Assembly (NCBI RefSeq): GCF_014838715.1 | Contig: NZ_CP061947.1 | Coordinates: 2,728,001-2,792,000 of the forward strand | Length of the DNA stretch: 64,000 nucleotides | Direction: 5' to 3' | Origin: Algoriphagus sp. Y33 | Lineage (GTDB): Bacteria > Bacteroidota > Bacteroidia > Cytophagales > Cyclobacteriaceae | In this document: positions 1 through 64,000 of the stretch, one piece after another | Numbering within the stretch: position 1 is the first letter of the stretch | Layout of the letters: every line of letters begins with the position of its first letter | Made by a program: the position numbers and the translations under genes | Notes under the pieces: generated by a model | Databases searched by the model: none | What the model was told of the DNA's origin: nothing | The model's input: only the letters and a program-made list of their open reading frames with translations

Positions 1-357
1 CTCTGCTTCAACAACATCCGTAAACAATGCAATTGCTATTAAGAGTATGCATTCTATTACCCCTGGTAAAATATAGACATTTAGCCTCTTGTTTTCTCTG
101 AATTTCTCGATCAAAAGACTAGCAAAAAAGGACCCAAAGAAAAAGGAGAATATGTAAATAAAATAAATAGTACCTCTCCAAAACTCAAGATTTGCAAAGT
201 CATTAATGAAGAGTGCAAAATGCCCTGTCACATTCGTAGTCAGTTGCTTAAATGCCAGAAACCCGGTAACATTCACTATTCCGGCCACAAAAGAAAGCAC
301 CGAAGCAAGATGAAGATTATGCTGAAAAGTTCTGCTCTTACCTTGGTGTCTAAACAT
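1..357 (-). CDS. YoaK/DUF1275 family membrane protein (N-terminal part, cut by window edge)
   Basis: An open frame of 119 codons starts at the ATG at 357-355 and stays open to base 1, so the C-terminus lies outside the window. The translation starts MFRHQGKSRTF and has at least three hydrophobic stretches, with a GIVNVTGF segment followed by TTNVTGH. That pairing is typical of the first helix and loop of YoaK/DUF1275 integral membrane proteins, which usually have six helices and about 220 residues. The role of the family is not established. The gene reads away from the oxidoreductase at 524-1510, on the same strand, across 166 bp with no other gene. The family call is by recognition of motifs only. 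Confidence 0.72.
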   Translation of the reverse strand, partial: MFRHQGKSRTFQHNLHLASVLSFVAGIVNVTGFLAFKQLTTNVTGHFALFINDFANLEFWRGTIYFIYIFSFFFGSFFASLLIEKFRENKRLNVYILPGVIECILLIAIALFTDVVEAE

Positions 358-523
358 TCATTTTTATTGGTTAACTCCGCTTGAAATTGTTTTTGATTTG
401 CCTCATTATAGAGTCTCACAAATCGTCCATTTCAGGCACGAATTTACCTATTAATATGCTTAAACCCGAAATAACAAAGTATTTTAAGATCAAGGTGAAG
501 CCTTTAAGCTCTGGAAAAACACA

Positions 524-1510
524 CTATATCCTACACAAAACCTCCACTCCCTCTTTTCTCTTACTCAAATCAGCAGCTTCCATAAAAGCATAAATCTCCA
601 AAGTTTCTTTATAATCCACAGGGGAGATCTTTGTCCTGAAAAAATTTGCTATTTCCTTGGCCAATCCTTCATACCCATCAAATGAGCCCAGATTAAGATT
701 CCCCTCAGTTCCAAAGGCTGTTCCTCCATAATCGTGAATACCATTACGCATTCCCCTGAACGTGCCTATTCTCCCATCATGCCATTTTCCTACCACAAGA
801 TCCACTTCCGGTGAGGCTATCCTTTGTACCGACTTGCAGCCTGCACCCATTATGGAAAATAGAATTTCTACTCCATGGATCCCATACCAGAATAAATCAG
901 TGTGGCTTGGTTCCGTTTCAGCAGGGCTGAACGCATCACAGCCTAATACAGTCCCGATTTTATCCTCATTTCTTACTGCATTTACATTACTCTGATATCT
1001 CAGGGAGGATGCTGAAAAGATCGGAATTCCCTGATCAGTTGCCTCTTCATAAATTTTCTTCACATCATCATAACGGGCAGCAACGGGCTTATCAATAAAA
1101 ACAGGTTTTTTTGCCTTGAAAACTTTCCTTGCTTGTTCTAAGTGCATTGTCCCATCGTTTGTTTCCAGCAACACCACATCTACTTCCTCGAGAAGTTCCT
1201 CGATTGAATTGGCGATAGTGACACCCCACTCACGAACTGCCTCGCTATAACCGGGTATCCTTTCCGCACTGGATGGGATATCCCTGCTGCCAAAGGGATA
1301 TGCCGATACCACGCTAAATCCTTCAAACTCTTTTTTTGGGGTAGTTGCATTAAATAATTTAGTGAAAGCCACTGCATGAGAAGTGTCCAGACCTATGATA
1401 CCAATCCTGATGGGATTCTCTTCAAATGGAAGCGCTGCTGAGAAATTGATACTCGCTCCAACTCCCAAAACAGCGGATTTTTTTAAGAATGTCCTTCTGG
1501 AGAAATGCAT
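524..1510 (-). CDS. Gfo/Idh/MocA family oxidoreductase, secreted (Tat-type signal)
   Basis: 328 residues. The N-terminus MHFSRRTFLKKSAVLGVGAS has a twin-arginine motif (SRRTFLK) and a hydrophobic stretch, so periplasmic export by Tat is likely. It is followed by a Rossmann start (RIGIIGLDTSHA) and the family's DKP motif (PVFIDKPVAA, near residue 140), where the Lys is usually catalytic. These enzymes oxidise or reduce sugars or inositols with NAD(P). The C-terminal domain is shorter than in typical ~360-400 residue members. It is the last minus-strand gene of the sugar locus, separated from the beta-propeller gene by 340 bp that carry two repeat elements, so it may be transcribed separately. 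The substrate cannot be told from sequence. Confidence 0.85.
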   Translation of the reverse strand: MHFSRRTFLKKSAVLGVGASINFSAALPFEENPIRIGIIGLDTSHAVAFTKLFNATTPKKEFEGFSVVSAYPFGSRDIPSSAERIPGYSEAVREWGVTIANSIEELLEEVDVVLLETNDGTMHLEQARKVFKAKKPVFIDKPVAARYDDVKKIYEEATDQGIPIFSASSLRYQSNVNAVRNEDKIGTVLGCDAFSPAETEPSHTDLFWYGIHGVEILFSIMGAGCKSVQRIASPEVDLVVGKWHDGRIGTFRGMRNGIHDYGGTAFGTEGNLNLGSFDGYEGLAKEIANFFRTKISPVDYKETLEIYAFMEAADLSKRKEGVEVLCRI

Positions 1511-1540
1511 GTGGATTATTATCTAAATTGTTTATGTGAT

Positions 1541-1671
1541 TATCCGCAATGATGCCAGTAACCATATTCTCTTTGCTTTACTGGACAGAAGACCGAAGAC
1601 GGAAGTAGCCTTGACCTAGTGTTTCCCTAATCCTATGATGCTTTTGCTTCCTTACTGGTAGAAAGCGGCTA
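1541..1671. repeat. MITE-like element, copy A (compound inverted ends)
   Basis: The left end reads TATCCGC-N6-GCCAGTA and the right end TACTGGT-N5-GCGGCTA, an imperfect inverted match. A second, better preserved copy lies at 42306-42445, and the two share a 24-base identical start (1537-1560) plus patches throughout, such as CTAGTGTTT and AATCCTAT. No coding capacity. The element is non-autonomous if mobile. Confidence 0.65.
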
Positions 1672-1683
1672 TACAGAAAAAGT

Positions 1684-1839
1684 GGCTGTCTCATAAGCAG
1701 GTTTTCTTGTCTGGCTGAGCAGCCAGTCTGCCGAAGGCATGAAAGTCGAAGCCTTTTATGGGCCAATTAAGTCCATTTCGACTTTCCGCTACAGCGAGAC
1801 AAGCTACTCAATCTGACAATTATGAGTTATGAGACAGCC
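1684..1839. repeat. 156-bp MITE-like element with 13-bp perfect terminal inverted repeats
   Basis: GGCTGTCTCATAA at 1684-1696 is matched exactly by its reverse complement at 1827-1839. Inside lies a second inverted pair (GAAAGTCGAA / TTCGACTTTC). There is no ORF for a transposase and no clear target-site duplication. The end sequence resembles those of insertion sequences in the IS1182-like group, from memory only. The right end lies 11 bp from the stop codon of the beta-propeller gene. Confidence 0.6.
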
Positions 1840-1850
1840 TCTTATAAATT

Positions 1851-3809
1851 TCAAGGCCTAAAAGACCATAGATCCGTCCCTCTTCTGAAGAATAATGTCC
1901 CTGCCTTATCCATTACCAGCAAGCCCGCTTCATTGGAAAGTTCCGTAAATGACAATGTCAGCGGATCAATCCTGAACAACATCTTATTGTCCGTTCCATA
2001 AATATTTCCATCCGGGTGCAATACCAAAAAAGCGCTTCTCCAGATATGGCTCTTAAACTCCGGGAAATCATATAAGCGATGTGTATCTACCACTTTCTTT
2101 TGAATCGGATCAAACCTGAAAAGCGTACCATCCCCCATTCCCCAGATATTTCCATCAGGGCCTTTTATTAAACCGGTCAATGCAGAAGCACCCGGTACCG
2201 GAACAAGCTGAAAGAGAGTCTCCCCTGTCTCCGGATCCCAACCTGCCAGTACAGCTTCCTCTGTAGTAGGTTTCACACCCAATCCCCCGGAAATGGTGGT
2301 ACCCACTAACAGGTATTCCCCTGCATCGCACAATCCTGCTATCGCCTGGGACTCCACAGGGCTATTATGACTGTGGAGTTGATTGCTGATCAGGTCAAAG
2401 GTAACCAGGGCTCCACCCAATTTACCGTATTCCGGAATCATCCCAAACACCATCTTATTTTTTGCAGGGAGGCTTACATGGGCAAAGGCTCTGCTTTGAT
2501 CAGGGATTTGCCCGAGTTTCTCCGGATTGCCTTGCTTTGGATCCCAAGGACTCTTGGTATCGTACACATAAAATTTGCCTTTGGGATAAACTCCAAAGAA
2601 AATCCTGTCCCCCTGAAAAGACATTCCTTCCGTCTGATCCAATCCCGGCAAAAAGGCATGTGCACCCGTCATGGGATCAAATGTGGCATTTCCCCCGGCC
2701 AGATAGCCACCTGACCAAATTTTGCCATCGGGACCATAAAGTAATGACTGGATGGGAATAGGCTGTCTGGAAATCTTGAGTTTGGTTTTTTCGATTTGCC
2801 CGGTGTTCGGATCATATTTTACCAAATTAGCCCTGGAAGTCAATAAATAAATACTCCCGTCCTTTCCTACCTTAAAGGCATTCGCCGTCCCCACTTCTTC
2901 TCCCAAGACTTCCGAACTTGATTCGGAATAGGCCGGATCAAATCTCTTCAGAGAAGAACCTGAGGTGTAAAAAACCCCGTCTCCACCGGGAAGCCCAACG
3001 ATGGAACGCATATCCATTTTCTCTATTTCCTGTTCGAATTCCCCTGTCTTCAGATTATAAACAAGAGTCACACTGCCATTGGTAAGCAAGATAAACAGAC
3101 GGTCGTTCCCGTCTATTCCCGGCACCACTTCCAGTCCATAGACGAATTCATAGTTCTTGTATTTTTCCGGTAGAAGCTCCCGCTTTTCTCCTGTCTTCGG
3201 ATTGATTTCAATCAAATGAGCACGTGATCCCACCCCGGCATAAATCATTTCTGTTTTGGGATAGTAAGCAATACTGCGCACATAGTTTTCACTTGCTACC
3301 AATGGGCCTTTCCCCACGTCTGAAAAACCTTCGACAGGATGATACCTAAATACCCTACAACCTGGATATGTGGCTCCGAAGACCTCACCATCCTTGCCCG
3401 CTGTCATATTCCAAAGGTATGTTTCTCCCTCCAACGCTGTCCCCAGATCCTTTACTTCCTGCGTGCCGGGCACATGGGAAAACATCGTCCCATCCGCTCC
3501 CGGGATATAAAGCGTCCCATCTGAGGATTGTGCCATATCCCAAACCCCATCTGCTTCCCCAAGTGGAAGATCCACTTGTAGGGATTTTGTGTCAAGATCA
3601 TAAGCGAGCAGATGAGCCGGTTCTCCCCTGACCACGGTGTAGATCAGCTCCGAACCATTTTTATCCTCGACGAAAGCACTTCCCTGAATCATGGAAGCGA
3701 ACAATTGCGGGCCATGATTTTTGAATTGTGCCGTATCTACCTGAGAAAAGCCACTGGAGCAATTGATCAAACAGATAATACCTACTGCAAGTTTTAAAAG
3801 AGATTTCAT
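1851..3809 (-). CDS. secreted beta-propeller protein (SMP-30/Vgb-like repeats)
   Basis: 652 residues with an N-terminal signal peptide (hydrophobic segment then GFSQVD). The rest is repeated ~40-50 residue blocks of the type 'G.DG.IY......L..YDP.TG', for example DGSIYLLTSRANLVKYDPNTG and DGKIWSGGYLAGGNATFDPMTG, which indicates one or two beta-propellers of the SMP-30/virginiamycin-lyase type. A catalytic role is not obvious. It follows the DHDPS-like gene by 4 bp and so belongs to the same operon. Binding or lactone hydrolysis of a sugar derivative would fit the context but is inference. Confidence 0.75.
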   Translation of the reverse strand: MKSLLKLAVGIICLINCSSGFSQVDTAQFKNHGPQLFASMIQGSAFVEDKNGSELIYTVVRGEPAHLLAYDLDTKSLQVDLPLGEADGVWDMAQSSDGTLYIPGADGTMFSHVPGTQEVKDLGTALEGETYLWNMTAGKDGEVFGATYPGCRVFRYHPVEGFSDVGKGPLVASENYVRSIAYYPKTEMIYAGVGSRAHLIEINPKTGEKRELLPEKYKNYEFVYGLEVVPGIDGNDRLFILLTNGSVTLVYNLKTGEFEQEIEKMDMRSIVGLPGGDGVFYTSGSSLKRFDPAYSESSSEVLGEEVGTANAFKVGKDGSIYLLTSRANLVKYDPNTGQIEKTKLKISRQPIPIQSLLYGPDGKIWSGGYLAGGNATFDPMTGAHAFLPGLDQTEGMSFQGDRIFFGVYPKGKFYVYDTKSPWDPKQGNPEKLGQIPDQSRAFAHVSLPAKNKMVFGMIPEYGKLGGALVTFDLISNQLHSHNSPVESQAIAGLCDAGEYLLVGTTISGGLGVKPTTEEAVLAGWDPETGETLFQLVPVPGASALTGLIKGPDGNIWGMGDGTLFRFDPIQKKVVDTHRLYDFPEFKSHIWRSAFLVLHPDGNIYGTDNKMLFRIDPLTLSFTELSNEAGLLVMDKAGTLFFRRGTDLWSFRP

Positions 3810-3813
3810 GTAT

Positions 3814-4878
3814 TTAGCTTCTATCGTTTTTTAAAAACTCCCTGACAAATAGATCATCGTTCAGATCGGGATAATCCTGATACACGCGTTGTATTTCTTC
3901 CAGCTGCCCTTCTGAAAGCACCTCGTTTGGATTCAGACAATGAATGCTTCCGAGCAAATCCTGATTTTTCAACATCGTGTGCATTCCCGGAATGCAGCCA
4001 TGAAACAGATGCGCAGGGTCAAACATCGCCGCATTTACATCTGTGATTTCCACGCCCTTGGACAGGAGTCTGGCCCAATCACCGGCAGTCCCCCGGGACT
4101 TGCAGTGCTTCACTTCTTCCAGCAGCTGTACTGCCTTATGTGTCCATACCGCCCAGTGCCCCAATAATCCACCGACAAACTCTTTCTCAACGATCTTCCC
4201 TTCCACATTAAAGCGATAGTTCGTAAGTAGATCAGCCACGATATTGTCGTCATTTCCCGTGTACATGGCGATTTCCTCCACACGGGAACTAGTACAGACT
4301 GCACGCATCACGTCCAGCGTCTGGTAGCGGTTAAAAGAAGCACATTTGATGGCTTCTACATTTTCGATTTCAGCGAACTGTCTCCAGAAATCATAGCTAA
4401 AAATCCTACCCCCTACGGAGGGCTGAAGGTAAAATCCGAAAACCGGAATCACAGCAGCCACTTCCTTTACCCGGGACAATATTTCCTGCTCTGTCCATCC
4501 CTGTAATCCACCCATGCTGAGCAAGCCCATATCATACCCATAATTTACCGCAAGTGTTGCTTCTGAAACCGCCTGGGATGTATCTCCACAGATTCCGACA
4601 ATCTTAATAAAGGGACGCTCCAAGTCTGCAGAAGCAATCTCTTCGGATGCCCATTTCAACACCGTTTCGTATAGGTTGTGCTGTGGTTCCCGAATTTCAA
4701 ATTGGGTGGAATGCACCCCAACAGCAACCCCGCCTGCTCCACTGGCCGCATAGTATCTGGTAAGTTGCCTTTGCCTTTTCTCATCTATAGTCCTATCCTC
4801 TTTTAAGGCCAGGGGATGCGCCGGAATCACGGTTCCTGCCGCCAGGTGTTGCTTCAATGCTTGCTTAAGTCTGCTCAT
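3814..4878 (-). CDS. dihydrodipicolinate synthase-family aldolase (DapA/NanA-like)
   Basis: 354 residues from the ATG at 4878. A TTG three bases upstream also opens the frame, but the ATG overlaps the upstream TGA by one base (TGATG), the usual arrangement for translational coupling. It has the family's (beta/alpha)8 signatures: a Tyr motif VFGFYLQPS near residue 150 and the Schiff-base Lys in VEAIKCASFNRY near residue 178. Members split or join pyruvate and aldehydes, acting on 2-keto-3-deoxy sugar acids, sialic acid or dihydrodipicolinate. Being in a sugar locus with oxidoreductases, it probably cleaves a keto-deoxy sugar acid rather than serving lysine synthesis. It is slightly longer than the ~290-310 residue norm, with an extended C-terminus. 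Confidence 0.85.
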   Translation of the reverse strand: MSRLKQALKQHLAAGTVIPAHPLALKEDRTIDEKRQRQLTRYYAASGAGGVAVGVHSTQFEIREPQHNLYETVLKWASEEIASADLERPFIKIVGICGDTSQAVSEATLAVNYGYDMGLLSMGGLQGWTEQEILSRVKEVAAVIPVFGFYLQPSVGGRIFSYDFWRQFAEIENVEAIKCASFNRYQTLDVMRAVCTSSRVEEIAMYTGNDDNIVADLLTNYRFNVEGKIVEKEFVGGLLGHWAVWTHKAVQLLEEVKHCKSRGTAGDWARLLSKGVEITDVNAAMFDPAHLFHGCIPGMHTMLKNQDLLGSIHCLNPNEVLSEGQLEEIQRVYQDYPDLNDDLFVREFLKNDRS

Positions 4879-5894
4879 CAAAACTTCCCTCCTCTCTCTT
4901 GAAAATGGGTGGGTTTTCCGAAGTCATCCCCACCTTGCAACAGCCAAGTTGCGGTTATTTCAATTATCTCCCTTGGAGTCACTTTGGGGTATCCAAAAAG
5001 GCGGTGGCATTCAGAGGCATTGTTCAATAAGGCCGTCCCCGCAGGCTCATTGACGAATTTGGGACTCTTGTTGAAAAGTGTACCAAACTGTGAGGCAATC
5101 CAGCGCACGGATAAGATTTCCGGACCGGTGACATTGAGCAATTTTGCCGGTGAGCTTGTATGAAGAAGTGACCGCAAGGCTATTTCATTGGCATCTTTCT
5201 GCCAGATCACATTGACATTTTCGGTACTTAAATCAATCTCCTTTTCATGCAGCACTGATTTAGCCAGTTCCAGCATAATTCCATACCGGAAGTCCACGGC
5301 ATAGTTCAGTCTGTAAATAAGCATGGGCGTTTGATTGGCTTTGGAGAAATACTCAAATATTCTTTCCCTTCCCAAGCAGGATTGGGCATATTCCCCTAAG
5401 GGCTCTGGTACGGTTTGTTCCGTCGCTCCTCCCGAAGTCACCGGAACATAAGGCAACACATTTCCGGAGGAAAACACCACTAGATTGGAATTTTTGAATT
5501 TCTCGGCAACCCTACCCGGCAAATACGTATTCATCGCCCAGGTGAACCCTTCATTCCCGGTAGTTCCGAACTTATTTCCTGCCAGGTATATAACATTGGC
5601 TACCTGAGGCAAACTTTGCAGTTCGGTATCATTCAGGAGATCACAGGCAATAGTTTCTACCCCCGCCTCTTCCAAGGCACTCTTTGCCTTGCTATCCGAA
5701 AATCTTGAAACCCCATAAACCCGCTTGGACAGCCCGGCGGCTTTAATGGAATCAACTGCAAGCTTACCCATGCTTGGCCCCATTTTTCCGCCTATACCCA
5801 GCAGCATAATATCCCCGTCTATTCGGGACATATCCGCAATCAAAGCTTCCGATGGAACTGTCAAGTCCTGTTCTAATGCTTCTAAATTTGTCAT
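4878..5894 (-). CDS. NAD-dependent epimerase/dehydratase family protein
   Basis: 338 residues. A Rossmann motif appears late and in variant form (MLLGIGGKMGPSMG, near residue 32), preceded by a ~28-residue N-terminal extension. The extended-SDR core can be followed through VIYLAGNKFGTTGNEG and VFSSGNVLP. The expected YxxxK active-site pair is not plain, which leaves the catalysed reaction open. The stop overlaps the start of the DHDPS-like gene, and the upstream Nramp-like gene ends 25 bp before it. It may act on the same sugar acid as the neighbouring aldolase, possibly as a dehydratase or dehydrogenase. Confidence 0.8.
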   Translation of the reverse strand: MTNLEALEQDLTVPSEALIADMSRIDGDIMLLGIGGKMGPSMGKLAVDSIKAAGLSKRVYGVSRFSDSKAKSALEEAGVETIACDLLNDTELQSLPQVANVIYLAGNKFGTTGNEGFTWAMNTYLPGRVAEKFKNSNLVVFSSGNVLPYVPVTSGGATEQTVPEPLGEYAQSCLGRERIFEYFSKANQTPMLIYRLNYAVDFRYGIMLELAKSVLHEKEIDLSTENVNVIWQKDANEIALRSLLHTSSPAKLLNVTGPEILSVRWIASQFGTLFNKSPKFVNEPAGTALLNNASECHRLFGYPKVTPREIIEITATWLLQGGDDFGKPTHFQERGGKF

Positions 5895-5919
5895 TGCTAT
5901 CGATTATATGTTCTAAATT

Positions 5920-7131
5920 CTATTTGATAAAAAGCTCATTGAAGTTCCATACTGCCAAAGCCACCAAAAGCACCAGTCCTATCCCACCTGTGATCTTTGA
6001 AAAAGTAGAATTGACACGTTCACCCATCAATTGCTTGTCATTTGCTACCACATACATAGCAACGCCTATAAATGGAACAAGAAAAATTGTAACACTTTGG
6101 GCGAAGATGATCAGCTCTAAAGGGAGCTTGCCAAAGCACAGAGAGATCCCTGCCCCGCAAGCCATTACCAAGGCTATTAAACCTCTGACTTTCCCCGAAC
6201 TCAAGCCGCTTCCAAATCCCATAGCATCCCCCAATAAGCTCCCCCCTACCGTTGCATTACCGATAAGTGAGGAAAATGAGGCTCCAAAAAGTCCCGCTAG
6301 AAACAAATAAGCGGCAGCAGAACCAAATAAGGGCTCAAGCGCTTTGGACATTTCGGAAGCGGAGTTCACCTGAATTCCCTGAGGGTTCAAAACCGCTGCT
6401 GCACATATGATGACCACCGCACTCATCACTCCCAAAATGAGAATACCTGAAATACTGGTATTGTTATCGGGCTTATCTGTCTTGGTTTTATTTCTCTCCT
6501 GAACCAAGTATGACTGGTAAAACGCCCCGACAATTGAAAAACAGGAGGCTACGAAGGCTATTAAAATTGCCTCAGAACCGGCAGGAACGCTTGGTACAAA
6601 GCCAGCGGTAATTTGGGTAAAGTCAGGTCTGATAAGCACCAGTGTTGTCATGAAAGACAGTAGCATCAATGCAACAAGGGTAATCATCAGTTTTTCCAGT
6701 GTTTTATAGAAACTCCTAAAAAACAACAGGCTCATTCCTGCCAGGTTAAATACCAAAACCCAAATCCAGCTGTCAGTATGCGTGGCTTCAGCCACCGCAA
6801 TCCCAACCCCAATGGAATTGCCGGCCTGAAAAGAGGTAGTTACCAGAAAAACCCCCATTCCTATAATGACGCCTACAGTTCTTCCCCACTTTTGTCTGAT
6901 CTGGGTAAGCAAGGTAAGTGAACTGCTAAGTCCTATTCTTGCTCCCATATCTGTAAACACGAGCATAAAAAAAATCGCCACTACCACCAGCCATAGTGTA
7001 TCATAACCATACACAGCACCCAGCTTGGAGGTAATCGTCATCTTACTCGGACCAAAGACCAAGGCTGCGGTAATTATTCCGGGTCCAAGACTCTTCAGTG
7101 CCTGAATAAATTTATTTTGATTTATACTCAT
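5920..7131 (-). CDS. Nramp-like transporter lacking canonical metal ligands
   Basis: 403 residues, about eleven predicted membrane helices. The opening GPGIITAALVFGPSKMT aligns with helix 1 of Nramp/MntH proteins, but the DPGN motif reads GPSK (residues 27-30), with Gly for the metal-binding Asp and Lys for Asn. In helix 6 the usual A-x-x-MPH is replaced by GAFYQSYLVQ. So the ligands for Mn2+/Fe2+ are missing, and transport of a divalent transition metal is doubtful. Its start overlaps the stop of the PQQ dehydrogenase gene by 4 bp (ATGA), so it is made with the sugar operon. It could carry another ion or an organic substrate. Confidence 0.8.
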   Translation of the reverse strand: MSINQNKFIQALKSLGPGIITAALVFGPSKMTITSKLGAVYGYDTLWLVVVAIFFMLVFTDMGARIGLSSSLTLLTQIRQKWGRTVGVIIGMGVFLVTTSFQAGNSIGVGIAVAEATHTDSWIWVLVFNLAGMSLLFFRSFYKTLEKLMITLVALMLLSFMTTLVLIRPDFTQITAGFVPSVPAGSEAILIAFVASCFSIVGAFYQSYLVQERNKTKTDKPDNNTSISGILILGVMSAVVIICAAAVLNPQGIQVNSASEMSKALEPLFGSAAAYLFLAGLFGASFSSLIGNATVGGSLLGDAMGFGSGLSSGKVRGLIALVMACGAGISLCFGKLPLELIIFAQSVTIFLVPFIGVAMYVVANDKQLMGERVNSTFSKITGGIGLVLLVALAVWNFNELFIK

Positions 7132-8633
7132 CTGCTTTGTTTGATTAAGTCAGGGGAAATACTAGTTGGACCACTTGCCCATTCAGATCTGATATAATTG
7201 AGGATTTCAGCAACTTCACTGTCGGTCAGAAAAGCAAAGCTTGGCATCTGCTGAGAATTCTCCGATTCACCCGATCCTTTAAGCACCACATCGATCAACT
7301 TAGCGGGATCTCCATTAATCAATCCCGATGCTTTTAAAGATGGAAACACATCCCGTACTCCCGCCCCATCTTCCTTATGACAAGAAGCACAATAGCTGAG
7401 GTACAGCTCTTTTCCGCTCTGAGCTACTAAGGCTTGCTGTGCTTTTATTGGAATTAATGGAGTCGAAGACACTTCCTCAGCAGGGCTGATTTTTAAGATT
7501 TTATCATCTCCGTCCAGCGGAAAGCCAGGCTGGGGATTCCAGTCCAGATTACTGGTGCTCAGGTAGATTTCACCATGGGGACCGGGTACTATATCGCGCA
7601 GTCTTCCGTAGTGGTTTTCGAAGAGTATTTCTTCACCTGTAATTTCGTCCCCGGTCTCATTCAGGAATAGAATCCGTAGGCTTTTGCCTTTAAGGGTTGT
7701 CAACAGCAAAGAATTGCTCCATTCGGGAATAGCAGGGGAACCATAATAGGTAATGCCCGAGGGAGCAATAACCGGCGTCCACGACCTTAGGGGTTCCAAT
7801 GTGTTGTTCCTCCCGGCAAAATTCAGCTCTTGTTCAAGATCATGTTTACCTTCTATGTGAGGCCAGCCATAATTTCCTCCTTTTTGGATCAAGTTTACTT
7901 CATCCTCTATCGCATCTCCATGCTCGGAGGTATACAGGATCCCCCTGGACGAAAAAGCAAGTCCTTGCATATTTCTAAATCCCAGTGCCCAGACATAGCT
8001 TTCAGGATCCGGATTATCTTCCGGAATACTTCCATCCTCATTCATCCTGAGAATTTTCCCGTTCAGCATCTGGACATTCTGGGCATAAGAATAATCATGC
8101 ACATCTCCTGTGGCCCAATACAATTTCTCATCGGGGCCAAAAGCCAACCTAGATCCATTATGGGACGTTCCTCCTTCAATTTCAAGCAAAAGAAAAGGCT
8201 TGACTAAGGAATCATTTTCGTAAGTATAGCGAACAAGACGGCTAACAATCCCGCTGTCTTTTCTCGCAGTGTAGTTAAGGTACACATAAGGAAATTTCTT
8301 AAAGTCCTTATGTACAGCCATTCCCAACAGACCCGAAGTACGTTCTTGCCAGACATCCTGTAGCTGTAGAAGGCTTTGTTGGGCTCCCGTTTCCGGATTC
8401 ACCCGGGACACTTTCCCTTTTTGCTCGGCTACCCAGAGAAACCCCATGTCATCCACCTCTAAGTCCCATGGAACTTCCATACCGGATGTCAATACCTCCA
8501 CTTTCAATTGTGATTTATCCAGCTGAATACTGTCGAGCTGCTTCAGGGAAAGCCTATGCTGCTGCTCACAGCCAAGCATAATTGCCGGCAGTATCAACAA
8601 TGCCCCCAGATGTTTTCCTTTACTTATCATCAT
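7128..8633 (-). CDS. PQQ-dependent sugar dehydrogenase fused to cytochrome c, lipoprotein
   Basis: 501 residues. The N-terminus has a lipoprotein signal (LLILPAIMLGC), so it is probably anchored in an outer or periplasmic membrane leaflet. Residues ~45-390 form the glucose/sorbosone dehydrogenase propeller, with MEVPWDLEVDDMGFLWVAEQ, LGMAVHKDF, GGTSHNGSRLAFGPD and GDAIEDEVNLI characteristic of the PQQ and Ca2+ site. The last ~90 residues are a cytochrome c with CASCHKEDGAG and a distal Met in the QMPSF segment. Electrons from aldose oxidation would pass through the fused haem to the respiratory chain. It overlaps its upstream neighbour by 14 bp. Two adjacent ATG codons are possible starts. 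Confidence 0.9.
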   Translation of the reverse strand: MMISKGKHLGALLILPAIMLGCEQQHRLSLKQLDSIQLDKSQLKVEVLTSGMEVPWDLEVDDMGFLWVAEQKGKVSRVNPETGAQQSLLQLQDVWQERTSGLLGMAVHKDFKKFPYVYLNYTARKDSGIVSRLVRYTYENDSLVKPFLLLEIEGGTSHNGSRLAFGPDEKLYWATGDVHDYSYAQNVQMLNGKILRMNEDGSIPEDNPDPESYVWALGFRNMQGLAFSSRGILYTSEHGDAIEDEVNLIQKGGNYGWPHIEGKHDLEQELNFAGRNNTLEPLRSWTPVIAPSGITYYGSPAIPEWSNSLLLTTLKGKSLRILFLNETGDEITGEEILFENHYGRLRDIVPGPHGEIYLSTSNLDWNPQPGFPLDGDDKILKISPAEEVSSTPLIPIKAQQALVAQSGKELYLSYCASCHKEDGAGVRDVFPSLKASGLINGDPAKLIDVVLKGSGESENSQQMPSFAFLTDSEVAEILNYIRSEWASGPTSISPDLIKQSR

Positions 8634-10101
8634 GAGCAGAGATTAATTCAGGCTTCGCAAATAGACCTTCCATTTTTGCAGGCAGCAGGTAGACATTTCC
8701 ATCCCGATCACAGAAATAGAGATTTGAAACTGACTTTTCACGGCCATGGCCATCTGCCCAGAAAGCATAGAAATCCTCATTGACATACACCGGCTTTCTA
8801 GCGTAAGAGTGATTGTATCTGCTTTTTTGTGTGAGTTGCTTGCTTGACCAGGTCTTGCCCTGATCCAGACTGGTCCAGAGAACCATCTCTCCTCCAGTGT
8901 TAAATTTTTGAGGCCCGGAGGCGGTAGGCCCAATTATTCGCCATATTCCCTGCTCATCAATGTATAGTGAGCCCATGTCGTAATTGTTGTCAGAGGAAGT
9001 TACAGGCAAAATCTCCCACTCTTCGCCTGTAAACCTGGCTGTAAACCAGTTTCTTGGGCCATTTTCAGGTCCTGCTTCGTACCCCTTAGTAGTGAGGTAC
9101 AAGATGACCGGTCTATCTTCTCCATCATATTCCAAGTCATTGATGTAAACCAGTAATCCCTCAGCCCGGTAATCTTTGACCAGCGCTTCATTTTGACTGG
9201 CCCTCAGCGGGATTTCTATCTTTTGCCCTTTTGCATTTGTCCAGCTTTTGCCAAAATCAGCTGTTTGCAGGTAATAAAGATTCGTCCTGAAATTGAGGCC
9301 ATTACCCTCTTCTCGGTAAGGATGGAAATTAAATGAAGTACCCAGTATCTTCCCGGATTGACCGCTTGTCTGATAATGTCCCTCCTCTATGGCTGCGATA
9401 TCTTTCCATGAGGAATAGTGCTCCCCATCCCGACTGGTCATAAAACCAATAGTTCTTCTGGGCTTTTCGGGCTGGTCGGGGATCACTCCTGTCTGATAGT
9501 GGGTAAACAAGTTGATAAATCCCTTTTTGGGCTGGTACCAGCTTTGGAGGTAGGAAAAATTATCCATTTCCACAGCTTCCCCATTCTCTATTTTATCGGC
9601 AAACACCTGTTCGAACTCCGAAATGTCGTATGGTCTTTTGCTTTTATGGACATAGGAAGGGCTTAATGTTCCGTTTGCTGTGGAGAAAAGCCAGATATAG
9701 CCTTCTTTGTCAATGTTCATGACAGGATTATCGTGGGCATTGTCCGTTTGCTTGTCCAACACAATAGTCGGTCGGGGAACCTGCCCAGTAGTATGGTCAA
9801 AATATGAAATCATGTGATAGAGTGTGTTGCCATCGGGATCTGCACCTCCATAGCAAAAAAATGTCTTGTTTACCTTCTTGGAATAGACTGAAAACGGGTA
9901 ATGGTTTGCAGGATAAGTGGCCAGCCCTCCGCTGTACTTATAGACAAACTCATCGTCTGAGGGTTCATTGCTGTACCAGATTCCTCTATAGCCGGTATCC
10001 TGTTGGTTAAGGGTAGTTACCGATTGAGCGAATGACAAATTAATCGTCATCATTACCGATAAAAAACAGATAGCCTTCACAAAGCGTTTATTAGTTGTCA
10101 T
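8620..10101 (-). CDS. BNR_4 repeat-containing secreted protein (possible glycan lyase/hydrolase)
   Basis: 493 residues with a signal peptide ending LSFAQ. The sequence GYRGIWYSNEPSDDEFVYKY, then YSGGLATYPANHYPF, HDNPVMNIDKEGYIWLF and Asp-box-like repeats (SRDGEHYSSW, SADFGKSW-like, SLDQGKTWS) is typical of the BNR_4 family, a seven-bladed propeller fold that includes ulvan-type lyases (PL24/PL25 groups) and uncharacterised enzymes. The His and Tyr residues that might act in catalysis cannot be assigned by eye. It follows susD by 354 bp and is the first gene of a tightly packed set, so it is a good candidate for the enzyme that attacks the imported glycan. Confidence 0.78.
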   Translation of the reverse strand: MTTNKRFVKAICFLSVMMTINLSFAQSVTTLNQQDTGYRGIWYSNEPSDDEFVYKYSGGLATYPANHYPFSVYSKKVNKTFFCYGGADPDGNTLYHMISYFDHTTGQVPRPTIVLDKQTDNAHDNPVMNIDKEGYIWLFSTANGTLSPSYVHKSKRPYDISEFEQVFADKIENGEAVEMDNFSYLQSWYQPKKGFINLFTHYQTGVIPDQPEKPRRTIGFMTSRDGEHYSSWKDIAAIEEGHYQTSGQSGKILGTSFNFHPYREEGNGLNFRTNLYYLQTADFGKSWTNAKGQKIEIPLRASQNEALVKDYRAEGLLVYINDLEYDGEDRPVILYLTTKGYEAGPENGPRNWFTARFTGEEWEILPVTSSDNNYDMGSLYIDEQGIWRIIGPTASGPQKFNTGGEMVLWTSLDQGKTWSSKQLTQKSRYNHSYARKPVYVNEDFYAFWADGHGREKSVSNLYFCDRDGNVYLLPAKMEGLFAKPELISAHDDK

Positions 10102-10455
10102 TTGAATTCTATATTGATTCCTTCTTTTTTCGAAAGTTTAATACTCAGAGCGCTCAGAAAGTTTTCACTGCGTACACAGCTTAGGGGTAATGGGCAGGAT
10201 AAAAGCAATTCGTCATAGCGAGGAACGAAGCAATCTCTCCCAATGTAGCTCTAGACTGCCTCCTCATCCCTCCTACCAATGGCGACAGACACGATGCGGA
10301 TAACTCAAGTCATCCACTATCGGACATGGGGATGACGTATGCCTCCAGAAGACCAGAAAGTCGAAGCCCATTTCTCCATTGACAAAGAGCCTCCTGCCAC
10401 CCCGGAGATCGGGATGGTCAGGAAACTTCAATTGTTACACTGTTGATTTATCAGG
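10102..10455. other. 354-bp intergenic region with repeat remnants
   Basis: No gene seen. Bases 10211-10237 match the widespread intergenic sequence type 'GTCATnGCGAGGAACGAAGCAATC', and a stretch near 10344-10362 (CAGAAAGTCGAAGCC) resembles the inside of the element at 1684-1839. The rest looks like decayed dispersed repeat. It sits between susD and the BNR_4 gene and so splits the sugar locus into two likely transcription units. Confidence 0.5.
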
Positions 10456-11919
10456 TCAGTAACCCGGGTTTTGCGCTATCACTCCCGGATTGATGTCTAT
10501 CTGACTTTGAGGTACAGGGAATAAGACATGATGGGACTGCATTCCCTTGTCAGACAATACGCTCAATGCTTCGTCTGTCCTGATTAGATCAAACCATCTG
10601 TGCCCTTCAAAGGCGAGTTCCACTCTCCGCTCTTTGGCCACCGCATCCCTGAATTCCTGTTGTGAGGTAATCAGGTATTCAGGGTCTGAAGCAGAACTTG
10701 TCATCTCAGGAAGCCCTGCTCTTGACCTGATTTGGTTTAGCAGCGCAAAAGCTTCTCCATCAGGCTGGAAGGAAATCTCATTAAGTGCTTCAGCATACAT
10801 CAGCAACACATCGGCATAGCGCAAAACTATCCAGTTATTATCGCTGTCCAGATAGGCAGCAGGAGTTCCAGAATACTTTAAGATATAGTTGTGAATCACT
10901 TCATTGCCGTTCAATTGATAAGAAGTAGCCATAGAATATTCCTTTCGAAGGTCATTCTCCGCATAGGCTGCATCCATATCGCTAGTAGGGATATTTTGTC
11001 CCAAAGGATTTCCTACTGATACTACTGCGCCCCCAGATCCAATCGGGGCAAATTGATTGGTGAAAGGGCTGCCTTCTCCATTTGAGCTGCTACTGAACTG
11101 CACTTCAAAGATAGATTCAGCATTATTTTCATTATTCGCACCAAAAATATCACCATAAGAATCCATCAACCGGTACCCTGCCTGTCCCGACGCATCAATA
11201 ACTTCCTTCAGCTTTTGCGAAGCTGCTTCCCAGTCTTTTCTAGTCAGGTATACCTTGCCCAGTAGTGCCATGGCGGCTCCTTTTGTAGCTCTACCTGCTT
11301 CAGCACTGCCATAAGTATAAGGCAGATCAATTTCTGCCGCAGTTAAATCAGCTATAATCTGTCTATAGACTTCCTCAGCAGGATTTCTGGTGAAGTCATA
11401 ACCTTGCTCCGGATTAGTAATAATCTGAAGTACCAGCGGGACATCTCCATAAATACGAACCAGATTAAAGTACAACAATGCCCGAAGAAATTTAGCTTCG
11501 GCCACATACCGAGCTTTTAGTGTTTCATCCATGGAAACCTCTACGATTTTGTCAATCACAATATTTGCAGCCTGAATTCCCTGATAATGGGCATTCCAGG
11601 TAGTACTGCTTATGGAATTAACTGCATCATTCGTGAAGTCATCCACCGCTTGCAGGTTTGCACCCGCATTGGGGTTGGTGATTTCGGTATTGTCCGATCT
11701 CAATTCACCGATCACGTGCATGGAAGAATAATAGGTCCCTCCATATTGTAAAGACCCATACACTGCTGTCAAGGCATTTTCCATATCAGAGGCAGTTTTA
11801 TAAAAATTGGTACTGTTCTCCTGGGATATGGGAGCCAAATCCAGAAAATCACTATTGCATGCACTCATCAGTGCCACTATCAAAGCGCATAATGAGCTAT
11901 ATTTTAGTATGTTGTTCAT
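10456..11919 (-). CDS. SusD/RagB-family outer-membrane glycan-binding lipoprotein
   Basis: 487 residues. It has a lipoprotein signal (LIVALMSAC) followed by NSDFLDLAP, the standard SusD opening, then FYKTASDMENALTAVYGSL and TPR-like helices typical of RagB/SusD. Near the C-terminus come WIVLRYADVLLMYAEALNE and KERRVELAFEGHRWFDLIR, which are hallmark family segments. It would form the lid of the SusC transporter directly upstream (12 bp gap) and bind the oligosaccharide at the cell surface. The substrate is unknown. Confidence 0.97.
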   Translation of the reverse strand: MNNILKYSSLCALIVALMSACNSDFLDLAPISQENSTNFYKTASDMENALTAVYGSLQYGGTYYSSMHVIGELRSDNTEITNPNAGANLQAVDDFTNDAVNSISSTTWNAHYQGIQAANIVIDKIVEVSMDETLKARYVAEAKFLRALLYFNLVRIYGDVPLVLQIITNPEQGYDFTRNPAEEVYRQIIADLTAAEIDLPYTYGSAEAGRATKGAAMALLGKVYLTRKDWEAASQKLKEVIDASGQAGYRLMDSYGDIFGANNENNAESIFEVQFSSSSNGEGSPFTNQFAPIGSGGAVVSVGNPLGQNIPTSDMDAAYAENDLRKEYSMATSYQLNGNEVIHNYILKYSGTPAAYLDSDNNWIVLRYADVLLMYAEALNEISFQPDGEAFALLNQIRSRAGLPEMTSSASDPEYLITSQQEFRDAVAKERRVELAFEGHRWFDLIRTDEALSVLSDKGMQSHHVLFPVPQSQIDINPGVIAQNPGY

Positions 11920-11931
11920 AAGAGAAATATT

Positions 11932-14900
11932 TTAGAAGCCTACATTTAAACCCAACATATATGTCCTTGCCAAGGGATATCCCCCTGCATCCACGCCGGG
12001 CACAAGAGGACTTCCTCCCTGAGCCGACACTTCCGGATTGAATCCTTCATACTTCGTAAAGGTGTAAGCATTTTGAACCGTGAAATTCAACCGTGCATTG
12101 GAAACTTTTACACGCTCCAAAATCTTGGCGGGAAAGGTGTAGCCCAATGTGATGTTTCTTATTCTTAGAAAAGAACCGTCTTCTACAAACGCAGAGGTCA
12201 CATTGTTCACCACATTACTTCCTGCATAGGCATTGAAGTTTCTATCTATCATCGGACTGGTTCCATCTCCTGGATCAGCTTCAGATTTCCATCCATTGGC
12301 CGTGCTGCTCAGCACATTGTAAGAACCGGCATAATTCCCATAATATCTCCTAGCCAAATTAAGCACCTCAAATCCCTGTACCCCCTGAAGAGTAAATGAA
12401 AAATCCACATTCTTGTACGAGAATCTATTCGTCATCCCATAGGTAAAATCCGGGAAAGGATCACCCAATATCGTTCTATCGTCAGTATTGATTATGCCGT
12501 CCCCGTTGATATCGGCAAACTTCAGTCTACCCGGTATGGATTGTACAGTACCGTTGCCATTCATGACCACCGCACTATTATCAACATCCTCCTGATTTTG
12601 ATACACTCCTATCACCTGATACCCATAAAAACTCCCCGGAGCTGATCCGATCTGGGTAATGTGTGTGGGAGATGAAGCTGAGGTCGCCTGTCGGGAAATA
12701 ATCGGAGAACCATCCGGTCCCAATGCCATGACTTCGATCTGATTGAAAGAGATGTTAAAGTCAGTAGTCCATTTAAAATCAGACACTAAATTTCTGCTGG
12801 TAAGGGTAAACTCTATTCCTTTATTCTCTATTTCACCAATATTCTGCAGCGCATTGGTATAGCCTGTCAAGGTAGGGACCGGAACATTCAGCAAAAGATC
12901 GGATGTCCGTTTGATGTAATAATCAGCGGACAGATAAAGTCGATTTTGGAATACGCCAAGTTCCAATCCAAAATCCATCTGTTCGTTTTTCTCCCAGCCA
13001 AGCGTGGAATTCGGAATATTTGTAAGCCTTATGCCATTGCTGATGCTGGTTCCGAGAGGATAGTTCTCAATACCGGTCAATCCTATCGCTCCGTAATTGC
13101 TTATAAAATTATTTCCTGTCAATCCGTAGCTTGCCCTTAATCTCAGTTCTGACAACCATGATACCTGGTTTAGGAAATTCTCCTCGGAAAGTCTCCAACC
13201 CAATGATACCGATGGAAATGCACCCCAACGATTATCCGACCCGAATCTGGATGAACCATCCCGCCGAAAAGTCGCCGTGAGAAGATAGCGATCATCGTAG
13301 TTGTAGTTTAATCGTGCCAGATAGGATAGTAAAGACCATTCTTCTTGAGTGTTCAGAGCTTGTGTGATCAGTCCTGCAGCATTGGTCGTTTTTATATTGT
13401 CGTTGGCATAATTTGTACCTGTGATCCGGCTGGTCTCAAATGTCTCTTTCTGAACAGTATAGCCTAACACAGCATCAAATGTATGCTTGCCAATCGTCTT
13501 ACCATAACTTAATGTAAATTCCGAAAGCCAATTGACGGTTTGTGCAGTATTATTGGAGCCTACTGCAGGCCGAGTGAGGTTAACACTATTGGGATTGATA
13601 ATGGATGAACTGAATATATCCTCTCTAAAACTTCTGATATCTGTCCCTACCAAGGCTTTGAACTTTAGATTATCTATCAAGTTTATTTCCGTAAATGCAG
13701 TGCCCAGGAGTCTTAGGTTCTTTTGCTGGTGAAAATATTCTTTTGCGATTTTCACCGGATTATCAACTTCCGAGGTCCCTATGCCTTGCCCTGTTATTTG
13801 GGTATAATTGCCATCTGCATCATAAGGAGACAAATGCGGCCCTGCTGTGATGGCAGACTGGATGATACCACCCCCTTGCCAGTTTCCTTCGGCCAGTGAT
13901 TGATTGGAGAAAGTATAGGAAGGAGTAATATTTGCGCCTACTTTTACCCGATCGTTCATCTGTGATTCTACATTTACCCGAAATGAATAGCGCTTGAGGT
14001 CAGAATTTATGATTACCCCTTCCTGCTCTAAGTATCCACCTGAAACGAAATACTTGGTTTTTTCATTTCCTCCTGAAAAATTCAGTTGATAATCACTCAT
14101 ACGGGCTGTGCGGAATATTTCATCCTGCCAGTCAGTACCCCGGCCCAATGAGGACGGATTTTCGAATCCTTCGGGGATCAAATACATAACATTCTGGATA
14201 CGCTCTGAATTTGGATCAGAAGCGGATCTTCCCGGGCCTGAATTCACCCACGCATTATTTCTTGCTTCATTGATATAGGAAGCAAACTCTGATGCATTTA
14301 ATACATCCAGGGTCTTTTCCACCTGCTGAATACCTGTGCTGACGTTGAACTCAATTTTTGTCAGTCCCTCTTTGCCTGATTTGGTAGTAATCAGCACAAC
14401 TCCATTAGACCCCCTTGAACCATATATAGCTGTGGCAGAAGCATCCTTTAATACCTGAATGTTATCTATGTCTGCGGGATTAATTGTATTCAGAGGATTA
14501 TTCCGCTGATCAAAATCATTGGTCACGGGAAATCCGTCCACGACATATAACGGCTCATTTCCTGCACTGAGAGACCCAGCTCCTCTGATCCGTACAGATG
14601 ATCCTCCTCCCGGAGCCCCCGTGGCTTGGGTGACCACGACACCTGCCATTCTGCCGGCCATAGCCTGATCTACACTCACTATTGGCTGGTCTTTTAGCTC
14701 TTCAGAATTAATTGCACTTACTGCCCCTGTAATGTCCTTCTTTTTGACGGTGCCGTATCCCACCACCACAAATTCATCTAAAGAATTCTCCTCTTCAGTC
14801 AAAACCACGTCTATCACCGTGTCGGAAGAGATCAGTATTTCGTTTCGCTGATATCCAATAAACGAAAACAATAATGTCTGACCGGGATTGACATCTATAG

Positions 14901-15411
14901 AATAATTTCCATCAAGATCTGTTACTGTTCCCGTGGTAGTTCCTTTCACCACAACCGAAACACCCGGCATAGGTTGGCCGAATTCATCTTTTACGGTTCC
15001 GGTAATTTTTTCGGCCTGAGCTTCTTTGGCTACGAAGTTTTCGGCTGAATTTGTTTTTTTGGAGACACTGATAGCGTTATTGACCTGCTTAAACCTAAGT
15101 TCGGTCTGCGTGGCGATATGATAGAGATGTTTCTCTACACTCTCCGATTGGTTTAGATAAGAAATAGCCGAGTCCAAATCCACAGCTGCATGTGTGTAAA
15201 AAAATTTGAATTCAGTCTTTTTTTCTATTTCATTAAAAAATTGAACCAAGGATTTTGGTTGTTTTTCCAGCTTTAGAAAGACTTCATCAATACTTTTTAC
15301 CTGAGCTTTAGAGGTATTGGCCAATAGTGGGTTCAGAGAAATGCAAAGAATAGCAAGCCCTCTGGCCAGTAGCTTAATAGACATGACTATTAATGGTAAT
15401 ATTTTTTTCAT
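11932..15411 (-). CDS. SusC/RagA TonB-dependent transporter with STN signalling domain
   Basis: 1159 residues from the ATG at 15411. The open frame extends 18 codons further upstream, but this Met begins a normal signal peptide (KKILPLIVMS...). Order: signal peptide, STN domain (~residues 50-120, FNEIEKKTEFKFFYTHAAVD), carboxypeptidase-like domain (GTVKDEFGQPMPGVSVVVKG), plug (VVVGYGTVKKKDITGAVS, then SVRIRGAGSLSAG and PLYVVDGFP), and a long beta-barrel ending in Phe (LGLNVGF). The STN domain signals substrate arrival to FecR, encoded next to it. Import of glycan fragments powered by TonB. Confidence 0.97.
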   Translation of the reverse strand: MKKILPLIVMSIKLLARGLAILCISLNPLLANTSKAQVKSIDEVFLKLEKQPKSLVQFFNEIEKKTEFKFFYTHAAVDLDSAISYLNQSESVEKHLYHIATQTELRFKQVNNAISVSKKTNSAENFVAKEAQAEKITGTVKDEFGQPMPGVSVVVKGTTTGTVTDLDGNYSIDVNPGQTLLFSFIGYQRNEILISSDTVIDVVLTEEENSLDEFVVVGYGTVKKKDITGAVSAINSEELKDQPIVSVDQAMAGRMAGVVVTQATGAPGGGSSVRIRGAGSLSAGNEPLYVVDGFPVTNDFDQRNNPLNTINPADIDNIQVLKDASATAIYGSRGSNGVVLITTKSGKEGLTKIEFNVSTGIQQVEKTLDVLNASEFASYINEARNNAWVNSGPGRSASDPNSERIQNVMYLIPEGFENPSSLGRGTDWQDEIFRTARMSDYQLNFSGGNEKTKYFVSGGYLEQEGVIINSDLKRYSFRVNVESQMNDRVKVGANITPSYTFSNQSLAEGNWQGGGIIQSAITAGPHLSPYDADGNYTQITGQGIGTSEVDNPVKIAKEYFHQQKNLRLLGTAFTEINLIDNLKFKALVGTDIRSFREDIFSSSIINPNSVNLTRPAVGSNNTAQTVNWLSEFTLSYGKTIGKHTFDAVLGYTVQKETFETSRITGTNYANDNIKTTNAAGLITQALNTQEEWSLLSYLARLNYNYDDRYLLTATFRRDGSSRFGSDNRWGAFPSVSLGWRLSEENFLNQVSWLSELRLRASYGLTGNNFISNYGAIGLTGIENYPLGTSISNGIRLTNIPNSTLGWEKNEQMDFGLELGVFQNRLYLSADYYIKRTSDLLLNVPVPTLTGYTNALQNIGEIENKGIEFTLTSRNLVSDFKWTTDFNISFNQIEVMALGPDGSPIISRQATSASSPTHITQIGSAPGSFYGYQVIGVYQNQEDVDNSAVVMNGNGTVQSIPGRLKFADINGDGIINTDDRTILGDPFPDFTYGMTNRFSYKNVDFSFTLQGVQGFEVLNLARRYYGNYAGSYNVLSSTANGWKSEADPGDGTSPMIDRNFNAYAGSNVVNNVTSAFVEDGSFLRIRNITLGYTFPAKILERVKVSNARLNFTVQNAYTFTKYEGFNPEVSAQGGSPLVPGVDAGGYPLARTYMLGLNVGF

Positions 15412-15560
15412 ATGTTTGGATGATAAGTTGAAACATGATAATTCCCCCATGACGACAGGATGCAAATCTTCTGATACGGGGTTAAGTGTTTTGATTTCAG
15501 CAGGAGCGTATTCGCAGTACGTTCCTGTTTTTCTACTTACTTGGCTTTTGTCATAGGCTC

Positions 15561-16577
15561 CTAGTTTAGTTTGACCAATACTTTTTTATTATTTAGTTCA
15601 TAACTGAAATCTAGGGATTCGCTCAGCACCATCAGCACATTTTCCAGGCTCTCATCCGAATCAAAAGTCCCGCTGGCCAGTTGTCTCTTCTCATTTCCCT
15701 GAAGAGTTATCTCTACTCCATACCATCTTTCGAGTCTAGCCGTAAGTTGCTCCAAAGTCGAATTATTGAATTTCAATACACCCTTCGTCCACAGTGTCAC
15801 ATCTTCTGCGTTGACAGGATTTTTCCCTAGTTGACTATCATTTCTGGACAAGAGAGATCCTTCCCCAGGGCTGAGCTCAATGACATTTCCTTTGTCCAGC
15901 TGCTTGAGCTCTACCATACCTGTCAGCAGTGTGACAGCCACTTTACCGTCGCGCTCAAAAGTGGAGATATTAAAAGATGTTCCCAGCGCAGTAGTCACTA
16001 TCCCACCGGCCTCTACAGCAAATGGATGTTCTGCATCTTTCACCACTTCAAAAAACCCCTCCCCTTCTAAGGAAATGGATCTGTCCATCTGAAAATTGGC
16101 AGGATAGACAATTTTACTTTCTGAATTAAGATAAACAGTTGATCCATCGGGAAGCACAATTTTGGTTTTCTGGCCTGCGGGATTGTATTTAGTGATCATC
16201 TTGGTGTCCAGTAACTGCTCTTGATCCTGGGTAGCTCTATATTTTTCCCGATTGACAAAAAAGAGTGTAGAACTTCCTATTGCCAAGAATACAACAGCAG
16301 CTCTTAACCAAGGTATCCAGGCACTCTTTTGGCGCTTATTATCCCGGTGAAGGTATGGGCGGGCATAGTTGGATTTGTTATGGTTTAGTTTCTTCCAAAG
16401 AGCTTTGTTATCCCAATTATACTCTTCTGCTTTTAATTTACTTGACCATAGTTGAATGAGCTCGGCAGATAAAAAATCCTCTGCTTCCTGACTTTCTAAA
16501 AAGTCCAGCAATTCTTGCGCTTCCTCCTGCGTAAGTTTTCCTTCAAAAAAATCCTTTATTCTTTTATTATGATCCAT
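15561..16577 (-). CDS. FecR-family anti-sigma regulator
   Basis: 338 residues. Residues 1-85 are the cytoplasmic sigma-binding part, one membrane helix spans ~88-108 (WIPWLRAAVVFLAIGSS), then the periplasmic FecR domain has LPDGSTVYLNSESKIVYP and GEGFFEVVKDAEHPFAV, and the end is a DUF4974 domain (LKFNNSTLEQLTARLERWYGVEI). It receives the signal from the STN domain of the SusC protein and frees the sigma factor encoded just upstream. The gene order sigma-FecR-SusC-SusD is the classical arrangement. Confidence 0.96.
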   Translation of the reverse strand: MDHNKRIKDFFEGKLTQEEAQELLDFLESQEAEDFLSAELIQLWSSKLKAEEYNWDNKALWKKLNHNKSNYARPYLHRDNKRQKSAWIPWLRAAVVFLAIGSSTLFFVNREKYRATQDQEQLLDTKMITKYNPAGQKTKIVLPDGSTVYLNSESKIVYPANFQMDRSISLEGEGFFEVVKDAEHPFAVEAGGIVTTALGTSFNISTFERDGKVAVTLLTGMVELKQLDKGNVIELSPGEGSLLSRNDSQLGKNPVNAEDVTLWTKGVLKFNNSTLEQLTARLERWYGVEITLQGNEKRQLASGTFDSDESLENVLMVLSESLDFSYELNNKKVLVKLN

Positions 16578-16581
16578 TTTG

Positions 16582-16635
16582 GCTGTGTTCTGCTATATAT
16601 AGCCACAGCAGAAGAATTCTACTCACATAGAATTC
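16582..16635. promoter_or_regulatory. two hairpins between the sigma and fecR genes
   Basis: GCTGTG (16582-16587) pairs with CACAGC (16604-16609), and GAATTCTA (16614-16621) pairs exactly with TAGAATTC (16628-16635) across a 6-base loop. On the transcribed minus strand the T-run comes before the hairpins, so they are not an ordinary terminator. They may set the ratio of sigma to anti-sigma mRNA or translation. Confidence 0.4.
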
Positions 16636-16680
16636 AAAAAAAGTTGGAATATTTTTGATTTACCTTAAAAAGGTGCGGAA

Positions 16681-17301
16681 TCACCCCTCCAAAAGCGAAG
16701 CAAGTATTGCTTTTAGACTGATTACCCAAACTCCGGTGGAAACAATCTCCAATTTTGCGAGTCCTTCTTTAAAAGATTTGGTAGCTCTGAAAATCTGATT
16801 TTCCACCGTTCGTTTAGAAAGATTGAGAGCCTCGGAAATCTCCCCAACCGACTGGTTTTCGAGATGTCTCAGCTTGAAGATCTGCCGTTGGGCAGGTGGG
16901 AGTTTTTCGATTATCTCCAAGGAGAGATTATGAAATTCCGAGTAGATAAGATCACCGTCTGCGCTGTAAGAAGAAACTGGCTTCAAAAGTGGAATTTGAT
17001 ACTCTTTAAAGGCAAAAAAACGTGCTTCCTTCTTTACTTTTTTGATGACAAGTGAGCGTAAGATCGCAATCATGTATGCATTGATAGAAAGCTCAGGATC
17101 CAACTTCTCTCTATTTTTCCAGATTTTCAGAAAAACTTCCTGCACCACCCCTTCGGCATCTTCATGCCCAAGTCTCATCTTTCTGGATATAGCATAAATT
17201 TTCCCGGAAAACATTCCATATAGTTTCTCAAAGCACGCCTCATCACCTTGGACAAGCCCGTTCACTACCTGTTTCAAAAAGGGAGAATCTATTGCTTCCA
17301 A
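16681..17301 (-). CDS. ECF sigma factor (FecI-like, Bacteroidota type)
   Basis: 206 residues. Region 2 includes DEACFEKLYGMFSGKIYAIS and EDAEGVVQEVFLKIWKNREKL, region 4 has LPPAQRQIFKLRHLENQSVGEISEALNLSKRTVENQIFRATKSF, a standard helix-turn-helix. The frame begins with TTG at 17301, and the only nearby Met lies inside region 2, so the non-ATG start is required for a full protein. It would recruit RNA polymerase to the SusC/SusD operon when released by FecR. The C-terminal ~20 residues are hydrophobic and longer than usual, as seen in some Bacteroidota members. Confidence 0.92.
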   Translation of the reverse strand: MEAIDSPFLKQVVNGLVQGDEACFEKLYGMFSGKIYAISRKMRLGHEDAEGVVQEVFLKIWKNREKLDPELSINAYMIAILRSLVIKKVKKEARFFAFKEYQIPLLKPVSSYSADGDLIYSEFHNLSLEIIEKLPPAQRQIFKLRHLENQSVGEISEALNLSKRTVENQIFRATKSFKEGLAKLEIVSTGVWVISLKAILASLLEG

Positions 17302-17473
17302 AATTGAATTACCTTAATTAATACTACTAGTAAAAGAATGTTGAGCAGTCGTGACAACCCATTTTCAACACCTAATTATATGATAATAATCTTTGAAAGA
17401 CAAAAATTGGTTAATAATCGACCCATTCAGGTTAAATTAAAATGAAATTTTGCAATAAAGTCCTATGTAAGAC

Positions 17474-18553
17474 TTAAGCCTTTCCCAAGTGGCGGAGCAT
17501 TTTAATATGATCCCATAGTGCAGACGCAAAAGTTCTTTTTACCATATAAGGCACATTGTACTCCCTCGCCGTTTCAGACACAATCAATGACAATTCACGG
17601 TAATGGATATGGCAAATATTGGGGAAAAGATGATGCTCTACCTGAAAGTTCAGCCCTCCTATCAGCCAAGAGAAAACCTTACTCTTAGGAGCATAATTGC
17701 TCGTAGTGGCAAGCTGATGTACTGTCCAATCATTGGCAATAAGCCCGTCTTGATCGGCCTTTGGAAAAACCGCATCAGGTATAATATGGGCTGTCTGAAA
17801 GACTAAGCTTATGCATATACCTGTGACAAAGTGCATGCTGAAAAATGCCAATAAAATAATCCATGCAGGCAGTGGTATCATAATCAAGGGCAACACAAGA
17901 GCATACGAATAATAGAGAAGCTTCCAACCCGTAATTTTCAGCAGTTCTCTGCCGAATTCACCTTCCTTGTTGAAAAACCCCATATCCCGGTACCTTTTGA
18001 CCCTGACAAAATCCTTCATAGTAATCCACGAGACGGTGGAGAGGCCATAAAAAAACCAAATGTAGAGGTATTGAAACCGATGAATCCAATAACGCTTGGC
18101 ATTAGGAGAAAAGCGTAAGAAAAAAGGCGCATTGATATCATCATCCCCTTCATCCACATTGGTATAAGTATGATGGAGAACGTTATGTTGTATTCTCCAT
18201 ACGCTTGCATTAGCTCCTATGAGATTCATGGTATATCCCACAAATTTATTCACCCGCTTGCTCTTAGAATAAGATCCATGAATGGCATCATGCATAACCC
18301 CCATGCCCACTCCGGCCATCCCCAAGCCACTGGTGATATATAGGGCAAATATAAGTGCGGGGCTGGAAATCAATCCCGTGCTCATAGTAATCAAGGGAAC
18401 AAAGAATACAGAAAGCATGATAATAGTCTTGATCACCATGCTACCATCTCCATAGATGGAAGTATTGTTTCCTTTGAAATATGCGTTTACTCTTATCCGT
18501 AACGCTTTGGAGAATTCGGCGCTACCGGATTTATCAAATTTTAAGTTTTTCAT
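17474..18553 (-). CDS. membrane fatty acid desaturase
   Basis: 359 residues. All three histidine boxes of membrane di-iron desaturases are present: HDAIH (88-92), HNVLHH (123-128) and QVEHH (304-308), with hydrophobic helices between. The Gln in the third box is typical of the acyl-lipid/front-end type, but there is no fused cytochrome b5 domain. It introduces a double bond into membrane acyl chains, using an external electron donor. The small stress-type genes upstream on the same strand suggest a link with membrane adaptation to cold or stress. The nearest upstream gene ends 62 bp away. Confidence 0.92.
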   Translation of the reverse strand: MKNLKFDKSGSAEFSKALRIRVNAYFKGNNTSIYGDGSMVIKTIIMLSVFFVPLITMSTGLISSPALIFALYITSGLGMAGVGMGVMHDAIHGSYSKSKRVNKFVGYTMNLIGANASVWRIQHNVLHHTYTNVDEGDDDINAPFFLRFSPNAKRYWIHRFQYLYIWFFYGLSTVSWITMKDFVRVKRYRDMGFFNKEGEFGRELLKITGWKLLYYSYALVLPLIMIPLPAWIILLAFFSMHFVTGICISLVFQTAHIIPDAVFPKADQDGLIANDWTVHQLATTSNYAPKSKVFSWLIGGLNFQVEHHLFPNICHIHYRELSLIVSETAREYNVPYMVKRTFASALWDHIKMLRHLGKA

Positions 18554-18615
18554 TATTCTTGCTGTTACGTTATCATCCTATTGACATCCAGATAGTTTCA
18601 CCCTGGCTTCTAAAT

Positions 18616-18801
18616 TCAATAGGTTTGCAATTCTGCGAAAAGCAATTGCAACTCATCCTTGGTTTTTTTGAGTTTTTGAGAAAGTCTTTCGAGCATTCCT
18701 TCCCGTTGTCCTTCCTGGAACTCAAAATCAGCATCGTTTAAAATCGAATACCTCTGTTTGAGCATTACTTTTTGTTCCCTCCAGCTTCTTGTAATAGTCA
18801 T
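18616..18801 (-). CDS. CsbD-like small stress protein
   Basis: 61 residues, highly charged and helical (SWREQKVMLKQRYSILNDAD, then a KLKKTKDELQ segment). The pattern W-x2-QK-x2-LK-x5-L-x-D-x-D followed by EG and a C-terminal helix fits the CsbD-like general-stress family found in many Bacteroidota genomes. The function is unknown. It sits between a desaturase and other small stress-type genes. A strong hairpin lies just upstream of its start (18837-18868). Confidence 0.7.
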   Translation of the reverse strand: MTITRSWREQKVMLKQRYSILNDADFEFQEGQREGMLERLSQKLKKTKDELQLLFAELQTY

Positions 18802-18836
18802 GTTATTTGTTCATTAATTACTTAGTGATTACTTCG

Positions 18837-18868
18837 CTCGGATCGAAGGAAGACTCCTTCGATCCGAG
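18837..18868. promoter_or_regulatory. perfect 14-bp stem-loop in the 5' leader of the csbD-like gene
   Basis: CTCGGATCGAAGGA (18837-18850), a 4-base loop, then its exact reverse complement (18855-18868). It lies 36 bp before the csbD-like ATG and has no T-run on either side, so it is not a simple terminator. It could be a binding palindrome, an RNA stability element or a partial terminator. Confidence 0.6.
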
Positions 18869-19020
18869 ATTACTGTTATGAGGAAGAAAATAGGCGTCAA
18901 TTATTGTTGGGATGGATTTATTCCCTTTAGTCTCTAAACTATGCAATGCCCTCAAAACTCAAATTCATAAGCAAGAGGATTGCGGGCACACATTTATTTA
19001 GTCATCAACCGTTTGTTTTT

Positions 19021-19200
19021 CTATTTATTGATCAATAGCTCCCTTTCGAAAAGAGCTAATTCCTTTTTCTTGGGAAAGTCAGCGAATGTGCAGTAGTATA
19101 TTCCTGCATAATACTTCCTAATGATCAACTTGGTATCAGGACTTTTCTTATCATACACCAAATCACCTAACTCGAATTTCCTGCCTTGTTTTAAGTCCAT
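19021..19200 (-). CDS. small conserved-looking protein, 59 residues
   Basis: ATG at 19200 to TAG at 19021. The translation opens MDLKQGRKFELGDLVYDKKS and continues with IIRKYYAGIYYCTF and a Lys/Glu-rich end (KKKELALFEREL). It has the look of small cytosolic Bacteroidota proteins with a 'GD-V-Y ... YYC' core, which accompany stress-type genes. No function can be given. It is 20 bp downstream of the cupin gene on the same strand. Confidence 0.65.
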   Translation of the reverse strand: MDLKQGRKFELGDLVYDKKSPDTKLIIRKYYAGIYYCTFADFPKKKELALFERELLINK

Positions 19201-19219
19201 TACTTCTCAGGTTTAGGGT

Positions 19220-19570
19220 CTAAATACTAACATCCTCATATCCACTTTTGATTACCGTAGACAACATTTTAAATTTACCATTTGCCGTAATACGGTTTTT
19301 TGAGTGAGCAGGAATTATGATCAGTTCACCCGCTTCGACCATATTCGATTTCTCTTCTATAATTATCTCGGCAATTCCATCAAGTACCTGTATGAGGTTG
19401 TCGAATGGGGATGATTTCGTCATCATCCCTTCACCTGCATCAAAGGATGATATAGTAACCGTTCCGGTCTGCTTTGTAAGAATAGATTTAATCACCACTG
19501 AACCGGCAACATATGCTACTGAATCTACCAAACGATGTGCAGTAGATTTCTCAAACTCTGGGTTTACCAT
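19220..19570 (-). CDS. small cupin-domain protein
   Basis: 116 residues forming one cupin barrel: QTGTVTISSFDAGEGMMTKSSPFDNLIQVLDG followed by IIPAHSKNRITANGKFKM. The first motif lacks the usual two His residues before Glu, although the second keeps PAHS, so metal binding is uncertain. Small single-domain cupins of this kind are often stress-linked in Bacteroidota. It lies in a short-gene cluster with the 59-aa and 38-aa proteins. Confidence 0.85.
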   Translation of the reverse strand: MVNPEFEKSTAHRLVDSVAYVAGSVVIKSILTKQTGTVTISSFDAGEGMMTKSSPFDNLIQVLDGIAEIIIEEKSNMVEAGELIIIPAHSKNRITANGKFKMLSTVIKSGYEDVSI

Positions 19571-19604
19571 AGCTAATTATAAATAAGTAAAGAAACCAAG
19601 GACA

Positions 19605-19721
19605 TCAATCATCTGTGCCTTTATCTTTTTTCTTTGCCGCTTTAGCAGCTCTTTTTTCCTTTAGATTCTTGGCCGGGGCAGTTTTATCCGATTTCCCTTT
19701 GCCTTCTTTTTCTTTGGACAT
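19605..19721 (-). CDS. very small Lys/Ala-rich protein, 38 residues
   Basis: ATG at 19721 to TGA at 19605. The translation opens MSKEKEGKGKSDKTAPAKNL and the rest is mainly Lys, Ala and Asp/Glu, so it is a basic, probably disordered or helical peptide. The segment KTAPAK..KEKRAAKAAKK looks like a recurrent tiny protein of Bacteroidota genomes. A nucleic-acid-binding or stress role is possible but unproven. The clean frame, and its place 34 bp upstream of the cupin gene on the same strand, support it as real. Confidence 0.6.
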   Translation of the reverse strand: MSKEKEGKGKSDKTAPAKNLKEKRAAKAAKKKDKGTDD

Positions 19722-19943
19722 GATTCTTTTTGTTAAGGTTTTTATTCCTAATACCGAAAGTCGATTAAACCAAGTCAGGAAATGTTACACAAGCCTAGGC
19801 AAAGCTTACATAAATCCCACATCGGAGGCAAATTGGGATATAAGCACCTCATTACGTGTCATTTCATGGGATTGGGTAAAATTCTTTCATCATAAAAAAT
19901 CAGTGTATCAATTTTAGGAGTTAAATTCCAGACACTTCACGTC

Positions 19944-20054
19944 ATGAAATCGAACGCGTCCCAAGCGACGCCCAAAGTGATGACTATCCATTCTGCCTAT
20001 CGGTATAAAGATTCGGGACAGGCTATCCGACCATCAGTACGAGACAAGTTATAA
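19944..20054 (+). repeat. diverged copy of the dispersed MKS mini-ORF repeat
   Basis: Starts ATGAAATCGAACGCG and keeps the CAAGCGACG core. In translation it begins MKSNASQATPKVMTIHSAYR, close to the mini-ORF of the units at 36144-37219. It runs on 36 codons to a TAA. Unlike those, it is not followed by a same-strand gene. Confidence 0.5.
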
Positions 20055-20080
20055 TCATTACAAACACGTATAAACATCTG

Positions 20081-20113
20081 AAAAAAGGGAATAGCTTCGG
20101 ATTTTTCATTCCC
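20081..20113 (-). terminator. intrinsic terminator-like hairpin after the AraC gene
   Basis: On the minus strand GGGAAT and ATTCCC (bases 20113-20108 and 20092-20087) flank a loop and are followed by six T residues. It lies ~160 bp downstream of the AraC stop. Stem is short (6 bp). Confidence 0.5.
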
Positions 20114-20270
20114 TATTGAGGTTGTAAAAGCCATCAAATTCCCTGACCGTATCTGTGAAATTCAAGGCTTTTCAACAGACCTCCTTCAAAGTTTCTGAGA
20201 ATCTCTCGGGCATACATGAATTACGCCAATAGGTGATTAGTTTGAAAAAACTCCCCCAGCTATTCAAAAG

Positions 20271-20831
20271 CTATATATCTTCGAGATTCTGCTTACGCTT
20301 GTATTTCAATTGCTTGTAAAATGTAGGAGTAAGACCCGTGATTTTCTTGAACTGATTGGATAAATGAGCAACACTACTGTAGTGCAGTCTGTAGGCAATT
20401 TCAGTCAAAGTCAATTCATCGTAGATCAGCAGTTCCTTTGCCCGCTCAATCTTATGAATAATAGTGAACTGTTGAATGGTTATCCCCTTCACTTCGGAGA
20501 AAATATTGGCCAAATACGTATAATCATATCCTAATTTTTCACTGATAAAATCCGAATAATTCACTTTAGGCAACTCCTCAGAGTAATGAATCATTTCAAT
20601 GATAAGGTTTTTGATACTCTCGATAATGATACTTCTCTTGTCGTCCAACAGCTCCAAGCCTGATTTCAACAGGTTTGCCTTAAGCAGCATTCTTTGTTCC
20701 TGACTAATATTTTCAAGGATTTCCACTATTCCCAGCTCAACCATCACATGGTGAAGGCCAAGATTTTTCAACTCTTCCTTTACCATCATTTTGCAGCGTA
20801 AACTGACCATATATTTGATGTATAGCTTCAT
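20271..20831 (-). CDS. AraC-family transcriptional regulator (C-terminal HTH)
   Basis: 186 residues from the ATG at 20831. The frame is open 17 codons further upstream, but MKLYIKYMVSLRCKMMVKEE is the familiar start of this Bacteroidota subgroup. The C-terminal domain holds two helix-turn-helices: YTYLANIFSEVKGITIQQF, then ELTLTEIAYRLHYSSVAHLSNQFKKITGLTP. The N-terminal half lacks a cupin-type sugar-binding domain and is unlike classical AraC. It may regulate the neighbouring stress-type genes, on the same strand and downstream. Confidence 0.88.
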   Translation of the reverse strand: MKLYIKYMVSLRCKMMVKEELKNLGLHHVMVELGIVEILENISQEQRMLLKANLLKSGLELLDDKRSIIIESIKNLIIEMIHYSEELPKVNYSDFISEKLGYDYTYLANIFSEVKGITIQQFTIIHKIERAKELLIYDELTLTEIAYRLHYSSVAHLSNQFKKITGLTPTFYKQLKYKRKQNLEDI

Positions 20832-21061
20832 GAGTTGGGAAATGAATTCAATCTGGAAAAGGCCAAAGCAAGGAATAATCAAAATCCAAGCTCTGAGAAA
20901 TAAATGAGACGAATTAGGTTCTAAAGCTCAGGACATCAAGATACCCATAAAATAGATAAAAGCATTCATTACTAAAAAGAGAGAGGAGGACTAAACAACT
21001 ATATTCTATACTGATCTTCTACTAATTACCATTCTATCTACCCCCAGACTCTACAAACTGT

Positions 21062-21092
21062 AAAAAAAAATCGCAAACTTTCGTCTGCGATT
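21062..21092 (-). terminator. intrinsic terminator after the first wzc gene
   Basis: On the minus strand AATCGCA and TGCGATT pair (21092-21086 with 21075-21069), followed by a run of T. It lies 26 bp after the stop at 21118 and ends the exopolysaccharide export operon. Confidence 0.8.
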
Positions 21093-21117
21093 CTTAAATC
21101 TTATTAGTATTATAAGC

Positions 21118-23559
21118 TTATTTCCTTCTCAATGCACGCTTCCACCAAGGCAGCTGAACTTCTTCGTGATATCCGTAGGAATTGTTGCCATAACCGTAAC
21201 CGTAACCATAGCCATAGCCGTAACCGTAACCTTTGTCTATATGGACATCATTGAGGATCCCATATATCTTGGACACTCCGCCTTTTTCCACCAAGTTGTT
21301 CAATATTTGAGTATTGCCCTTCATGGAATATCCCTGACGGAAAACAAAGAAGCTGATATCCGCAAACCCAAACAGCTCTTTTGTCTCTGAGACCAGTCCC
21401 ACAGGTGGGCAGTCAAAAATAACCACATCGTATACAGACTTGATTTCTTTTACTATTTCACCAAACTTATCCTGCAAAAGCAGTTCTGCAGGATTGGGAG
21501 GAATAGGTCCCGATAGAATCACATCCATATCCTTATGTCCAGTAGGTTTCACCACATCTTGCCATGGTATGTCTGTGCTGAGACAAGTACTCATCCCCTT
21601 GTCATTTGCCAAACCAAAATCCTCTGCAATCTTTGGTTTTCTTAAGTCCAATCCTATCAGAATGGTCTTCTTACCCATCAGGGCATACACAGACGCTACG
21701 TTGATAGACACGAAGGTTTTACCTTCCCCTGATATGGACGAGGTAAAGAGTATCGTAAGATTATCTCTGTGGGGACTCAGATAAGACATGTCAGCTCTCA
21801 AGGATCTAAACGACTCAGTGACAGTAGATCGGGGATTATTTAATACAGGAATAGCATCATCAGAATTATTTCTTCCAATCATCCCGATCAAGGGAACCTT
21901 GATCTGACTTTCCAGTTCTTTAGGATCTTCAATTTTTGTATTCAGGAAGTCTTTCACCGTAATAAAACCAATTGGAAGAATAAGTCCCAAAATCAACCCT
22001 ATCAATAGGTTTAAAGATCTCTTGGGGGCTACAGGGATTTGTCCCGCTTTCGCATAATCCAGTATTTTATTCTTTGGCATGTTCGATGCCTTTGTTATTT
22101 CCGCTTCTGCTTTCTTTTGCAATAGATAGACGTAGATATTCTCGTTGATTGTAAACTGCCGCTGAATCCCCAAAAGGTCACGCTCCGTCTTAGGCAGCGC
22201 ATTGATATCCGATTCTATTGTCTTTATACGTGCATTGATATCCGAAAGAACATTTTGCGTATTTCCCAATGCAAGATTCACATTCTCTTGAAGCTGCTTC
22301 TTTGTGTTTGCTATACGTGAGGAATTTTCCCTGACGGCAGGTGCCTGATCTGAAAAGTTCGATTTTAGGCGAATCTGCTCAGCCTGGAGTTCAGCTAGCG
22401 TGTTCACAAGAGAATTCAGCAGGGGATCGGTTACTCCGATGATCGACGGAGCGACCAACTCACCACCGCGGCTGTTATCAAGGTACGCATTAAGAGTTTT
22501 ATAGTAATTCAGGCTCACCTCTGTTTCACCCTTCTGCTTCTCCAGTTCCTGCAGCCGCTCAAAAATCACTGACCCTTCCTGAGAAAGGTTGAAAATGTTG
22601 TTGTCAGATCTGTACTGTTGGAGCTTATTTTCGGAGAACTCCAGAGAATCAGAGATTCCGCTCAACTGTTGTTCTATAAATCGTACCGTACTTTCCGAAG
22701 CACGGTTCTTCTCTTCAAGCTCTCGCTTGAGGTACATCTCCATCAGTTTGTTTATGTAATCCTCCCCCAGACGTCTGACAGGAGTCTCCAGACCGAGCGT
22801 CAATATAGATGCCTGTTTGTTCAATGGCGCAACTGACAAGTCCCCCTTATACTTCAATGCAAGTGTAGGGGTGTCTGTCAATTTAAACAGGATTATATCA
22901 CCGGGGTTTGCATAGATATTGCTGATTTTAAACTCATAATTATCCTCTTGGACCTGCTCGCCAAATTCATAAACTTTTTTACTTAGAACTGCTTGTTCTA
23001 CTCTTGTCTTGTAAAAGGGATCAGATGGATTAAACACGCTGAATCCCTCTTCTTCAATTTGAAGTTCGTAAGAATCTTCACTAATCACCTCTATCCTGAA
23101 TAAGCCACCTACCCATTGTGGATGATTCCAATCAACCGTTACGACTACAGGAAGCTTATCATAAAGCTGTACACTGGAGAAAAATCCATCTTGGTAATAC
23201 TGTACGTTCAGATTCAGTTCTCGGATGGTTTCCTCTGCCAAAGAATAGGATTTTAAAATACCTATTTCATTCTCAATATTATTTTTTCCTTGCAGGCCGA
23301 GTCCTGCAGACTCAAAAAGATCCGTACCCAAGCTTGGCTTGTCATCTTCAACCAACACACTTGACTCAACTTTATAAATATTTGTAGCATAACGGTTAAA
23401 CAAGAATGCCGACGCTAGCCCCGCAAGCATAAATGCAACAATCACCGGCCAGTACTGCAGGTAATTAAAAAGTAATACTTTTAGATCTATTTCTTCCTCC
23501 TTCTGTACAGTAAAGCTATTTTGTGTGGAATTGGAAAGATTTGGGGTATTCGGATACAT
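21118..23559 (-). CDS. Wzc-type polysaccharide co-polymerase/tyrosine autokinase
   Basis: 813 residues. Wzz domain at the N-terminus with a membrane helix (~35-55), a long periplasmic coiled-coil region, a second helix (~515-535, LIGLILGLILPIGF), then a bacterial tyrosine kinase. The kinase has Walker A (SGEGKT, ~610), Walker A' (ILIGLDLRKPK) and Walker B (DVVIFDCPPVGLV). The extreme C-terminus is a run of Gly-Tyr pairs (about seven), the usual autophosphorylated tyrosine cluster. It pairs with the Wza-like gene 6 bp upstream and controls chain length and export of an exopolysaccharide. The repeated GY codons come from a hexanucleotide tract at about 21187-21232. Confidence 0.95.
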   Translation of the reverse strand: MYPNTPNLSNSTQNSFTVQKEEEIDLKVLLFNYLQYWPVIVAFMLAGLASAFLFNRYATNIYKVESSVLVEDDKPSLGTDLFESAGLGLQGKNNIENEIGILKSYSLAEETIRELNLNVQYYQDGFFSSVQLYDKLPVVVTVDWNHPQWVGGLFRIEVISEDSYELQIEEEGFSVFNPSDPFYKTRVEQAVLSKKVYEFGEQVQEDNYEFKISNIYANPGDIILFKLTDTPTLALKYKGDLSVAPLNKQASILTLGLETPVRRLGEDYINKLMEMYLKRELEEKNRASESTVRFIEQQLSGISDSLEFSENKLQQYRSDNNIFNLSQEGSVIFERLQELEKQKGETEVSLNYYKTLNAYLDNSRGGELVAPSIIGVTDPLLNSLVNTLAELQAEQIRLKSNFSDQAPAVRENSSRIANTKKQLQENVNLALGNTQNVLSDINARIKTIESDINALPKTERDLLGIQRQFTINENIYVYLLQKKAEAEITKASNMPKNKILDYAKAGQIPVAPKRSLNLLIGLILGLILPIGFITVKDFLNTKIEDPKELESQIKVPLIGMIGRNNSDDAIPVLNNPRSTVTESFRSLRADMSYLSPHRDNLTILFTSSISGEGKTFVSINVASVYALMGKKTILIGLDLRKPKIAEDFGLANDKGMSTCLSTDIPWQDVVKPTGHKDMDVILSGPIPPNPAELLLQDKFGEIVKEIKSVYDVVIFDCPPVGLVSETKELFGFADISFFVFRQGYSMKGNTQILNNLVEKGGVSKIYGILNDVHIDKGYGYGYGYGYGYGYGNNSYGYHEEVQLPWWKRALRRK
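21187..21232 (-). repeat. imperfect hexanucleotide tract coding for Gly-Tyr pairs
   Basis: Units of the type (T/C)AACCG or (A/G)CCATA repeat about seven times. Changes in unit number keep the reading frame and only add or remove GY pairs at the autokinase tail. Confidence 0.7.
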
Positions 23560-23565
23560 AAATAC

Positions 23566-24378
23566 TTATTTGATTAAGTTCAAGATCAACGCCAAAGCGG
23601 TTACAGCTGAAATTATCAAAGCAAGCGACTGGGCTGCATTTTCACCAGCTCCCACTTCACGTACCTTCATGGGCTCTGCATACAACTGATCATTAGGCTG
23701 GATAAAGTAAAAAGGGGATTCTACCACCCGCCTGTCTATCAAATTAATTCTGTGTAACCTTGTCCCTTCGGGATATTGACGGATCAATAGTATTTCATCA
23801 CGCTTGGCTACGGGTGTCAGATCACCTGCATTAGCAACTGCCTCAAAAATCGTCATACGATCCTGGAGAACCACGAATTTACCCGGTCGCCTGAACTCGC
23901 CTAGTGCTGCATAACGGATACCACCCAGCTTTACCTTTACATACAGCTCTGTGGTAACGTAAACGCGCAGCTTTTCCTCGATTAAGATCCTAGCCTCTTC
24001 AAGCGTTTTATCCCGTACGCTTACATCACCCACGATCGGAAGACGTATATTTCCATTTCGGTCTACCGTATAGCCTGTCATATAATAAATATCCCCACCC
24101 GACTGACTGGCCATATTCCCCATCTGGCTGCTGCTCCCGGCAGCGGATTTATTGTTGAAGCCGTTCTGAATCATGTCATCGACAGTCTGCACATTCACGT
24201 CAATGATGTCGTTGAACTGGAGCCTATATTCAGGGAGTTCGTATGTGATCAGATCTCCGTCCGAAATTGCCTCAGCCCCATCTTGGTTTTGCAGATAGAT
24301 GATTTTCTCATTCGAGATGCACCCAAAGGCCAATAAAAAAACAAGGGAAAACGATACCCCCTTTAACAACTTCATCAT
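23566..24378 (-). CDS. Wza-like polysaccharide export lipoprotein
   Basis: 270 residues from the first of two adjacent ATG codons at 24378. This gives exactly the length of its paralogue at 27817-28629. Lipobox LLAFGC then ISNEKIIYLQNQ, a poly_export domain (LPEYRLQFNDIIDVNVQT), one SLBB domain (AALGEFRRPGKFVVLQDRMTIFEAVANAGDLT) and a C-terminal membrane helix (LALIISAVTALALILNLI). Forms an outer-membrane channel for the polymer, working with the Wzc protein encoded right after it. Confidence 0.94.
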   Translation of the reverse strand: MMKLLKGVSFSLVFLLAFGCISNEKIIYLQNQDGAEAISDGDLITYELPEYRLQFNDIIDVNVQTVDDMIQNGFNNKSAAGSSSQMGNMASQSGGDIYYMTGYTVDRNGNIRLPIVGDVSVRDKTLEEARILIEEKLRVYVTTELYVKVKLGGIRYAALGEFRRPGKFVVLQDRMTIFEAVANAGDLTPVAKRDEILLIRQYPEGTRLHRINLIDRRVVESPFYFIQPNDQLYAEPMKVREVGAGENAAQSLALIISAVTALALILNLIK

Positions 24379-24505
24379 ATATATATATTTAATACTTCTC
24401 TGACAAAAACTCCGCAAACTTAAACATTTAACCTCAAATTGTTATATTTTTTATGATTTTGACAATAAACAACTGAAATCCATCACCATAATTAACATTA
24501 ATCAA

Positions 24506-25225
24506 TTAGCTCACCTTCTTCCTGGCTTCTTCCAAATCTTCCTGAGTATCAATCGCTATTGCCTGATGCACTGTCTCCACCATTCTTATTCTATATCCAT
24601 TCTCAAGCAATCTCAATTGCTCCAGCATTTCAGTTGATTCCAAATCACTCTTGGGCAAATCCGTAAATTCCTGTAGCACATTTTTTCTATAAGCATAAAT
24701 ACCAATATGCTTCCAATAGGATACCTGTGGCTTATCCTCCCTATTATATGGTATCACTGATCTGGAAAAAAGCAACGCGTCCCCCTTTAAATCAGTAACC
24801 ACTTTGACTGCGTTGGGGTTTTCTGCTGCTTTTGCAGATATTCTTGTTTTAAGTGAAGCCACATCAACTTTCGGGTCTTTAAAGACAGAAACTAAATCCA
24901 TCAACGACTGCTTATCCTGAAAGGGCTCATCCCCCTGTACATTTACGATAAGATCTGCTTCTATGGATTCCACAGCCTCTGCAATTCTATCAGATCCGCT
25001 CTGATGGTCTTTCCTGCTAACAAACACTTTGCCACCTAGCGACTCTATTTGTCTCTTAATTTCAAGATGATCCGTGACCACCCATACTTCATCAAATACA
25101 GCAGTGCTCACGGTACTCAAATAGGTATGCTGAATTACTGACTTCCCCCCCAGATCTTGAACTAATTTGGAAGGCAATCTTGTAGAGGCATATCGGGCCG
25201 GTATCAAAGCGACAATGGTAAGCAT
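24506..25225 (-). CDS. kdsB: 3-deoxy-manno-octulosonate cytidylyltransferase
   Basis: 239 residues. Signature IPARYASTRLPSKLV at the start, then DHQSGSDRIAEAVE and LIVNVQGDEPF, all classical for CMP-KDO synthetase. It activates KDO with CTP for the inner core of lipopolysaccharide or for capsule-type polymers. Normal length for the enzyme. Unusually, it lies between two wza-wzc pairs, with ~127-bp gaps on both sides that may contain promoters. Confidence 0.96.
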   Translation of the reverse strand: MLTIVALIPARYASTRLPSKLVQDLGGKSVIQHTYLSTVSTAVFDEVWVVTDHLEIKRQIESLGGKVFVSRKDHQSGSDRIAEAVESIEADLIVNVQGDEPFQDKQSLMDLVSVFKDPKVDVASLKTRISAKAAENPNAVKVVTDLKGDALLFSRSVIPYNREDKPQVSYWKHIGIYAYRKNVLQEFTDLPKSDLESTEMLEQLRLLENGYRIRMVETVHQAIAIDTQEDLEEARKKVS

Positions 25226-25351
25226 ATATGGGAACTGTTGTTAATCGATCTTTTTTTGTGAATCGTAATCTACTAGTAAGCGGAATTAGAAATGGAAAGC
25301 ATTAAAAACTTAAAATCAGCAGTATGTTGCCATTTCCCTATGTTTCTTCCC

Positions 25352-27811
25352 CTACTTTACTTTAAAAGCATTTTTCAATTTCAGGAAGATGTTCTCCCTA
25401 CCTTTTTTAAACTTCTTTTTCTTGGTTCCTAGATCGTCACCATAATAATTGTACATGTACTCATTGTTCTGAGAATATAAATAAGTATTTCCATAGCCAT
25501 AATTATATCCTTCATAATGATATCCTGAATTTACAATCCCGTTGAAAACCCCATATACGTTTTTCACCTGCTTGTTATTAACAAGATCGTTGATCATCAC
25601 CAAATGATCCTTAGCTGTGTAATTTTGCCTCACCACGTAGATATTAATATCAAACAACCTCATTAAGTCAATTGTCTCAGATACCAAGCCCATAGGGGGC
25701 GTATCAAAAATCACTACATCGAATCGGGACTCCAGATAATCCAAGAATTCAATTAATCTCGGCGTCTGCAACAGTTCTGCCGGATTTGGGGGAATGATAC
25801 CCGAAGGGACAAACCATAGATTTTCATGGACCGTAGCAATAACTATTTCCTCAGCCTCTACTTTACCGATTAGATAAGTGGATAATCCTATATTCTCAGA
25901 TTCTCCAAAGTACGATGCCAATTTTGGTCTTCTTAAATCCCCTCCCACTACTACTGTCTTTTTAGAACCCAAAGCCATAGCCGAAGCCAGGTTTAGAGAA
26001 GTGAAGGTCTTTCCCTCACCGGAAACTGATGAGGTTACCAGTATTTTCTTCGAATTCTTGCCACTCGCCAAATAGGTAATGGCCGATCTGAGGGAACGAA
26101 AAGACTCTGCAACTGCAGACTTCGGAAAATCCAATACTACCTTGTTAGTATCCTTGTGGCTATATCCCACTATCCCCAACTGTGGAATCATGAAATGTTT
26201 TTTCAAATCACGCTGATCTTTGATCGTATCATCAAAAATATCCCGCACCACTACAAAACCAAAAGGCACCAGCAAACCCAAAACAATAGCCAAACCATAG
26301 TTTTGTTCTTTCTTCGGAAAGATCAGAGTTCCACGCCTGGCAGCGTCCAAGATTGAATTGTCTGAGACATTTGACGCCATCGCAATACCTGCTTCGGCAC
26401 GCTTTTCCAGCAAATAAGTATAAAGAGACTCTCTTAATTTGAACTCTCTGAAAATCCCCGAATATTCAGATTCAGATTCAGGAAGCGTAGAGAATTGAGC
26501 ATCATACACACGAATATCCCGCTGGATACTGCCTTTTTTCTGTTTGGTGTTAGCTATCAAATTGACCACATTTTCAAAAAGTGCCTCCTGCACTTTCTCC
26601 ATCTGCACGTCAATTTTCAGGACTTCGGGATGATTTTCATTAACTGTGGCAAGCAGCCTCCTTCTGTCTTGGGAAAGCGTGACCAATGTCTGAATGAGGC
26701 CATTCAGCAATGGGTCTGGAACACCTATGACTGAAGGAGCTATTACATCTGAGAAATCCTTGCTCTTCTGCTCCATATAGGAGCGTATTTGCTCAAAGTA
26801 ATCCAGCTGATAATCAATTTCAGCGTTCATTTCATCGAGCGTATTCATTTTTCCCAGTATATTGGAAAATTCAGCCGAAACATCCAGTAGCTTATTTTCA
26901 ACTTTGAAATCCTGTAACTCCCTCTCCTTTTTCTGAAGTGAATCCTCTAAAAAGCCAAGTTGCTCTTCTATGAAAGCCAGTGTGTTTTCCTGTATTTTAT
27001 TCTTTTCATTTAAATCAAATTCTATATAGGACTCCATTAAGGCGTTGATGTAATCTCTTCCTTTCTCCACCACCTTAGTTGTAGTGCTTAATCGAAGTAC
27101 TGAGCTGTATTCATTCTGCAAACTCACCTGCACAGACCTTGCGTAGCTATCTTCCAGTGAGCTCGGGGTTCTCAATCTAAATATCAATTCTTCATTCGTC
27201 CTGCCCGGATTCACTAGGTGCACTACAAACTTCGACTTGGTTGTCTCTATCTCTTCGCCAAAAGTAAATGTCTTGTCATAGATGGATTCATCTCCCGCAG
27301 CCATTGCTGAATTAAAATCCATGAACCCGCCATCCTCTCTGGTAAGTTTAAAGGTCTTTTCAGAAAGTATTTCCAGTTGGATGGGCACTTCAGCCATCTG
27401 AAAATGATTCCAATCTACTTCGATACGAATCGGCGATCTGTCATAAAGCTCTATTGCTTTAATATTGGTCTTTGCATAGTATTCCACATCGAAGTGCAAT
27501 TTTTTCAAAGCCTCACGGGCCAATCCTTTTGATCTTAATCTCAGGATGTCATTTTCCAAATTAAGACCTGTAGAAAAAATATTTGACCTGTCCAGAATAC
27601 GTGCTTCGGGAGATGTGTTTGTTTTGATCACCATGGATCCCGTTACTTCATATTCATCTACTGTATATCGGTGGAATAGAAAAGTAGCAATGAGAAACAA
27701 AGAAATGAACAGCAAGTACCATGGCCAATACCGGATATACTTGGCTATCACATATCTGATCTCCAGTGCTTTTTCCTCGTTGTCTAATTGGCTTAAGTCT
27801 AACTTCTCCAT
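25352..27811 (-). CDS. Wzc-type polysaccharide co-polymerase/tyrosine autokinase, second copy
   Basis: 819 residues with the same architecture as the other copy: Wzz domain and first helix (~30-50), coiled-coil (ENTLAFIEEQLGFLEDSLQK), second helix (~505-525, YGLAIVLGLLVPFGFVVV), and the kinase with Walker A SGEGKT (~595), VVVGGDLRRPK and VVIFDTPPMGLV. The C-terminus has a different Tyr cluster (YHYEGYNYGYGNTY, then further YxY) and ends in a basic tail. The pair is diverged, so it is probably an old duplication or it serves a second polymer. The Wza-like partner ends 5 bp upstream. Confidence 0.94.
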   Translation of the reverse strand: MEKLDLSQLDNEEKALEIRYVIAKYIRYWPWYLLFISLFLIATFLFHRYTVDEYEVTGSMVIKTNTSPEARILDRSNIFSTGLNLENDILRLRSKGLAREALKKLHFDVEYYAKTNIKAIELYDRSPIRIEVDWNHFQMAEVPIQLEILSEKTFKLTREDGGFMDFNSAMAAGDESIYDKTFTFGEEIETTKSKFVVHLVNPGRTNEELIFRLRTPSSLEDSYARSVQVSLQNEYSSVLRLSTTTKVVEKGRDYINALMESYIEFDLNEKNKIQENTLAFIEEQLGFLEDSLQKKERELQDFKVENKLLDVSAEFSNILGKMNTLDEMNAEIDYQLDYFEQIRSYMEQKSKDFSDVIAPSVIGVPDPLLNGLIQTLVTLSQDRRRLLATVNENHPEVLKIDVQMEKVQEALFENVVNLIANTKQKKGSIQRDIRVYDAQFSTLPESESEYSGIFREFKLRESLYTYLLEKRAEAGIAMASNVSDNSILDAARRGTLIFPKKEQNYGLAIVLGLLVPFGFVVVRDIFDDTIKDQRDLKKHFMIPQLGIVGYSHKDTNKVVLDFPKSAVAESFRSLRSAITYLASGKNSKKILVTSSVSGEGKTFTSLNLASAMALGSKKTVVVGGDLRRPKLASYFGESENIGLSTYLIGKVEAEEIVIATVHENLWFVPSGIIPPNPAELLQTPRLIEFLDYLESRFDVVIFDTPPMGLVSETIDLMRLFDINIYVVRQNYTAKDHLVMINDLVNNKQVKNVYGVFNGIVNSGYHYEGYNYGYGNTYLYSQNNEYMYNYYGDDLGTKKKKFKKGRENIFLKLKNAFKVK

Positions 27812-27816
27812 ATCAA

Positions 27817-28629
27817 CTAATTCCCAGCTACCAAATTAATAATTAAAAGCGTGGATGCTAGCAAGCCTGCAAATAGTGCCAATGAAGCTGTTAAATTATC
27901 CGCATTACCAAACTGTCTGATATTCATCGGTTCCATATACAGAATATCGTTCGGCTGGATAAAGTAAAAAGGACTCGCCAATAGAGCTCGATCATTAAGA
28001 TTGATCTGGTGAATCTTGGTACCTCCATCGTACTGACGAATGATAAATAATTGGTTTTTCTTACCTAATAACGTCGTCTCTCCCGAATTGGCCAATGCAT
28101 CAAAAATAGTAGCCCGGTTTTTATAAATCACATTCACTCCTACCGCATTAAACTCTCCCAGCGTGGTATATCTGATCCCTGCAATCCTTAATTTGACGTA
28201 GATTTCTTCCTTAAAAAACTTGTTGATTTCTGTCTGTACTTTTTCCTTAGCCATCTCTTCGGTCATTCCGGCAATGTTGATTTTGCCCAGCTTAGGAATC
28301 TCTACATCCCCTTTCTGATCTATAGAATAGCCTCTGAAATATAAGGGATCCGACCCACCGCCCCCTCCACCATTGCCCATCGCCCTGACATTTTGAGAAT
28401 TTTGAAAAGAAAAAGCCTCTATAAGCTCAGCATCTGATGTGGCAAAATCTATCTCAACTATATCAAAAGGCTGTAAAATATACTCGTAATCCACCTCTGC
28501 AAAAGGGATAAATTCATCCAATTCTATAGGAGTGTTATCAGGAAGATTTTGCAAATAAGTGATTCGCTTGTTACTGATACAACTCGTCACAAAAACCGCA
28601 AAACTGACAATAAACAAGATTCTCTTCAT
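27817..28629 (-). CDS. Wza-like polysaccharide export lipoprotein, second copy
   Basis: 270 residues from the ATG at 28629, which begins a lipoprotein signal (FIVSFAVFVTSC). Then NKRITYLQNLPD, poly_export domain (YILQPFDIVEIDF), an SLBB domain (TTLGEFNAVGVNVIYKNRAT) and a C-terminal helix (TASLALFAGLLASTLLIINL). A Gly-rich insert (NGGGGGGSDP) replaces a Ser/Gln/Gly-rich segment of the other copy. First gene of the export block on this strand, reading away from the GNAT gene at 28950. Confidence 0.93.
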   Translation of the reverse strand: MKRILFIVSFAVFVTSCISNKRITYLQNLPDNTPIELDEFIPFAEVDYEYILQPFDIVEIDFATSDAELIEAFSFQNSQNVRAMGNGGGGGGSDPLYFRGYSIDQKGDVEIPKLGKINIAGMTEEMAKEKVQTEINKFFKEEIYVKLRIAGIRYTTLGEFNAVGVNVIYKNRATIFDALANSGETTLLGKKNQLFIIRQYDGGTKIHQINLNDRALLASPFYFIQPNDILYMEPMNIRQFGNADNLTASLALFAGLLASTLLIINLVAGN

Positions 28630-28949
28630 TCTAGCTAGAAGCAAAAATTTGGCTTGGGTCAAATATATAAAAATCCTTGAGGAGAAGGGATAAGTTTGAA
28701 ATTAGAACTTAGAAAAGTAGTAGCACAGAAACTTCCCTGAATCCACATCGTATTCTTAGCCTATTACCCTAAGTAAAACTCCATCTAAAAGCCGAACCTA
28801 ACAACTATGACTTTGAACTGAATAGGATACGGAAACATTCACTAAAATAAACCCCGGCCTTTCCCAATTGAGCTGGCTGTACCTACTTACTGCGAATCCT
28901 CATTAAGCTACATCCGGAACCAATTATAAAATCTTCCTATCTTCATCCC
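28630..28949. other. 320-bp divergent intergenic region
   Basis: Lies between two divergently read genes and must hold promoters for both, but no clear -7/-33 pair could be placed with confidence. No repeat or ORF seen. Confidence 0.4.
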
Positions 28950-29888
28950 ATGCAAATCAGAAAGGCAAATCCCGAAGATTTACCCTCAATTATAAACCTG
29001 TTAAAGACCTCTCTTGGAGAAAATTTAATCCCTAAATCTGAAGAATTATGGAATTGGAAGCATGTGGCTAACCCCTTTGGCATTTCACCTGTTTTACTGG
29101 CCGAAGATAGTGGTATAATCTGCGGTTTACGGGTGTTTTTACGCTGGGAATTTCGCCAAGGCAAACAACTCTTAAAAGCATGCAGAGCTGTGGATACGGC
29201 AATCCACCCTGAATATCGGGGAAAGGGGCTTTTCAAGAACCTTACGCTTACACTCGTCGAAGAACTTAAATACGAAGGAGTAGAATTCATATATAACACA
29301 CCGAATTCCCAAAGCACACCGGGCTATTTGAAAATGGGCTGGGAAAGCTGGGGTAAACTCCCTCTTAAAATAAACTTCAATCTTAAATTGGGCAAACCCA
29401 ATAACCAGTCACTCCCCAGTGATTGGTCAAGTATACATAGCCTGATTGATCAAATAGAAAAGGGAAGCTTATATTCTGACAGGATTCAAACAAACCTAGT
29501 CCCTGGTTATCTCAAGTGGCGGTATGAAGCTTGTCCTTTACTTCCATACCACTTTATCAGCGATGGAAGTACTTATCTTTTGATCTATAGAATCAAAGAA
29601 GGAAAAATTGGCAGAGAACTTAGAATTGTAGATTTCTTTAAGCTTCCAGGTTTTGGAGAGAATGAAAAAAAACAACTGAACAATCGATTGAAAACTGTTG
29701 AGAAAAATGAGCGTGTAAGATTCACTTCATTTTCGGGATTACAGTTTCGTAATGATTTGCCATTGGAAATGGGAATCATGCCAGTAATGTCTATAGGCCC
29801 TGAAATAACCCTCAGAAAAGTAAGCGTAAGCGATGATCTGCTACGCCAACCTTGGGGTTGGAGTTTGGGGGATTTGGAAGTTTTCTAG
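28950..29888 (+). CDS. GNAT-family N-acyltransferase
   Basis: 312 residues. The N-terminal half is a GNAT domain: MQIRKANPEDLPSIINLL, then CRAVDTAIHPEYRGKGLFKNLTLTLVEEL with the acyl-CoA loop (RGKGLF), and NTPNSQSTPGYLKMGW at the end of the core. The C-terminal ~150 residues are an extra region, as in enzymes of exopolysaccharide loci. Being divergent from the Wza gene, it could acetylate the exported polymer or a precursor, which is inference. Confidence 0.85.
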   Translation: MQIRKANPEDLPSIINLLKTSLGENLIPKSEELWNWKHVANPFGISPVLLAEDSGIICGLRVFLRWEFRQGKQLLKACRAVDTAIHPEYRGKGLFKNLTLTLVEELKYEGVEFIYNTPNSQSTPGYLKMGWESWGKLPLKINFNLKLGKPNNQSLPSDWSSIHSLIDQIEKGSLYSDRIQTNLVPGYLKWRYEACPLLPYHFISDGSTYLLIYRIKEGKIGRELRIVDFFKLPGFGENEKKQLNNRLKTVEKNERVRFTSFSGLQFRNDLPLEMGIMPVMSIGPEITLRKVSVSDDLLRQPWGWSLGDLEVF

Positions 29889-30087
29889 GATTGTTTCAAC
29901 CATGGAAGTAGTGGGAGAGCTTAAGAAGTTGTTGTAATTTTGATCTCCCCTTCTGCCTATGTACAAACAAGGCTTCCCTAAGGTTTGGGGTGAAAGAATT
30001 GACATCGAAAAACTAACGTGGAATTCGGATTCTGCGCACGACAGGCAAGTAAGGGGGTTATAGAGATAAAGTAAAGATTTTAATAAA

Positions 30088-30465
30088 ATGAAAGGGAAAC
30101 AGGTAATACGAACAGCAGCGGTTTTAGGAATGCTTGCAGTGGGAATTGGAGCTTTCGGAGCACATGGATTGAAAGAAATCCTTGCTGAAACCGGCAGAGC
30201 GGAAACTTTTGAAACCGGTGTGAAATACCACTTCTATCATTCATTGGCCATTTTTCTGATCGGCATTTTGGCTCTAATAAAACCTGAATGGAAAAAGCTC
30301 AACACTGCGGCAATCTTAATGGTAGTGGGAATATTAATTTTCTCAGGCTCACTCTATGCACTTTCTCTTACAGGCATCTCTTGGCTTGGGGCAATCACTC
30401 CTCTCGGAGGAGTTGCTTTTATTGCAGGATGGGCTTTGGTGTTTGTGGCAGCTTCAAAAAACTAA
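30088..30465 (+). CDS. DUF423 small membrane protein
   Basis: 125 residues with four hydrophobic helices. GAFGAHGLKEIL near residue 20, then TGVKYHFYHSLAIFLIG and a C-terminal TPLGGVAFIAGW segment are the conserved signature of DUF423 (YgdD-type) proteins. Function not known. Four bases separate it from the following peptidase gene, so the two are probably co-transcribed. Confidence 0.92.
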   Translation: MKGKQVIRTAAVLGMLAVGIGAFGAHGLKEILAETGRAETFETGVKYHFYHSLAIFLIGILALIKPEWKKLNTAAILMVVGILIFSGSLYALSLTGISWLGAITPLGGVAFIAGWALVFVAASKN

Positions 30466-30468
30466 CGT

Positions 30469-31761
30469 ATGCATAAAATCAGTACTCTTGTACTCCTGAC
30501 ATTTCTTTTTTCTTCTACCCTTTTTGCCCAGCTAAGCCGAAACGAGTTTCTCAAATTGGAATCTGCCTTGGGTGAAGGCAGTTTTTTCAGTGGACACCTT
30601 TCGGGTTTTTTGCTATACGACTTGGATTCCCAGACCGTGCTTTATGAGAAAAATAGCCATCAGCGTTTTATCCCCGCCTCCACTACCAAGCTTTTCACGC
30701 TCTTCTCATCGTTAATAGTTCTGAATGACAGCACTCAGACTTTACGTTATGTCGCTGAAGGAAGAACAATTAAAATCTGGGGGACCGGTGATCCCAGCTG
30801 GAAATACAAAAAGTTTTTCCAGCCTGATTTCCGTGAATTTTTGAGCCCCTATGATCAGGTCATTTTTTCGGACGCGAATATGATTTCACCGGCATTTGGT
30901 TATGGCTGGCAGTGGGATGATTATTACTTCAATTATTCCGCCGAACGTACTTCTTTGCCTATCTATGGAAATATGGTTCAGGTGAAAAAAATAGGCAACG
31001 CTCCTACCGTTTTCCCTCCCAGCTTCCAAGAATCAGTATTCCCTACCAGTCGTACAATCCGTGAATTGGAGCGTGATTTTCACAGCAATAAATTCTTTTA
31101 CAATCCCAACAACTTCAGGGCAAAGGAGGAATTTATCCCTTTTATCACCTCACCGGAGCTTTTTACCAAACTAGCCTCAAACGCAACAGGGAAAACCTGG
31201 ATTTACCAGCCGGACAGTTTGCCAACAGTCCATCAAGAATGGCGTGCTGCTCCACTCTTCCCTATCTTAAAGGAAATGATGCTGGAAAGTGACAATTTTC
31301 TGGCAGAGCAACTTATGCTGATGGTCTCGGATCGGTTGTTTCAGCGACTGGATACCGAACGGGCCATTGAATACATGCTCAAAACATACTTGTATGATTT
31401 GCCGGATAAACCCCAATGGGTGGATGGAAGCGGCTTAAGCAGGCATGACTTGATCACCCCGCGCACTATGGTGGCGCTTTTCGAAAAAATCTACCGTATG
31501 ATACCCGATCAGGAGCTCTTTGAACTTTTACCCACCGGCGGAATATCAGGATCCTTACAAAACAGTTACAAAGCAGAGCAGCCTTACATTTTTGCCAAGA
31601 CTGGCACCATGAGCAACAATCACAGTCTAGTAGGGCTAATCAAGGGAAAAAGCGGCAGGTATTATTGCTTTGCCTTTATGAACTCCAATTACCCCTGGAA
31701 AGCTTCCGAGGTTAGAAAAGAAATGGAGAAAGTGATGGTTATGGTAAGGGATATGATTTGA
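30469..31761 (+). CDS. D-alanyl-D-alanine carboxypeptidase, PBP4 (S13) family
   Basis: 430 residues with a signal peptide (LVLLTFLFSSTLFA). The SxxK motif is STTK (71-74), a SGL motif stands for SxN near residue 322 (WVDGSGLSRHD) and the third box is KTGT (377-380). These are the penicillin-binding active-site motifs of the DacB family. It trims or cuts cross-links in peptidoglycan in the periplasm. The large insert between the first two motifs is shorter than in the E. coli enzyme, as in many Bacteroidota. A heptamer repeat starts inside its stop codon. Confidence 0.92.
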   Translation: MHKISTLVLLTFLFSSTLFAQLSRNEFLKLESALGEGSFFSGHLSGFLLYDLDSQTVLYEKNSHQRFIPASTTKLFTLFSSLIVLNDSTQTLRYVAEGRTIKIWGTGDPSWKYKKFFQPDFREFLSPYDQVIFSDANMISPAFGYGWQWDDYYFNYSAERTSLPIYGNMVQVKKIGNAPTVFPPSFQESVFPTSRTIRELERDFHSNKFFYNPNNFRAKEEFIPFITSPELFTKLASNATGKTWIYQPDSLPTVHQEWRAAPLFPILKEMMLESDNFLAEQLMLMVSDRLFQRLDTERAIEYMLKTYLYDLPDKPQWVDGSGLSRHDLITPRTMVALFEKIYRMIPDQELFELLPTGGISGSLQNSYKAEQPYIFAKTGTMSNNHSLVGLIKGKSGRYYCFAFMNSNYPWKASEVRKEMEKVMVMVRDMI

Positions 31762-31801
31762 TTTACGATTTACGATTTACGATTTACGATTTACGATTTA
31801 C
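31760..31801. repeat. six perfect tandem copies of GATTTAC
   Basis: Six 7-bp units with no mismatch, starting at the second base of the TGA stop of the PBP4-like gene. Intergenic heptamer arrays with this type of A/T-rich sequence occur in several Bacteroidota, by recollection. Confidence 0.95.
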
Positions 31802-31953
31802 GGAGCAAACGAATTAGTTGAAGCATTCGCCATCGATAAATATCAAATACAACCTCTGCGCAAGACCTTGGTGAACTCAATTGTTTAAAATAATTGCGAA
31901 AATCTGTAAGGAATCAGCCGGCTCATGGTCTAAAGAATAAAACAACACAAACC

Positions 31954-32811
31954 ATGAAAAAATCACTTCTTCTATTTTTACTTCTTTTCGGATTCGTCAG
32001 CTTCTCAATTTCTCAAACTTCATTTGAAACAAAAGTTTCCGGCGATGGCGCGCCAATTATTCTGATCCCTGGGCTGGCATCCTCGGGCGATGTCTGGAAA
32101 GAAACTGTCGCCGAGCTCAGCAAAACCAATGCATGCCATGTCCTGACGTTACCCGGCTTTGCCGGCCAACCTGCTACCAATTTCAACGAGGGATTCCTCC
32201 CCAAAATAAAAGCTGAAATCGCCCAATACATTCTGCAACTTGATCAACCAGTAATACTAATAGGCCATAGTCTAGGAGGGTTTTTATCCCTTCAGGTGGC
32301 AAATGAACATCCTGAACTGATCTCAAAGGCAATAATCGTAGACTCTTACCCTTTTTATTCCGCAGCGATGAATCCAATAGCCACAGTGGAAATAATGATC
32401 CCAGTTGCAAAGCAGACGAAGTCTATGATCGAAAATGCAAGTGGTGAAGATTTTGAAACACAGCAAGCGGCAAGTATGCCGATTATGACGGCTACTGCAG
32501 GGAGAATTCCACAGCTGGTGGATTGGTCTGTGAAAAGCGACAGAAGTACCTTAGGTCAAGCCATATACGAATTAATGACTACGGACTATAGACCAAATCT
32601 CAGTAGTCTTAAAACCTCCGTTCTGATTCTAGGAGCATGGTATTCCGGAAAAGATTACGGAATGACCGCTGAATCTGTCAAGGCTAATTTTGAGCAGCAA
32701 TACCGATTAGCGGAAAATGTACAAATCGAAATGGCCCCTACCGCACATCACTTTATTATGTGGGACAATTATGAATGGTTTATGTCGCAAATCCAGAATT
32801 TCATCAAATGA
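31954..32811 (+). CDS. secreted alpha/beta hydrolase
   Basis: 285 residues from the ATG at 31954, which begins a signal peptide (KKSLLLFLLLFGFVSF). Oxyanion-hole loop PIILIPGLASSG, nucleophile elbow GHSLGG (Ser106), and a likely catalytic His in PTAHHFIMW near the end. Generic esterase or hydrolase, periplasmic or outer-membrane. Its stop overlaps the start of the sigma factor gene (ATGA), which is an unusual partner and suggests coupled translation. Confidence 0.88.
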   Translation: MKKSLLLFLLLFGFVSFSISQTSFETKVSGDGAPIILIPGLASSGDVWKETVAELSKTNACHVLTLPGFAGQPATNFNEGFLPKIKAEIAQYILQLDQPVILIGHSLGGFLSLQVANEHPELISKAIIVDSYPFYSAAMNPIATVEIMIPVAKQTKSMIENASGEDFETQQAASMPIMTATAGRIPQLVDWSVKSDRSTLGQAIYELMTTDYRPNLSSLKTSVLILGAWYSGKDYGMTAESVKANFEQQYRLAENVQIEMAPTAHHFIMWDNYEWFMSQIQNFIK

Positions 32812-33311
32812 AGGAAAGTAAGGAGCTCAAGTTCGAACAACTTTATAAATTCCACAAAGACAAGATTTTTCGTCTTTGCTTGGGATTTATAAAGGATAGA
32901 GAGCTGGCTCAGGATCTTTTTCAAGAGATCTTGATCAAGATTTGGAAGCATCTGGACAGCTTTCGCAGTGACAGCGACATCAGCACCTGGATCTATAGAG
33001 TCGCTTATAACACCGCCATCACCTTTTCTGCAAAAGAAAAGAATACCTCAGATCAAACTGATTTTCCTATCGGAATGGATCTTGCCGAACCTGAAAATAC
33101 AAGCCAGGAACAGGAAGTCCAACTTCAACAACTTTATATCGCCATCAACTCACTATCTGAAACAGAACGTGTCATTGCGACGCTACTATTAGAAAACACG
33201 CCGTACAGAAAAATCGCTGAGGTCACGGGCATCTCCGAAAACTATGTGGCGGTAAAAGTCAACCGCATCAAATCATCGCTCACCCAAACTCTCAATCCCA
33301 ATGGAAAATAG
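32808..33311 (+). CDS. ECF sigma factor
   Basis: 167 residues from the ATG at 32808, which overlaps the hydrolase stop. Region 2: KFHKDKIFRLCLGFIKDREL, DLFQEILIKIWKHL. Region 4: LSETERVIATLLLENTPYRKIAEVTGISENYVAVKVNRI. Longer frames start upstream but this ATG fits the family and the coupling. It reads on into a membrane protein that may hold it inactive. Confidence 0.93.
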   Translation: MKESKELKFEQLYKFHKDKIFRLCLGFIKDRELAQDLFQEILIKIWKHLDSFRSDSDISTWIYRVAYNTAITFSAKEKNTSDQTDFPIGMDLAEPENTSQEQEVQLQQLYIAINSLSETERVIATLLLENTPYRKIAEVTGISENYVAVKVNRIKSSLTQTLNPNGK

Positions 33312-33888
33312 CTTCGAAGACATAAAGAAACTGTGGCAAACCCAAAAATCCGTGGAATTCGACCTGACATCATTAATGGCAGGATTGAAAAAAACCGAGA
33401 CAAAACAACGGCGGGAACGGATATTTATGTTGATCATTACACCATTGACGATTGGATTGCTTTTTTGGTCAATGCCCTGGAGAGAAAGTCGGGGAATTGA
33501 GATCAGTTTGTATATTATAGCTTTTGCCATGGTCTGGGTATTGGGCATGGCATTTCGGTCCAAACTATCCAAGAGTGATTCCAGCGAACTATTCAGCAAT
33601 GAAGAATACCTGAAAAGCCAAATTGCCAAACTGGGCTATCGCTACCAAATCGCCAAAAAGTATATGTATATCTATGCCGTTTTACTGGTATTGGCACTCA
33701 ACATTTCCTACTATGTTTTACTGGAACCACTGAACACCCTCACTCGGATAGGTATCCATCTAGTTTTGACGCTTTCCATTGCTGGCTTTATGCATTGGCA
33801 GATGCGCAGAAAAGTAAGAAAATACGACAGGGAACTCCTTCCAATAATCCAACAGATGGAAGAAATGCTGGAGAAGAAAACTGGATAA
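33301..33888 (+). CDS. four-helix membrane protein, probable partner of the ECF sigma factor
   Basis: 195 residues. Not a recognised family. The first ~40 residues are soluble (SFEDIKKLWQTQKSVEFDLT), followed by hydrophobic segments at about 42-58, 68-85, 119-137 and 143-160, and a charged C-terminus with REKxxKYDRELLPIIQQMEEM. It overlaps the sigma gene by 11 bp. The LW-Q-x-Q start and the gene pair are common for unclassified anti-sigma-like proteins in Bacteroidota. Anti-sigma function is inferred only. Confidence 0.65.
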   Translation: MENSFEDIKKLWQTQKSVEFDLTSLMAGLKKTETKQRRERIFMLIITPLTIGLLFWSMPWRESRGIEISLYIIAFAMVWVLGMAFRSKLSKSDSSELFSNEEYLKSQIAKLGYRYQIAKKYMYIYAVLLVLALNISYYVLLEPLNTLTRIGIHLVLTLSIAGFMHWQMRRKVRKYDRELLPIIQQMEEMLEKKTG

Positions 33889-34201
33889 CTTAGGAGAACC
33901 TTGTCCATTCCTGAGTTTGGAACTGACCTCTGATAATATTTGAAACTCAGAAGGAAATGAATAAAAACCGATAGATTATCTGAAAAAGGAATTTTCAAGT
34001 GATCGGTAAGGGTGAATGACTATTCGACCCTACTTTCTTTGTGGTTAGAAGATTCAGTTGTCAAGGCAGTAAAATATTCTTTGCGTATCCTTTGTGTGCT
34101 TTGGGACTAAAAACAAAACCTTCGAGGTTTTTAAAACATCAAAGGTTAAGGAAATTAAAAAAACCTTATTTTCACATTCCAGAAAAACACTTAGCTCCCA
34201 G
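33889..34201. other. 313-bp intergenic region with a palindrome and leader repeat remnants
   Basis: Contains AAAACCT-tcg-AGGTTTT, a perfect palindrome (34116-34132). Before it are TTTGTGGTTA near 34039 and TTTGCG...TTTGTG near 34081-34097, words of a leader-type intergenic repeat common in Bacteroidota. No gene. Confidence 0.5.
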
Positions 34202-35242
34202 ATGCAAAAACGCGCTTTCCTCAAATCCCTTGGACTTCTTTCAGCTTCCCTTCCATTGGCTTCATGGGACTCTGCCCATCTGGCTGACGACCCGAAAGTT
34301 CTTTTGCCAAAAGCGATCAAAAAAGGTGACACCATCGGACTTATTTCTCCCTCCGCGGCTACGGCAGATAGAATGCAGTTCACCTATGCCAAAGAAGCTT
34401 TGGAAGCACTGGGTTTCGAAGTGATGCCGGGCAAAAACCTGATGAACCGAAGAGGTCACCTTGCAGGAACGGATGAAGAACGTGCCGGAGATTTGAATGA
34501 GATGTTTGCTGACAATAGTGTAAAAGCTATAGTTAGTATCCGCGGTGGTTCGGGTGCGGCCAGGATTTTACCCCTGATTGACTACAAAACCATCGCAAGA
34601 AACCCAAAGCCGCTTCTTGGTTACTCAGACATCACAGCTTTACACTGTGCTATTCAGGCTCAAACAGGCTTGATTACCTTTCATGGTCCCATGGGTTCAG
34701 GAAGTTGGAATAGCTTTAATGTAACTCAATTCGAAAAGATATTCTTCGATCAAGAAAAAGTCACCTTTGAAAATATCCACTCCGAAAGTGACGACTTGGT
34801 AGTCAAATCAAATCGCATTCAAACCCTTAAAAGTGGAAAAGCAGAAGGAAAAATCCTAGGTGGAAATTTAACGGTACTTACCGCAATTTCGGGCTCTCTC
34901 TATTATCCTGATTTTACAGATGCCATTCTATTCATCGAAGACATAGGAGAAGACCCATACAAAATAGACCGCATGATGAGCACGTTGAAACTAAATGGCA
35001 CACTGAACAAAATCAAGGGCTTTATTTTTGGACAATGTTCTGATTGCGAACCCGGCGGCGGATATGGCTCTCTGACCCTTGATCAGGTTTTGGATGATTA
35101 TGTACTTCCGCTTGATATACCGGCCTACTCCGGTGCGATGATTGGACATATTTCCAAGCAATTTATTATTCCTGTAGGTGCTAGAGTTACAATGGATGCG
35201 GACAAAGGAACCATTTCAATGCTTGAGTCCGTATTTCAATGA
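34202..35242 (+). CDS. LD-carboxypeptidase (S66 family)
   Basis: 346 residues from the ATG at 34202. The frame is open 36 codons upstream, but this Met starts a signal-like segment (QKRAFLKSLGLLSASLPLA). It then shows DTIGLISPSAA, SIRGGSGAARILPLIDY, the nucleophile motif LLGYSDITALHCA (Ser near 142), the Glu region FIEDIGEDPYKIDRMMS, and the His region GHISKQFIIPVG. These are the Ser-Glu-His triad segments of muropeptide LD-carboxypeptidase. Removes the terminal D-Ala from tetrapeptides in peptidoglycan recycling, here probably in the periplasm. Confidence 0.92.
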   Translation: MQKRAFLKSLGLLSASLPLASWDSAHLADDPKVLLPKAIKKGDTIGLISPSAATADRMQFTYAKEALEALGFEVMPGKNLMNRRGHLAGTDEERAGDLNEMFADNSVKAIVSIRGGSGAARILPLIDYKTIARNPKPLLGYSDITALHCAIQAQTGLITFHGPMGSGSWNSFNVTQFEKIFFDQEKVTFENIHSESDDLVVKSNRIQTLKSGKAEGKILGGNLTVLTAISGSLYYPDFTDAILFIEDIGEDPYKIDRMMSTLKLNGTLNKIKGFIFGQCSDCEPGGGYGSLTLDQVLDDYVLPLDIPAYSGAMIGHISKQFIIPVGARVTMDADKGTISMLESVFQ

Positions 35243-35283
35243 GTAAAAGACTTACTGTCTAGTACCATGATAACGACTTAAAC

Positions 35284-36015
35284 ATGAAATTAACATTACT
35301 CACACTCTCTATTCTTGGAATTTTCTCTTGCAATAGCTCCAAAAATATGCTTCCAAATGATGTTGATTTACCCATGACTGAAAACCCAACAGACAACACT
35401 GACCAACTTACATATTTGGCACTTGGAGATAGTTACACTATCGGTGAAGGTGTCAGCGATACAGGACGATATCCAAGCCAATTGATCGCAACATTGAATG
35501 CTGAAACCGGCAAATCTTGGGCTTCCCCAAAAGTGATTGCTCAAACAGGCTGGACTGTGGATGAACTGGATAGAGGAATCAACAAAGCGGGTATCGAAGG
35601 AAACACGTACTATTTGGTGACACTCTCTATTGGAGTAAATAACCAATACAGGGGTCTTCCAATTTCGAAATTCGAGGAGGAATTTGAAAATATGCTGCTT
35701 CGGGCTATCAGCTTTGCAGCTGTCAATACTACTCACGTGGTAGTGCTCTCTATACCGGACTGGGGAGTTACTCCTTTTGCTACGCAAAGTGGCCGGGATA
35801 TAGGAAAAATTGCTGAGGAAATCGATGCATATAATAGCCTTAAAGCAAAAATCTGCGAAAAGCATGAAGTTATGTATATTGACATCACGGCTCAATACAG
35901 AAGCCTAGCTGCACAACCTGACATGCTTGCGGCTGATGGATTGCACCCCAGTGCCAAAATGTACGGCCTTTGGACAGAAAAGCTATTTGAACACCTAAAA
36001 ACAATGGATTTCTAA
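35284..36015 (+). CDS. SGNH/GDSL hydrolase, lipoprotein
   Basis: 243 residues. Lipobox ILGIFSC, then the GDS block YLALGDSYTIGEGV, block III as IGVNNQYRG and block V DGLHPSAKMY with the catalytic Asp/His. An esterase at the cell envelope, acting on an unknown ester. Start ATG follows the LD-carboxypeptidase stop by 41 bp. Confidence 0.9.
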   Translation: MKLTLLTLSILGIFSCNSSKNMLPNDVDLPMTENPTDNTDQLTYLALGDSYTIGEGVSDTGRYPSQLIATLNAETGKSWASPKVIAQTGWTVDELDRGINKAGIEGNTYYLVTLSIGVNNQYRGLPISKFEEEFENMLLRAISFAAVNTTHVVVLSIPDWGVTPFATQSGRDIGKIAEEIDAYNSLKAKICEKHEVMYIDITAQYRSLAAQPDMLAADGLHPSAKMYGLWTEKLFEHLKTMDF

Positions 36016-36436
36016 GTAAAACAGTAATATTATATGTCTGGAATTTGGCTAAAGGACGGAAGGCATACATGGTAGGGAAAGGCTACCCCGACTTTCAGTA
36101 CCAAACAGCGGGTTATATCCTTTGAATGAAAAATTGCAAACACATGAAATCGGGCATGGCTCAAGAGTCACACACTAGGATGATTATCTGCCATGCGACC
36201 TGCCTACCGCAAACGGGGATTCCATTCGGCCATAAAAAGTCAACTATAAACACATGAAATCGAGCATGTCGAAGACGACACACAGAGGGATGATTATTCG
36301 CCTGGCGAGATTCCATCTGACCATTAAAAATCAAAATATAAACAGATGAAATCGAGCATGTCGAAGACGACACACAGTGGGATGATTATAAACCGTGCGA
36401 GATTCCATGTGGCCAATAGAAAACAATTATAAACAC
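36016..36436. other. 421-bp intergenic region dominated by a tandem repeat
   Basis: Bases 36016-36143 carry no recognisable element, and 36144-36436 is three tandem units of the MKS-type repeat, listed separately. The region ends at the start codon of the DUF4377-META lipoprotein gene. Confidence 0.7.
36144..36436 (+). repeat. three tandem units of the MKS mini-ORF repeat (110, 92 and 91 bp)
   Basis: Units begin with ATGAAATCG at 36144, 36254 and 36346. The end of each reads AxATATAAACAC or similar, just before the next ATG. The fourth 'ATGAAA' is the true start of the gene at 36437. Each unit can be read as a 28-37 residue peptide: MKSSMSKTTHRGMIIRLARF, MKSSMSKTTHSGMII, MKSGMAQESHTRMIICHA. 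The first unit has an 18-bp insert with CTACCG. A further unit lies at 37129. Confidence 0.85.
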
Positions 36437-37120
36437 ATGAAAACTATCCTATTTCTTCTCTTCTGCACAGTACTCGGAGTAGTCGCCTGTGAAGACCAAT
36501 CTGATTCGAAAACAGAAACTTGGTGGATCAACTCTGCCAAAATAGATTGTGTGGGAGTCGGCCCCATGTCATGTCTGCAAATCCAAAGAGGGGCTGAAAT
36601 AGATCCTGAAGGCTGGGAGTTTTTCTACAGTGATATTCAAGGATTTGACTACGAACCTGGAAATATTTACCAAATCAAATTAAAAATCACAGACAAAAAA
36701 GGGACTATTCCAGCAGATGCTTCATCCCAAAACTACGAATTGGTTGAGATCTTGAGCAAAGATCAGGATCCGGCTTTACGATTGACAAACATCTGGAAGG
36801 TGACAAAAGTTGGCGATCTTGAAAATCCCACAGGATTCAAAAACGAAGAAGTGCTTACGTTTGAATTTGATGTCTCTAAGAAAACCTATGTAGGAAACAT
36901 GGGTTGCAATTCTATAAGAGGAGCTATCAAAGAAAATGATGGCGAAAAATTAGTACTTGGGCCAGGTGCCGCTACCATGATGGCTTGCCCTGATATGGCT
37001 CCGGAACAAGCAATATCCGAAGCACTCATAAATACGCGTGGATATAAACTGGAAAACAACCAACTTTACCTTCTGAATGAAGCTGGGGAAACCTTGATGA
37101 CTTTCCAAGCTGTAGATTAA
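36437..37120 (+). CDS. DUF4377-META domain lipoprotein
   Basis: 227 residues from the ATG at 36437. Upstream in-frame starts fall within the repeat and add no signal peptide, whereas this Met starts a lipoprotein signal (LLFCTVLGVVAC). First half is like DUF4377 (WWINSAKIDCVGVGPMSCLQ ... YSDIQGFDYEPG), second half is a META domain (MGCNSIRGAIKENDGEKL). META proteins are often heat-shock or envelope-stress lipoproteins (HslJ family). Surface or periplasmic, function unknown. Confidence 0.9.
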   Translation: MKTILFLLFCTVLGVVACEDQSDSKTETWWINSAKIDCVGVGPMSCLQIQRGAEIDPEGWEFFYSDIQGFDYEPGNIYQIKLKITDKKGTIPADASSQNYELVEILSKDQDPALRLTNIWKVTKVGDLENPTGFKNEEVLTFEFDVSKKTYVGNMGCNSIRGAIKENDGEKLVLGPGAATMMACPDMAPEQAISEALINTRGYKLENNQLYLLNEAGETLMTFQAVD

Positions 37121-37128
37121 GATCACCT

Positions 37129-37219
37129 ATGAAATCAAGCATGACACAAGCGACACACGGAAGGATGAATATTGACCATGCGAGATTCCATGTGACCATT
37201 GAGAGAAAAATATAAACAC
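37129..37219 (+). repeat. single 91-bp MKS mini-ORF repeat unit before the FAH gene
   Basis: Starts ATGAAATCAAGC, reads MKSSMTQATHGRMNIDHARF to a TAA, and ends with AATATAAACAC directly before the ATG of the gene at 37220. Length equals the last tandem unit upstream of 36437. Confidence 0.85.
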
Positions 37220-37831
37220 ATGAAAATTATTTGCATTGGCCGAAATTATGCGGCTCATATAGAGGAGTTGAAAAATGAAACACCGGGGAATCCTGTTGTT
37301 TTTCTTAAGCCTGATACGGCATTATTGAAAGATGGGTCTCCCTTTTTCTACCCTGATTTCTCCCAAAACATACATCACGAAGCGGAGCTTGTTCTGAAAA
37401 TCTCCAAGCAGGGAAAACACATACAGAAACAATTTGCACATCGATATTTTGATGAGATAGGTTTGGGAATTGACTTTACTGCACGGGATCTGCAGGATCA
37501 ATGCAAAGCAAAGGGATTGCCTTGGGAAATAGCAAAGGGTTTTAATGGAGCTGCTCCGATTGGGAACTTTAAATCCTTAGAAGATTTTAAAGACCTGAAA
37601 AACATTGACTTTCATTTGACCATCAATGGAGAGGTGCGCCAAAAAGGCAATACTTCTCTCATGCTTTTTGATTTTGGAACCATTATAGAATATGTATCGC
37701 AATTTTTCATGCTGAAAACAGGAGACCTTATCTATACGGGTACTCCTGCCGGAGTGGGCCCTGTGCAAATCGGGGACAAATTGGAAGGATTTATAGGAAC
37801 GGAAAAGTTGTTGGATTTTGAAATTAAGTAA
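37220..37831 (+). CDS. fumarylacetoacetate hydrolase-family protein
   Basis: 203 residues, ATG at 37220. It begins MKIICIGRNYAAHIEEL and has KPDTALLKDG, the metal-binding NIHHEAELVLKI (E-x-E motif), GLGIDFTARDLQDQCKAKG, and TGDLIYTGTPAGVGPVQIGD. These are the core of the FAHD/YcgM group, with known activities of acylpyruvate hydrolase or oxaloacetate decarboxylase/tautomerase. The N-terminal domain of full-length FAH is absent, as usual for this group. The repeat unit 37129-37219 ends at its start. Confidence 0.92.
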   Translation: MKIICIGRNYAAHIEELKNETPGNPVVFLKPDTALLKDGSPFFYPDFSQNIHHEAELVLKISKQGKHIQKQFAHRYFDEIGLGIDFTARDLQDQCKAKGLPWEIAKGFNGAAPIGNFKSLEDFKDLKNIDFHLTINGEVRQKGNTSLMLFDFGTIIEYVSQFFMLKTGDLIYTGTPAGVGPVQIGDKLEGFIGTEKLLDFEIK

Positions 37832-39692
37832 GTTAAGCTGCACCTTCATATTTCTTGGGTTAATTACTTCACTGAAGCTAAATGCGCAGGAAGTGGACAA
37901 AGGCTATTTTATAAATCCCATTAACCCGGGAACCAGAAATTATTTATCCGGTAATTTTGCTGAGCTGAGACCAAATCACTTCCACACCGGTTTGGATTTC
38001 AAGACCGGCGGTCAAGAAGGAGTTCCGATTTTGGCAGCGGCCGATGGATGGGTGCACAGAATCAAAATATCTTCTTTTGGCTATGGGAATGTGATTTACC
38101 TCAAGCATCCCAATGGCAAAATCACACTTTATGGCCATTTACGCAATTTCAACAAAGAGCTTAGTGATTACATGCGCAAGAAAATGTATGCCGCTAAAGT
38201 CAATGAACTAGAGGTATACCCTGAACCCGGTGAATTACAGGTAAAACAGGGTCAGCGAATTGCCGACAGCGGAAATACAGGAGGTTCGGGTGGACCGCAT
38301 CTTCATTTTGAAATACGTGACAGTCTGGATCGGGCACTGGATCCTCTCCTATTTGGCTTTCCGGAAATTTTGGATAATGTGGCTCCGGTACCGCAAAGTA
38401 TAGTAATAGTTCCACTGGAGATAGATTCACGTGTAAACGGGAAATTTGACAGACTGGAAGTCAATCCTCTAGCCAACGGATCAGACTACCGACTACCAAA
38501 TGATATAAAAATCACTGGAAAAGTAGGTATAGAAATCCGAAGCTTCGACCAACTTGATGGTGCTAGCAACAGAAATGGCTTCCCCATTTTTGAGCTGACG
38601 GATGAAGAAGGCACTGTTTTCAATCTGACTGTGGACAAGGTGGATTTCAATTACACCAGGCAATTCCTTCATCATACCTTTCAAAATCGCTATTCCAAAC
38701 TCTATTATCAAAAGAACTTAAAGTTTGAATTTATTTACCCAAGGTTAGAAAACACAGGTCATCTAGAATTGGAGCCCGATGTGAAGAAAAATTACAAACT
38801 GAAGTTGCGTGATGCGTATGGCAACGAAAGTCACATCAGTTTTACGCTCTTGGGTCAAGATTTGGAAACAAACATAAGTGATGGAGCCGCTCCTTCCCGA
38901 GCATCTTTGGATTACATCAACAATATCCTAAAGATCAAAGCACCCGTGTCACCTAAAGGCGGTTTGGCCAAGTTTTATGTGGGGGCAAATGCTTTTGAAA
39001 TGCTTCCTGCCTATCAGGATGCTAGCAGCCGTACGTATCTCTGGGATATGAACTTTGGAATACCGGAAGAAATTGATATCTGTTCTGAAGTGGTGATACC
39101 GGGAATCAACGCATTGATTCCTGCAGGAAAAGAGATTTCTTATTCCGATAAAAACGTTCAGATGAATTTCAATAAGAAAACTGTTCTTGATGATTTGTTT
39201 TTGAGAGTTTCTCAGTCTGCGTCTTCTACATCTCCCCGCTTGCTAGTGAACAGTAGCCGCGAGTACCTTTGGAATCCGGTCAATATTCTTTGGTCTGTTC
39301 CGAACTATTCAGGAAATAAAAGCCGCTCTCATGCATATTATACATCAGGTGGCGCCAAATCATTTTTGGGAGGAACTTGGGATGGGGATACGTTGACTTT
39401 CGGTTCAAGATACTTAGGCGAAATCACCATCTTGCAAGACAATGTCAAGCCTACCATCAGCGTGGTTCGGGTCAATTCATCGGAAATGCGCTTTGTAATC
39501 AGGGATGCTTTGTCAGGGATTGACAGCTATGAAGCCTATGTCAATGGCAAATGGGTGCTAATGAGATATGAACACAAACAAGCCGTAATTTGGTCCGAAA
39601 AACTATCAAATGAACCGTTCAAAGGAGAAGTTTTACTAAAAGTTACCGATAAAGCCGGCAATACTGCTGAATGGAAAGGAACGATTGGTTAA
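37818..39692 (+). CDS. M23-family metallopeptidase, secreted
   Basis: 624 residues. It starts with TTG at 37818, overlapping the end of the previous gene by 14 bp, and the first residues form a signal peptide (LSCTFIFLGLITSL). The catalytic domain is at the N-terminus, with the zinc ligands in NHFHTGLDFKTG and HLHFEIRDS. It is followed by a long beta-rich region of ~400 residues, which is much larger than the usual lysostaphin-like module. Probably cuts cell-wall cross-links or acts as an inactive regulator. The zinc ligands look complete. Confidence 0.9.
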   Translation: MKLSKLSCTFIFLGLITSLKLNAQEVDKGYFINPINPGTRNYLSGNFAELRPNHFHTGLDFKTGGQEGVPILAAADGWVHRIKISSFGYGNVIYLKHPNGKITLYGHLRNFNKELSDYMRKKMYAAKVNELEVYPEPGELQVKQGQRIADSGNTGGSGGPHLHFEIRDSLDRALDPLLFGFPEILDNVAPVPQSIVIVPLEIDSRVNGKFDRLEVNPLANGSDYRLPNDIKITGKVGIEIRSFDQLDGASNRNGFPIFELTDEEGTVFNLTVDKVDFNYTRQFLHHTFQNRYSKLYYQKNLKFEFIYPRLENTGHLELEPDVKKNYKLKLRDAYGNESHISFTLLGQDLETNISDGAAPSRASLDYINNILKIKAPVSPKGGLAKFYVGANAFEMLPAYQDASSRTYLWDMNFGIPEEIDICSEVVIPGINALIPAGKEISYSDKNVQMNFNKKTVLDDLFLRVSQSASSTSPRLLVNSSREYLWNPVNILWSVPNYSGNKSRSHAYYTSGGAKSFLGGTWDGDTLTFGSRYLGEITILQDNVKPTISVVRVNSSEMRFVIRDALSGIDSYEAYVNGKWVLMRYEHKQAVIWSEKLSNEPFKGEVLLKVTDKAGNTAEWKGTIG

Positions 39693-39716
39693 ATTAGGAG
39701 CCTTAAACAAGAGAAT

Positions 39717-39824
39717 TTGAAATCGACACGATTAAAATCATCATTAAAACACACAAGGCTCCGCCAGCCGGCGGATTAATCGTCAAAGATTCCGTGTGGC
39801 CAATGAAAATCAAATTATAATAAT
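39717..39824 (+). repeat. degraded copy of the MKS repeat upstream of the peroxiredoxin gene
   Basis: Begins TTGAAATCGACACG, includes a CG-rich insert (CTCCGCCAGCCGGCGG) and ends with GATTCCGTGTGGCCAATGAA and AATTATAATAAT just before the ATG at 39825. The 3' half is the better preserved part. Confidence 0.55.
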
Positions 39825-40274
39825 ATGATATTAGAAGAAGGTCAAATGGCCCCAGATTTTGAAGCGAAAATTGAAACAGGAGAAATAATCAAGCTTTCTG
39901 ACTATCGCGGGAAAAAGGTTGTGCTCTATTTTTATCCTAAGGATGCTACTCCCGGATGTACCGCCCAAGCGTGCAATTTGAGAGATAATTACGAAGCACT
40001 ACAAAAAGCAGGATACGTAGTTTTTGGGATCAGTTCAGATGCAGAAAAATCACACGTAAAGTTCAAAGAGAAACAATCACTTCCTTTTTCATTGATTGCC
40101 GACACAGATCTGAAAGTTCATGAAGCTTATGGCACTTGGCAAGAAAAGAATACATTTGGCAAAACCTATATGGGAACGGTCAGAACAACGTTCATAATCG
40201 ACGAAGAGGGAAAAATTGCCGAAATCATCGAAAAAGTAAACACCAAAGATCACACAGCACAAATCCTAAATTAA
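39825..40274 (+). CDS. bcp: thioredoxin-dependent peroxiredoxin (Bcp type)
   Basis: 149 residues. ETGEIIKLSDYRGKKVVLYFYPKDATPGCTAQACNLRD holds the peroxidatic Cys (TPGCT), with a second Cys five residues later in the pattern of the 2-Cys BCP group. Then YVVFGISSDAEKSHVKFKEK and PFSLIADTD. Reduces hydroperoxides with thioredoxin. The transketolase gene follows 12 bp later. Confidence 0.95.
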   Translation: MILEEGQMAPDFEAKIETGEIIKLSDYRGKKVVLYFYPKDATPGCTAQACNLRDNYEALQKAGYVVFGISSDAEKSHVKFKEKQSLPFSLIADTDLKVHEAYGTWQEKNTFGKTYMGTVRTTFIIDEEGKIAEIIEKVNTKDHTAQILN

Positions 40275-40286
40275 ACCTATATCCTA

Positions 40287-41138
40287 ATGGAAAAACAAAC
40301 AATCGAACAACTCGAGCGTACCGCAGTACAGGTACGAAGAGATTGTCTACGCATGGTTCATGGTGTTCAATCCGGTCATCCCGGAGCATCCTTGGGTTGT
40401 ACAGAATTCTTTGTAGCCCTGTACTTCGACCAGCTAAATCACGATCCTAATTTTAAAATGGAAGGGAAAGGCGAAGACCTGTTTTTCCTGTCCAATGGTC
40501 ATATTTCACCCGTTTGGTACAGTGTACTAGCTAGATCAGGATATTTTGCACCTGAGGAAATGGATACATTCAGAAAGCTGAACTCCAGACTTCAGGGCCA
40601 CCCGGCGACCGAAGAAGGACTTCCGGGCATCCGCATAGCCTCCGGCTCGCTAGGACAAGGAATGTCCGTAGCCATCGGCGCTGCGCAGGCAAAGAAAATC
40701 GATGGAGATGACAGCACGGTCTATGTACTCATGGGTGACGGCGAGCAGGAAGAAGGTCAAGTATGGGAGGCGGCAATGTATGCTGCTCACTGGAAAGTGG
40801 ATAACCTAATCGCCACGATTGATCTCAACAGACAGCAAATCGATGGTGCGACAAAAGACATCATGAATCTGATTGATCTCCGTGCCAAATATGAATCCTT
40901 TGGATGGGTAGTGAACGATATTTTTCAGGGAAATGATATGAAAGCCGTCATTGATGGCCTGGAAACAGCCAAAACACTGAGCCGTCAAGGAAAGCCGGTG
41001 CTTAACCTGCTTCATACTGAAATGGGATATGGAGTTGATTTCATGGTAGGCACGCATAAATGGCACGGCGTAGCTCCTAGTGACGAGCAATTGGAAGATG
41101 CCTTAAAACAATTACCGGTAACCCTAGGTGATTATTAA
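40287..41138 (+). CDS. transketolase, N-terminal subunit
   Basis: 283 residues. GHPGASLGCTEFFVALYFDQL near the start, GHPATEEGLPGIRIASGSLGQG, and the thiamine-diphosphate motif GDGEQEEGQVWEAAMYAAHW ... LNRQ. It is the TPP-binding half of a split transketolase, a form common in this phylum. It joins the C-terminal subunit encoded after it to move two-carbon units in the pentose phosphate pathway. Confidence 0.96.
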   Translation: MEKQTIEQLERTAVQVRRDCLRMVHGVQSGHPGASLGCTEFFVALYFDQLNHDPNFKMEGKGEDLFFLSNGHISPVWYSVLARSGYFAPEEMDTFRKLNSRLQGHPATEEGLPGIRIASGSLGQGMSVAIGAAQAKKIDGDDSTVYVLMGDGEQEEGQVWEAAMYAAHWKVDNLIATIDLNRQQIDGATKDIMNLIDLRAKYESFGWVVNDIFQGNDMKAVIDGLETAKTLSRQGKPVLNLLHTEMGYGVDFMVGTHKWHGVAPSDEQLEDALKQLPVTLGDY

Positions 41139-41174
41139 TCAGGCTATTTTTAGACCATTCAACAAAAAGAAATC

Positions 41175-42143
41175 ATGGAAAAAGACTTGGATTTAAAATT
41201 CAACTATACAGAAAAAAAAGATACACGTTCAGGTTTTGGCGATGGCTTATTAGAAGCAGGTCGCAAAAACCCTAATGTGGTAGGACTTTGTGCCGATTTG
41301 ATCGGTTCATTGAAAATGGGAGCATTCCAGAAGGAATTTCCTGAGCGTTTCTTCCAGGTAGGTATCGCCGAAGCAAATATGATGGGCATCGCTGCAGGCA
41401 TGACTATCAATGGTAAAATCCCTTTTACAGGTACATTTGCCAATTTCTCTACCGGGCGTGTATATGATCAGATCCGTCAGTCAATTGCTTATTCTGGCAA
41501 GAATGTGAAAATCTGTGCTTCTCACGCTGGCCTGACACTTGGAGAAGATGGGGCTACTCACCAGATCCTAGAAGACCTTGGCATGATGAAAATGCTTCCC
41601 CACATGACTGTGATCAATCCTTGCGATTACAATCAGACAAAAGCAGCTACAATGGCTATTGCTGAGTATGAAGGGCCAGTATATCTTAGATTTGGACGTC
41701 CGTCCTGGCCGATATTCACTGATTCATCCCAAAAATTTGAAATCGGCAAAGCCTGGAAAATGATCGAAGGAACTGACGTGACTATCTTTGCTACCGGGCA
41801 TTTGGTATGGGAAGCAGTAGTGGCTGAAGCTATTCTTAGAAGCGAAGGGATTTCTGCCGAGGTGATTAACATCCATACCATTAAGCCTTTGGACGAAGAA
41901 GCAATACTGGATTCTATAGCAAAAACGGGATGTGCAGTAGCTGCAGAAGAACACCAATACAACGGTGGCTTAGGCGATAGTGTAGCGCAGACTCTGGCAA
42001 GAAACAATCCAGCTCCAATGGAATATGTAGGTGTAAACGACAGCTTTGGCGAATCCGGCACACCTACTCAATTGCTTGAGAAATATGGGTTAAACGCAGC
42101 CAATATTGTAGTTGCAGCCAAAAAAGTGTTGGCTAGAAAATAA
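41175..42143 (+). CDS. transketolase, C-terminal subunit
   Basis: 322 residues. The Pyr domain (GDGLLEAGRKNPNVVGLCADL, FPERFFQVGIAEANMMGIAAG) and the C-terminal transketolase domain (KPLDEEAILDSIAKTGCAVAAEEH) are complete. Acts with the previous gene's product, which starts 36 bp upstream. A strong terminator follows. Confidence 0.96.
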   Translation: MEKDLDLKFNYTEKKDTRSGFGDGLLEAGRKNPNVVGLCADLIGSLKMGAFQKEFPERFFQVGIAEANMMGIAAGMTINGKIPFTGTFANFSTGRVYDQIRQSIAYSGKNVKICASHAGLTLGEDGATHQILEDLGMMKMLPHMTVINPCDYNQTKAATMAIAEYEGPVYLRFGRPSWPIFTDSSQKFEIGKAWKMIEGTDVTIFATGHLVWEAVVAEAILRSEGISAEVINIHTIKPLDEEAILDSIAKTGCAVAAEEHQYNGGLGDSVAQTLARNNPAPMEYVGVNDSFGESGTPTQLLEKYGLNAANIVVAAKKVLARK

Positions 42144-42187
42144 GCATTTCTTAAATTCTGCTTCGCTAAATGCGGATTACTCTTAAC

Positions 42188-42219
42188 AAACCACAGCTTC
42201 AAGTAGAGCTGTGGTTTTT
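42188..42219 (+). terminator. intrinsic terminator after the transketolase genes
   Basis: AAACCACAGCT pairs with AGCTGTGGTTT around an 8-base loop (42188-42198 and 42207-42217), followed by T residues. Confidence 0.92.
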
Positions 42220-42305
42220 AATTTCTTTAGACATTGCAACGAATTCTCTTCGCATTTATTTTGGCAAGACCATCTAATTACATTTCTTTGAATAAGAATT
42301 ATGAT

Positions 42306-42445
42306 TATCCGCAATGATGCCAGTAGCCTCATTTTCTTTGGTGTAACGGCAGGAAGACCGATGACAAAAGACCGAAGTAGCCTCGGCGCTAGTGTTTTCC
42401 AAATCCTATAATGCTTTAGTCTCTTTACTGGCAGAAAAGCGGATA
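42306..42445. repeat. MITE-like element, copy B (perfect compound inverted ends)
   Basis: Left end TATCCGC-N6-GCCAGTA, right end TACTGGC-N6-GCGGATA, which is an exact inverted match in both blocks. 140 bp, non-coding. Related to 1541-1671. Confidence 0.75.
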
Positions 42446-42522
42446 CACATAATAAAAATCAACCAAAATCAACCATCCAAAATTGAAGGTCATTCTGACA
42501 AACCCTCCTCTCGCCTATCTCA

Positions 42523-43062
42523 ATGATTAGAATTTCGGAAGATTTAAGTATACAAAAGCTCACCGCCGAAGACCAGCCAGAGCTTATTGATTTGATGCGG
42601 GAAATCTATATCCCCTCTTACAAGCACATTTGGTCTGACTCAGGAGAATGGTATTTGGATCAAATGTACAATCCTGATAGATTTCAAAAAGATCTGGACA
42701 ATCCCAAAAGCCATTACTATTTTGTCCTTTATGATGGATGGAAAATAGGTATTTTGAAATATAGCTATCCAGAATCACCTGATTTAATTGATTTTCCAAA
42801 CTCACTGCACCTCCACAGGATATATATCAGCAAGGAATATCAAGGTAAAGGAATAGCTGCCCAACTCATGAAAATGGTAGAGTCAACTGCGAGAGAAAGA
42901 GGCTTAAACTACATGTGGCTTGAAGTAATGGATACTCAATTGCAAGCACAACGCTTCTACAGAAAAGTGGGCTTTGAGTGGCTATTTACTTATCATTTAG
43001 ATTACAAAAAGCTCCTTCCTAAATATCGTGGAATTCAGATCCTTAGGAAAAGCCTTAAATGA
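42523..43062 (+). CDS. GNAT-family N-acetyltransferase
   Basis: 179 residues. LHRIYISKEYQGKGIAAQLMKMVESTARERG is the acetyl-CoA loop (Q-x-x-G-x-A type), followed by YMWLEVMDTQLQAQRFYRKVGFEW. Its N-terminal RISEDLSIQKLTAEDQPELI starts the fold. Acts on an unknown amine. No link with the next gene, which faces the other way. Confidence 0.92.
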   Translation: MIRISEDLSIQKLTAEDQPELIDLMREIYIPSYKHIWSDSGEWYLDQMYNPDRFQKDLDNPKSHYYFVLYDGWKIGILKYSYPESPDLIDFPNSLHLHRIYISKEYQGKGIAAQLMKMVESTARERGLNYMWLEVMDTQLQAQRFYRKVGFEWLFTYHLDYKKLLPKYRGIQILRKSLK

Positions 43063-43126
43063 TCCTTGATATTCTCCTTCAGAGCCAAGCTTAACGCAAA
43101 ATTGCTAAACAATCTTCATGACATAA

Positions 43127-43167
43127 CGTTCCTGCAACAGAAATAGGATATAATTGTTGCAGGAACG
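43127..43167. terminator. 12-bp perfect inverted repeat between convergent genes
   Basis: CGTTCCTGCAAC (43127-43138) and its exact complement (43156-43167) around a 17-base spacer. It lies between the GNAT stop and the CHAT gene stop, so a bidirectional terminator or transcript-end structure is likely, though no T-run follows. Confidence 0.5.
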
Positions 43168-43199
43168 AATATTCTGAAGGTCTTTACAACACAATTGGT

Positions 43200-46100
43200 C
43201 TAGGAGACAAGATCCAGTTTCTTTATTAATTCTGTGATTTTCGTTTTTACAGGGTTCAATTTCTCTCTATCTATATGCCCTAGAATTGAACTCAACAAAT
43301 TGAGATGTTCCAGCTCCGCTACTTTACGGCTTTTTTGAACTGTTTTATTCCAAAGCACACCATACGCTTCTTGTACTTTATCGGGATCAAAAGTTGAACT
43401 CTCGATTAAATAGGATGTTAAAGCCATCCTGGCAACGGGTAAAATGAGCGCATATCCATCAAAACCGATTACATCTTTACCGTAATTTTCATACAACTTA
43501 CCCAAAGAAACAATTGCCGCTTTTTGACTTTTAGACAGGTAAGTTTTTCCCTCCAGCCAGCGCTTCATCTGAAGCAATCCAAGCCACTTGGTCAGCACCA
43601 ATGGATCCGAATTATTACTTCTTTCACTGGCTAGTTGATAAGAACTCACTGCATTCTCCAGAGAATCAAGGTCTGGAAGTTTGCTAGCCAAGGATAGCTG
43701 CAGTTTACTTTCATAAGCACTCCCCAGCAGAGAAAGACGTTCGACGGTTTCACCAAGTAGCCTGTTCATATCCTGCAGATCTTTGACCACCTCATCCAGC
43801 TTATTTTGGGCAGGCATCAGATCCAATTTTCCCAGAAGGAATTCATGTACGCAATGTCTTATCCGAAGATTGCAGTATTGCTCAAATGCGCTGATGGAGT
43901 AGGCAGATTTTTCTGATTCAAACAGTTTCTGATAGCTCGCGCATGCCTTTTCAAAATATTGCAATCCTCCATAAATCCCTGCTATCAATTCAAGAATGCG
44001 GCAATTGCTTCTCGCTTTCTCTTCCGAGATCTTCTGAATAACTTCTACCCTTCCACTGACATAATCGAAATCAAATTCATTGGCAGACATCATTTCACGA
44101 ATGTTATCCAGCTCTATCTCTATTTCCTCGATACTGAGATCAGCATCCTCATAAGATCCTTTCCCTATATCGGTGAGTTTGTAATACGGGTCTCCATAAC
44201 ATTGGAAAGCTCCCCATGTGTTGGTCTTTTTTCCAGACGTTCTATAAATCGTGTTTCTGGCCCGTTTCACAGCTTCTCCAAAGCCAAAACCTGAGAACAT
44301 ATTTTTATAAAATTCTCTGGAAAATTCCAAAGCAGCCGCATCATCCACTGCCCAGCCGGCCACAACCACGGCTCTTGCACCGTTATTGATAAGTTGAGTT
44401 CCAATATTCGCTGCAAACTTATTACTCTGCTGACTCACAAGCTCAGCGGCATTGTCCATCTGCCCCAGATAGCAACAATTCACAAAAATCAATTCTGCAG
44501 AAGAACTCATTCCTGCGATTTGTCCGGGAGTCAGGAAAGTATTGCTGCCGATCACCATGCCTGTAGCCTTGTTAGCCCCATGCCTGAATACCCCATGTCC
44601 GGCAAGGTGAATTATTTTATGGTTTCCGGAAAACATGGCCAAAATAATATCCGTCGCACTGGAGTTAATCAGACTGACTACCTGATAATCTTCTCCTCTA
44701 AGTAAATTCTCCACAGCCAATGCTTCTTGTTTTGCTCCGGGCAATTGAGGCATGTATTCTTCCAACATAGGATCTCCTATTATCAAAGCGGTGCTTTCAG
44801 TGACTTTGGCAATTTCCCCTCTGGAGTCACCGGTAGCCAGCTGCCTAACCATACCTATGTTAACGCATAGCGGATCAGAATTCACACTATCCAACAGCAT
44901 CTCCCAAGGATATGCCGCGGAGGAAATATCCAAGACCCAATTGATATTATTCAGGCGCTTGATCTCTTCTTTGAACCGGAAAGGAATCAATAACTCAAAC
45001 ATCGCTGTGGCAATTTCCGGAGAGAACTGATTATTGACTGTCATTTGCCGAAGAAGTATATCCAAAGTCCTGTCACTTGAAGGAATTGTTTCCACTTTCT
45101 CACTGGCTCCTGTGGTGGTAATAGACATGCGGATCAGTTCAATAGTCTCTTCTTCTGCATAGTCAATACGCTGAGTAACATTGATTCTAGTCCACCAATC
45201 GGATGAAAAATCAAACGGAACCCTTTTAAGTTTACCCAAACAATATCTCAACCCGTTTCCTTGGAAATGGATATTAAAATCCTTCTGGCTATCCGAATTC
45301 AGACGCTGGATAGTTTTCAATATAGAAAGTGCCCGGTCATTGTAGATTTCAATGATTTCTATTTCCTGGATTCCCCGGATCGCCCCCTCGTAAGTGAGCT
45401 GTACCTTTCTATTAGCACGTTGCACTCCTGCAATGATAGCCCGAATAGAGTTATCTGTAGAAAGCCCACCATAATTATTGGCTATTGCAATGACAGAAAT
45501 ACCATTAAGTAAAAACTCCCCATGGGAAGCTGTTCCCGATCCATTCTCTTTTTTGATGGTCAGGTAGCGTGCGACTCCTTTTTCCACCGAATTGATCAGA
45601 TAATAACCGGACAACTCACCCTGTACACCCAAGCCTACAATAATCCCTCCCTTGAAGGATGAATTAGAGTTTGATTCATTCAGCACAATCTGGTTGGAGC
45701 CTATCTTGCCCGGATACAATCCAAGCGAATACAATCTGCTCAATTCTCCTCCCAATTGTCTGTCTATGGCAGCCTCGGCATTCAAAATAACATCTTGCTC
45801 AAAATGCCCTGCCAGCACCGGATATTTGGCATATTTCAAATCCCCATGAGTCACCACCACGCTGATAGGTGTTTCGTTATGCCATACTTCCTCCTGTTCA
45901 TCAATTCCCAAAAGCGTAGTGAGCAGATTTTCCTCACTGATATCGAAGATTTCAACCTCTACCGGTTCAAATTCCTTCTCATCTCCCCGAGTTTTGGGTA
46001 GACTGTTTTGCAGCCTCTTCGTACTTCCATAGATCAGCAATTCTTCCATTGCGGTGAAGAGATCCTTTTCCTTGGACAGGCTTCCATGGGTGACATTGGC

Positions 46101-48587
46101 ATAATATACCTGATTCCGGTCCTCCATCGTTTTCGGAATACCTGATGCCCAGGTCACACTTTCATCACCCTGATTGGTTGCATAGAAAACCAGTTCTCCA
46201 TTCTCTATTTCCATGTTGGAAATGGTAAAGCTTTTTTTCCCACTTTGTCCTGCGATATAAGTGAAATTTGAAAAATCAATGGATCTGAAACCATCCCATA
46301 TTCTTTGTCGATGAGAACCGAATTCCTCCAGTATTTCTTTAGAAGGAATTGGCCAATCCTCATCGCCAAAGGCCGTTCTCATTCTCTCCCAGAGTTTCCT
46401 GTCTGCGAAATCATACTTGCCCCCATTATCAATAGGAAGCAAATTCAAAATACCCGGGAAATTGCAGAAAATCTGTAGCAATTCCTTCGTAGAGTGCTTG
46501 ATGTCAATTTTTCCCAGCAGTTTTATAATACTGTCTTTACCGAAAAGCACATACGGAATCCGGAAAGACCCCCCCAAAGGAGATCCCAAAAAGATACCGC
46601 GGAAACCAACTGATTTATTCAGCTTTTGCCAGGTGGTATCATGATACACCATAAAATCCCGTACCAAAACTCCCCCCATGCTATGTGCCACGATTTTGAT
46701 GGGTTGGTTTTTGGCCAAAAGCTTCCGAATCTTCATCTCAAAAGTTGCTGCCGCATCTTTCAAAGGTTTTCTCCAATCAAAATAAAAGGTCACTACATCA
46801 TAGGTACCGGAAAGTCTTTCACCCAAATTTTTATAAGAAGTTTTGATCAACGAAAGGGCGGATAATTTGTCATCGGTCTCTGGGGCGAGTTCCAATTCCG
46901 CCAATTTTCCTTTGAAAAACCCTAAGTAGTTTATCCACACCAGCTCCTCCGACTTCTCCGGCCCCCCCGGTGCTTGCTTGCCAATATTCGAACCCATTAT
47001 TCCCGGAATTAGAATCAGGATAGGCTTCTTGCCGCTGACATTATCTTCCACATAAGTTCCATGTTCGATACCGATAATTCCACGTTTCTTGGATTTGCTA
47101 CGCAAAGTAAATAAAGCAGGAATTGTGTTTGGGTTGGCAGACAACCCGGCTATGACAGCGTTTAAAGTATCTTCATTCGAAAAATATTTGAAGTGATCAA
47201 TTTTACCACTTTGCTCAATGTAAATCCCTACTTGGTCTGAATCTCGACGTGCCCCCCACTTCATACTTTCGGTGTCAACTACCAGATCATTTTTTCCCCT
47301 AAAGAAAATCTTGCCCAGTATCACCACAAGTGTCTTAAAACTTACACTCAATTCGGCACTTCCAGCTACTACAAGCAGGGGAAATTTAATTTCTATCTCT
47401 GATCCTTGATTATTTAGAGTCTTGATGAAAGGCGACTTAGGATTCATAGCTTCCAAACCCGGCAACACGTTTACATCATCTTTGCAGGCCACAGCCTCCA
47501 TGATGAATTCTTTGAAAGCAACATAAATCGGATTTCCCACATGCCCGACCGCCAAACCGATCAAATTAAACGTGACGTTCAAATAAAAATTCAATCGGCT
47601 AGATGCCAACGTTGTGCCGTTTGCCGGACCGGCTACACGTACCATTGATCTGACTGTAATTTTTTTCTTCTCTACTTCGGTTCTTATCTGTGTAATTACT
47701 TCCAAATCACGATCCCGTCCGGATTTTAGTAAAAGAGCCTTTTCGGTAGCATCAAAACCTGTGGGATTAGCGCAAAACCTTACAAGAAGTTCAGCCAAAA
47801 GCCCACCTCTTGATTGGCTTAAAAGATCCAATTCAATGTTTGCCGGCAGGCTTTTTACCAGATCCAAAATATTTTCCAGAGGACTTGCTGTCAGAGATCT
47901 ATGCTGGAAAGCCAGAATATTCCCTTCCTTATATTTATTCGTACTGCTTGCTTCATCAAAAAGATCTTTCCATTTATCCGACTCCTTCAGATCGCCAAAG
48001 GACTTCTGGGTGGATGACGCTGTCCCGTGCAGTAAAAGTAAATAGGGAGAGTCAACCGGGATTTTGGCAACTGAGGATTCATCGCATTCCAGCGGGCTTA
48101 GCTCTATATTTGTAGAGCACTTTGCCAAAACCCCAAACTTTACATCCTTGTAGGGCTCACCTGGAAAAGCCAACTGTTTATTTTCAAGATTGGCGGCCAT
48201 GTCCCGCATTTTGGGCTGAATGATCTTTTTCTTGACAAAAAATTTGACCAACTTAATGGCAACTTTCTTAAAAATCCCCCTATCCTGTTGATCCGACTCC
48301 AGTTCATCAGGAAGGTAAAGTTCATCGCCCGCTTCAGATCTTTTTAATTTCTTGGGAAAAAGTATGCGAAGGGACTCGTTATCTCCAAGCCAGACGGTAT
48401 TGTCTTCAAACTCAAATTCGATGACAGTCAAGTCATCAACTTCAATGGTTTGCTCAGGCACGTCTCCCCGAGTTGGACTCACTACAGTATAAGCCTTGTT
48501 CAGCTGATACAGATCAAACCCCCGATCCTCTCCGGAAACAAAGGGTAAATGATCCTGTCCCTTAAGTTTGATTTTTAAAATAGCCAT
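43200..48587 (-). CDS. giant CHAT-domain protein with two lipase-like domains and helical repeats
   Basis: 1795 residues, one frame, no signal peptide. Order seen: N-terminal ~1-170 of unknown fold; hydrolase-like domain 1 (LLLLHGT at H187, nucleophile elbow SQSRGG with Ser259); hydrolase-like domain 2 in LCAT style (ILILIPGIMGSN near 528, AHSMGG with Ser636); a region at ~905-1020 (VLAGHFEQDVILNAEAA..., LGLYPGKIG) recalling the macro-like N-domain of cytosol aminopeptidases; CHAT peptidase at ~1262-1472, with His1331 in HLAGHG and Cys1372 in NCCYLG, so the caspase-type dyad is intact; and a helical, TPR-like end (~1480-1795). It would be cytosolic. CHAT proteins are caspase-like peptidases, many of them in immune systems. 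No partner gene is directly adjacent. Confidence 0.88.
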   Translation of the reverse strand: MAILKIKLKGQDHLPFVSGEDRGFDLYQLNKAYTVVSPTRGDVPEQTIEVDDLTVIEFEFEDNTVWLGDNESLRILFPKKLKRSEAGDELYLPDELESDQQDRGIFKKVAIKLVKFFVKKKIIQPKMRDMAANLENKQLAFPGEPYKDVKFGVLAKCSTNIELSPLECDESSVAKIPVDSPYLLLLHGTASSTQKSFGDLKESDKWKDLFDEASSTNKYKEGNILAFQHRSLTASPLENILDLVKSLPANIELDLLSQSRGGLLAELLVRFCANPTGFDATEKALLLKSGRDRDLEVITQIRTEVEKKKITVRSMVRVAGPANGTTLASSRLNFYLNVTFNLIGLAVGHVGNPIYVAFKEFIMEAVACKDDVNVLPGLEAMNPKSPFIKTLNNQGSEIEIKFPLLVVAGSAELSVSFKTLVVILGKIFFRGKNDLVVDTESMKWGARRDSDQVGIYIEQSGKIDHFKYFSNEDTLNAVIAGLSANPNTIPALFTLRSKSKKRGIIGIEHGTYVEDNVSGKKPILILIPGIMGSNIGKQAPGGPEKSEELVWINYLGFFKGKLAELELAPETDDKLSALSLIKTSYKNLGERLSGTYDVVTFYFDWRKPLKDAAATFEMKIRKLLAKNQPIKIVAHSMGGVLVRDFMVYHDTTWQKLNKSVGFRGIFLGSPLGGSFRIPYVLFGKDSIIKLLGKIDIKHSTKELLQIFCNFPGILNLLPIDNGGKYDFADRKLWERMRTAFGDEDWPIPSKEILEEFGSHRQRIWDGFRSIDFSNFTYIAGQSGKKSFTISNMEIENGELVFYATNQGDESVTWASGIPKTMEDRNQVYYANVTHGSLSKEKDLFTAMEELLIYGSTKRLQNSLPKTRGDEKEFEPVEVEIFDISEENLLTTLLGIDEQEEVWHNETPISVVVTHGDLKYAKYPVLAGHFEQDVILNAEAAIDRQLGGELSRLYSLGLYPGKIGSNQIVLNESNSNSSFKGGIIVGLGVQGELSGYYLINSVEKGVARYLTIKKENGSGTASHGEFLLNGISVIAIANNYGGLSTDNSIRAIIAGVQRANRKVQLTYEGAIRGIQEIEIIEIYNDRALSILKTIQRLNSDSQKDFNIHFQGNGLRYCLGKLKRVPFDFSSDWWTRINVTQRIDYAEEETIELIRMSITTTGASEKVETIPSSDRTLDILLRQMTVNNQFSPEIATAMFELLIPFRFKEEIKRLNNINWVLDISSAAYPWEMLLDSVNSDPLCVNIGMVRQLATGDSRGEIAKVTESTALIIGDPMLEEYMPQLPGAKQEALAVENLLRGEDYQVVSLINSSATDIILAMFSGNHKIIHLAGHGVFRHGANKATGMVIGSNTFLTPGQIAGMSSSAELIFVNCCYLGQMDNAAELVSQQSNKFAANIGTQLINNGARAVVVAGWAVDDAAALEFSREFYKNMFSGFGFGEAVKRARNTIYRTSGKKTNTWGAFQCYGDPYYKLTDIGKGSYEDADLSIEEIEIELDNIREMMSANEFDFDYVSGRVEVIQKISEEKARSNCRILELIAGIYGGLQYFEKACASYQKLFESEKSAYSISAFEQYCNLRIRHCVHEFLLGKLDLMPAQNKLDEVVKDLQDMNRLLGETVERLSLLGSAYESKLQLSLASKLPDLDSLENAVSSYQLASERSNNSDPLVLTKWLGLLQMKRWLEGKTYLSKSQKAAIVSLGKLYENYGKDVIGFDGYALILPVARMALTSYLIESSTFDPDKVQEAYGVLWNKTVQKSRKVAELEHLNLLSSILGHIDREKLNPVKTKITELIKKLDLVS

Positions 48588-48992
48588 AGGTAAAAATTAA
48601 GAGATTAACACTAAAATTTCCTTTCAACAATGGAAGTCAACACTTGGCAAATAATTGGCTTAATTAGGATGCAAAAGATGAAAAAATCATCTTGGTATTC
48701 TCAGAAACGGATTGAGAACCGGAGAAAATATTCATCCCTGCTCAATCTGGAAACTCTATACAAATAAGGACTTAATGTAGAAAAAAAATCATAAACATCA
48801 TAAAATCTGACACATAGACATTAATTAATGATAGTTGAAATCCTACGTTGATTCTCCCTTTCAAAAGTTCAACTTACAGCCCTGCCTTTTCGGGTTAAAA
48901 CTATTGCTGTTATAAATGAAAATAGCACCGGAAATAAACCCCGGTGCTAGTAAAATATCAGTCCTATGCAAGAGTCTGCTTAAAGCAGCCTG
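48588..48992. other. 405-bp intergenic region between the tricorn-like and CHAT genes
   Basis: Contains the terminator of the tricorn-like gene (48923-48949) and must hold the promoter of the CHAT gene, which was not placed. No repeat was recognised. Confidence 0.5.
48919..48949 (-). terminator. intrinsic terminator after the tricorn-like protease gene
   Basis: TAGCACCGG and CCGGTGCTA pair around a 9-base loop, with TTTTC following on the minus strand. Confidence 0.85.
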
Positions 48993-51900
48993 CTAATACC
49001 TATTCTCATAAGCAGGACGTGCAGGAGCATTGAATTTATCGCTACTATTGAGTAGGCGCATCACTTCCTTGATAGCTGCCTCCAATTGAGCATCAGTACC
49101 TTTAGCAAGACTTTCGAAGTCTTCCACTACTTCGATGTCAGGATCCACACCATATCCTTCCTTGAACCAAGTCCCATCAGGATCATACATTCTAAAAGTC
49201 GGTACCGTCACAGAACCGCCATCTATCAGAGAAGGTGCACCGGAAATGCCAATCAAACCTCCCCAGGTACGTGTACCGATCAGCGGACCCACCTGCCGCT
49301 TGCGGAAGTAATCAGGAAAAGCATCCCCGCCTGAGCCTGAGAAGCCGTTGATCAGCATCACTTTAGGGCCAAAATTGCCTGAAGGAGGCCAAGCCCAATC
49401 CTGTCCATCCCGGACTGCCCAGAATGCCAAAGGTTTACGGTCCAACAATTCTACAAATCGATCGGGAATCTGTCCGCCATTGTTAAAGCGCTCATCGATA
49501 ATCATCCCTTCTTTTTCCATCTGCCCGTAGAACTGACGAAAAAGCTCATTTTGCCCATCTACTCCTGTACTCGGCACAAAAATGTATCCTATTCTTCCGT
49601 CTGTAGCTTCCTCCACTCTTTTGCGGAATTCATTTATCCAGGCGAGATTTCTTAATCTGGCTTCTGACCCAAGAGGTTCCACCAAGACAGTTTTGGCACC
49701 TGCCATCGAAGCTGAACTGTTTACAGTAAGCTGAACTGTCTTTCCTGCCAGTCCCTGAAGAGCCGCATAAATAGATTTGTCCGTATCAATCGCTTGACCA
49801 TTGATAGCCAGAATATAATCCCCTTCTTTCACTTCCACACCCGTCTTAAGCAATGGAGATCGGACTTCCACATCCCAAGGGGCTCCCTGAATTATTTTTT
49901 CAATTTTATAGGCACCATTTTCCAGTTTGAAATTTGCTCCCAAATACCCTACAGATATAGTAGGCCCTGACTCCAGATCCCCTCCGCCATTGTACGTGTG
50001 AGAAGCATTTAACTCCGCAATTAGATCTCCTATGATGATGTTCACATCCCGCCTAGACCCAGCCTGAGCAACCAAATCTCCATAACGGGTACGCATCAGA
50101 TCCCAGTCTACCCCATGCATATTGGGATCGTAGAAATAATCACGTTCAAATCTCCATACATCGTTGAAGATCTGTTTCCACTCTTCAGCGGGCACCACTG
50201 TCATCTGCATATCCCCCAGCGGGACAGTTTCTTCGATTTTCTGTCCAGGAGAAGGGTCAACTACAGCTAGTTTTCCGTTAGAGAAAACCATTACTTTTTT
50301 GCGATTGGCAGAAAGTGAAAAACCGCCTACTCCTTCGATCACTGTCTTGGATTCTTTCTCCTCAAAATCAAACAATTCCAAACTACTCTTGGAATCATCA
50401 CCTGCTCCTGTATTTGGATGGCGAACGTATAACAGCTTTCCTTCCACAGAAGCCAGTCCTCCTATATTTCCGTTTGAAATGTCAAGCATTTCAATTCTGT
50501 TTTCAAAAGATGAAATCTCAAAATCCACTCCCTTTGGTTCTTCCTTCTTATCGTCCTTTTTATCATCTTCCTTCTCTGACTTCTCCTCTTCTACTTTTAT
50601 CTCATCATTTTTCAGTGAAATAAGTGAAGGAATAGATTGATTGAGTGTCCCTACCGCTACACCGGTAGTATTGGAATAGATGAAGGTGTTATCAATGTCG
50701 GAATACTGGGGATCAAAATTCCGATTCGTTGTAAAGAAGAGATATTTTCCGTCTTCGCTGAAAGTCGGACTTTGATCAGCATAAAAACCAGAGGTGATTT
50801 GCGATGACTTGCTTGACTTGGTATCATACACATAGAGTGCTGAGGTCGCGCGGTTATTCTTAGAGAGGCTGTATGAAATGTACCTGCTATCAGGAGACCA
50901 ACTTACCGCAAATCCCTGCAAATTGCCTTCAAACATGTACTTACCCTTGTCAATAATCTTTACTTCACCTGAGGCAGCATTTATCAGCATTACGTCCATT
51001 GCCTGATTCACACTCACAAGGTATTTGCTGTCAGGAGACCAAAAGATATTGTAGCCAAATCCGTTCTCAAATTTGGTGAGTGTATTAGTTTGGGGAGTAG
51101 ATCCCAAGGATTTGATGGTGAGTTGGTATTCTCCCGTTTCATCTGACCAATAGGCTATTTTTTTTCCATCAGGGGCGAATTCTGGGTAACGCTCTGCCAC
51201 TCCTGAAGTATTGGTCATATTTGACACAAAACCTTCCTTCGCAGGCAAATTGAAAATCTCTCCCCGAGCATTTGCCATCACACGACTTCCATCAGGAGAA
51301 ATACTTGCGGACATCATGTCGGATTCAGTTTTTACGATTTTGGGAATCATCGTCTTTTGGTCAGAAATAATCTGAATTTCCACCCGCTTTGTCTCACCGG
51401 ATACTATTTCATATAGGTATAAACTTCCTCCGGCTTCGAAGACTATTTCTTTATCGCTGTTGGAAGGAAAGGTGATGTCAAAGTCTTTGAATTCCGTCAG
51501 CTGCGTGTTCTGTTTAGTTTTTAGGTCATATTTCCAGAGGTTATTGCGTTTCTCGGGGCCATTATCCGACATGTAATATACCGCCTCGCCGATCCACATC
51601 GGAAGTTCGTCATTGGCGTCATTGTTGGTAATATTTTCGGTCTTGAAGTCAGCCAGATTAAAGAGTAAAATATCAGGGGCTGTGCCGCCTCTATATCTTT
51701 TCCAGTTCCGGTTTACTCTACTTCTGTCGGTATACGCAAACGTTTTCCCATCCGGAGAGTAGGAAGCAAACTCTCCATAAGGCACTGGTAATTTGGCAGG
51801 AAGCCCACCTGTAGCAGGGATAGTATAAAACTGGGAAAAGCGCTCTTTGCCACTTTCCCTACCTGAGGTAAACAGCACAGATTTTCCATCCGGTGTCCAA

Positions 51901-52235
51901 CCCTGCACATAATCCGGCATACCATGATAGGTCAATCTGGTAGGAACTCCCCCCTCAGTGGGCATTACATACACATCGTAATTACCATTGTAATTGGCAG
52001 AAAAAGCGATCTGCTTTCCATCGGGAGAAAATCTCGGATACATTTCCGGGCCTGCAGGAGAAGTCAGGCGCTGGGCAACACCTCCATGCTTTGGCACAAC
52101 CCAAATATCATCGCCAAATGTAAAAGTAATCTGTGTGTCCGACACATCAGGCAGCTGCATCAGCCTCGCATCAGTCTGCGCTTGGCTAAGCAATGGGACC
52201 GTCAATATAGACAAGCCTAAAATGAATTTTCTCAT
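48993..52235 (-). CDS. tricorn-type S41 protease, secreted
   Basis: 1080 residues with a signal peptide (LSILTVPLLSQA). Order: two beta-propellers of PD40/WD40-like repeats (PDGKQIAFSANYNGNYDVYV, PDGKKIAYWSDETG, SPDSRYISYSLS), a Lys/Glu-rich linker near residue 555-570, a PDZ-like domain around 780-850 (EGDYILAINGQAID) and the S41 protease core with the nucleophile motif GFSGSGGDAF near 963, then a C-terminal tail (FNAPARPAYENRY). The propellers are thought to gate peptide entry. Such enzymes are common in Bacteroidota and degrade peptides in the periplasm. Confidence 0.94.
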   Translation of the reverse strand: MRKFILGLSILTVPLLSQAQTDARLMQLPDVSDTQITFTFGDDIWVVPKHGGVAQRLTSPAGPEMYPRFSPDGKQIAFSANYNGNYDVYVMPTEGGVPTRLTYHGMPDYVQGWTPDGKSVLFTSGRESGKERFSQFYTIPATGGLPAKLPVPYGEFASYSPDGKTFAYTDRSRVNRNWKRYRGGTAPDILLFNLADFKTENITNNDANDELPMWIGEAVYYMSDNGPEKRNNLWKYDLKTKQNTQLTEFKDFDITFPSNSDKEIVFEAGGSLYLYEIVSGETKRVEIQIISDQKTMIPKIVKTESDMMSASISPDGSRVMANARGEIFNLPAKEGFVSNMTNTSGVAERYPEFAPDGKKIAYWSDETGEYQLTIKSLGSTPQTNTLTKFENGFGYNIFWSPDSKYLVSVNQAMDVMLINAASGEVKIIDKGKYMFEGNLQGFAVSWSPDSRYISYSLSKNNRATSALYVYDTKSSKSSQITSGFYADQSPTFSEDGKYLFFTTNRNFDPQYSDIDNTFIYSNTTGVAVGTLNQSIPSLISLKNDEIKVEEEKSEKEDDKKDDKKEEPKGVDFEISSFENRIEMLDISNGNIGGLASVEGKLLYVRHPNTGAGDDSKSSLELFDFEEKESKTVIEGVGGFSLSANRKKVMVFSNGKLAVVDPSPGQKIEETVPLGDMQMTVVPAEEWKQIFNDVWRFERDYFYDPNMHGVDWDLMRTRYGDLVAQAGSRRDVNIIIGDLIAELNASHTYNGGGDLESGPTISVGYLGANFKLENGAYKIEKIIQGAPWDVEVRSPLLKTGVEVKEGDYILAINGQAIDTDKSIYAALQGLAGKTVQLTVNSSASMAGAKTVLVEPLGSEARLRNLAWINEFRKRVEEATDGRIGYIFVPSTGVDGQNELFRQFYGQMEKEGMIIDERFNNGGQIPDRFVELLDRKPLAFWAVRDGQDWAWPPSGNFGPKVMLINGFSGSGGDAFPDYFRKRQVGPLIGTRTWGGLIGISGAPSLIDGGSVTVPTFRMYDPDGTWFKEGYGVDPDIEVVEDFESLAKGTDAQLEAAIKEVMRLLNSSDKFNAPARPAYENRY

Positions 52236-52569
52236 AATACGTAATTAATTGGATTCAATATTCTGGTTTAAAATGTATTAAAATCCCTGCCTAAAGTCTG
52301 TAAAAGCACAGAGATATTTGCTAAAGAATTGATGGATGGAATTCAGTCTTAATCTGTGTACAGAAAAAACAGTACCATCTAATGACTAATCAATTTAAGT
52401 GATTGATTGTAAGTATGCTAAAAAATAACCACCAAATCATACTGTCTCATATTCGTACAGTATTTCTGTTCGATATCACACAAATCAATCTCGGAAATAT
52501 AATATTTTTGTGGGTTTTTCGTCTTGAGAAAAGATTCAATCCCAAAACTCTTTTAAAGATAGTATCAAC
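52236..52569. other. 334-bp divergent intergenic region
   Basis: Separates the divergent tricorn-like and CAP genes. It is A/T-rich, and nothing beyond unplaced promoters is apparent. Confidence 0.4.
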
Positions 52570-53241
52570 TTGACTTTACGATTTCTCTCAGCCACCTTTT
52601 TTCTATTCTACCAAGCTTCGCTCGCCCAAACTTGGATCTCCTCAGACTACAATCGCTTCACATCTGCTCAGTTTTTCCAACTTGATGCGGTAAACCAAAC
52701 CATCAACTTCAAAAATATAGACAGAGCCCTGCTACAGGCTGCTATGTTCTATGCGACCAATGAGGAGCGAATCAAATACGGATTGCCACCTTTCGAGCAT
52801 TCTGATCTCATCGAAAAAGTGGCTTCCGACCATGCAAGTGACATGGTCAATTATAATTTCTACTCCCATGTAAGTAGGGTGAAAGGAAAAAAAACCATAG
52901 GTGACCGCTTCGCCCGTGAGGGAACTAAGCGAATGTTTATAGGGGAAAATATCAGCTCCTCCATAGGATTACAATATCAGAGCGGTAGAAAAATAAATGT
53001 CCCCAATAGCGGAGGAATGTACACCTACGCCAATGATCGGCGCGAAGTCATCCTTCCCCACACCTATTTAAGTTATGCAAGAGAAGTGGTACGGCTTTGG
53101 ATGGATTCACCTTCACATAGAAAGAGCATTCTAAATCCAAACTTCGAGCAATTGGGATGCGGGTCTCAGGTGTACAGCAACCGCGAATCCCACAATGTCC
53201 CCTATCTTATGGGAGTACAGTGTTTTGCCAGCAAAAACTAG
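52570..53241 (+). CDS. CAP (SCP-like) domain protein, secreted
   Basis: 223 residues. Frame starts with TTG at 52570, no ATG is found upstream in frame, and the first residues give a signal peptide (LSATFFLFYQASLAQ). CAP motifs: MFYATNEERIKYGLPPFEH, ASDHASDMVNYNFYSHVSR, GENISS, and YAREVVRLWMDSPSHRKSIL with NPNFEQLGCG. The family His residues (DHAS, SHV) and Glu (GEN) are in place. Function in bacteria uncertain; it may bind or cut cell-wall or lipid ligands. Confidence 0.9.
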   Translation: MTLRFLSATFFLFYQASLAQTWISSDYNRFTSAQFFQLDAVNQTINFKNIDRALLQAAMFYATNEERIKYGLPPFEHSDLIEKVASDHASDMVNYNFYSHVSRVKGKKTIGDRFAREGTKRMFIGENISSSIGLQYQSGRKINVPNSGGMYTYANDRREVILPHTYLSYAREVVRLWMDSPSHRKSILNPNFEQLGCGSQVYSNRESHNVPYLMGVQCFASKN

Positions 53242-53615
53242 TATGGTCAGTCGCATTTCTGCCAACTCCCTAACTGCTTGGCTTATAGAGCCCTAAAACC
53301 AGCCCTTCAATCAAGAAAAGTGGAAATATCTAATTTCCCGAAGAACGTTAACCGATTGCTTCAACCCGTAGTCTAATTACTTCATGCAATTAGATCCTAT
53401 AGAGCATTCGATTGCCCGGACGGCTGCCATATCAGAATTTTTGTTTGCTTTTCTCTATTTTTAATTGGATTCCTTTTTCAGTTTAAAGAAATTACATTAT
53501 CCACTGAAAAGTAAACTAGGACATACCTCATCGGCGCTCTAGAATAAAACATGCTGTCAAAAAAAATAGGCTTGGAATTTTTCCAAGCCTATTTTTTTTG
53601 TTATTGATTTTTCAA
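53242..53615. other. 374-bp convergent intergenic region
   Basis: Contains the hairpin at 53564-53594 near its end. No gene was found in the remaining bases. Confidence 0.5.
53564..53600. terminator. strong bidirectional terminator
   Basis: AAATAGGCTTGGAA and TTCCAAGCCTATTT form a 14-bp stem around a 3-base loop, with A-run before and T-run after. It ends both the CAP gene (plus) and the DUF1080 gene (minus). Confidence 0.93.
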
Positions 53616-54383
53616 TCAAAGCTCTCTCACCCAGATATTTCTGAATCTTACCGGATTTCCGTGGTCTTGAAGTTTGATTGGCAATTTCTCAGGATGTGCC
53701 TTATAATTTGGTATACCGATATACTCTGTTGGACCTTTTAGGATTACATGATTTTGAACCAACACGCCATTCATCAATACAGTAACAGTAGCAGGGGAAG
53801 TCAAAATACCATCCTTGTTGAAGCGCGGAGCCTTGAAGATAATATCGTAGTAATTCCATTCACCTGCAGGTCTTAGTGCCATCGCTAATGGAGGAAACTG
53901 CTTGTATATACTTCCGGCTTGTCCATTTGTGTACGTTTTGCTCTCGTAGCTATCCAAAACCTGCACTTCATACATGCCCATCAAGAAGAATCCGGAGTTA
54001 CCTCTACCTTGTCCTTCACCCACGATTTCGGTAGGTGCAGACCATTCTACGTGATATTGTGCATCTCCAAAAGGAAGTTTGGACTGTATATCTCCCTTTC
54101 CCTTTGTCACTACCAATTCACCATTTTCTATAGTCCATTCTGCGGGACTTGAACCGTCTTTTGCACTGACAAATCCATTCAGGCTAGACCCGTCAAAAAG
54201 TACAATAGCGTCAGAAGGAGGAGCGGTATTATTTGCTCCGGGAGTAACTTTTGGAGGAACCGGAGTATAGAACTCAGTCGCTTCAGGCTTCATTGCCGGA
54301 GGAGTTTTTTCTTGGGCGAACGCCGCGGAACTCAAAGTCAATGCACTTGCCACAACAGCAAGTGTGAATATTCTCTTTTTCAT
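53616..54383 (-). CDS. DUF1080 (3-keto-disaccharide hydrolase) family protein, secreted
   Basis: 255 residues with a signal peptide (TLAVVASALTLSSAAFA). DAIVLFDGSSLNGFVSAKDGSSPAEWTIENGELVV is the standard start of a DUF1080 beta-sandwich, continuing with GRGNSGFFLMGMYEVQVLDSYESKTY and VRFRNIWVREL at the end. Members hydrolyse 3-keto-glycosides or only bind glycans. Periplasmic. No sugar genes are next to it. Confidence 0.92.
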   Translation of the reverse strand: MKKRIFTLAVVASALTLSSAAFAQEKTPPAMKPEATEFYTPVPPKVTPGANNTAPPSDAIVLFDGSSLNGFVSAKDGSSPAEWTIENGELVVTKGKGDIQSKLPFGDAQYHVEWSAPTEIVGEGQGRGNSGFFLMGMYEVQVLDSYESKTYTNGQAGSIYKQFPPLAMALRPAGEWNYYDIIFKAPRFNKDGILTSPATVTVLMNGVLVQNHVILKGPTEYIGIPNYKAHPEKLPIKLQDHGNPVRFRNIWVREL

Positions 54384-54461
54384 AGATTAGATTATTTAGG
54401 GAAAAGAACTAAGGGGGAAATTACTTCAATTTGACCTCAATCAAAAAACCATTGGTGGATT

Positions 54462-54914
54462 TTACCTGGAATAGGATAAAGTAATTTCACCAACCAACTC
54501 TCCTTTTGGTGTTTCTAAGGTGACATTTTCCCGAATGATCAACTCCCTGTCTGTGATTTTCAGCAGTTTGTATACCACCACATTACCATCCTCTACCTGC
54601 GTGATCAATTGATCGTCTTCCACCTTCCACGTGCCTTTCCCATTATCATACTCACCTACAAGCTTCCCATAAGTTCCATCTTCGTTTAAAATCAGTTTAC
54701 TGTTGAGATGTTGCTGAATTCCTCCATTGACTGTAACAACAAGGTCGGGACCTTCTTTCCTGATAAAGAAAAAATCACTTCCTTTCCAAGTGCCTATTAG
54801 CTTTTTCTCAAGACTACTAGAGCAGGACATAATACTTAGTAATAAAATAAGTAATGGAATGCCGGAAAAAATTTTACCCTTAATCATACTAGCATTTGGT
54901 TTGGTTTTATTCAT
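54462..54914 (-). CDS. lipocalin-like lipoprotein, paralogue of the C-terminal domain of the M56 protein upstream
   Basis: 150 residues. Start at 54914 keeps MNKTKPN, which aligns with MNKPKSN in the M56 protein (55132-56355), then a lipobox (LLILLLSIMSC) and KLIGTWKGSDFFF, WKVEDDQL, VVVYKL, ITLSY, each with an equivalent in that protein (KIIGTWMGKDFSF, WKVEGDSF, VVVYKI, ITLTY). The C-terminal ~110 residues form a lipocalin-like calycin fold by appearance. Envelope lipoprotein. It probably arose by duplication of the 3' end of the neighbour. Role unknown. Confidence 0.85.
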   Translation of the reverse strand: MNKTKPNASMIKGKIFSGIPLLILLLSIMSCSSSLEKKLIGTWKGSDFFFIRKEGPDLVVTVNGGIQQHLNSKLILNEDGTYGKLVGEYDNGKGTWKVEDDQLITQVEDGNVVVYKLLKITDRELIIRENVTLETPKGELVGEITLSYSR

Positions 54915-55029
54915 CGATAGGATTGTTTTTAGAATTGGATGTTACTCGAAATTACTAGGATTATCCATACAGCTTTCGATAATGCTAAAATCAAGATCAA
55001 TTCGAAAGTAATTCCCCTACAGTACTGCT

Positions 55030-55060
55030 TAAAGTAAAAGCCACTGAAAATCTCAGCGGC
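55030..55060 (-). terminator. terminator-like hairpin after the M56 gene
   Basis: GCCGCTG and CAGTGGC pair on the minus strand (55060-55054 with 55046-55040, one G-T pair), followed by TTTTAC. A second stem (AATCTACGA/TCGTAGATT, 55095-55117) lies between it and the stop codon. Confidence 0.6.
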
Positions 55061-55131
55061 CTTTCATCAATAAACTTCCTTTTCAGAAACAAACAATCTA
55101 CGAGAATGTCGTAGATTTTGTTAATTTTTTT

Positions 55132-56355
55132 TTAACGTTTGTAGGTAAGTGTAATTTTACCGGCAACAGTTCCCTGCGGAGTATCCATCTTTACTTCCTG
55201 TGCTGTAACCAGGGTATTATCACTTAATTCCTTAATCTTATAGACAACAACATTTTCTCTGGTATCAGTAGTAATAAAGCTATCTCCCTCTACTTTCCAC
55301 ACACCGCTTCCATTCATATCGTCTTGGTCAACAACTATTTGATAAGTCCCATTTTCTCTGACAATCAATCTGCCTTCCAAGTGAAGTTGTTTACCCCCTT
55401 CGATCATTGTCGTTATCTCTGGCCCCTGTGTTTGCACAAAGGAGAAATCTTTGCCCATCCACGTACCAATAATCTTTTTGTCTTTCCCAGCCATATCACA
55501 AGAGAAGAGCCCAATCATAAGCGCCACCAGTGGTACTGTTAGTAGAAATCTACTTTTGAGCATACGGTTTGATTTTGGTTTGTTCATCATAATTATTCTT
55601 TTTTTGGTTTGAAATTGATTGAAATTATTCATGAATTGAAGCCCACAGTCAGCACTGAGTTGCTTCAATAGTAGTCTCGAATAGGCAATGGGAGAATAGA
55701 ACCGGGTGACAAACTGATCAGCTTGAAACTCGTGGATTTCACGCAAGTACTTTTCCAACACATAAACTAACGGGTTGAACCAATAAACCACTTTTACCAC
55801 CTGAATCAACATAATGTCTATAGAATGGCACTGATCCACATGAACTGATTCATGCAGGACAATTTGCTGATACTCGCTATTTTCAGGATCAAAAGATGGT
55901 AGCAAAATATGTTTGAAAAAAGAAGATGGAACAAACTTTGGATTTACTACAACAGTTCTTTCTGCATATTGGATCTTAGAGGAACTACGAATTAATATCA
56001 TCGTCTTTACTACTCCCCATACAAGTCTGACGGAAATAAATACTACTCCAAAAAAATACGCAAACATCAGGACTGCCAGCCAAGAAAATGTAATTCCTTC
56101 GGATGCCTGATTAGTTGTAGCGAATTTGGCCTCTGCCCACTGCAATGAACTATTTAAAGTATCCACTGAAGTAGCGTTTAAAAAACTAAAATCAAATGAA
56201 ATCAAAGGCAAAAGCATAGCAAGGATCATTATACCCAGTAAAACAGCACGATTGCCTTGAAAAAACGTCAAGCGTTCAAATAGTACTATGTAAAAGACCA
56301 ATCCAAGTCCTAACACCAAACTCCCTTCAAATAAGTAATTGATCAAACTATTCAT
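55132..56355 (-). CDS. M56-family BlaR1-like sensor with lipocalin-like C-terminal domain
   Basis: 407 residues. Helices at ~1-50, 90-115 and 185-200 surround the peptidase motif HESVH (168-172) and EIHEFQAD. A further hydrophobic segment at ~268-286 (FLLTVPLVALMIGLFSC) is followed by a ~120-residue lipocalin-like domain in place of a penicillin-binding domain. The family senses a signal outside, then cleaves the BlaI-type repressor. The start overlaps the blaI stop by 4 bp (ATGA). What the calycin-like sensor binds is unknown. Confidence 0.88.
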   Translation of the reverse strand: MNSLINYLFEGSLVLGLGLVFYIVLFERLTFFQGNRAVLLGIMILAMLLPLISFDFSFLNATSVDTLNSSLQWAEAKFATTNQASEGITFSWLAVLMFAYFFGVVFISVRLVWGVVKTMILIRSSSKIQYAERTVVVNPKFVPSSFFKHILLPSFDPENSEYQQIVLHESVHVDQCHSIDIMLIQVVKVVYWFNPLVYVLEKYLREIHEFQADQFVTRFYSPIAYSRLLLKQLSADCGLQFMNNFNQFQTKKRIIMMNKPKSNRMLKSRFLLTVPLVALMIGLFSCDMAGKDKKIIGTWMGKDFSFVQTQGPEITTMIEGGKQLHLEGRLIVRENGTYQIVVDQDDMNGSGVWKVEGDSFITTDTRENVVVYKIKELSDNTLVTAQEVKMDTPQGTVAGKITLTYKR

Positions 56356-56726
56356 GATTTGTTCTTTTTTTCGTAGCTGTCTATCAATTTCTGCATTTCC
56401 TGAATTTCTTTTTCAGACACTCTATTTTCCTTCACCATAAACGACAACACATTCTCCATAGATCCTCCAAAAAAAGTCTTCACCAAGTGATTAAAACTTT
56501 TCTTTCGGTAATCACTTTCTGCAATTATAGTATGGTATTCATTGGTTTTGCCATAAGATTTATGTCCGAGATAGCCCTTTTTCTCTAAAACTTTGACAGT
56601 GGAAGCTAGCGTAGTATAAGGTGGCTTGGGATCAGGAAGCTCATGCAATACATCCCGGACAATTGCCCGATTAAGCTTCCAAAATATCTTCATAATCTGT
56701 TCTTCGTACGTGGTCAACTCTTCCAT
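56352..56726 (-). CDS. BlaI/MecI/CopY-family repressor
   Basis: 124 residues from the ATG at 56726, the same length as its paralogue at 58682-59056. A winged helix: YEEQIMKIFWKLNRAIVRDVLHELPDPKPPYTTLASTVKVLEKKGYLGHKSYGKTNEYHTI, then a dimerisation end with SYRKKSFNHLVKTFF. The BlaI-type cleavage site region is not obvious. A 34-bp palindrome lies upstream (56760-56793) as its likely operator. Confidence 0.93.
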   Translation of the reverse strand: MEELTTYEEQIMKIFWKLNRAIVRDVLHELPDPKPPYTTLASTVKVLEKKGYLGHKSYGKTNEYHTIIAESDYRKKSFNHLVKTFFGGSMENVLSFMVKENRVSEKEIQEMQKLIDSYEKKNKS

Positions 56727-56759
56727 GATATTAATGTAGAAAATGAATCTAGAAAAACC

Positions 56760-56793
56760 TACGAACAACTCGTAATATTACGTTTTGTTCGTA
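56760..56793. promoter_or_regulatory. 34-bp palindromic operator for the BlaI-type repressor
   Basis: Outer arms TACGAACAA and TTGTTCGTA, inner CGTAATATTACG, matching on 30 of 34 positions. Centre is ~50 bp before the start codon. The TACGA/TCGTA half-site recurs before the other blaI gene. Confidence 0.75.
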
Positions 56794-56806
56794 AATTTTA
56801 ACAAAA

Positions 56807-56835
56807 AAAACACCTGAAGAATCTCCGGGTGTTTT
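56807..56835 (-). terminator. intrinsic terminator after the TonB gene
   Basis: On the minus strand AAAACACC pairs with GGTGTTTT and is followed by a T-run. It separates the two BlaI modules. Confidence 0.85.
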
Positions 56836-56853
56836 CAGGTAATTAAAACTTAA

Positions 56854-57279
56854 CTAAAGCTTAAAATTCACAGGGAGCATCATCTGCGTTTTGACAATTT
56901 TCCCGTCCTTTTTTCCCGGATTCCACTTGGGAGACTCTTTCACCAACCGCAGGACTTCCTCATCACAGCCTCCTCCTATACCTCTGACAATTTCCACAGC
57001 GGAAACATCACCGGTTTCCTGTACTACAAACGAGACCATTACCATTCCCTCTACATTTGCTTTTCTTGCAGCCTTTGGGTACGTCATGTTCTTGGCCAAG
57101 TAGTCATTCCACCCATCAATTCCTCCTGAAGGTGACGGCATTTCATCTACTTCTTTATAAACTTTCTCAGATTCTATTTGGGCAAAAGCCGATTGCTCAG
57201 GAAGAATAAAAACTAAAAACATAGCCATCAGAAGAAGTGAAGCTGCTTTTATGGGAGAATTTTGGATTGTTAGTTTCAT
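56854..57279 (-). CDS. TonB C-terminal domain protein, free-standing paralogue of the upstream sensor's end
   Basis: 141 residues from the ATG at 57279. It opens with a signal or anchor helix (AASLLLMAMFLVFILP) and then a TonB C-terminal domain: GWNDYLAKNMTYPKAARKANVEGMVMVSF, GGGCDEEVLRLVKESPKWNPG. Nearly each block has a match in the C-terminus of the M56-TonB protein at 57420. The frame is open 48 codons further up to a TTG at 57423 which overlaps the sensor's TGA, giving an alternative longer form. It may transmit force or signal to outer-membrane receptors, or act as a decoy sensor. Confidence 0.8.
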   Translation of the reverse strand: MKLTIQNSPIKAASLLLMAMFLVFILPEQSAFAQIESEKVYKEVDEMPSPSGGIDGWNDYLAKNMTYPKAARKANVEGMVMVSFVVQETGDVSAVEIVRGIGGGCDEEVLRLVKESPKWNPGKKDGKIVKTQMMLPVNFKL

Positions 57280-57419
57280 GGTTTTGGTATTGGTTAATTC
57301 GTAATGATTATCTTCAATGGGTATTTTTAGATACTTGGTTTGGTTGTAAACCCGAATTTCAATGGTTTCGGGAAAATCACCCGCTACCGAAACATTGGCT
57401 TTTATACTTCTTCTTGATT

Positions 57420-58685
57420 TCAACCAAGCTTAAATCGTATCGGGAGTCTCATTCTGGTATTAACCGCCACACCACTTTGTGATCCCGGTGTCCAGTCAGG
57501 AGAGTTTTTTACAACGCGGATTGCTTCTTCATCAGCACCGCCCCCAACACCTCTGAGAACATTCACATCTGAAAGACTTCCATCAGCATTGACCACAAAA
57601 ACCACAATCACAGTGCCTTCGATCCCCATTCTTCTGGCTTGAGCAGGGTAGGTCAAATTATTACTCAGATAGTTATTCCAACCCGCCATACCTCCTTGAG
57701 GATTGGGTTGATTTTCCACTACATCAAAAATTTCTTCTCCATCCTTTGCAAGCTTCCTCGCTTCCAAATCAGAAGGCCCTATCTTCACTTCTTTTATTTC
57801 ACCTGCCATAGTCGGACCTTCTATATCCTCTTCAGGCGTCATTTCGCAAGAAAACACGAAAAACAAAGCTGCTAATACGGGAATTGCAAGCAGAAATCTG
57901 CGCATTTCCTTCTTTTGGGATTGTGGTTTACTCATCATAATAATTCTTTTTTTGGTTTGAAATTGATTGAAGTTGTTCATAAAGTGCCAGCCTTGTCCCC
58001 CGGTGATCATCTGTAGCAGAAGCCCTGAATACTCTTTCTTGGAATAAGTTAAAGTCACTCCCTGATCAGCCTGATATTCATGCACTTCACGCAGTGATTT
58101 TTCAAACTGGTAGATCAACGGATTAAACCAGAAGATGATTTTGGCGAACTGTACCAGCAGCAAATCCCAACTATGCTTCAGACGCACATGAACTGATTCA
58201 TGCAATACGATCTGCTTCTGCTCGGATCTGTTAGGATCAAAATCCGGAAGCAGTATATAGCTGAAAAAAGAAGCCGGAATAAACTCGGGATGCACCGCTA
58301 TCCAGTAATTCCGGTAATACATTAACCTCGATTTTCCAAGCAAACGCTGTGAGGTGAAAAAACCCAAGATCAAGTGAACTGTCATCACAACCACACCGAC
58401 TAAGTAAGTGTAAAAAACAATTTCCTGCCAAGAGAAGTTTACTGTCCCTGATGCCACTTCCTTACCTACCAAAAATTCAGGAAGTAAAATTTCAGCAGTC
58501 CCGATTGATGCCATCCCCAGATTAAAAGACAGCATGGGAATCACAAACGACAGCATCAACATACTGATCAAAATCACACGGTTCAGCGTGAAAAATGTCA
58601 ACTCACTCAAGACAAATCGATAGAAAAGCACGGTGATGCCAACACAGATACTCGCTTCGGCTAGATAGATTAGGATTGCATTCAT
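57420..58685 (-). CDS. M56-family BlaR1-like sensor with TonB C-terminal domain
   Basis: 421 residues. Helices around 1-50, 90-110 and 185-200, peptidase motif HESVH (162-166) followed by EVHEYQAD, a fourth hydrophobic segment ending FVFSC near 283, a linker, and a TonB C-terminal domain at ~328-421 (GGMAGWNNYLSNNLTYPAQARRMGIEGTVIVVF, GGGADEEAIRVVKNSPDW). The joining of an M56 peptidase to TonB is seen in other Bacteroidota. The start overlaps the blaI stop by 4 bp. May couple outer-membrane transport state to repressor cleavage. Confidence 0.9.
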   Translation of the reverse strand: MNAILIYLAEASICVGITVLFYRFVLSELTFFTLNRVILISMLMLSFVIPMLSFNLGMASIGTAEILLPEFLVGKEVASGTVNFSWQEIVFYTYLVGVVVMTVHLILGFFTSQRLLGKSRLMYYRNYWIAVHPEFIPASFFSYILLPDFDPNRSEQKQIVLHESVHVRLKHSWDLLLVQFAKIIFWFNPLIYQFEKSLREVHEYQADQGVTLTYSKKEYSGLLLQMITGGQGWHFMNNFNQFQTKKRIIMMSKPQSQKKEMRRFLLAIPVLAALFFVFSCEMTPEEDIEGPTMAGEIKEVKIGPSDLEARKLAKDGEEIFDVVENQPNPQGGMAGWNNYLSNNLTYPAQARRMGIEGTVIVVFVVNADGSLSDVNVLRGVGGGADEEAIRVVKNSPDWTPGSQSGVAVNTRMRLPIRFKLG

Positions 58686-59056
58686 GGCTCAGTAGGTTTG
58701 TCCATATCATCGATCATCTTCTGTAGATCTTCGATTTCCTTGTCCGAAATCTTATTTTCCTTCACCATAAAGGAGAGGAAATTACCCACCGAACCTTCAA
58801 AATAATGCTTCACCAATTGATTCACACTTTTTTTGCTGTAGTCAGCCTGTGTGATCAGAGGGAAATAAAGGTGCGTGGTGCCGTAAGCTTTGTGATCCAG
58901 ATAACCTTTCTTCTCAAGTAGCTTGATAGAAGATGCCAAGGTGGTATAGGGCGGCTTTGGTTCTGGAAGCTCTTCAAGTACATCCCGGACAAGCGCTTTT
59001 TCGAGTCTCCAAAAAATCCGCATTATCCTTTCTTCGTTGCTATTCAATTCGTTCAT
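58682..59056 (-). CDS. BlaI/MecI/CopY-family repressor, second copy
   Basis: 124 residues. NEERIMRIFWRLEKALVRDVLEELPEPKPPYTTLASSIKLLEKKGYLDHKAYGTTHLYFPL is a BlaI winged helix, highly alike the copy at 56352. Its own operator-like site, TACGA-N5-TCGTA, lies at 59090-59104. First gene of the 56854-59056 operon. Confidence 0.93.
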   Translation of the reverse strand: MNELNSNEERIMRIFWRLEKALVRDVLEELPEPKPPYTTLASSIKLLEKKGYLDHKAYGTTHLYFPLITQADYSKKSVNQLVKHYFEGSVGNFLSFMVKENKISDKEIEDLQKMIDDMDKPTEP

Positions 59057-59089
59057 AGCCCTAAGCTAAAAACGAATTTTTAATAATCC

Positions 59090-59115
59090 TACGATTTTTT
59101 CGTAAAACAACGAAA
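59090..59115. promoter_or_regulatory. probable operator of the second BlaI-type repressor
   Basis: TACGA-N5-TCGTA (59090-59104) followed by a partial second site ACAACGA. It lies 34 bp before the start codon and shares its half-site with the other BlaI operator. Confidence 0.65.
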
Positions 59116-59301
59116 AGAATGCACCAGAGAATATTAAAGCATACACATAGATGCTTCTATATAACTAATTATCAGTCTTTCAAAAAAAATCTGGATACCA
59201 TAAGAATTAGCGGAAAGAAAGTTCAACTCTTCTGATTAAGTACATTTAAATTTAATCAATGCCTGGACTGGCTTAGAATAAAGCTAATTGGCCAACCGCT
59301 T

Positions 59302-60138
59302 TCATTCGTCCTCCGGTTCGATGTCTACTGAAGCCGTTAAGATCGGGGTTACACTGAAATAGCCCAAGACATCCTGGCTTCCTTCTATCACTTTGATATT
59401 GGTGTCGGGATTTTGGGGAGGAGGACTGAATAATCCACCATCATTGTAAAGAAGATTGACCAGCTGGACTAAGTAATCGTAAGGCTGTTTATTTAATCTA
59501 TAGAGCTCCAACCTTACTTTATCGCCCACTTCAAAGTCATAGTCCAGTTCAAGCCCCTTTTCAAAAACAGTTAAACCAAAAGTGTCATCAAAAAGCAAGT
59601 AATCATCACGGTCATTCTTTAGCGTATCATTCTCAATTACACGGATTCGATAATAATTATCTTCTTCAAAAGGGATTCTACCAAATACTTTGATATAGTA
59701 GCCTTCATCCCGGAATAGCCTTTCTTTTTCAAAGTTATAAGTGACACTGTCGACAATAGGAGGTTCCAGCATCACTCCTTCTGCAGTGTATTCGTTGCCC
59801 TCCCATTTCACAAACAACTGATAGGTTTCACCGATTTGGGCTATTTTTCCGGGCGAATTAGGCCTATAACTGGATGTTTGATGGTCGTAAGAAAAGGGGA
59901 TAACCTCTTTATTGCCTGAGTTGAGGATATAAACCTGGGCACTCCCTACCACATCCATCTCTGTGCTGTCAAAATAGCTTTGTGCCAAGGTCACCTTCAC
60001 TTCATTATAAAAAGGCCTGTCAGACCATATTGCTTCAATCACAGGAAACTGAGAATCGGCTGAACGCAGAGGAAGTTCCACTTCCTCTTGACAAGAAAAT
60101 GCCAGCATTGCCAGAAATATGATACTTATTCTTTTCAT
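59302..60138 (-). CDS. DUF4249 lipoprotein (partner of a TonB-dependent receptor)
   Basis: 278 residues from the ATG at 60138. Lipobox IFLAMLAFSC, then EEVELPLRSADSQFPVIEAIWSD, EVKVTLAQSYFD and YQLFVKWEGNEYTAEGVML, the usual DUF4249 pattern. These lipoproteins are found beside TonB-dependent receptors of the carboxypeptidase-regulatory type, as here, with the receptor upstream 1 bp before the start. Probably a surface-exposed accessory subunit. Confidence 0.9.
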   Translation of the reverse strand: MKRISIIFLAMLAFSCQEEVELPLRSADSQFPVIEAIWSDRPFYNEVKVTLAQSYFDSTEMDVVGSAQVYILNSGNKEVIPFSYDHQTSSYRPNSPGKIAQIGETYQLFVKWEGNEYTAEGVMLEPPIVDSVTYNFEKERLFRDEGYYIKVFGRIPFEEDNYYRIRVIENDTLKNDRDDYLLFDDTFGLTVFEKGLELDYDFEVGDKVRLELYRLNKQPYDYLVQLVNLLYNDGGLFSPPPQNPDTNIKVIEGSQDVLGYFSVTPILTASVDIEPEDE

Positions 60139-60139
60139 G

Positions 60140-62542
60140 TTAAAATTCAAAATTATAGGTAACTGAGGGCAAAAATGTAAATAGGTAAGTCATCACAATT
60201 CCTTGCCTCACTGATTCTATAGGACCATCATCTTCTTTGCTATATCTGATATCATCGTTATAGATCTCCCTGAACTCATAAGAGAAAGGATTTTTCCGTC
60301 CATACAGGTTGTAAATGCTAAAATTCCAGCTTCCTCTCCATTTCCTTCCCTTATCGGCATTTCTCCAAGTGACTGACGCATCCATTCTATGGTAATCAGG
60401 AAACCTGTCCTGATTTCTATACTTAGAATAAAGAGGAACAGGCTGCAAATCCACAGAATAAAGCCCCACTGGAAATGAGACAGCCTGCCCTGTGGTGTAG
60501 ATAAATGTCAATCCCGCTGACCATGATGGTGAAAACTCATGATTCAAAACCAGCGTGATATCATGGGGTCGATCATAGCGGGGATTATATTTCAATCCTT
60601 CGGAGACTCCTGGAGTCTTACGCCAAGACCGGGACCAAGTATATGCCAACCAGCCGGTGGTTTTCCCCACATTCTTTCTCAGCAGGAACTCAGCTCCATA
60701 CGCCCAGCCATTTCCGGTAAGTATTTCCGTCTCCACTTGATCGGTAAAAAGTATTTGAGCACCATTTCTCAAATCAATGATGTTCTTGAAATCCTTATAA
60801 TATCCTTCTACAGAAAATTCCCATCTGTTATTATCAAAATTCCGGAATAAGCCGAGCGAAACCTGATCTGACCTTATTGGAGGGACATAAGTTCCTGCCA
60901 AAATCCACCTATCTATAGGCAATCCTGCAGAGCTATTGGAAGCGATCTGAACATATTGAAAATTTCGGTTATAGGCTGTTTTAAGAGAAAACTCATCATT
61001 AATCAAATATCTAAATGCAACTCTGGGTTCTAATCCCTGATAAAATTTGATCTTTTCTAACGTCCTGTAATTCAATGTATCCATAATCGGAGCATTCGGA
61101 GTTGGAATGTCTCCTTCATAGAAATAATCCACTCCTTTGCCTACTTGATTATAAAAACCCCATCTAAGCCCTGCCTCCGCGCTTAATTTTGAAGTGATTT
61201 CATACGTCAGGCCTGCAAATAAATTATTAAGCAAGCCATTTTTTGCATTGGTATCGAATGGTTCAATACTACTATCACCTGTAGGATTTAGAGCTATAGG
61301 TGCAAAATGGTAAAACTGGCTGTGAAAGCCCCAATAAGTCTGAAGAGACTCTCCTTTCAGGAAAGTCCAAATGCCCTTTATACCCGACTCTGAAAGATTG
61401 TTTTTCCACTCAAAACCGGTACTCGGATCGTCCAGCTCCACGCTGTAATTATACCTGGAATGATATCCTTGCAGATCAAAGAACAGGTTATCGGAAATAT
61501 TTCTATTCCACTGAACAGAAGACACCCAATTGGTCCAGCCTAATCCAAATTGGTCATCAAGACCAAGAAAATCACTTCCTTGATAACTCGAAACAGTGAG
61601 CTTATCTTTTTCGCTCAGAATAAAGGACAGTTTCCCGCTAAGATCATGAAAATTCAGCTTGTTATTATTGATATCAGTATCGTTGGAAAGCTTCAAAAAA
61701 AGGTCTGCATAAGTTCTTCTACCTGAAATCACAAAAGTTGATTTCTCAGAAAACAGTGGTCCGTCTAAAGTCAATCTGGAAGAAATGGTCCCTATACCCC
61801 CTTCTCCATGAACCTGTTGATTATTGCCTTCCCGAAGTGAAACATCAATCAAAGACGATAGTCTTCCTCCATAAGACGCCGGCATATTTCCCTTATAGAG
61901 CTCTACCTGATCGAGTGCATCTGGATTGAAAACAGAGAAAAACCCAAAGAAATGCGAAGGATTGTAAACGGGCGCACCGTCCAGCTGCACCAAATTCTGA
62001 TCAGCGGAACCCCCACGGACAAAAAGTCCGGTGGTTCCCTCTCCCGCTGTCTGAACTCCCGGAAGCAGCTGCAAACTTCTGAGCAGATCTACCTCGCCAA
62101 ACAGTGCAGGAATATTTTTAATGGTGGCAATGGGGATGGTAGCTTTCCCCGTTTCCATATTTCTGACTTGCTCATCCGGTCTTCTCTCCTGGATAATAAT
62201 CTCATCGAGGGACATTTCTTCCGCTTTTAAGAAAAAACGTTGTGCTTTATCAAGGTCTTTTGCGGTAATTACCCGGGTAGAACTTTCAAACCCAACAAAG
62301 GAAACCACCAAGCGGGCAGGAAGGGATTTGACTTGTATGCGAAAAGCCCCATCCAAATCAGCAACTACTCCGGAGGACACATCTCCTTCCCAGTAAACGC
62401 TTGCACCGGGAAGCGGGGATGAATTACTTGCATCAATCACCTCAGCGGTAAAAAACACTGTTTCCTGAGCGATACTCTCGAAAAAAGATAAAATGAAAAT
62501 GAAAAAGAAAATTAATTTACTCCGTTTGGCAGTTGCCTTCAT
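60140..62542 (-). CDS. TonB-dependent receptor with CarboxypepD_reg-like domain
   Basis: 800 residues. Signal peptide, then TAEVIDASNSSPLPGASVYWEGD (carboxypeptidase-like domain), a plug with VDLLRSLQLLPGVQTAGEGTTGLFVRGGSADQNLVQLDGAPVYNP, and FNPDALDQVELYKGNMPASYGG. The rest is a beta-barrel ending in Phe (SVTYNFEF). Substrate not known, not a SusC subtype. Co-transcribed with the DUF4249 gene. Confidence 0.95.
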   Translation of the reverse strand: MKATAKRSKLIFFFIFILSFFESIAQETVFFTAEVIDASNSSPLPGASVYWEGDVSSGVVADLDGAFRIQVKSLPARLVVSFVGFESSTRVITAKDLDKAQRFFLKAEEMSLDEIIIQERRPDEQVRNMETGKATIPIATIKNIPALFGEVDLLRSLQLLPGVQTAGEGTTGLFVRGGSADQNLVQLDGAPVYNPSHFFGFFSVFNPDALDQVELYKGNMPASYGGRLSSLIDVSLREGNNQQVHGEGGIGTISSRLTLDGPLFSEKSTFVISGRRTYADLFLKLSNDTDINNNKLNFHDLSGKLSFILSEKDKLTVSSYQGSDFLGLDDQFGLGWTNWVSSVQWNRNISDNLFFDLQGYHSRYNYSVELDDPSTGFEWKNNLSESGIKGIWTFLKGESLQTYWGFHSQFYHFAPIALNPTGDSSIEPFDTNAKNGLLNNLFAGLTYEITSKLSAEAGLRWGFYNQVGKGVDYFYEGDIPTPNAPIMDTLNYRTLEKIKFYQGLEPRVAFRYLINDEFSLKTAYNRNFQYVQIASNSSAGLPIDRWILAGTYVPPIRSDQVSLGLFRNFDNNRWEFSVEGYYKDFKNIIDLRNGAQILFTDQVETEILTGNGWAYGAEFLLRKNVGKTTGWLAYTWSRSWRKTPGVSEGLKYNPRYDRPHDITLVLNHEFSPSWSAGLTFIYTTGQAVSFPVGLYSVDLQPVPLYSKYRNQDRFPDYHRMDASVTWRNADKGRKWRGSWNFSIYNLYGRKNPFSYEFREIYNDDIRYSKEDDGPIESVRQGIVMTYLFTFLPSVTYNFEF

Positions 62543-62684
62543 GCTGCTTTAATTAGAAACTCTATTCAAAGCTACACGATTCAAAAAAATTAATGTTTGT
62601 TAATTATTAAGAACATTTGAATTTATGTCCACCACTTGCAGCATTCCTCCTTTTAAAGTAATCTTTATTTTATAATTTCAGGTC

Positions 62685-63650
62685 ATGATTTGGGCATATC
62701 CGGACGTAAAACTCACCCTCTTGCTAGCCGGCATTTTCGGCTTGCTGTATTTTGTTTATCTATTTCGCTACTGGAAGATCAACCGTAAGCTCGTAGTACA
62801 GAAGCGCAGACTGTTCACCAAAGTAGTCATCAGAACAATCTATTTTGTGCTGTTTCTCATTGCATTTGCAGGACCTTCCATAGGGACTTCGCTAAAAGAA
62901 ATACAGGAAGAGGGAAAGGACATCTTTATTGCGGTAGATCTATCCCAGTCCATGAATGCCACCGACATAGGTCCAAGCCGTCTTCAGCGCATTAAGTTTG
63001 AGTTGAAAAACTTGACAAAAAGTTTTCCCTCAGATAGAATCGGGCTGATTATTTTCAGTTCAGAGGCGTTTCTCCAATGCCCCCTTACCTTTGATCAAAG
63101 TGTGCTGCAATTGTATATCGACGGTCTGAATACGGGACTGGTTCCCAATTTCGGTACAGACCTCAACGGACCACTGAGAATGGCTGAAGACAGATTTCTC
63201 AGTGACGAAAGTCAGGAAGTGAAATCCAAATCAATTATCCTCATATCTGACGGAGAAAATTTCGGGGATGATCTGGAGGAAATTGGTTCCCGGTTGAACA
63301 ATGAAGGAATAAAAGTATTCTCTCTGGGGATTGGAACTACAGGTGGAAGTAGCATACCCAGAGGAAACGGCCTGGTGATAGATCCCAAAACGGGCAAACC
63401 GGCACAAACTGCTCTTGACCGCTCACCTCTCCAACAAATTGCAGCAGAGACTAACGGGCAATACTTTGAAATTTCTGATGAAGTTCAGGAAATTGGAGAC
63501 TTGACTGCCGCCCTGGAACGGCTGGAAGGTGGAGTGACCGGATCTAGAATTGTGGAAGCTTCCGCAAATAAGTACTTTTATTTCCTCTTGGCCGGTTTAG
63601 TACTTTCTTTGCTGGATATGATGTTACCAATCAAAACTATCAAATTATAA
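62685..63650 (+). CDS. Bat-type VWA-domain membrane protein
   Basis: 321 residues. Two N-terminal helices (LTLLLAGIFGLLYFVYLF; IRTIYFVLFLIAFAGP), then a VWA domain with the metal-binding motif IFIAVDLSQSMNATD (DxSxS), TDLNGPLRMAE and ILISDGENFGDDLEEI, and a C-terminal helix (FYFLLAGLVLSLLDMML). Resembles BatA/BatB of the Bacteroidota aerotolerance operon. The next gene starts directly after its stop. The MoxR ATPase and other Bat genes were not seen within the window. Confidence 0.88.
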   Translation: MIWAYPDVKLTLLLAGIFGLLYFVYLFRYWKINRKLVVQKRRLFTKVVIRTIYFVLFLIAFAGPSIGTSLKEIQEEGKDIFIAVDLSQSMNATDIGPSRLQRIKFELKNLTKSFPSDRIGLIIFSSEAFLQCPLTFDQSVLQLYIDGLNTGLVPNFGTDLNGPLRMAEDRFLSDESQEVKSKSIILISDGENFGDDLEEIGSRLNNEGIKVFSLGIGTTGGSSIPRGNGLVIDPKTGKPAQTALDRSPLQQIAAETNGQYFEISDEVQEIGDLTAALERLEGGVTGSRIVEASANKYFYFLLAGLVLSLLDMMLPIKTIKL

Positions 63651-64000
63651 ATGAATTGGAGTAAGCTAATATTGGCTGTTTTTCTACTGATTCCCGCCTC
63701 TTGGACTCGGGTTTCCAGATTAAATTCCGCAATTGATTTGGCAGGAGAAAGCTATGCTAAAGCTGAATACGAGCAGTCTATCACAAACCATCAGATCCTA
63801 ATCGATGAGTTCGCATATTCTTCCCCTGAACTAGATTATAATCTGGGACTAAGTAATCAATATGCAGAGAAACTAGAAGAGGCCAGTGCATTTTATGATA
63901 AAACTTCAGTCACTCCAAATAAGGTACTCGCCTCCTTTGCCTTCAATCAGGGGGGAATACTTCTTGGAAATAAAAAAGAATATGAGGCGGCTTTGAGCAA
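63651..64000 (+). CDS. TPR protein of the Bat operon (N-terminal part, cut by window edge)
   Basis: ATG directly after the stop of the VWA gene. 116 codons are in the window: MNWSKLILAVFLLIPAS (signal or anchor), then helices with the TPR spacing (YAKAEYEQSITNHQILI, LDYNLGLSNQYAEKLEEASAFYDK). BatC-like TPR proteins follow VWA genes in this operon. Continues beyond base 64000. Confidence 0.8.
   Translation, partial: MNWSKLILAVFLLIPASWTRVSRLNSAIDLAGESYAKAEYEQSITNHQILIDEFAYSSPELDYNLGLSNQYAEKLEEASAFYDKTSVTPNKVLASFAFNQGGILLGNKKEYEAALS

Follow-up and report, generated by a model that had tools for sequence, protein, structure and literature searches.

A single open reading frame of Algoriphagus sp. 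Y33 encodes a protein in which two α/β-hydrolases, a macro-fold domain, a CHAT caspase-type peptidase and a helical tail are joined on one chain. The window analysed is a stretch of 64,000 nucleotides of contig NZ_CP061947.1, and all coordinates refer to it. The modules, the conservation of their catalytic residues, conserved arginines at the domain junctions and an enrichment of TIR genes near relatives are directly established. From these we infer lipase and protease activity, self-cleavage, a ligand, membranes as the target and a function in defence against phages or in another stress. Our preferred reading, held with slightly less than even confidence, is that of a one-chain, cytosolic, self-processing death (cell-lysis) effector. 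Proteases that unleash death effectors tie bacterial immunity to caspases and gasdermins. The bacterial cases described in PMC9729208 and PMC12799240 (these and PMC7159879 are cited from excerpts) involve separate chains. Literature searches did not return the present architecture as a subject among the matches listed, as judged from titles and abstract openings.

Domain organization and catalytic residues

The gene and its domains are arranged as follows.

43200..48587, minus strand: whole gene, a single ORF of 1795 amino acids with an ATG start
48288..48587, minus strand: N-terminal β-rich domain, residues 1-100 (secondary structure of the model)
47118..48140, minus strand: α/β-hydrolase 1 (DUF7379), approximately residues 150-490 (Pfam, alignment, model)
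46008..47045, minus strand: α/β-hydrolase 2 (LCAT / group XV phospholipase A2 type), approximately residues 515-860 (Pfam, Foldseek, PDB profile)
45318..45875, minus strand: macro-fold domain, approximately residues 905-1090 (Foldseek, column counts)
44190..45014, minus strand: CHAT caspase-type peptidase domain, residues 1192-1466 (Pfam, Foldseek, alignment)
43203..44135, minus strand: helical C-terminal tail with a TPR-S match at residues 1545-1659 (Pfam, model)

A first-pass annotation had read a 1795-residue frame at 43200-48587 with lipase elbows SQSRGG (Ser259) and AHSMGG (Ser636), a CHAT dyad of His1331 and Cys1372, a macro-like region between them and a helical C-terminus. The frame was borne out and lies on the minus strand, the elbows and the dyad occupy those residues, and the last two regions reappear as a macro-type fold in Foldseek and a TPR-type tail. 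Fold and homologue comparisons further revealed two complete hydrolase triads on one chain, kept in homologues, and His1331 and Cys1372 are retained in all 88 aligned rows.

Pfam assigned DUF7379 (PF24096) to residues 183-270 (105.9 bits, cut-off 33), LCAT to residues 598-722 (30.4 bits, cut-off 21) and CHAT to residues 1192-1466 (98 bits, cut-off 24), and the focal protein matched TPR-S (PF20308) at 27.1 bits, just below the cut-off of 27.6. Among the window protein and 25 diverse homologues, DUF7379, LCAT and CHAT were each detected in 26 of 26 sequences and TPR-S in 24 of 26 at E 0.001; these assignments are therefore not due to chance. Residues 1-100 have no Pfam match, and no signal peptide is evident by eye at the N-terminus. 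Searched as a whole, the protein matched only HetF in NCBIfam (12.7 bits against a cut-off of 1200), and as a single sequence against the PDB only MALT1 (E 0.93).

Hydrolase 1 contains the triad S259, D434 and H465, shows the strand-S259-helix order in the model and by profile matches a putative lipase (PDB 7x2p, E 2.5e-6). Hydrolase 2 combines the oxyanion motif PGIMGS with the triad S636, D808 and H834. The Asp and His of both triads were placed by motif and fold order, with no superposition. S636, D808 and H834 are present in 88 of 88 aligned rows, S259 in 86 of 86 covering rows and D434 and H465 in 87 of 87; the rows lacking residues of the hydrolase 1 triad, L085 and L091, are both cut by contig ends. 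By profile, hydrolase 2 matches group XV phospholipase A2 (E 5.6e-9) and LCAT (E 1.7e-8) in the PDB, and Foldseek places human LCAT (6mvd, E 1.8e-6) first by fold; judged by sequence profile and model, this domain is closest to phospholipid-acting enzymes. With no covering row of the 88 missing a residue of either triad or of the CHAT dyad, selection seems to act on all three enzymes together.

For a model of residues 875-1795, the best Foldseek match was Csx29 (8eex), and SAVED-CHAT was also listed. In the PDB search with a sequence profile, the first half of the protein led to LCAT-type matches, and the second matched mostly helical-repeat proteins and a single SAVED-CHAT chain (E 1.5), so the link between this CHAT domain and Csx29 rests on fold comparison.

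Foldseek reports macro-type matches for each of the two models, which share residues 875-1110 (the aligned range is not given), with target TM values of 0.63 for AF1521, 0.66 for the DarG macrodomain, 0.60 for PARP14 macro 1 and 0.69 for macroH2A1.1. Leucine aminopeptidases are also among the matches to this region, and Pfam reports Peptidase_M17_N in it at E 0.14 only. The macro fold thus also resembles the aminopeptidase N-domain, which is not known to bind ADP-ribose, and this weighs against the preferred reading. HGDL (914-917) and YGG (1039-1041) resemble macrodomain ligand loops (G915 82, D916 83, Y1039 76, G1040 85 and G1041 75 of 88 rows), and (A/V)GHF stands in place of the NAAN-type motif of macrodomains. 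The helical tail is the least conserved part of the chain.

Conserved arginines and the P1 position of the CHAT domain

Four conserved arginines are candidate processing sites.

48468..48470, minus strand: R40, in a loop inside the N-domain; weaker candidate
48279..48281, minus strand: R103, at the junction of N-domain and hydrolase 1; candidate site of the form (D/E/N)-R-(G/S/N)
47082..47084, minus strand: R502, in the linker between the hydrolases; best candidate
45987..45989, minus strand: R867, where hydrolase 2 joins the macro domain; candidate

All four columns sit in poorly conserved sequence. R40, an isolated conserved column in its loop, and R103 are invariant in 86 of 86 covering rows and R502 in 87 of 87; R867 is present in 82 of 88, one of the six exceptions being an ambiguous residue. 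R103, R502 and R867 mark domain junctions and are mostly followed by Gly, Ser, Asn or Ala (G 71, S 9 and N 5 of 88 after R103; G 57, N 21 and A 8 after R502; G 64 and S 12 after R867). The block mean of pLDDT is 64 at R103 and 69 at R867, and pLDDT falls below 50 at residues 498-507, around R502. In four further homologues from a survey of the phylum, Arg fills 15 of the 16 cells at these positions; two of the four are 79% and 91% identical to existing rows, which leaves L114 and L115 as the real test. L115 has Pro at the R867 position, and L112 and L114 have gaps near R502, so that the aligner could pick the Arg.

In separase, the residue that reads the P1 Arg is D2151, and in Craspase TPR-CHAT this residue is replaced by K670, 43 residues after C627 (PMC9729208). 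Here, D1416 is invariant (88 of 88 rows) 44 residues after the catalytic Cys, and position 1415, 43 residues after it, is D in 60 and N in 24 of the 88. Judged by this offset, the separase-type P1-Arg position is probably Asp in the present protein, with D1416 or D1415 as the candidate. Taken together, the invariant junction arginines and an Asp at the P1-reader position predict Arg-specific self-cleavage that would free both lipases. The proposal of the first-pass annotation that the CHAT unit frees the lipase domains thus gains evidence from the conserved junction arginines.

The arginines may instead be structural. Among isolated conserved columns, Arg shows a modest excess (4 of 27 against 9 of 225, Fisher p 0.04), the other 23 of the 27 being residues other than Arg; the remaining pLDDT dips of the model have no such conserved Arg, and R40 lies within the N-domain.

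Distribution and gene neighbourhood

The one-chain architecture is patchy in Bacteroidota, being found in 5 of 395 genomes of the phylum, its own included. Of the 58 other genomes of the genus, 24 have long relatives, of which one is truncated by a contig end. All parts lie on a single chain in the kept loci. Inheritance is mostly vertical (11 changes of family label, where 9 is the minimum), and two scans of viral contigs yielded no relatives. Mostly vertical descent among housekeeping neighbours, as seen in Algoriphagus, is unlike most phage-defence genes and speaks against the preferred reading. Another protein of the same phylum joins a caspase to DUF7379. A fusion of L107 with a peptidoglycan-binding partner was considered and rejected, as no match was obtained; the extra C-terminal part of L107 has by eye the look of a trypsin-type peptidase.

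The gene has no companion in the window: a convergent GNAT gene lies on one side, and a terminator-like stem-loop precedes the neighbour on the other.

48923..48949, minus strand: terminator-like stem-loop upstream of the gene, fitting separate transcription

This stem-loop is weak evidence, since the region contains seven terminator-like sites and shuffled sequence gives 5.3 on average. Consensus promoter sites show no excess (12 against a shuffle mean of 12.9), and the 405 bases upstream contain no exact copy of the Bacteroidetes-type -7 box and two loose matches to it.

The earlier description of a self-contained protein with no partner holds for the window itself; it does not extend to several lineages in which a TIR, SLOG or peptidoglycan-type gene adjoins. 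Peptidoglycan-binding neighbours belong to one Flavobacteriaceae clade, and TIR and SLOG genes are scattered. Several lineages have a same-strand gene following within 50 nt; this gene is not the same from lineage to lineage, and the window has none. A conserved operon partner was rejected, the 832 clustered neighbours being mainly genus-level synteny. A defence-island setting, which had also been raised, was likewise rejected for the window and for Algoriphagus, where the neighbours are housekeeping genes; some relatives, namely L066, L077, L083 and L100, are surrounded by several TIR genes. PADLOC, run on the protein alone, reported no family at E 1.

Of 51 carrier genomes outside Algoriphagus, 10 show a TIR_2 match no more than 10 kb away, against 0.50 expected (the chance of at least nine is about 7e-10); eight of the ten matches exceed the Pfam cut-off, and those of L060 and L070 pass E 0.001 but fall below it. 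In a subset of 47 carrier genomes, TIR_2 was found in seven against 0.44 expected, the chance of at least six being 3e-6. A neighbour control, which is not decisive, gave TIR_2 in 7 of 151 proteins at positions ±1 against at most 2 of 125 at ±5. The enrichment is consistent with an NAD-derived signal as the gate. A TIR partner in cis is not the rule, because 41 of the 51 carrier genomes lack a TIR_2 match within 10 kb and the focal genome has none at all, nor a partner beside the gene.

Proposed mechanism, alternatives and known systems

In the preferred reading, both lipases would be held at rest in a chain that carries its own regulator. The macro domain and the TPR-S tail would read a trigger, for which a ligand derived from ADP-ribose/NAD or a partner protein is the likeliest candidate, and switch on the CHAT protease, which would cut after R103, R502 and R867 and perhaps R40. 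These cuts would release hydrolase 1 (approximately residues 104-502) and the phospholipase-like hydrolase 2 (approximately 503-867), and the freed hydrolases would deacylate membrane lipids, so that the cell stops or lyses. The fully specified version, a single-polypeptide zymogen in which an Arg-specific CHAT domain, gated through macro and TPR-S modules by an NAD-derived signal, frees two membrane lipases at three to four junctions, is offered tentatively. If true, it would make proteolytic activation in cis testable in one compact model and would suggest what it is that macro and TPR-S modules gate.

The CHAT domain might instead cut another protein, in the manner of Craspase on Csx30 or TPR-CHAT on gasdermin, with the lipases acting in parallel or processing a lipidated peptide, the chain serving as a scaffold and the arginines being structural. 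Known CHAT proteases do act in trans (PMC9729208), and Csx29 is the Foldseek match here; pairs of caspase and α/β-hydrolase are on record as separate genes (PMC7159879), and several lineages have the closely following same-strand gene. That gene is, however, neither constant nor present in the window, and the conserved Arg at three junctions would be left unexplained, which makes this reading unlikely. Mostly vertical inheritance, housekeeping neighbours, presence in 24 of the 58 other genomes of the genus and the peptidoglycan-binding or amidase genes beside some relatives would also suit a ligand-controlled lipid-remodelling or envelope-stress enzyme rather than a killer, in which CHAT tunes two hydrolases engaged in the repair or turnover of membrane lipids. 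A caspase-type protease, TPR-S and TIR/SLOG neighbours are, by contrast, typical of conflict systems (in part from PMC7159879), and occurrence in 5 of 395 phylum genomes is unlike a housekeeping enzyme; we consider such a role improbable. Delivery into rival cells by type VI secretion or an extracellular contractile system is suggested by an adjoining eCIS_core protein in L062 and by amidase and CHAP neighbours in L074 and L051. The contractile-system link is a single locus, no secretion signal or adaptor domain was recognized by eye or by Pfam, and a chain of 1795 residues with its own regulator-type domains argues against export, so that this explanation is very improbable.

Hydrolase 2 shares profile, triad and fold with LCAT and group XV phospholipase A2. 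Known members of that family are secreted or lysosomal single enzymes, whereas hydrolase 2 is part of a multidomain chain. The CHAT fold, His/Cys dyad and helical repeats resemble those of Craspase TPR-CHAT (Csx29) and SAVED-CHAT. In Craspase, TPR-CHAT forms a subunit of its own, which non-self RNA activates and which cuts Csx30 (PMC9729208), whereas CHAT is here fused to two lipases and followed by a helical tail, and the P1-reader position, placed by offset, would be Asp rather than Lys; neither Cas7-11 (gRAMP) nor Csx30 was recognized by eye among the ORFs at 36-56 kb of the window. In VMAP / MoxR-vWA ternary systems a caspase-superfamily domain always comes with an α/β-hydrolase (PMC7159879), which there is a neighbouring gene, whereas two hydrolases and CHAT are here fused. 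By eye, neither MoxR nor vWA genes were recognized among the same window ORFs. No MoxR-vWA pair was recognized otherwise, the one exception being an AAA gene that L058 carries two genes upstream.

Systems of TPR-S and TIR were reportedly treated by Burroughs and Aravind in 2020. The TPR-S domain and the TIR or SLOG neighbours in several lineages recall them, whereas the effector is here a double-lipase CHAT chain, and the focal genome is without TIR_2. In Hachiman and AVAST nuclease-protease pairs, too, a gated pro-effector is opened by proteolysis at conserved residues, but the protease is trypsin-like, the effector is a nuclease and two chains are involved (PMC12799240). Bacterial gasdermin systems likewise use a caspase-type protease to unleash a membrane-damaging effector (PMC9729208); no gasdermin was recognized by eye nearby in the window, and the effector is here two lipases on the same chain rather than a pore. 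If the fully specified version is true, the protein would be a zymogen comparable to caspase plus gasdermin, yet acting in cis, with lipases replacing the pore.

Domain architecture and distribution

The focal open reading frame (ORF) was confirmed on the minus strand at 43200–48587, encodes 1795 amino acids and is present in one copy in the 6.38 Mb genome. DUF7379, LCAT and CHAT match over the Pfam cut-offs, and the TPR-S match lies half a bit under its own. AlphaFold2 models were built from alignments of the window protein and its relatives for residues 1–1110 (60 rows, mean pLDDT 84.7, pTM 0.75) and 875–1795 (57 rows, mean pLDDT 81.2, pTM 0.62). In Foldseek searches against the PDB, the first model found human LCAT at the top, a PARP14 macrodomain in second place and Geobacillus lipases in the group that follows, supporting the alpha/beta-hydrolase folds expected in the N-terminal half. 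The second found Csx29 (the TPR-CHAT of Craspase) at the top and also matched macrodomains, leucine aminopeptidases, SAVED-CHAT and separase (E ≤ 0.001). The Foldseek lists give no aligned model residues, and we infer a macro range of 905–1090 because macro matches were found with both models, which overlap at 875–1110. A profile of the first half linked hydrolase 2 to group XV phospholipase A2 (E = 5.6e-9) and LCAT (E = 1.7e-8), and hydrolase 1 to 7x2p, a putative lipase (E = 2.5e-6). On these Pfam, Foldseek and profile matches, the chain comprises a pair of alpha/beta-hydrolases, then a macro fold, CHAT and a tail of helices, largely as the first-pass annotation had claimed. Three more CHAT matches lie outside the window in the same genome (C1:2631625-2632467, C1:6333554-6334345 and C1:6336671-6337543; loci L116–L118), one in a frame of 1036 amino acids and two in frames each given as 2081 amino acids, probably one frame; the scanned parts of L116 and L117 contain TPRs and CHAT and gave no lipase match.

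The gene was found in 24 of 58 other genus genomes (23 full length, one truncated at a contig end), whereas 38 order-level relatives gave CHAT- or TPR-region matches only, or none. A named-genome scan yielded 198 pattern hits and 135 confirmed relatives, of which 80 were retained for analysis and the remaining 55 not included. All 80 are from Bacteroidota and, contig-end-cut loci aside, are single ORFs of 1737–1880 amino acids, except L060 (1924) and L107 (2214). In an even draw across the phylum, 5/395 genomes were positive at E 1e-60, the own genome counted. In an 88-row alignment (the window, the 80 retained loci and seven extra from the genus search), H187, S259, D434, H465, S636, D808, H834, H1331 and C1372 are unbroken in every covering row, so that the proposed CHAT dyad, H1331 and C1372, is kept in homologues; the tail is the least conserved region. 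All eight catalytic residues are also present in four phylum-survey homologues, L112–L115, of which L112 and L113 share 79% and 91% identity with rows already used, and L114 and L115 only 35–39%. The gene tree (FastTree; 80 rows, the window plus 79 loci) tracks taxonomy, with 11 family-label changes against a minimum of 9 and a shuffled mean of 40; the positions of L088 and L100, both on long branches, are uncertain. The 2214-residue Flavobacteriaceae frame (L107:9875-16429) carries an additional C-terminal part that by eye resembles a trypsin-type serine peptidase (PGDSGAA motif).

Genomic neighbourhoods

The neighbours of the focal gene in the window are a convergent GNAT gene on one side and a tricorn-like protease gene on the other (labelled from Pfam matches of the neighbour's relatives), with a terminator-like hairpin between the latter and the start of the focal gene. 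A close intact GNAT (75–100% identity) occurs in 13/69 genus genomes, within 2 kb of the gene in ten (G000, G028, G039, G042, G040, G052, G017, G009, G019 and G021); the remaining three (G540, G542 and G543) lay outside the focal-gene search. In G043 a broken GNAT relative (C1:1336847-1337372; 75–79% identity) and the homologue of the focal gene lie on different contigs, the latter on C3. In other Algoriphagus the gene occupies different sites. The first-pass annotation saw no adjacent partner, which holds for the window with its GNAT and tricorn-like flanks but fails in several other lineages, where TIR, SLOG or peptidoglycan-type genes adjoin. Elsewhere a frequent neighbour is a conflict-type gene or a peptidoglycan-type one (such as CHAP below), and the neighbours recorded were as follows.

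L050: CAP12-type TIR
L051: CHAP
L070: SLOG-SLATT
L079: LRR-Roc-TIR
L083: TIR-STAND upstream; LRR-Roc-TIR two genes downstream
L088: SLOG
L100: TIR-TPR and further TIR genes

TIR-like matches below the Pfam cut-off occur in L060, L066 (+1) and L092. PG_binding_1 was found in 9/74 next downstream ORFs (either strand) and Amidase_2 in 2/74. In one Flavobacteriaceae clade (L095, L097–L099, L101, L104, L105 and L109) the +1 gene encodes a PG_binding_1 protein of 405–411 amino acids, with a motif recalling L,D-transpeptidases, HW.G.G..NFSAGCQV, in L097 and L095. An eCIS_core protein (L062:8135-9646) adjoins a Hymenobacter homologue. Directly upstream of a Chitinophaga homologue lie an AAA ATPase gene and a gene for a 1206-residue receiver-like-domain protein (L058:5261-9979), possibly a MoxR-type ternary system.

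TIR proximity was assessed in 51 carrier genomes outside Algoriphagus (47 + 4), leaving out L051, L055, L061, L059, L091 and the Algoriphagus loci including L050; contig coordinates were assigned manually, with six-frame translations of the loci as a check. Among 132 TIR_2 matches at E 0.001, one or more lay within 10 kb of the gene in 10/51 genomes (L060, L066, L070, L075, L077, L079, L083, L089, L094 and L100), those of L060 and L070 being under the Pfam cut-off. Random placement expects 0.50 genomes and gives a chance of 7e-10 for nine or more, a figure to be read knowing that TIR genes cluster, that related carriers are not independent and that the four-genome subset was chosen after TIR genes had been noticed in three of the four. 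The 47-genome subset alone has seven such genomes against 0.44 expected (chance of six or more, 3e-6). The ten carriers are spread over about seven parts of the tree. Our own TIR profile gave 15 matches in 10/80 loci: L061 and all of the above ten except L060. TIR_2 was matched at 7/151 direct neighbours versus at most 2/125 at the ±5 neighbours, a comparison that is not decisive. No TIR_2 match was found in the focal genome; an NAD-derived signal there would therefore have to arise in some other way, unless the trigger is a different one.

Conserved arginines and predicted self-cleavage

Four arginines surrounded by variable sequence are conserved in the 88-row alignment: R40 (86/86 covering rows), R103 (86/86), R502 (87/87) and R867 (82/88, one other ambiguous). 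At R103 the next residue is G (71), S (9) or N (5) and the one before it D (31), E (22) or N (20); at R502 the next is G (57), N (21) or A (8) and the one before it D (33) or E (31). R502 lies between the two hydrolases at 498–507, where pLDDT is below 50, and the ten-residue blocks that hold R103 and R867 average 64 and 69, respectively; equally low blocks without such an arginine exist elsewhere. In 64 diverse rows these four are the only arginines among 27 isolated conserved columns, against nine in the other 225 (Fisher p = 0.04), an excess that is suggestive rather than strong, 'isolated' having been defined by us after the sites were known. At the four sites L112–L115 have arginine in 15/16 cells, two of them weakened by gaps around R502 in L112 and L114; the exception is L115, with Pro at 867. 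In the 88-row alignment, L075, L077, L088, L094 and L100 have a determined non-arginine residue at 867, and all five are near a TIR or SLOG gene; L077, L088, L094 and L100 have an arginine slightly downstream in the chain. The pattern may be alignment noise.

Cutting after arginine is common in clan-CD proteases. D1416 of the focal protein is invariant (88/88) and D1415 is D in 60 and N in 24 of 88 rows; they stand 43/44 residues past C1372 (D1415/D1416). Separase D2151, the reader of the P1 arginine, corresponds to K670 of the Craspase TPR-CHAT (PMC9729208), which is C627 + 43; matched by offset rather than superposition, the focal CHAT thus has Asp where Craspase has Lys. Arginine conservation, junction pLDDT and this Asp together lead to a specific prediction, self-cleavage at R103, R502 and R867, which would separate the two hydrolases from the macro-CHAT-TPR portion.

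Proposed mechanism and comparison with known systems

The best reading of these sequence features is that the protein may be a gated, self-processing lipase effector. The lipases and CHAT would act together, which is supported by their joint conservation. CHAT might instead cleave in trans, the protein might be a lipid-remodelling stress enzyme, or it might be a delivered effector. Where an amidase or CHAP gene lies alongside, membrane damage by the lipases could give a cytosolic wall hydrolase access to its target.

Every module is individually known. Judged by titles and abstract openings, and by passages of PMC8195603, PMC7159879, PMC13092281, PMC9729208 and PMC12799240, none of the papers surveyed is about a double-lipase/macro/CHAT/TPR-S chain, and the tables of the key TPR-S paper may list the architecture. 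A nuclease pro-effector opened by proteolysis at conserved residues is in print (PMC12799240). A second kind of caspase–lipase fusion, Peptidase_C14 with DUF7379, occurs in another genome of the phylum (L121:1-2286), and fits the working of caspase-type and alpha/beta-hydrolase domains as pairs that is proposed for VMAP systems (PMC7159879).
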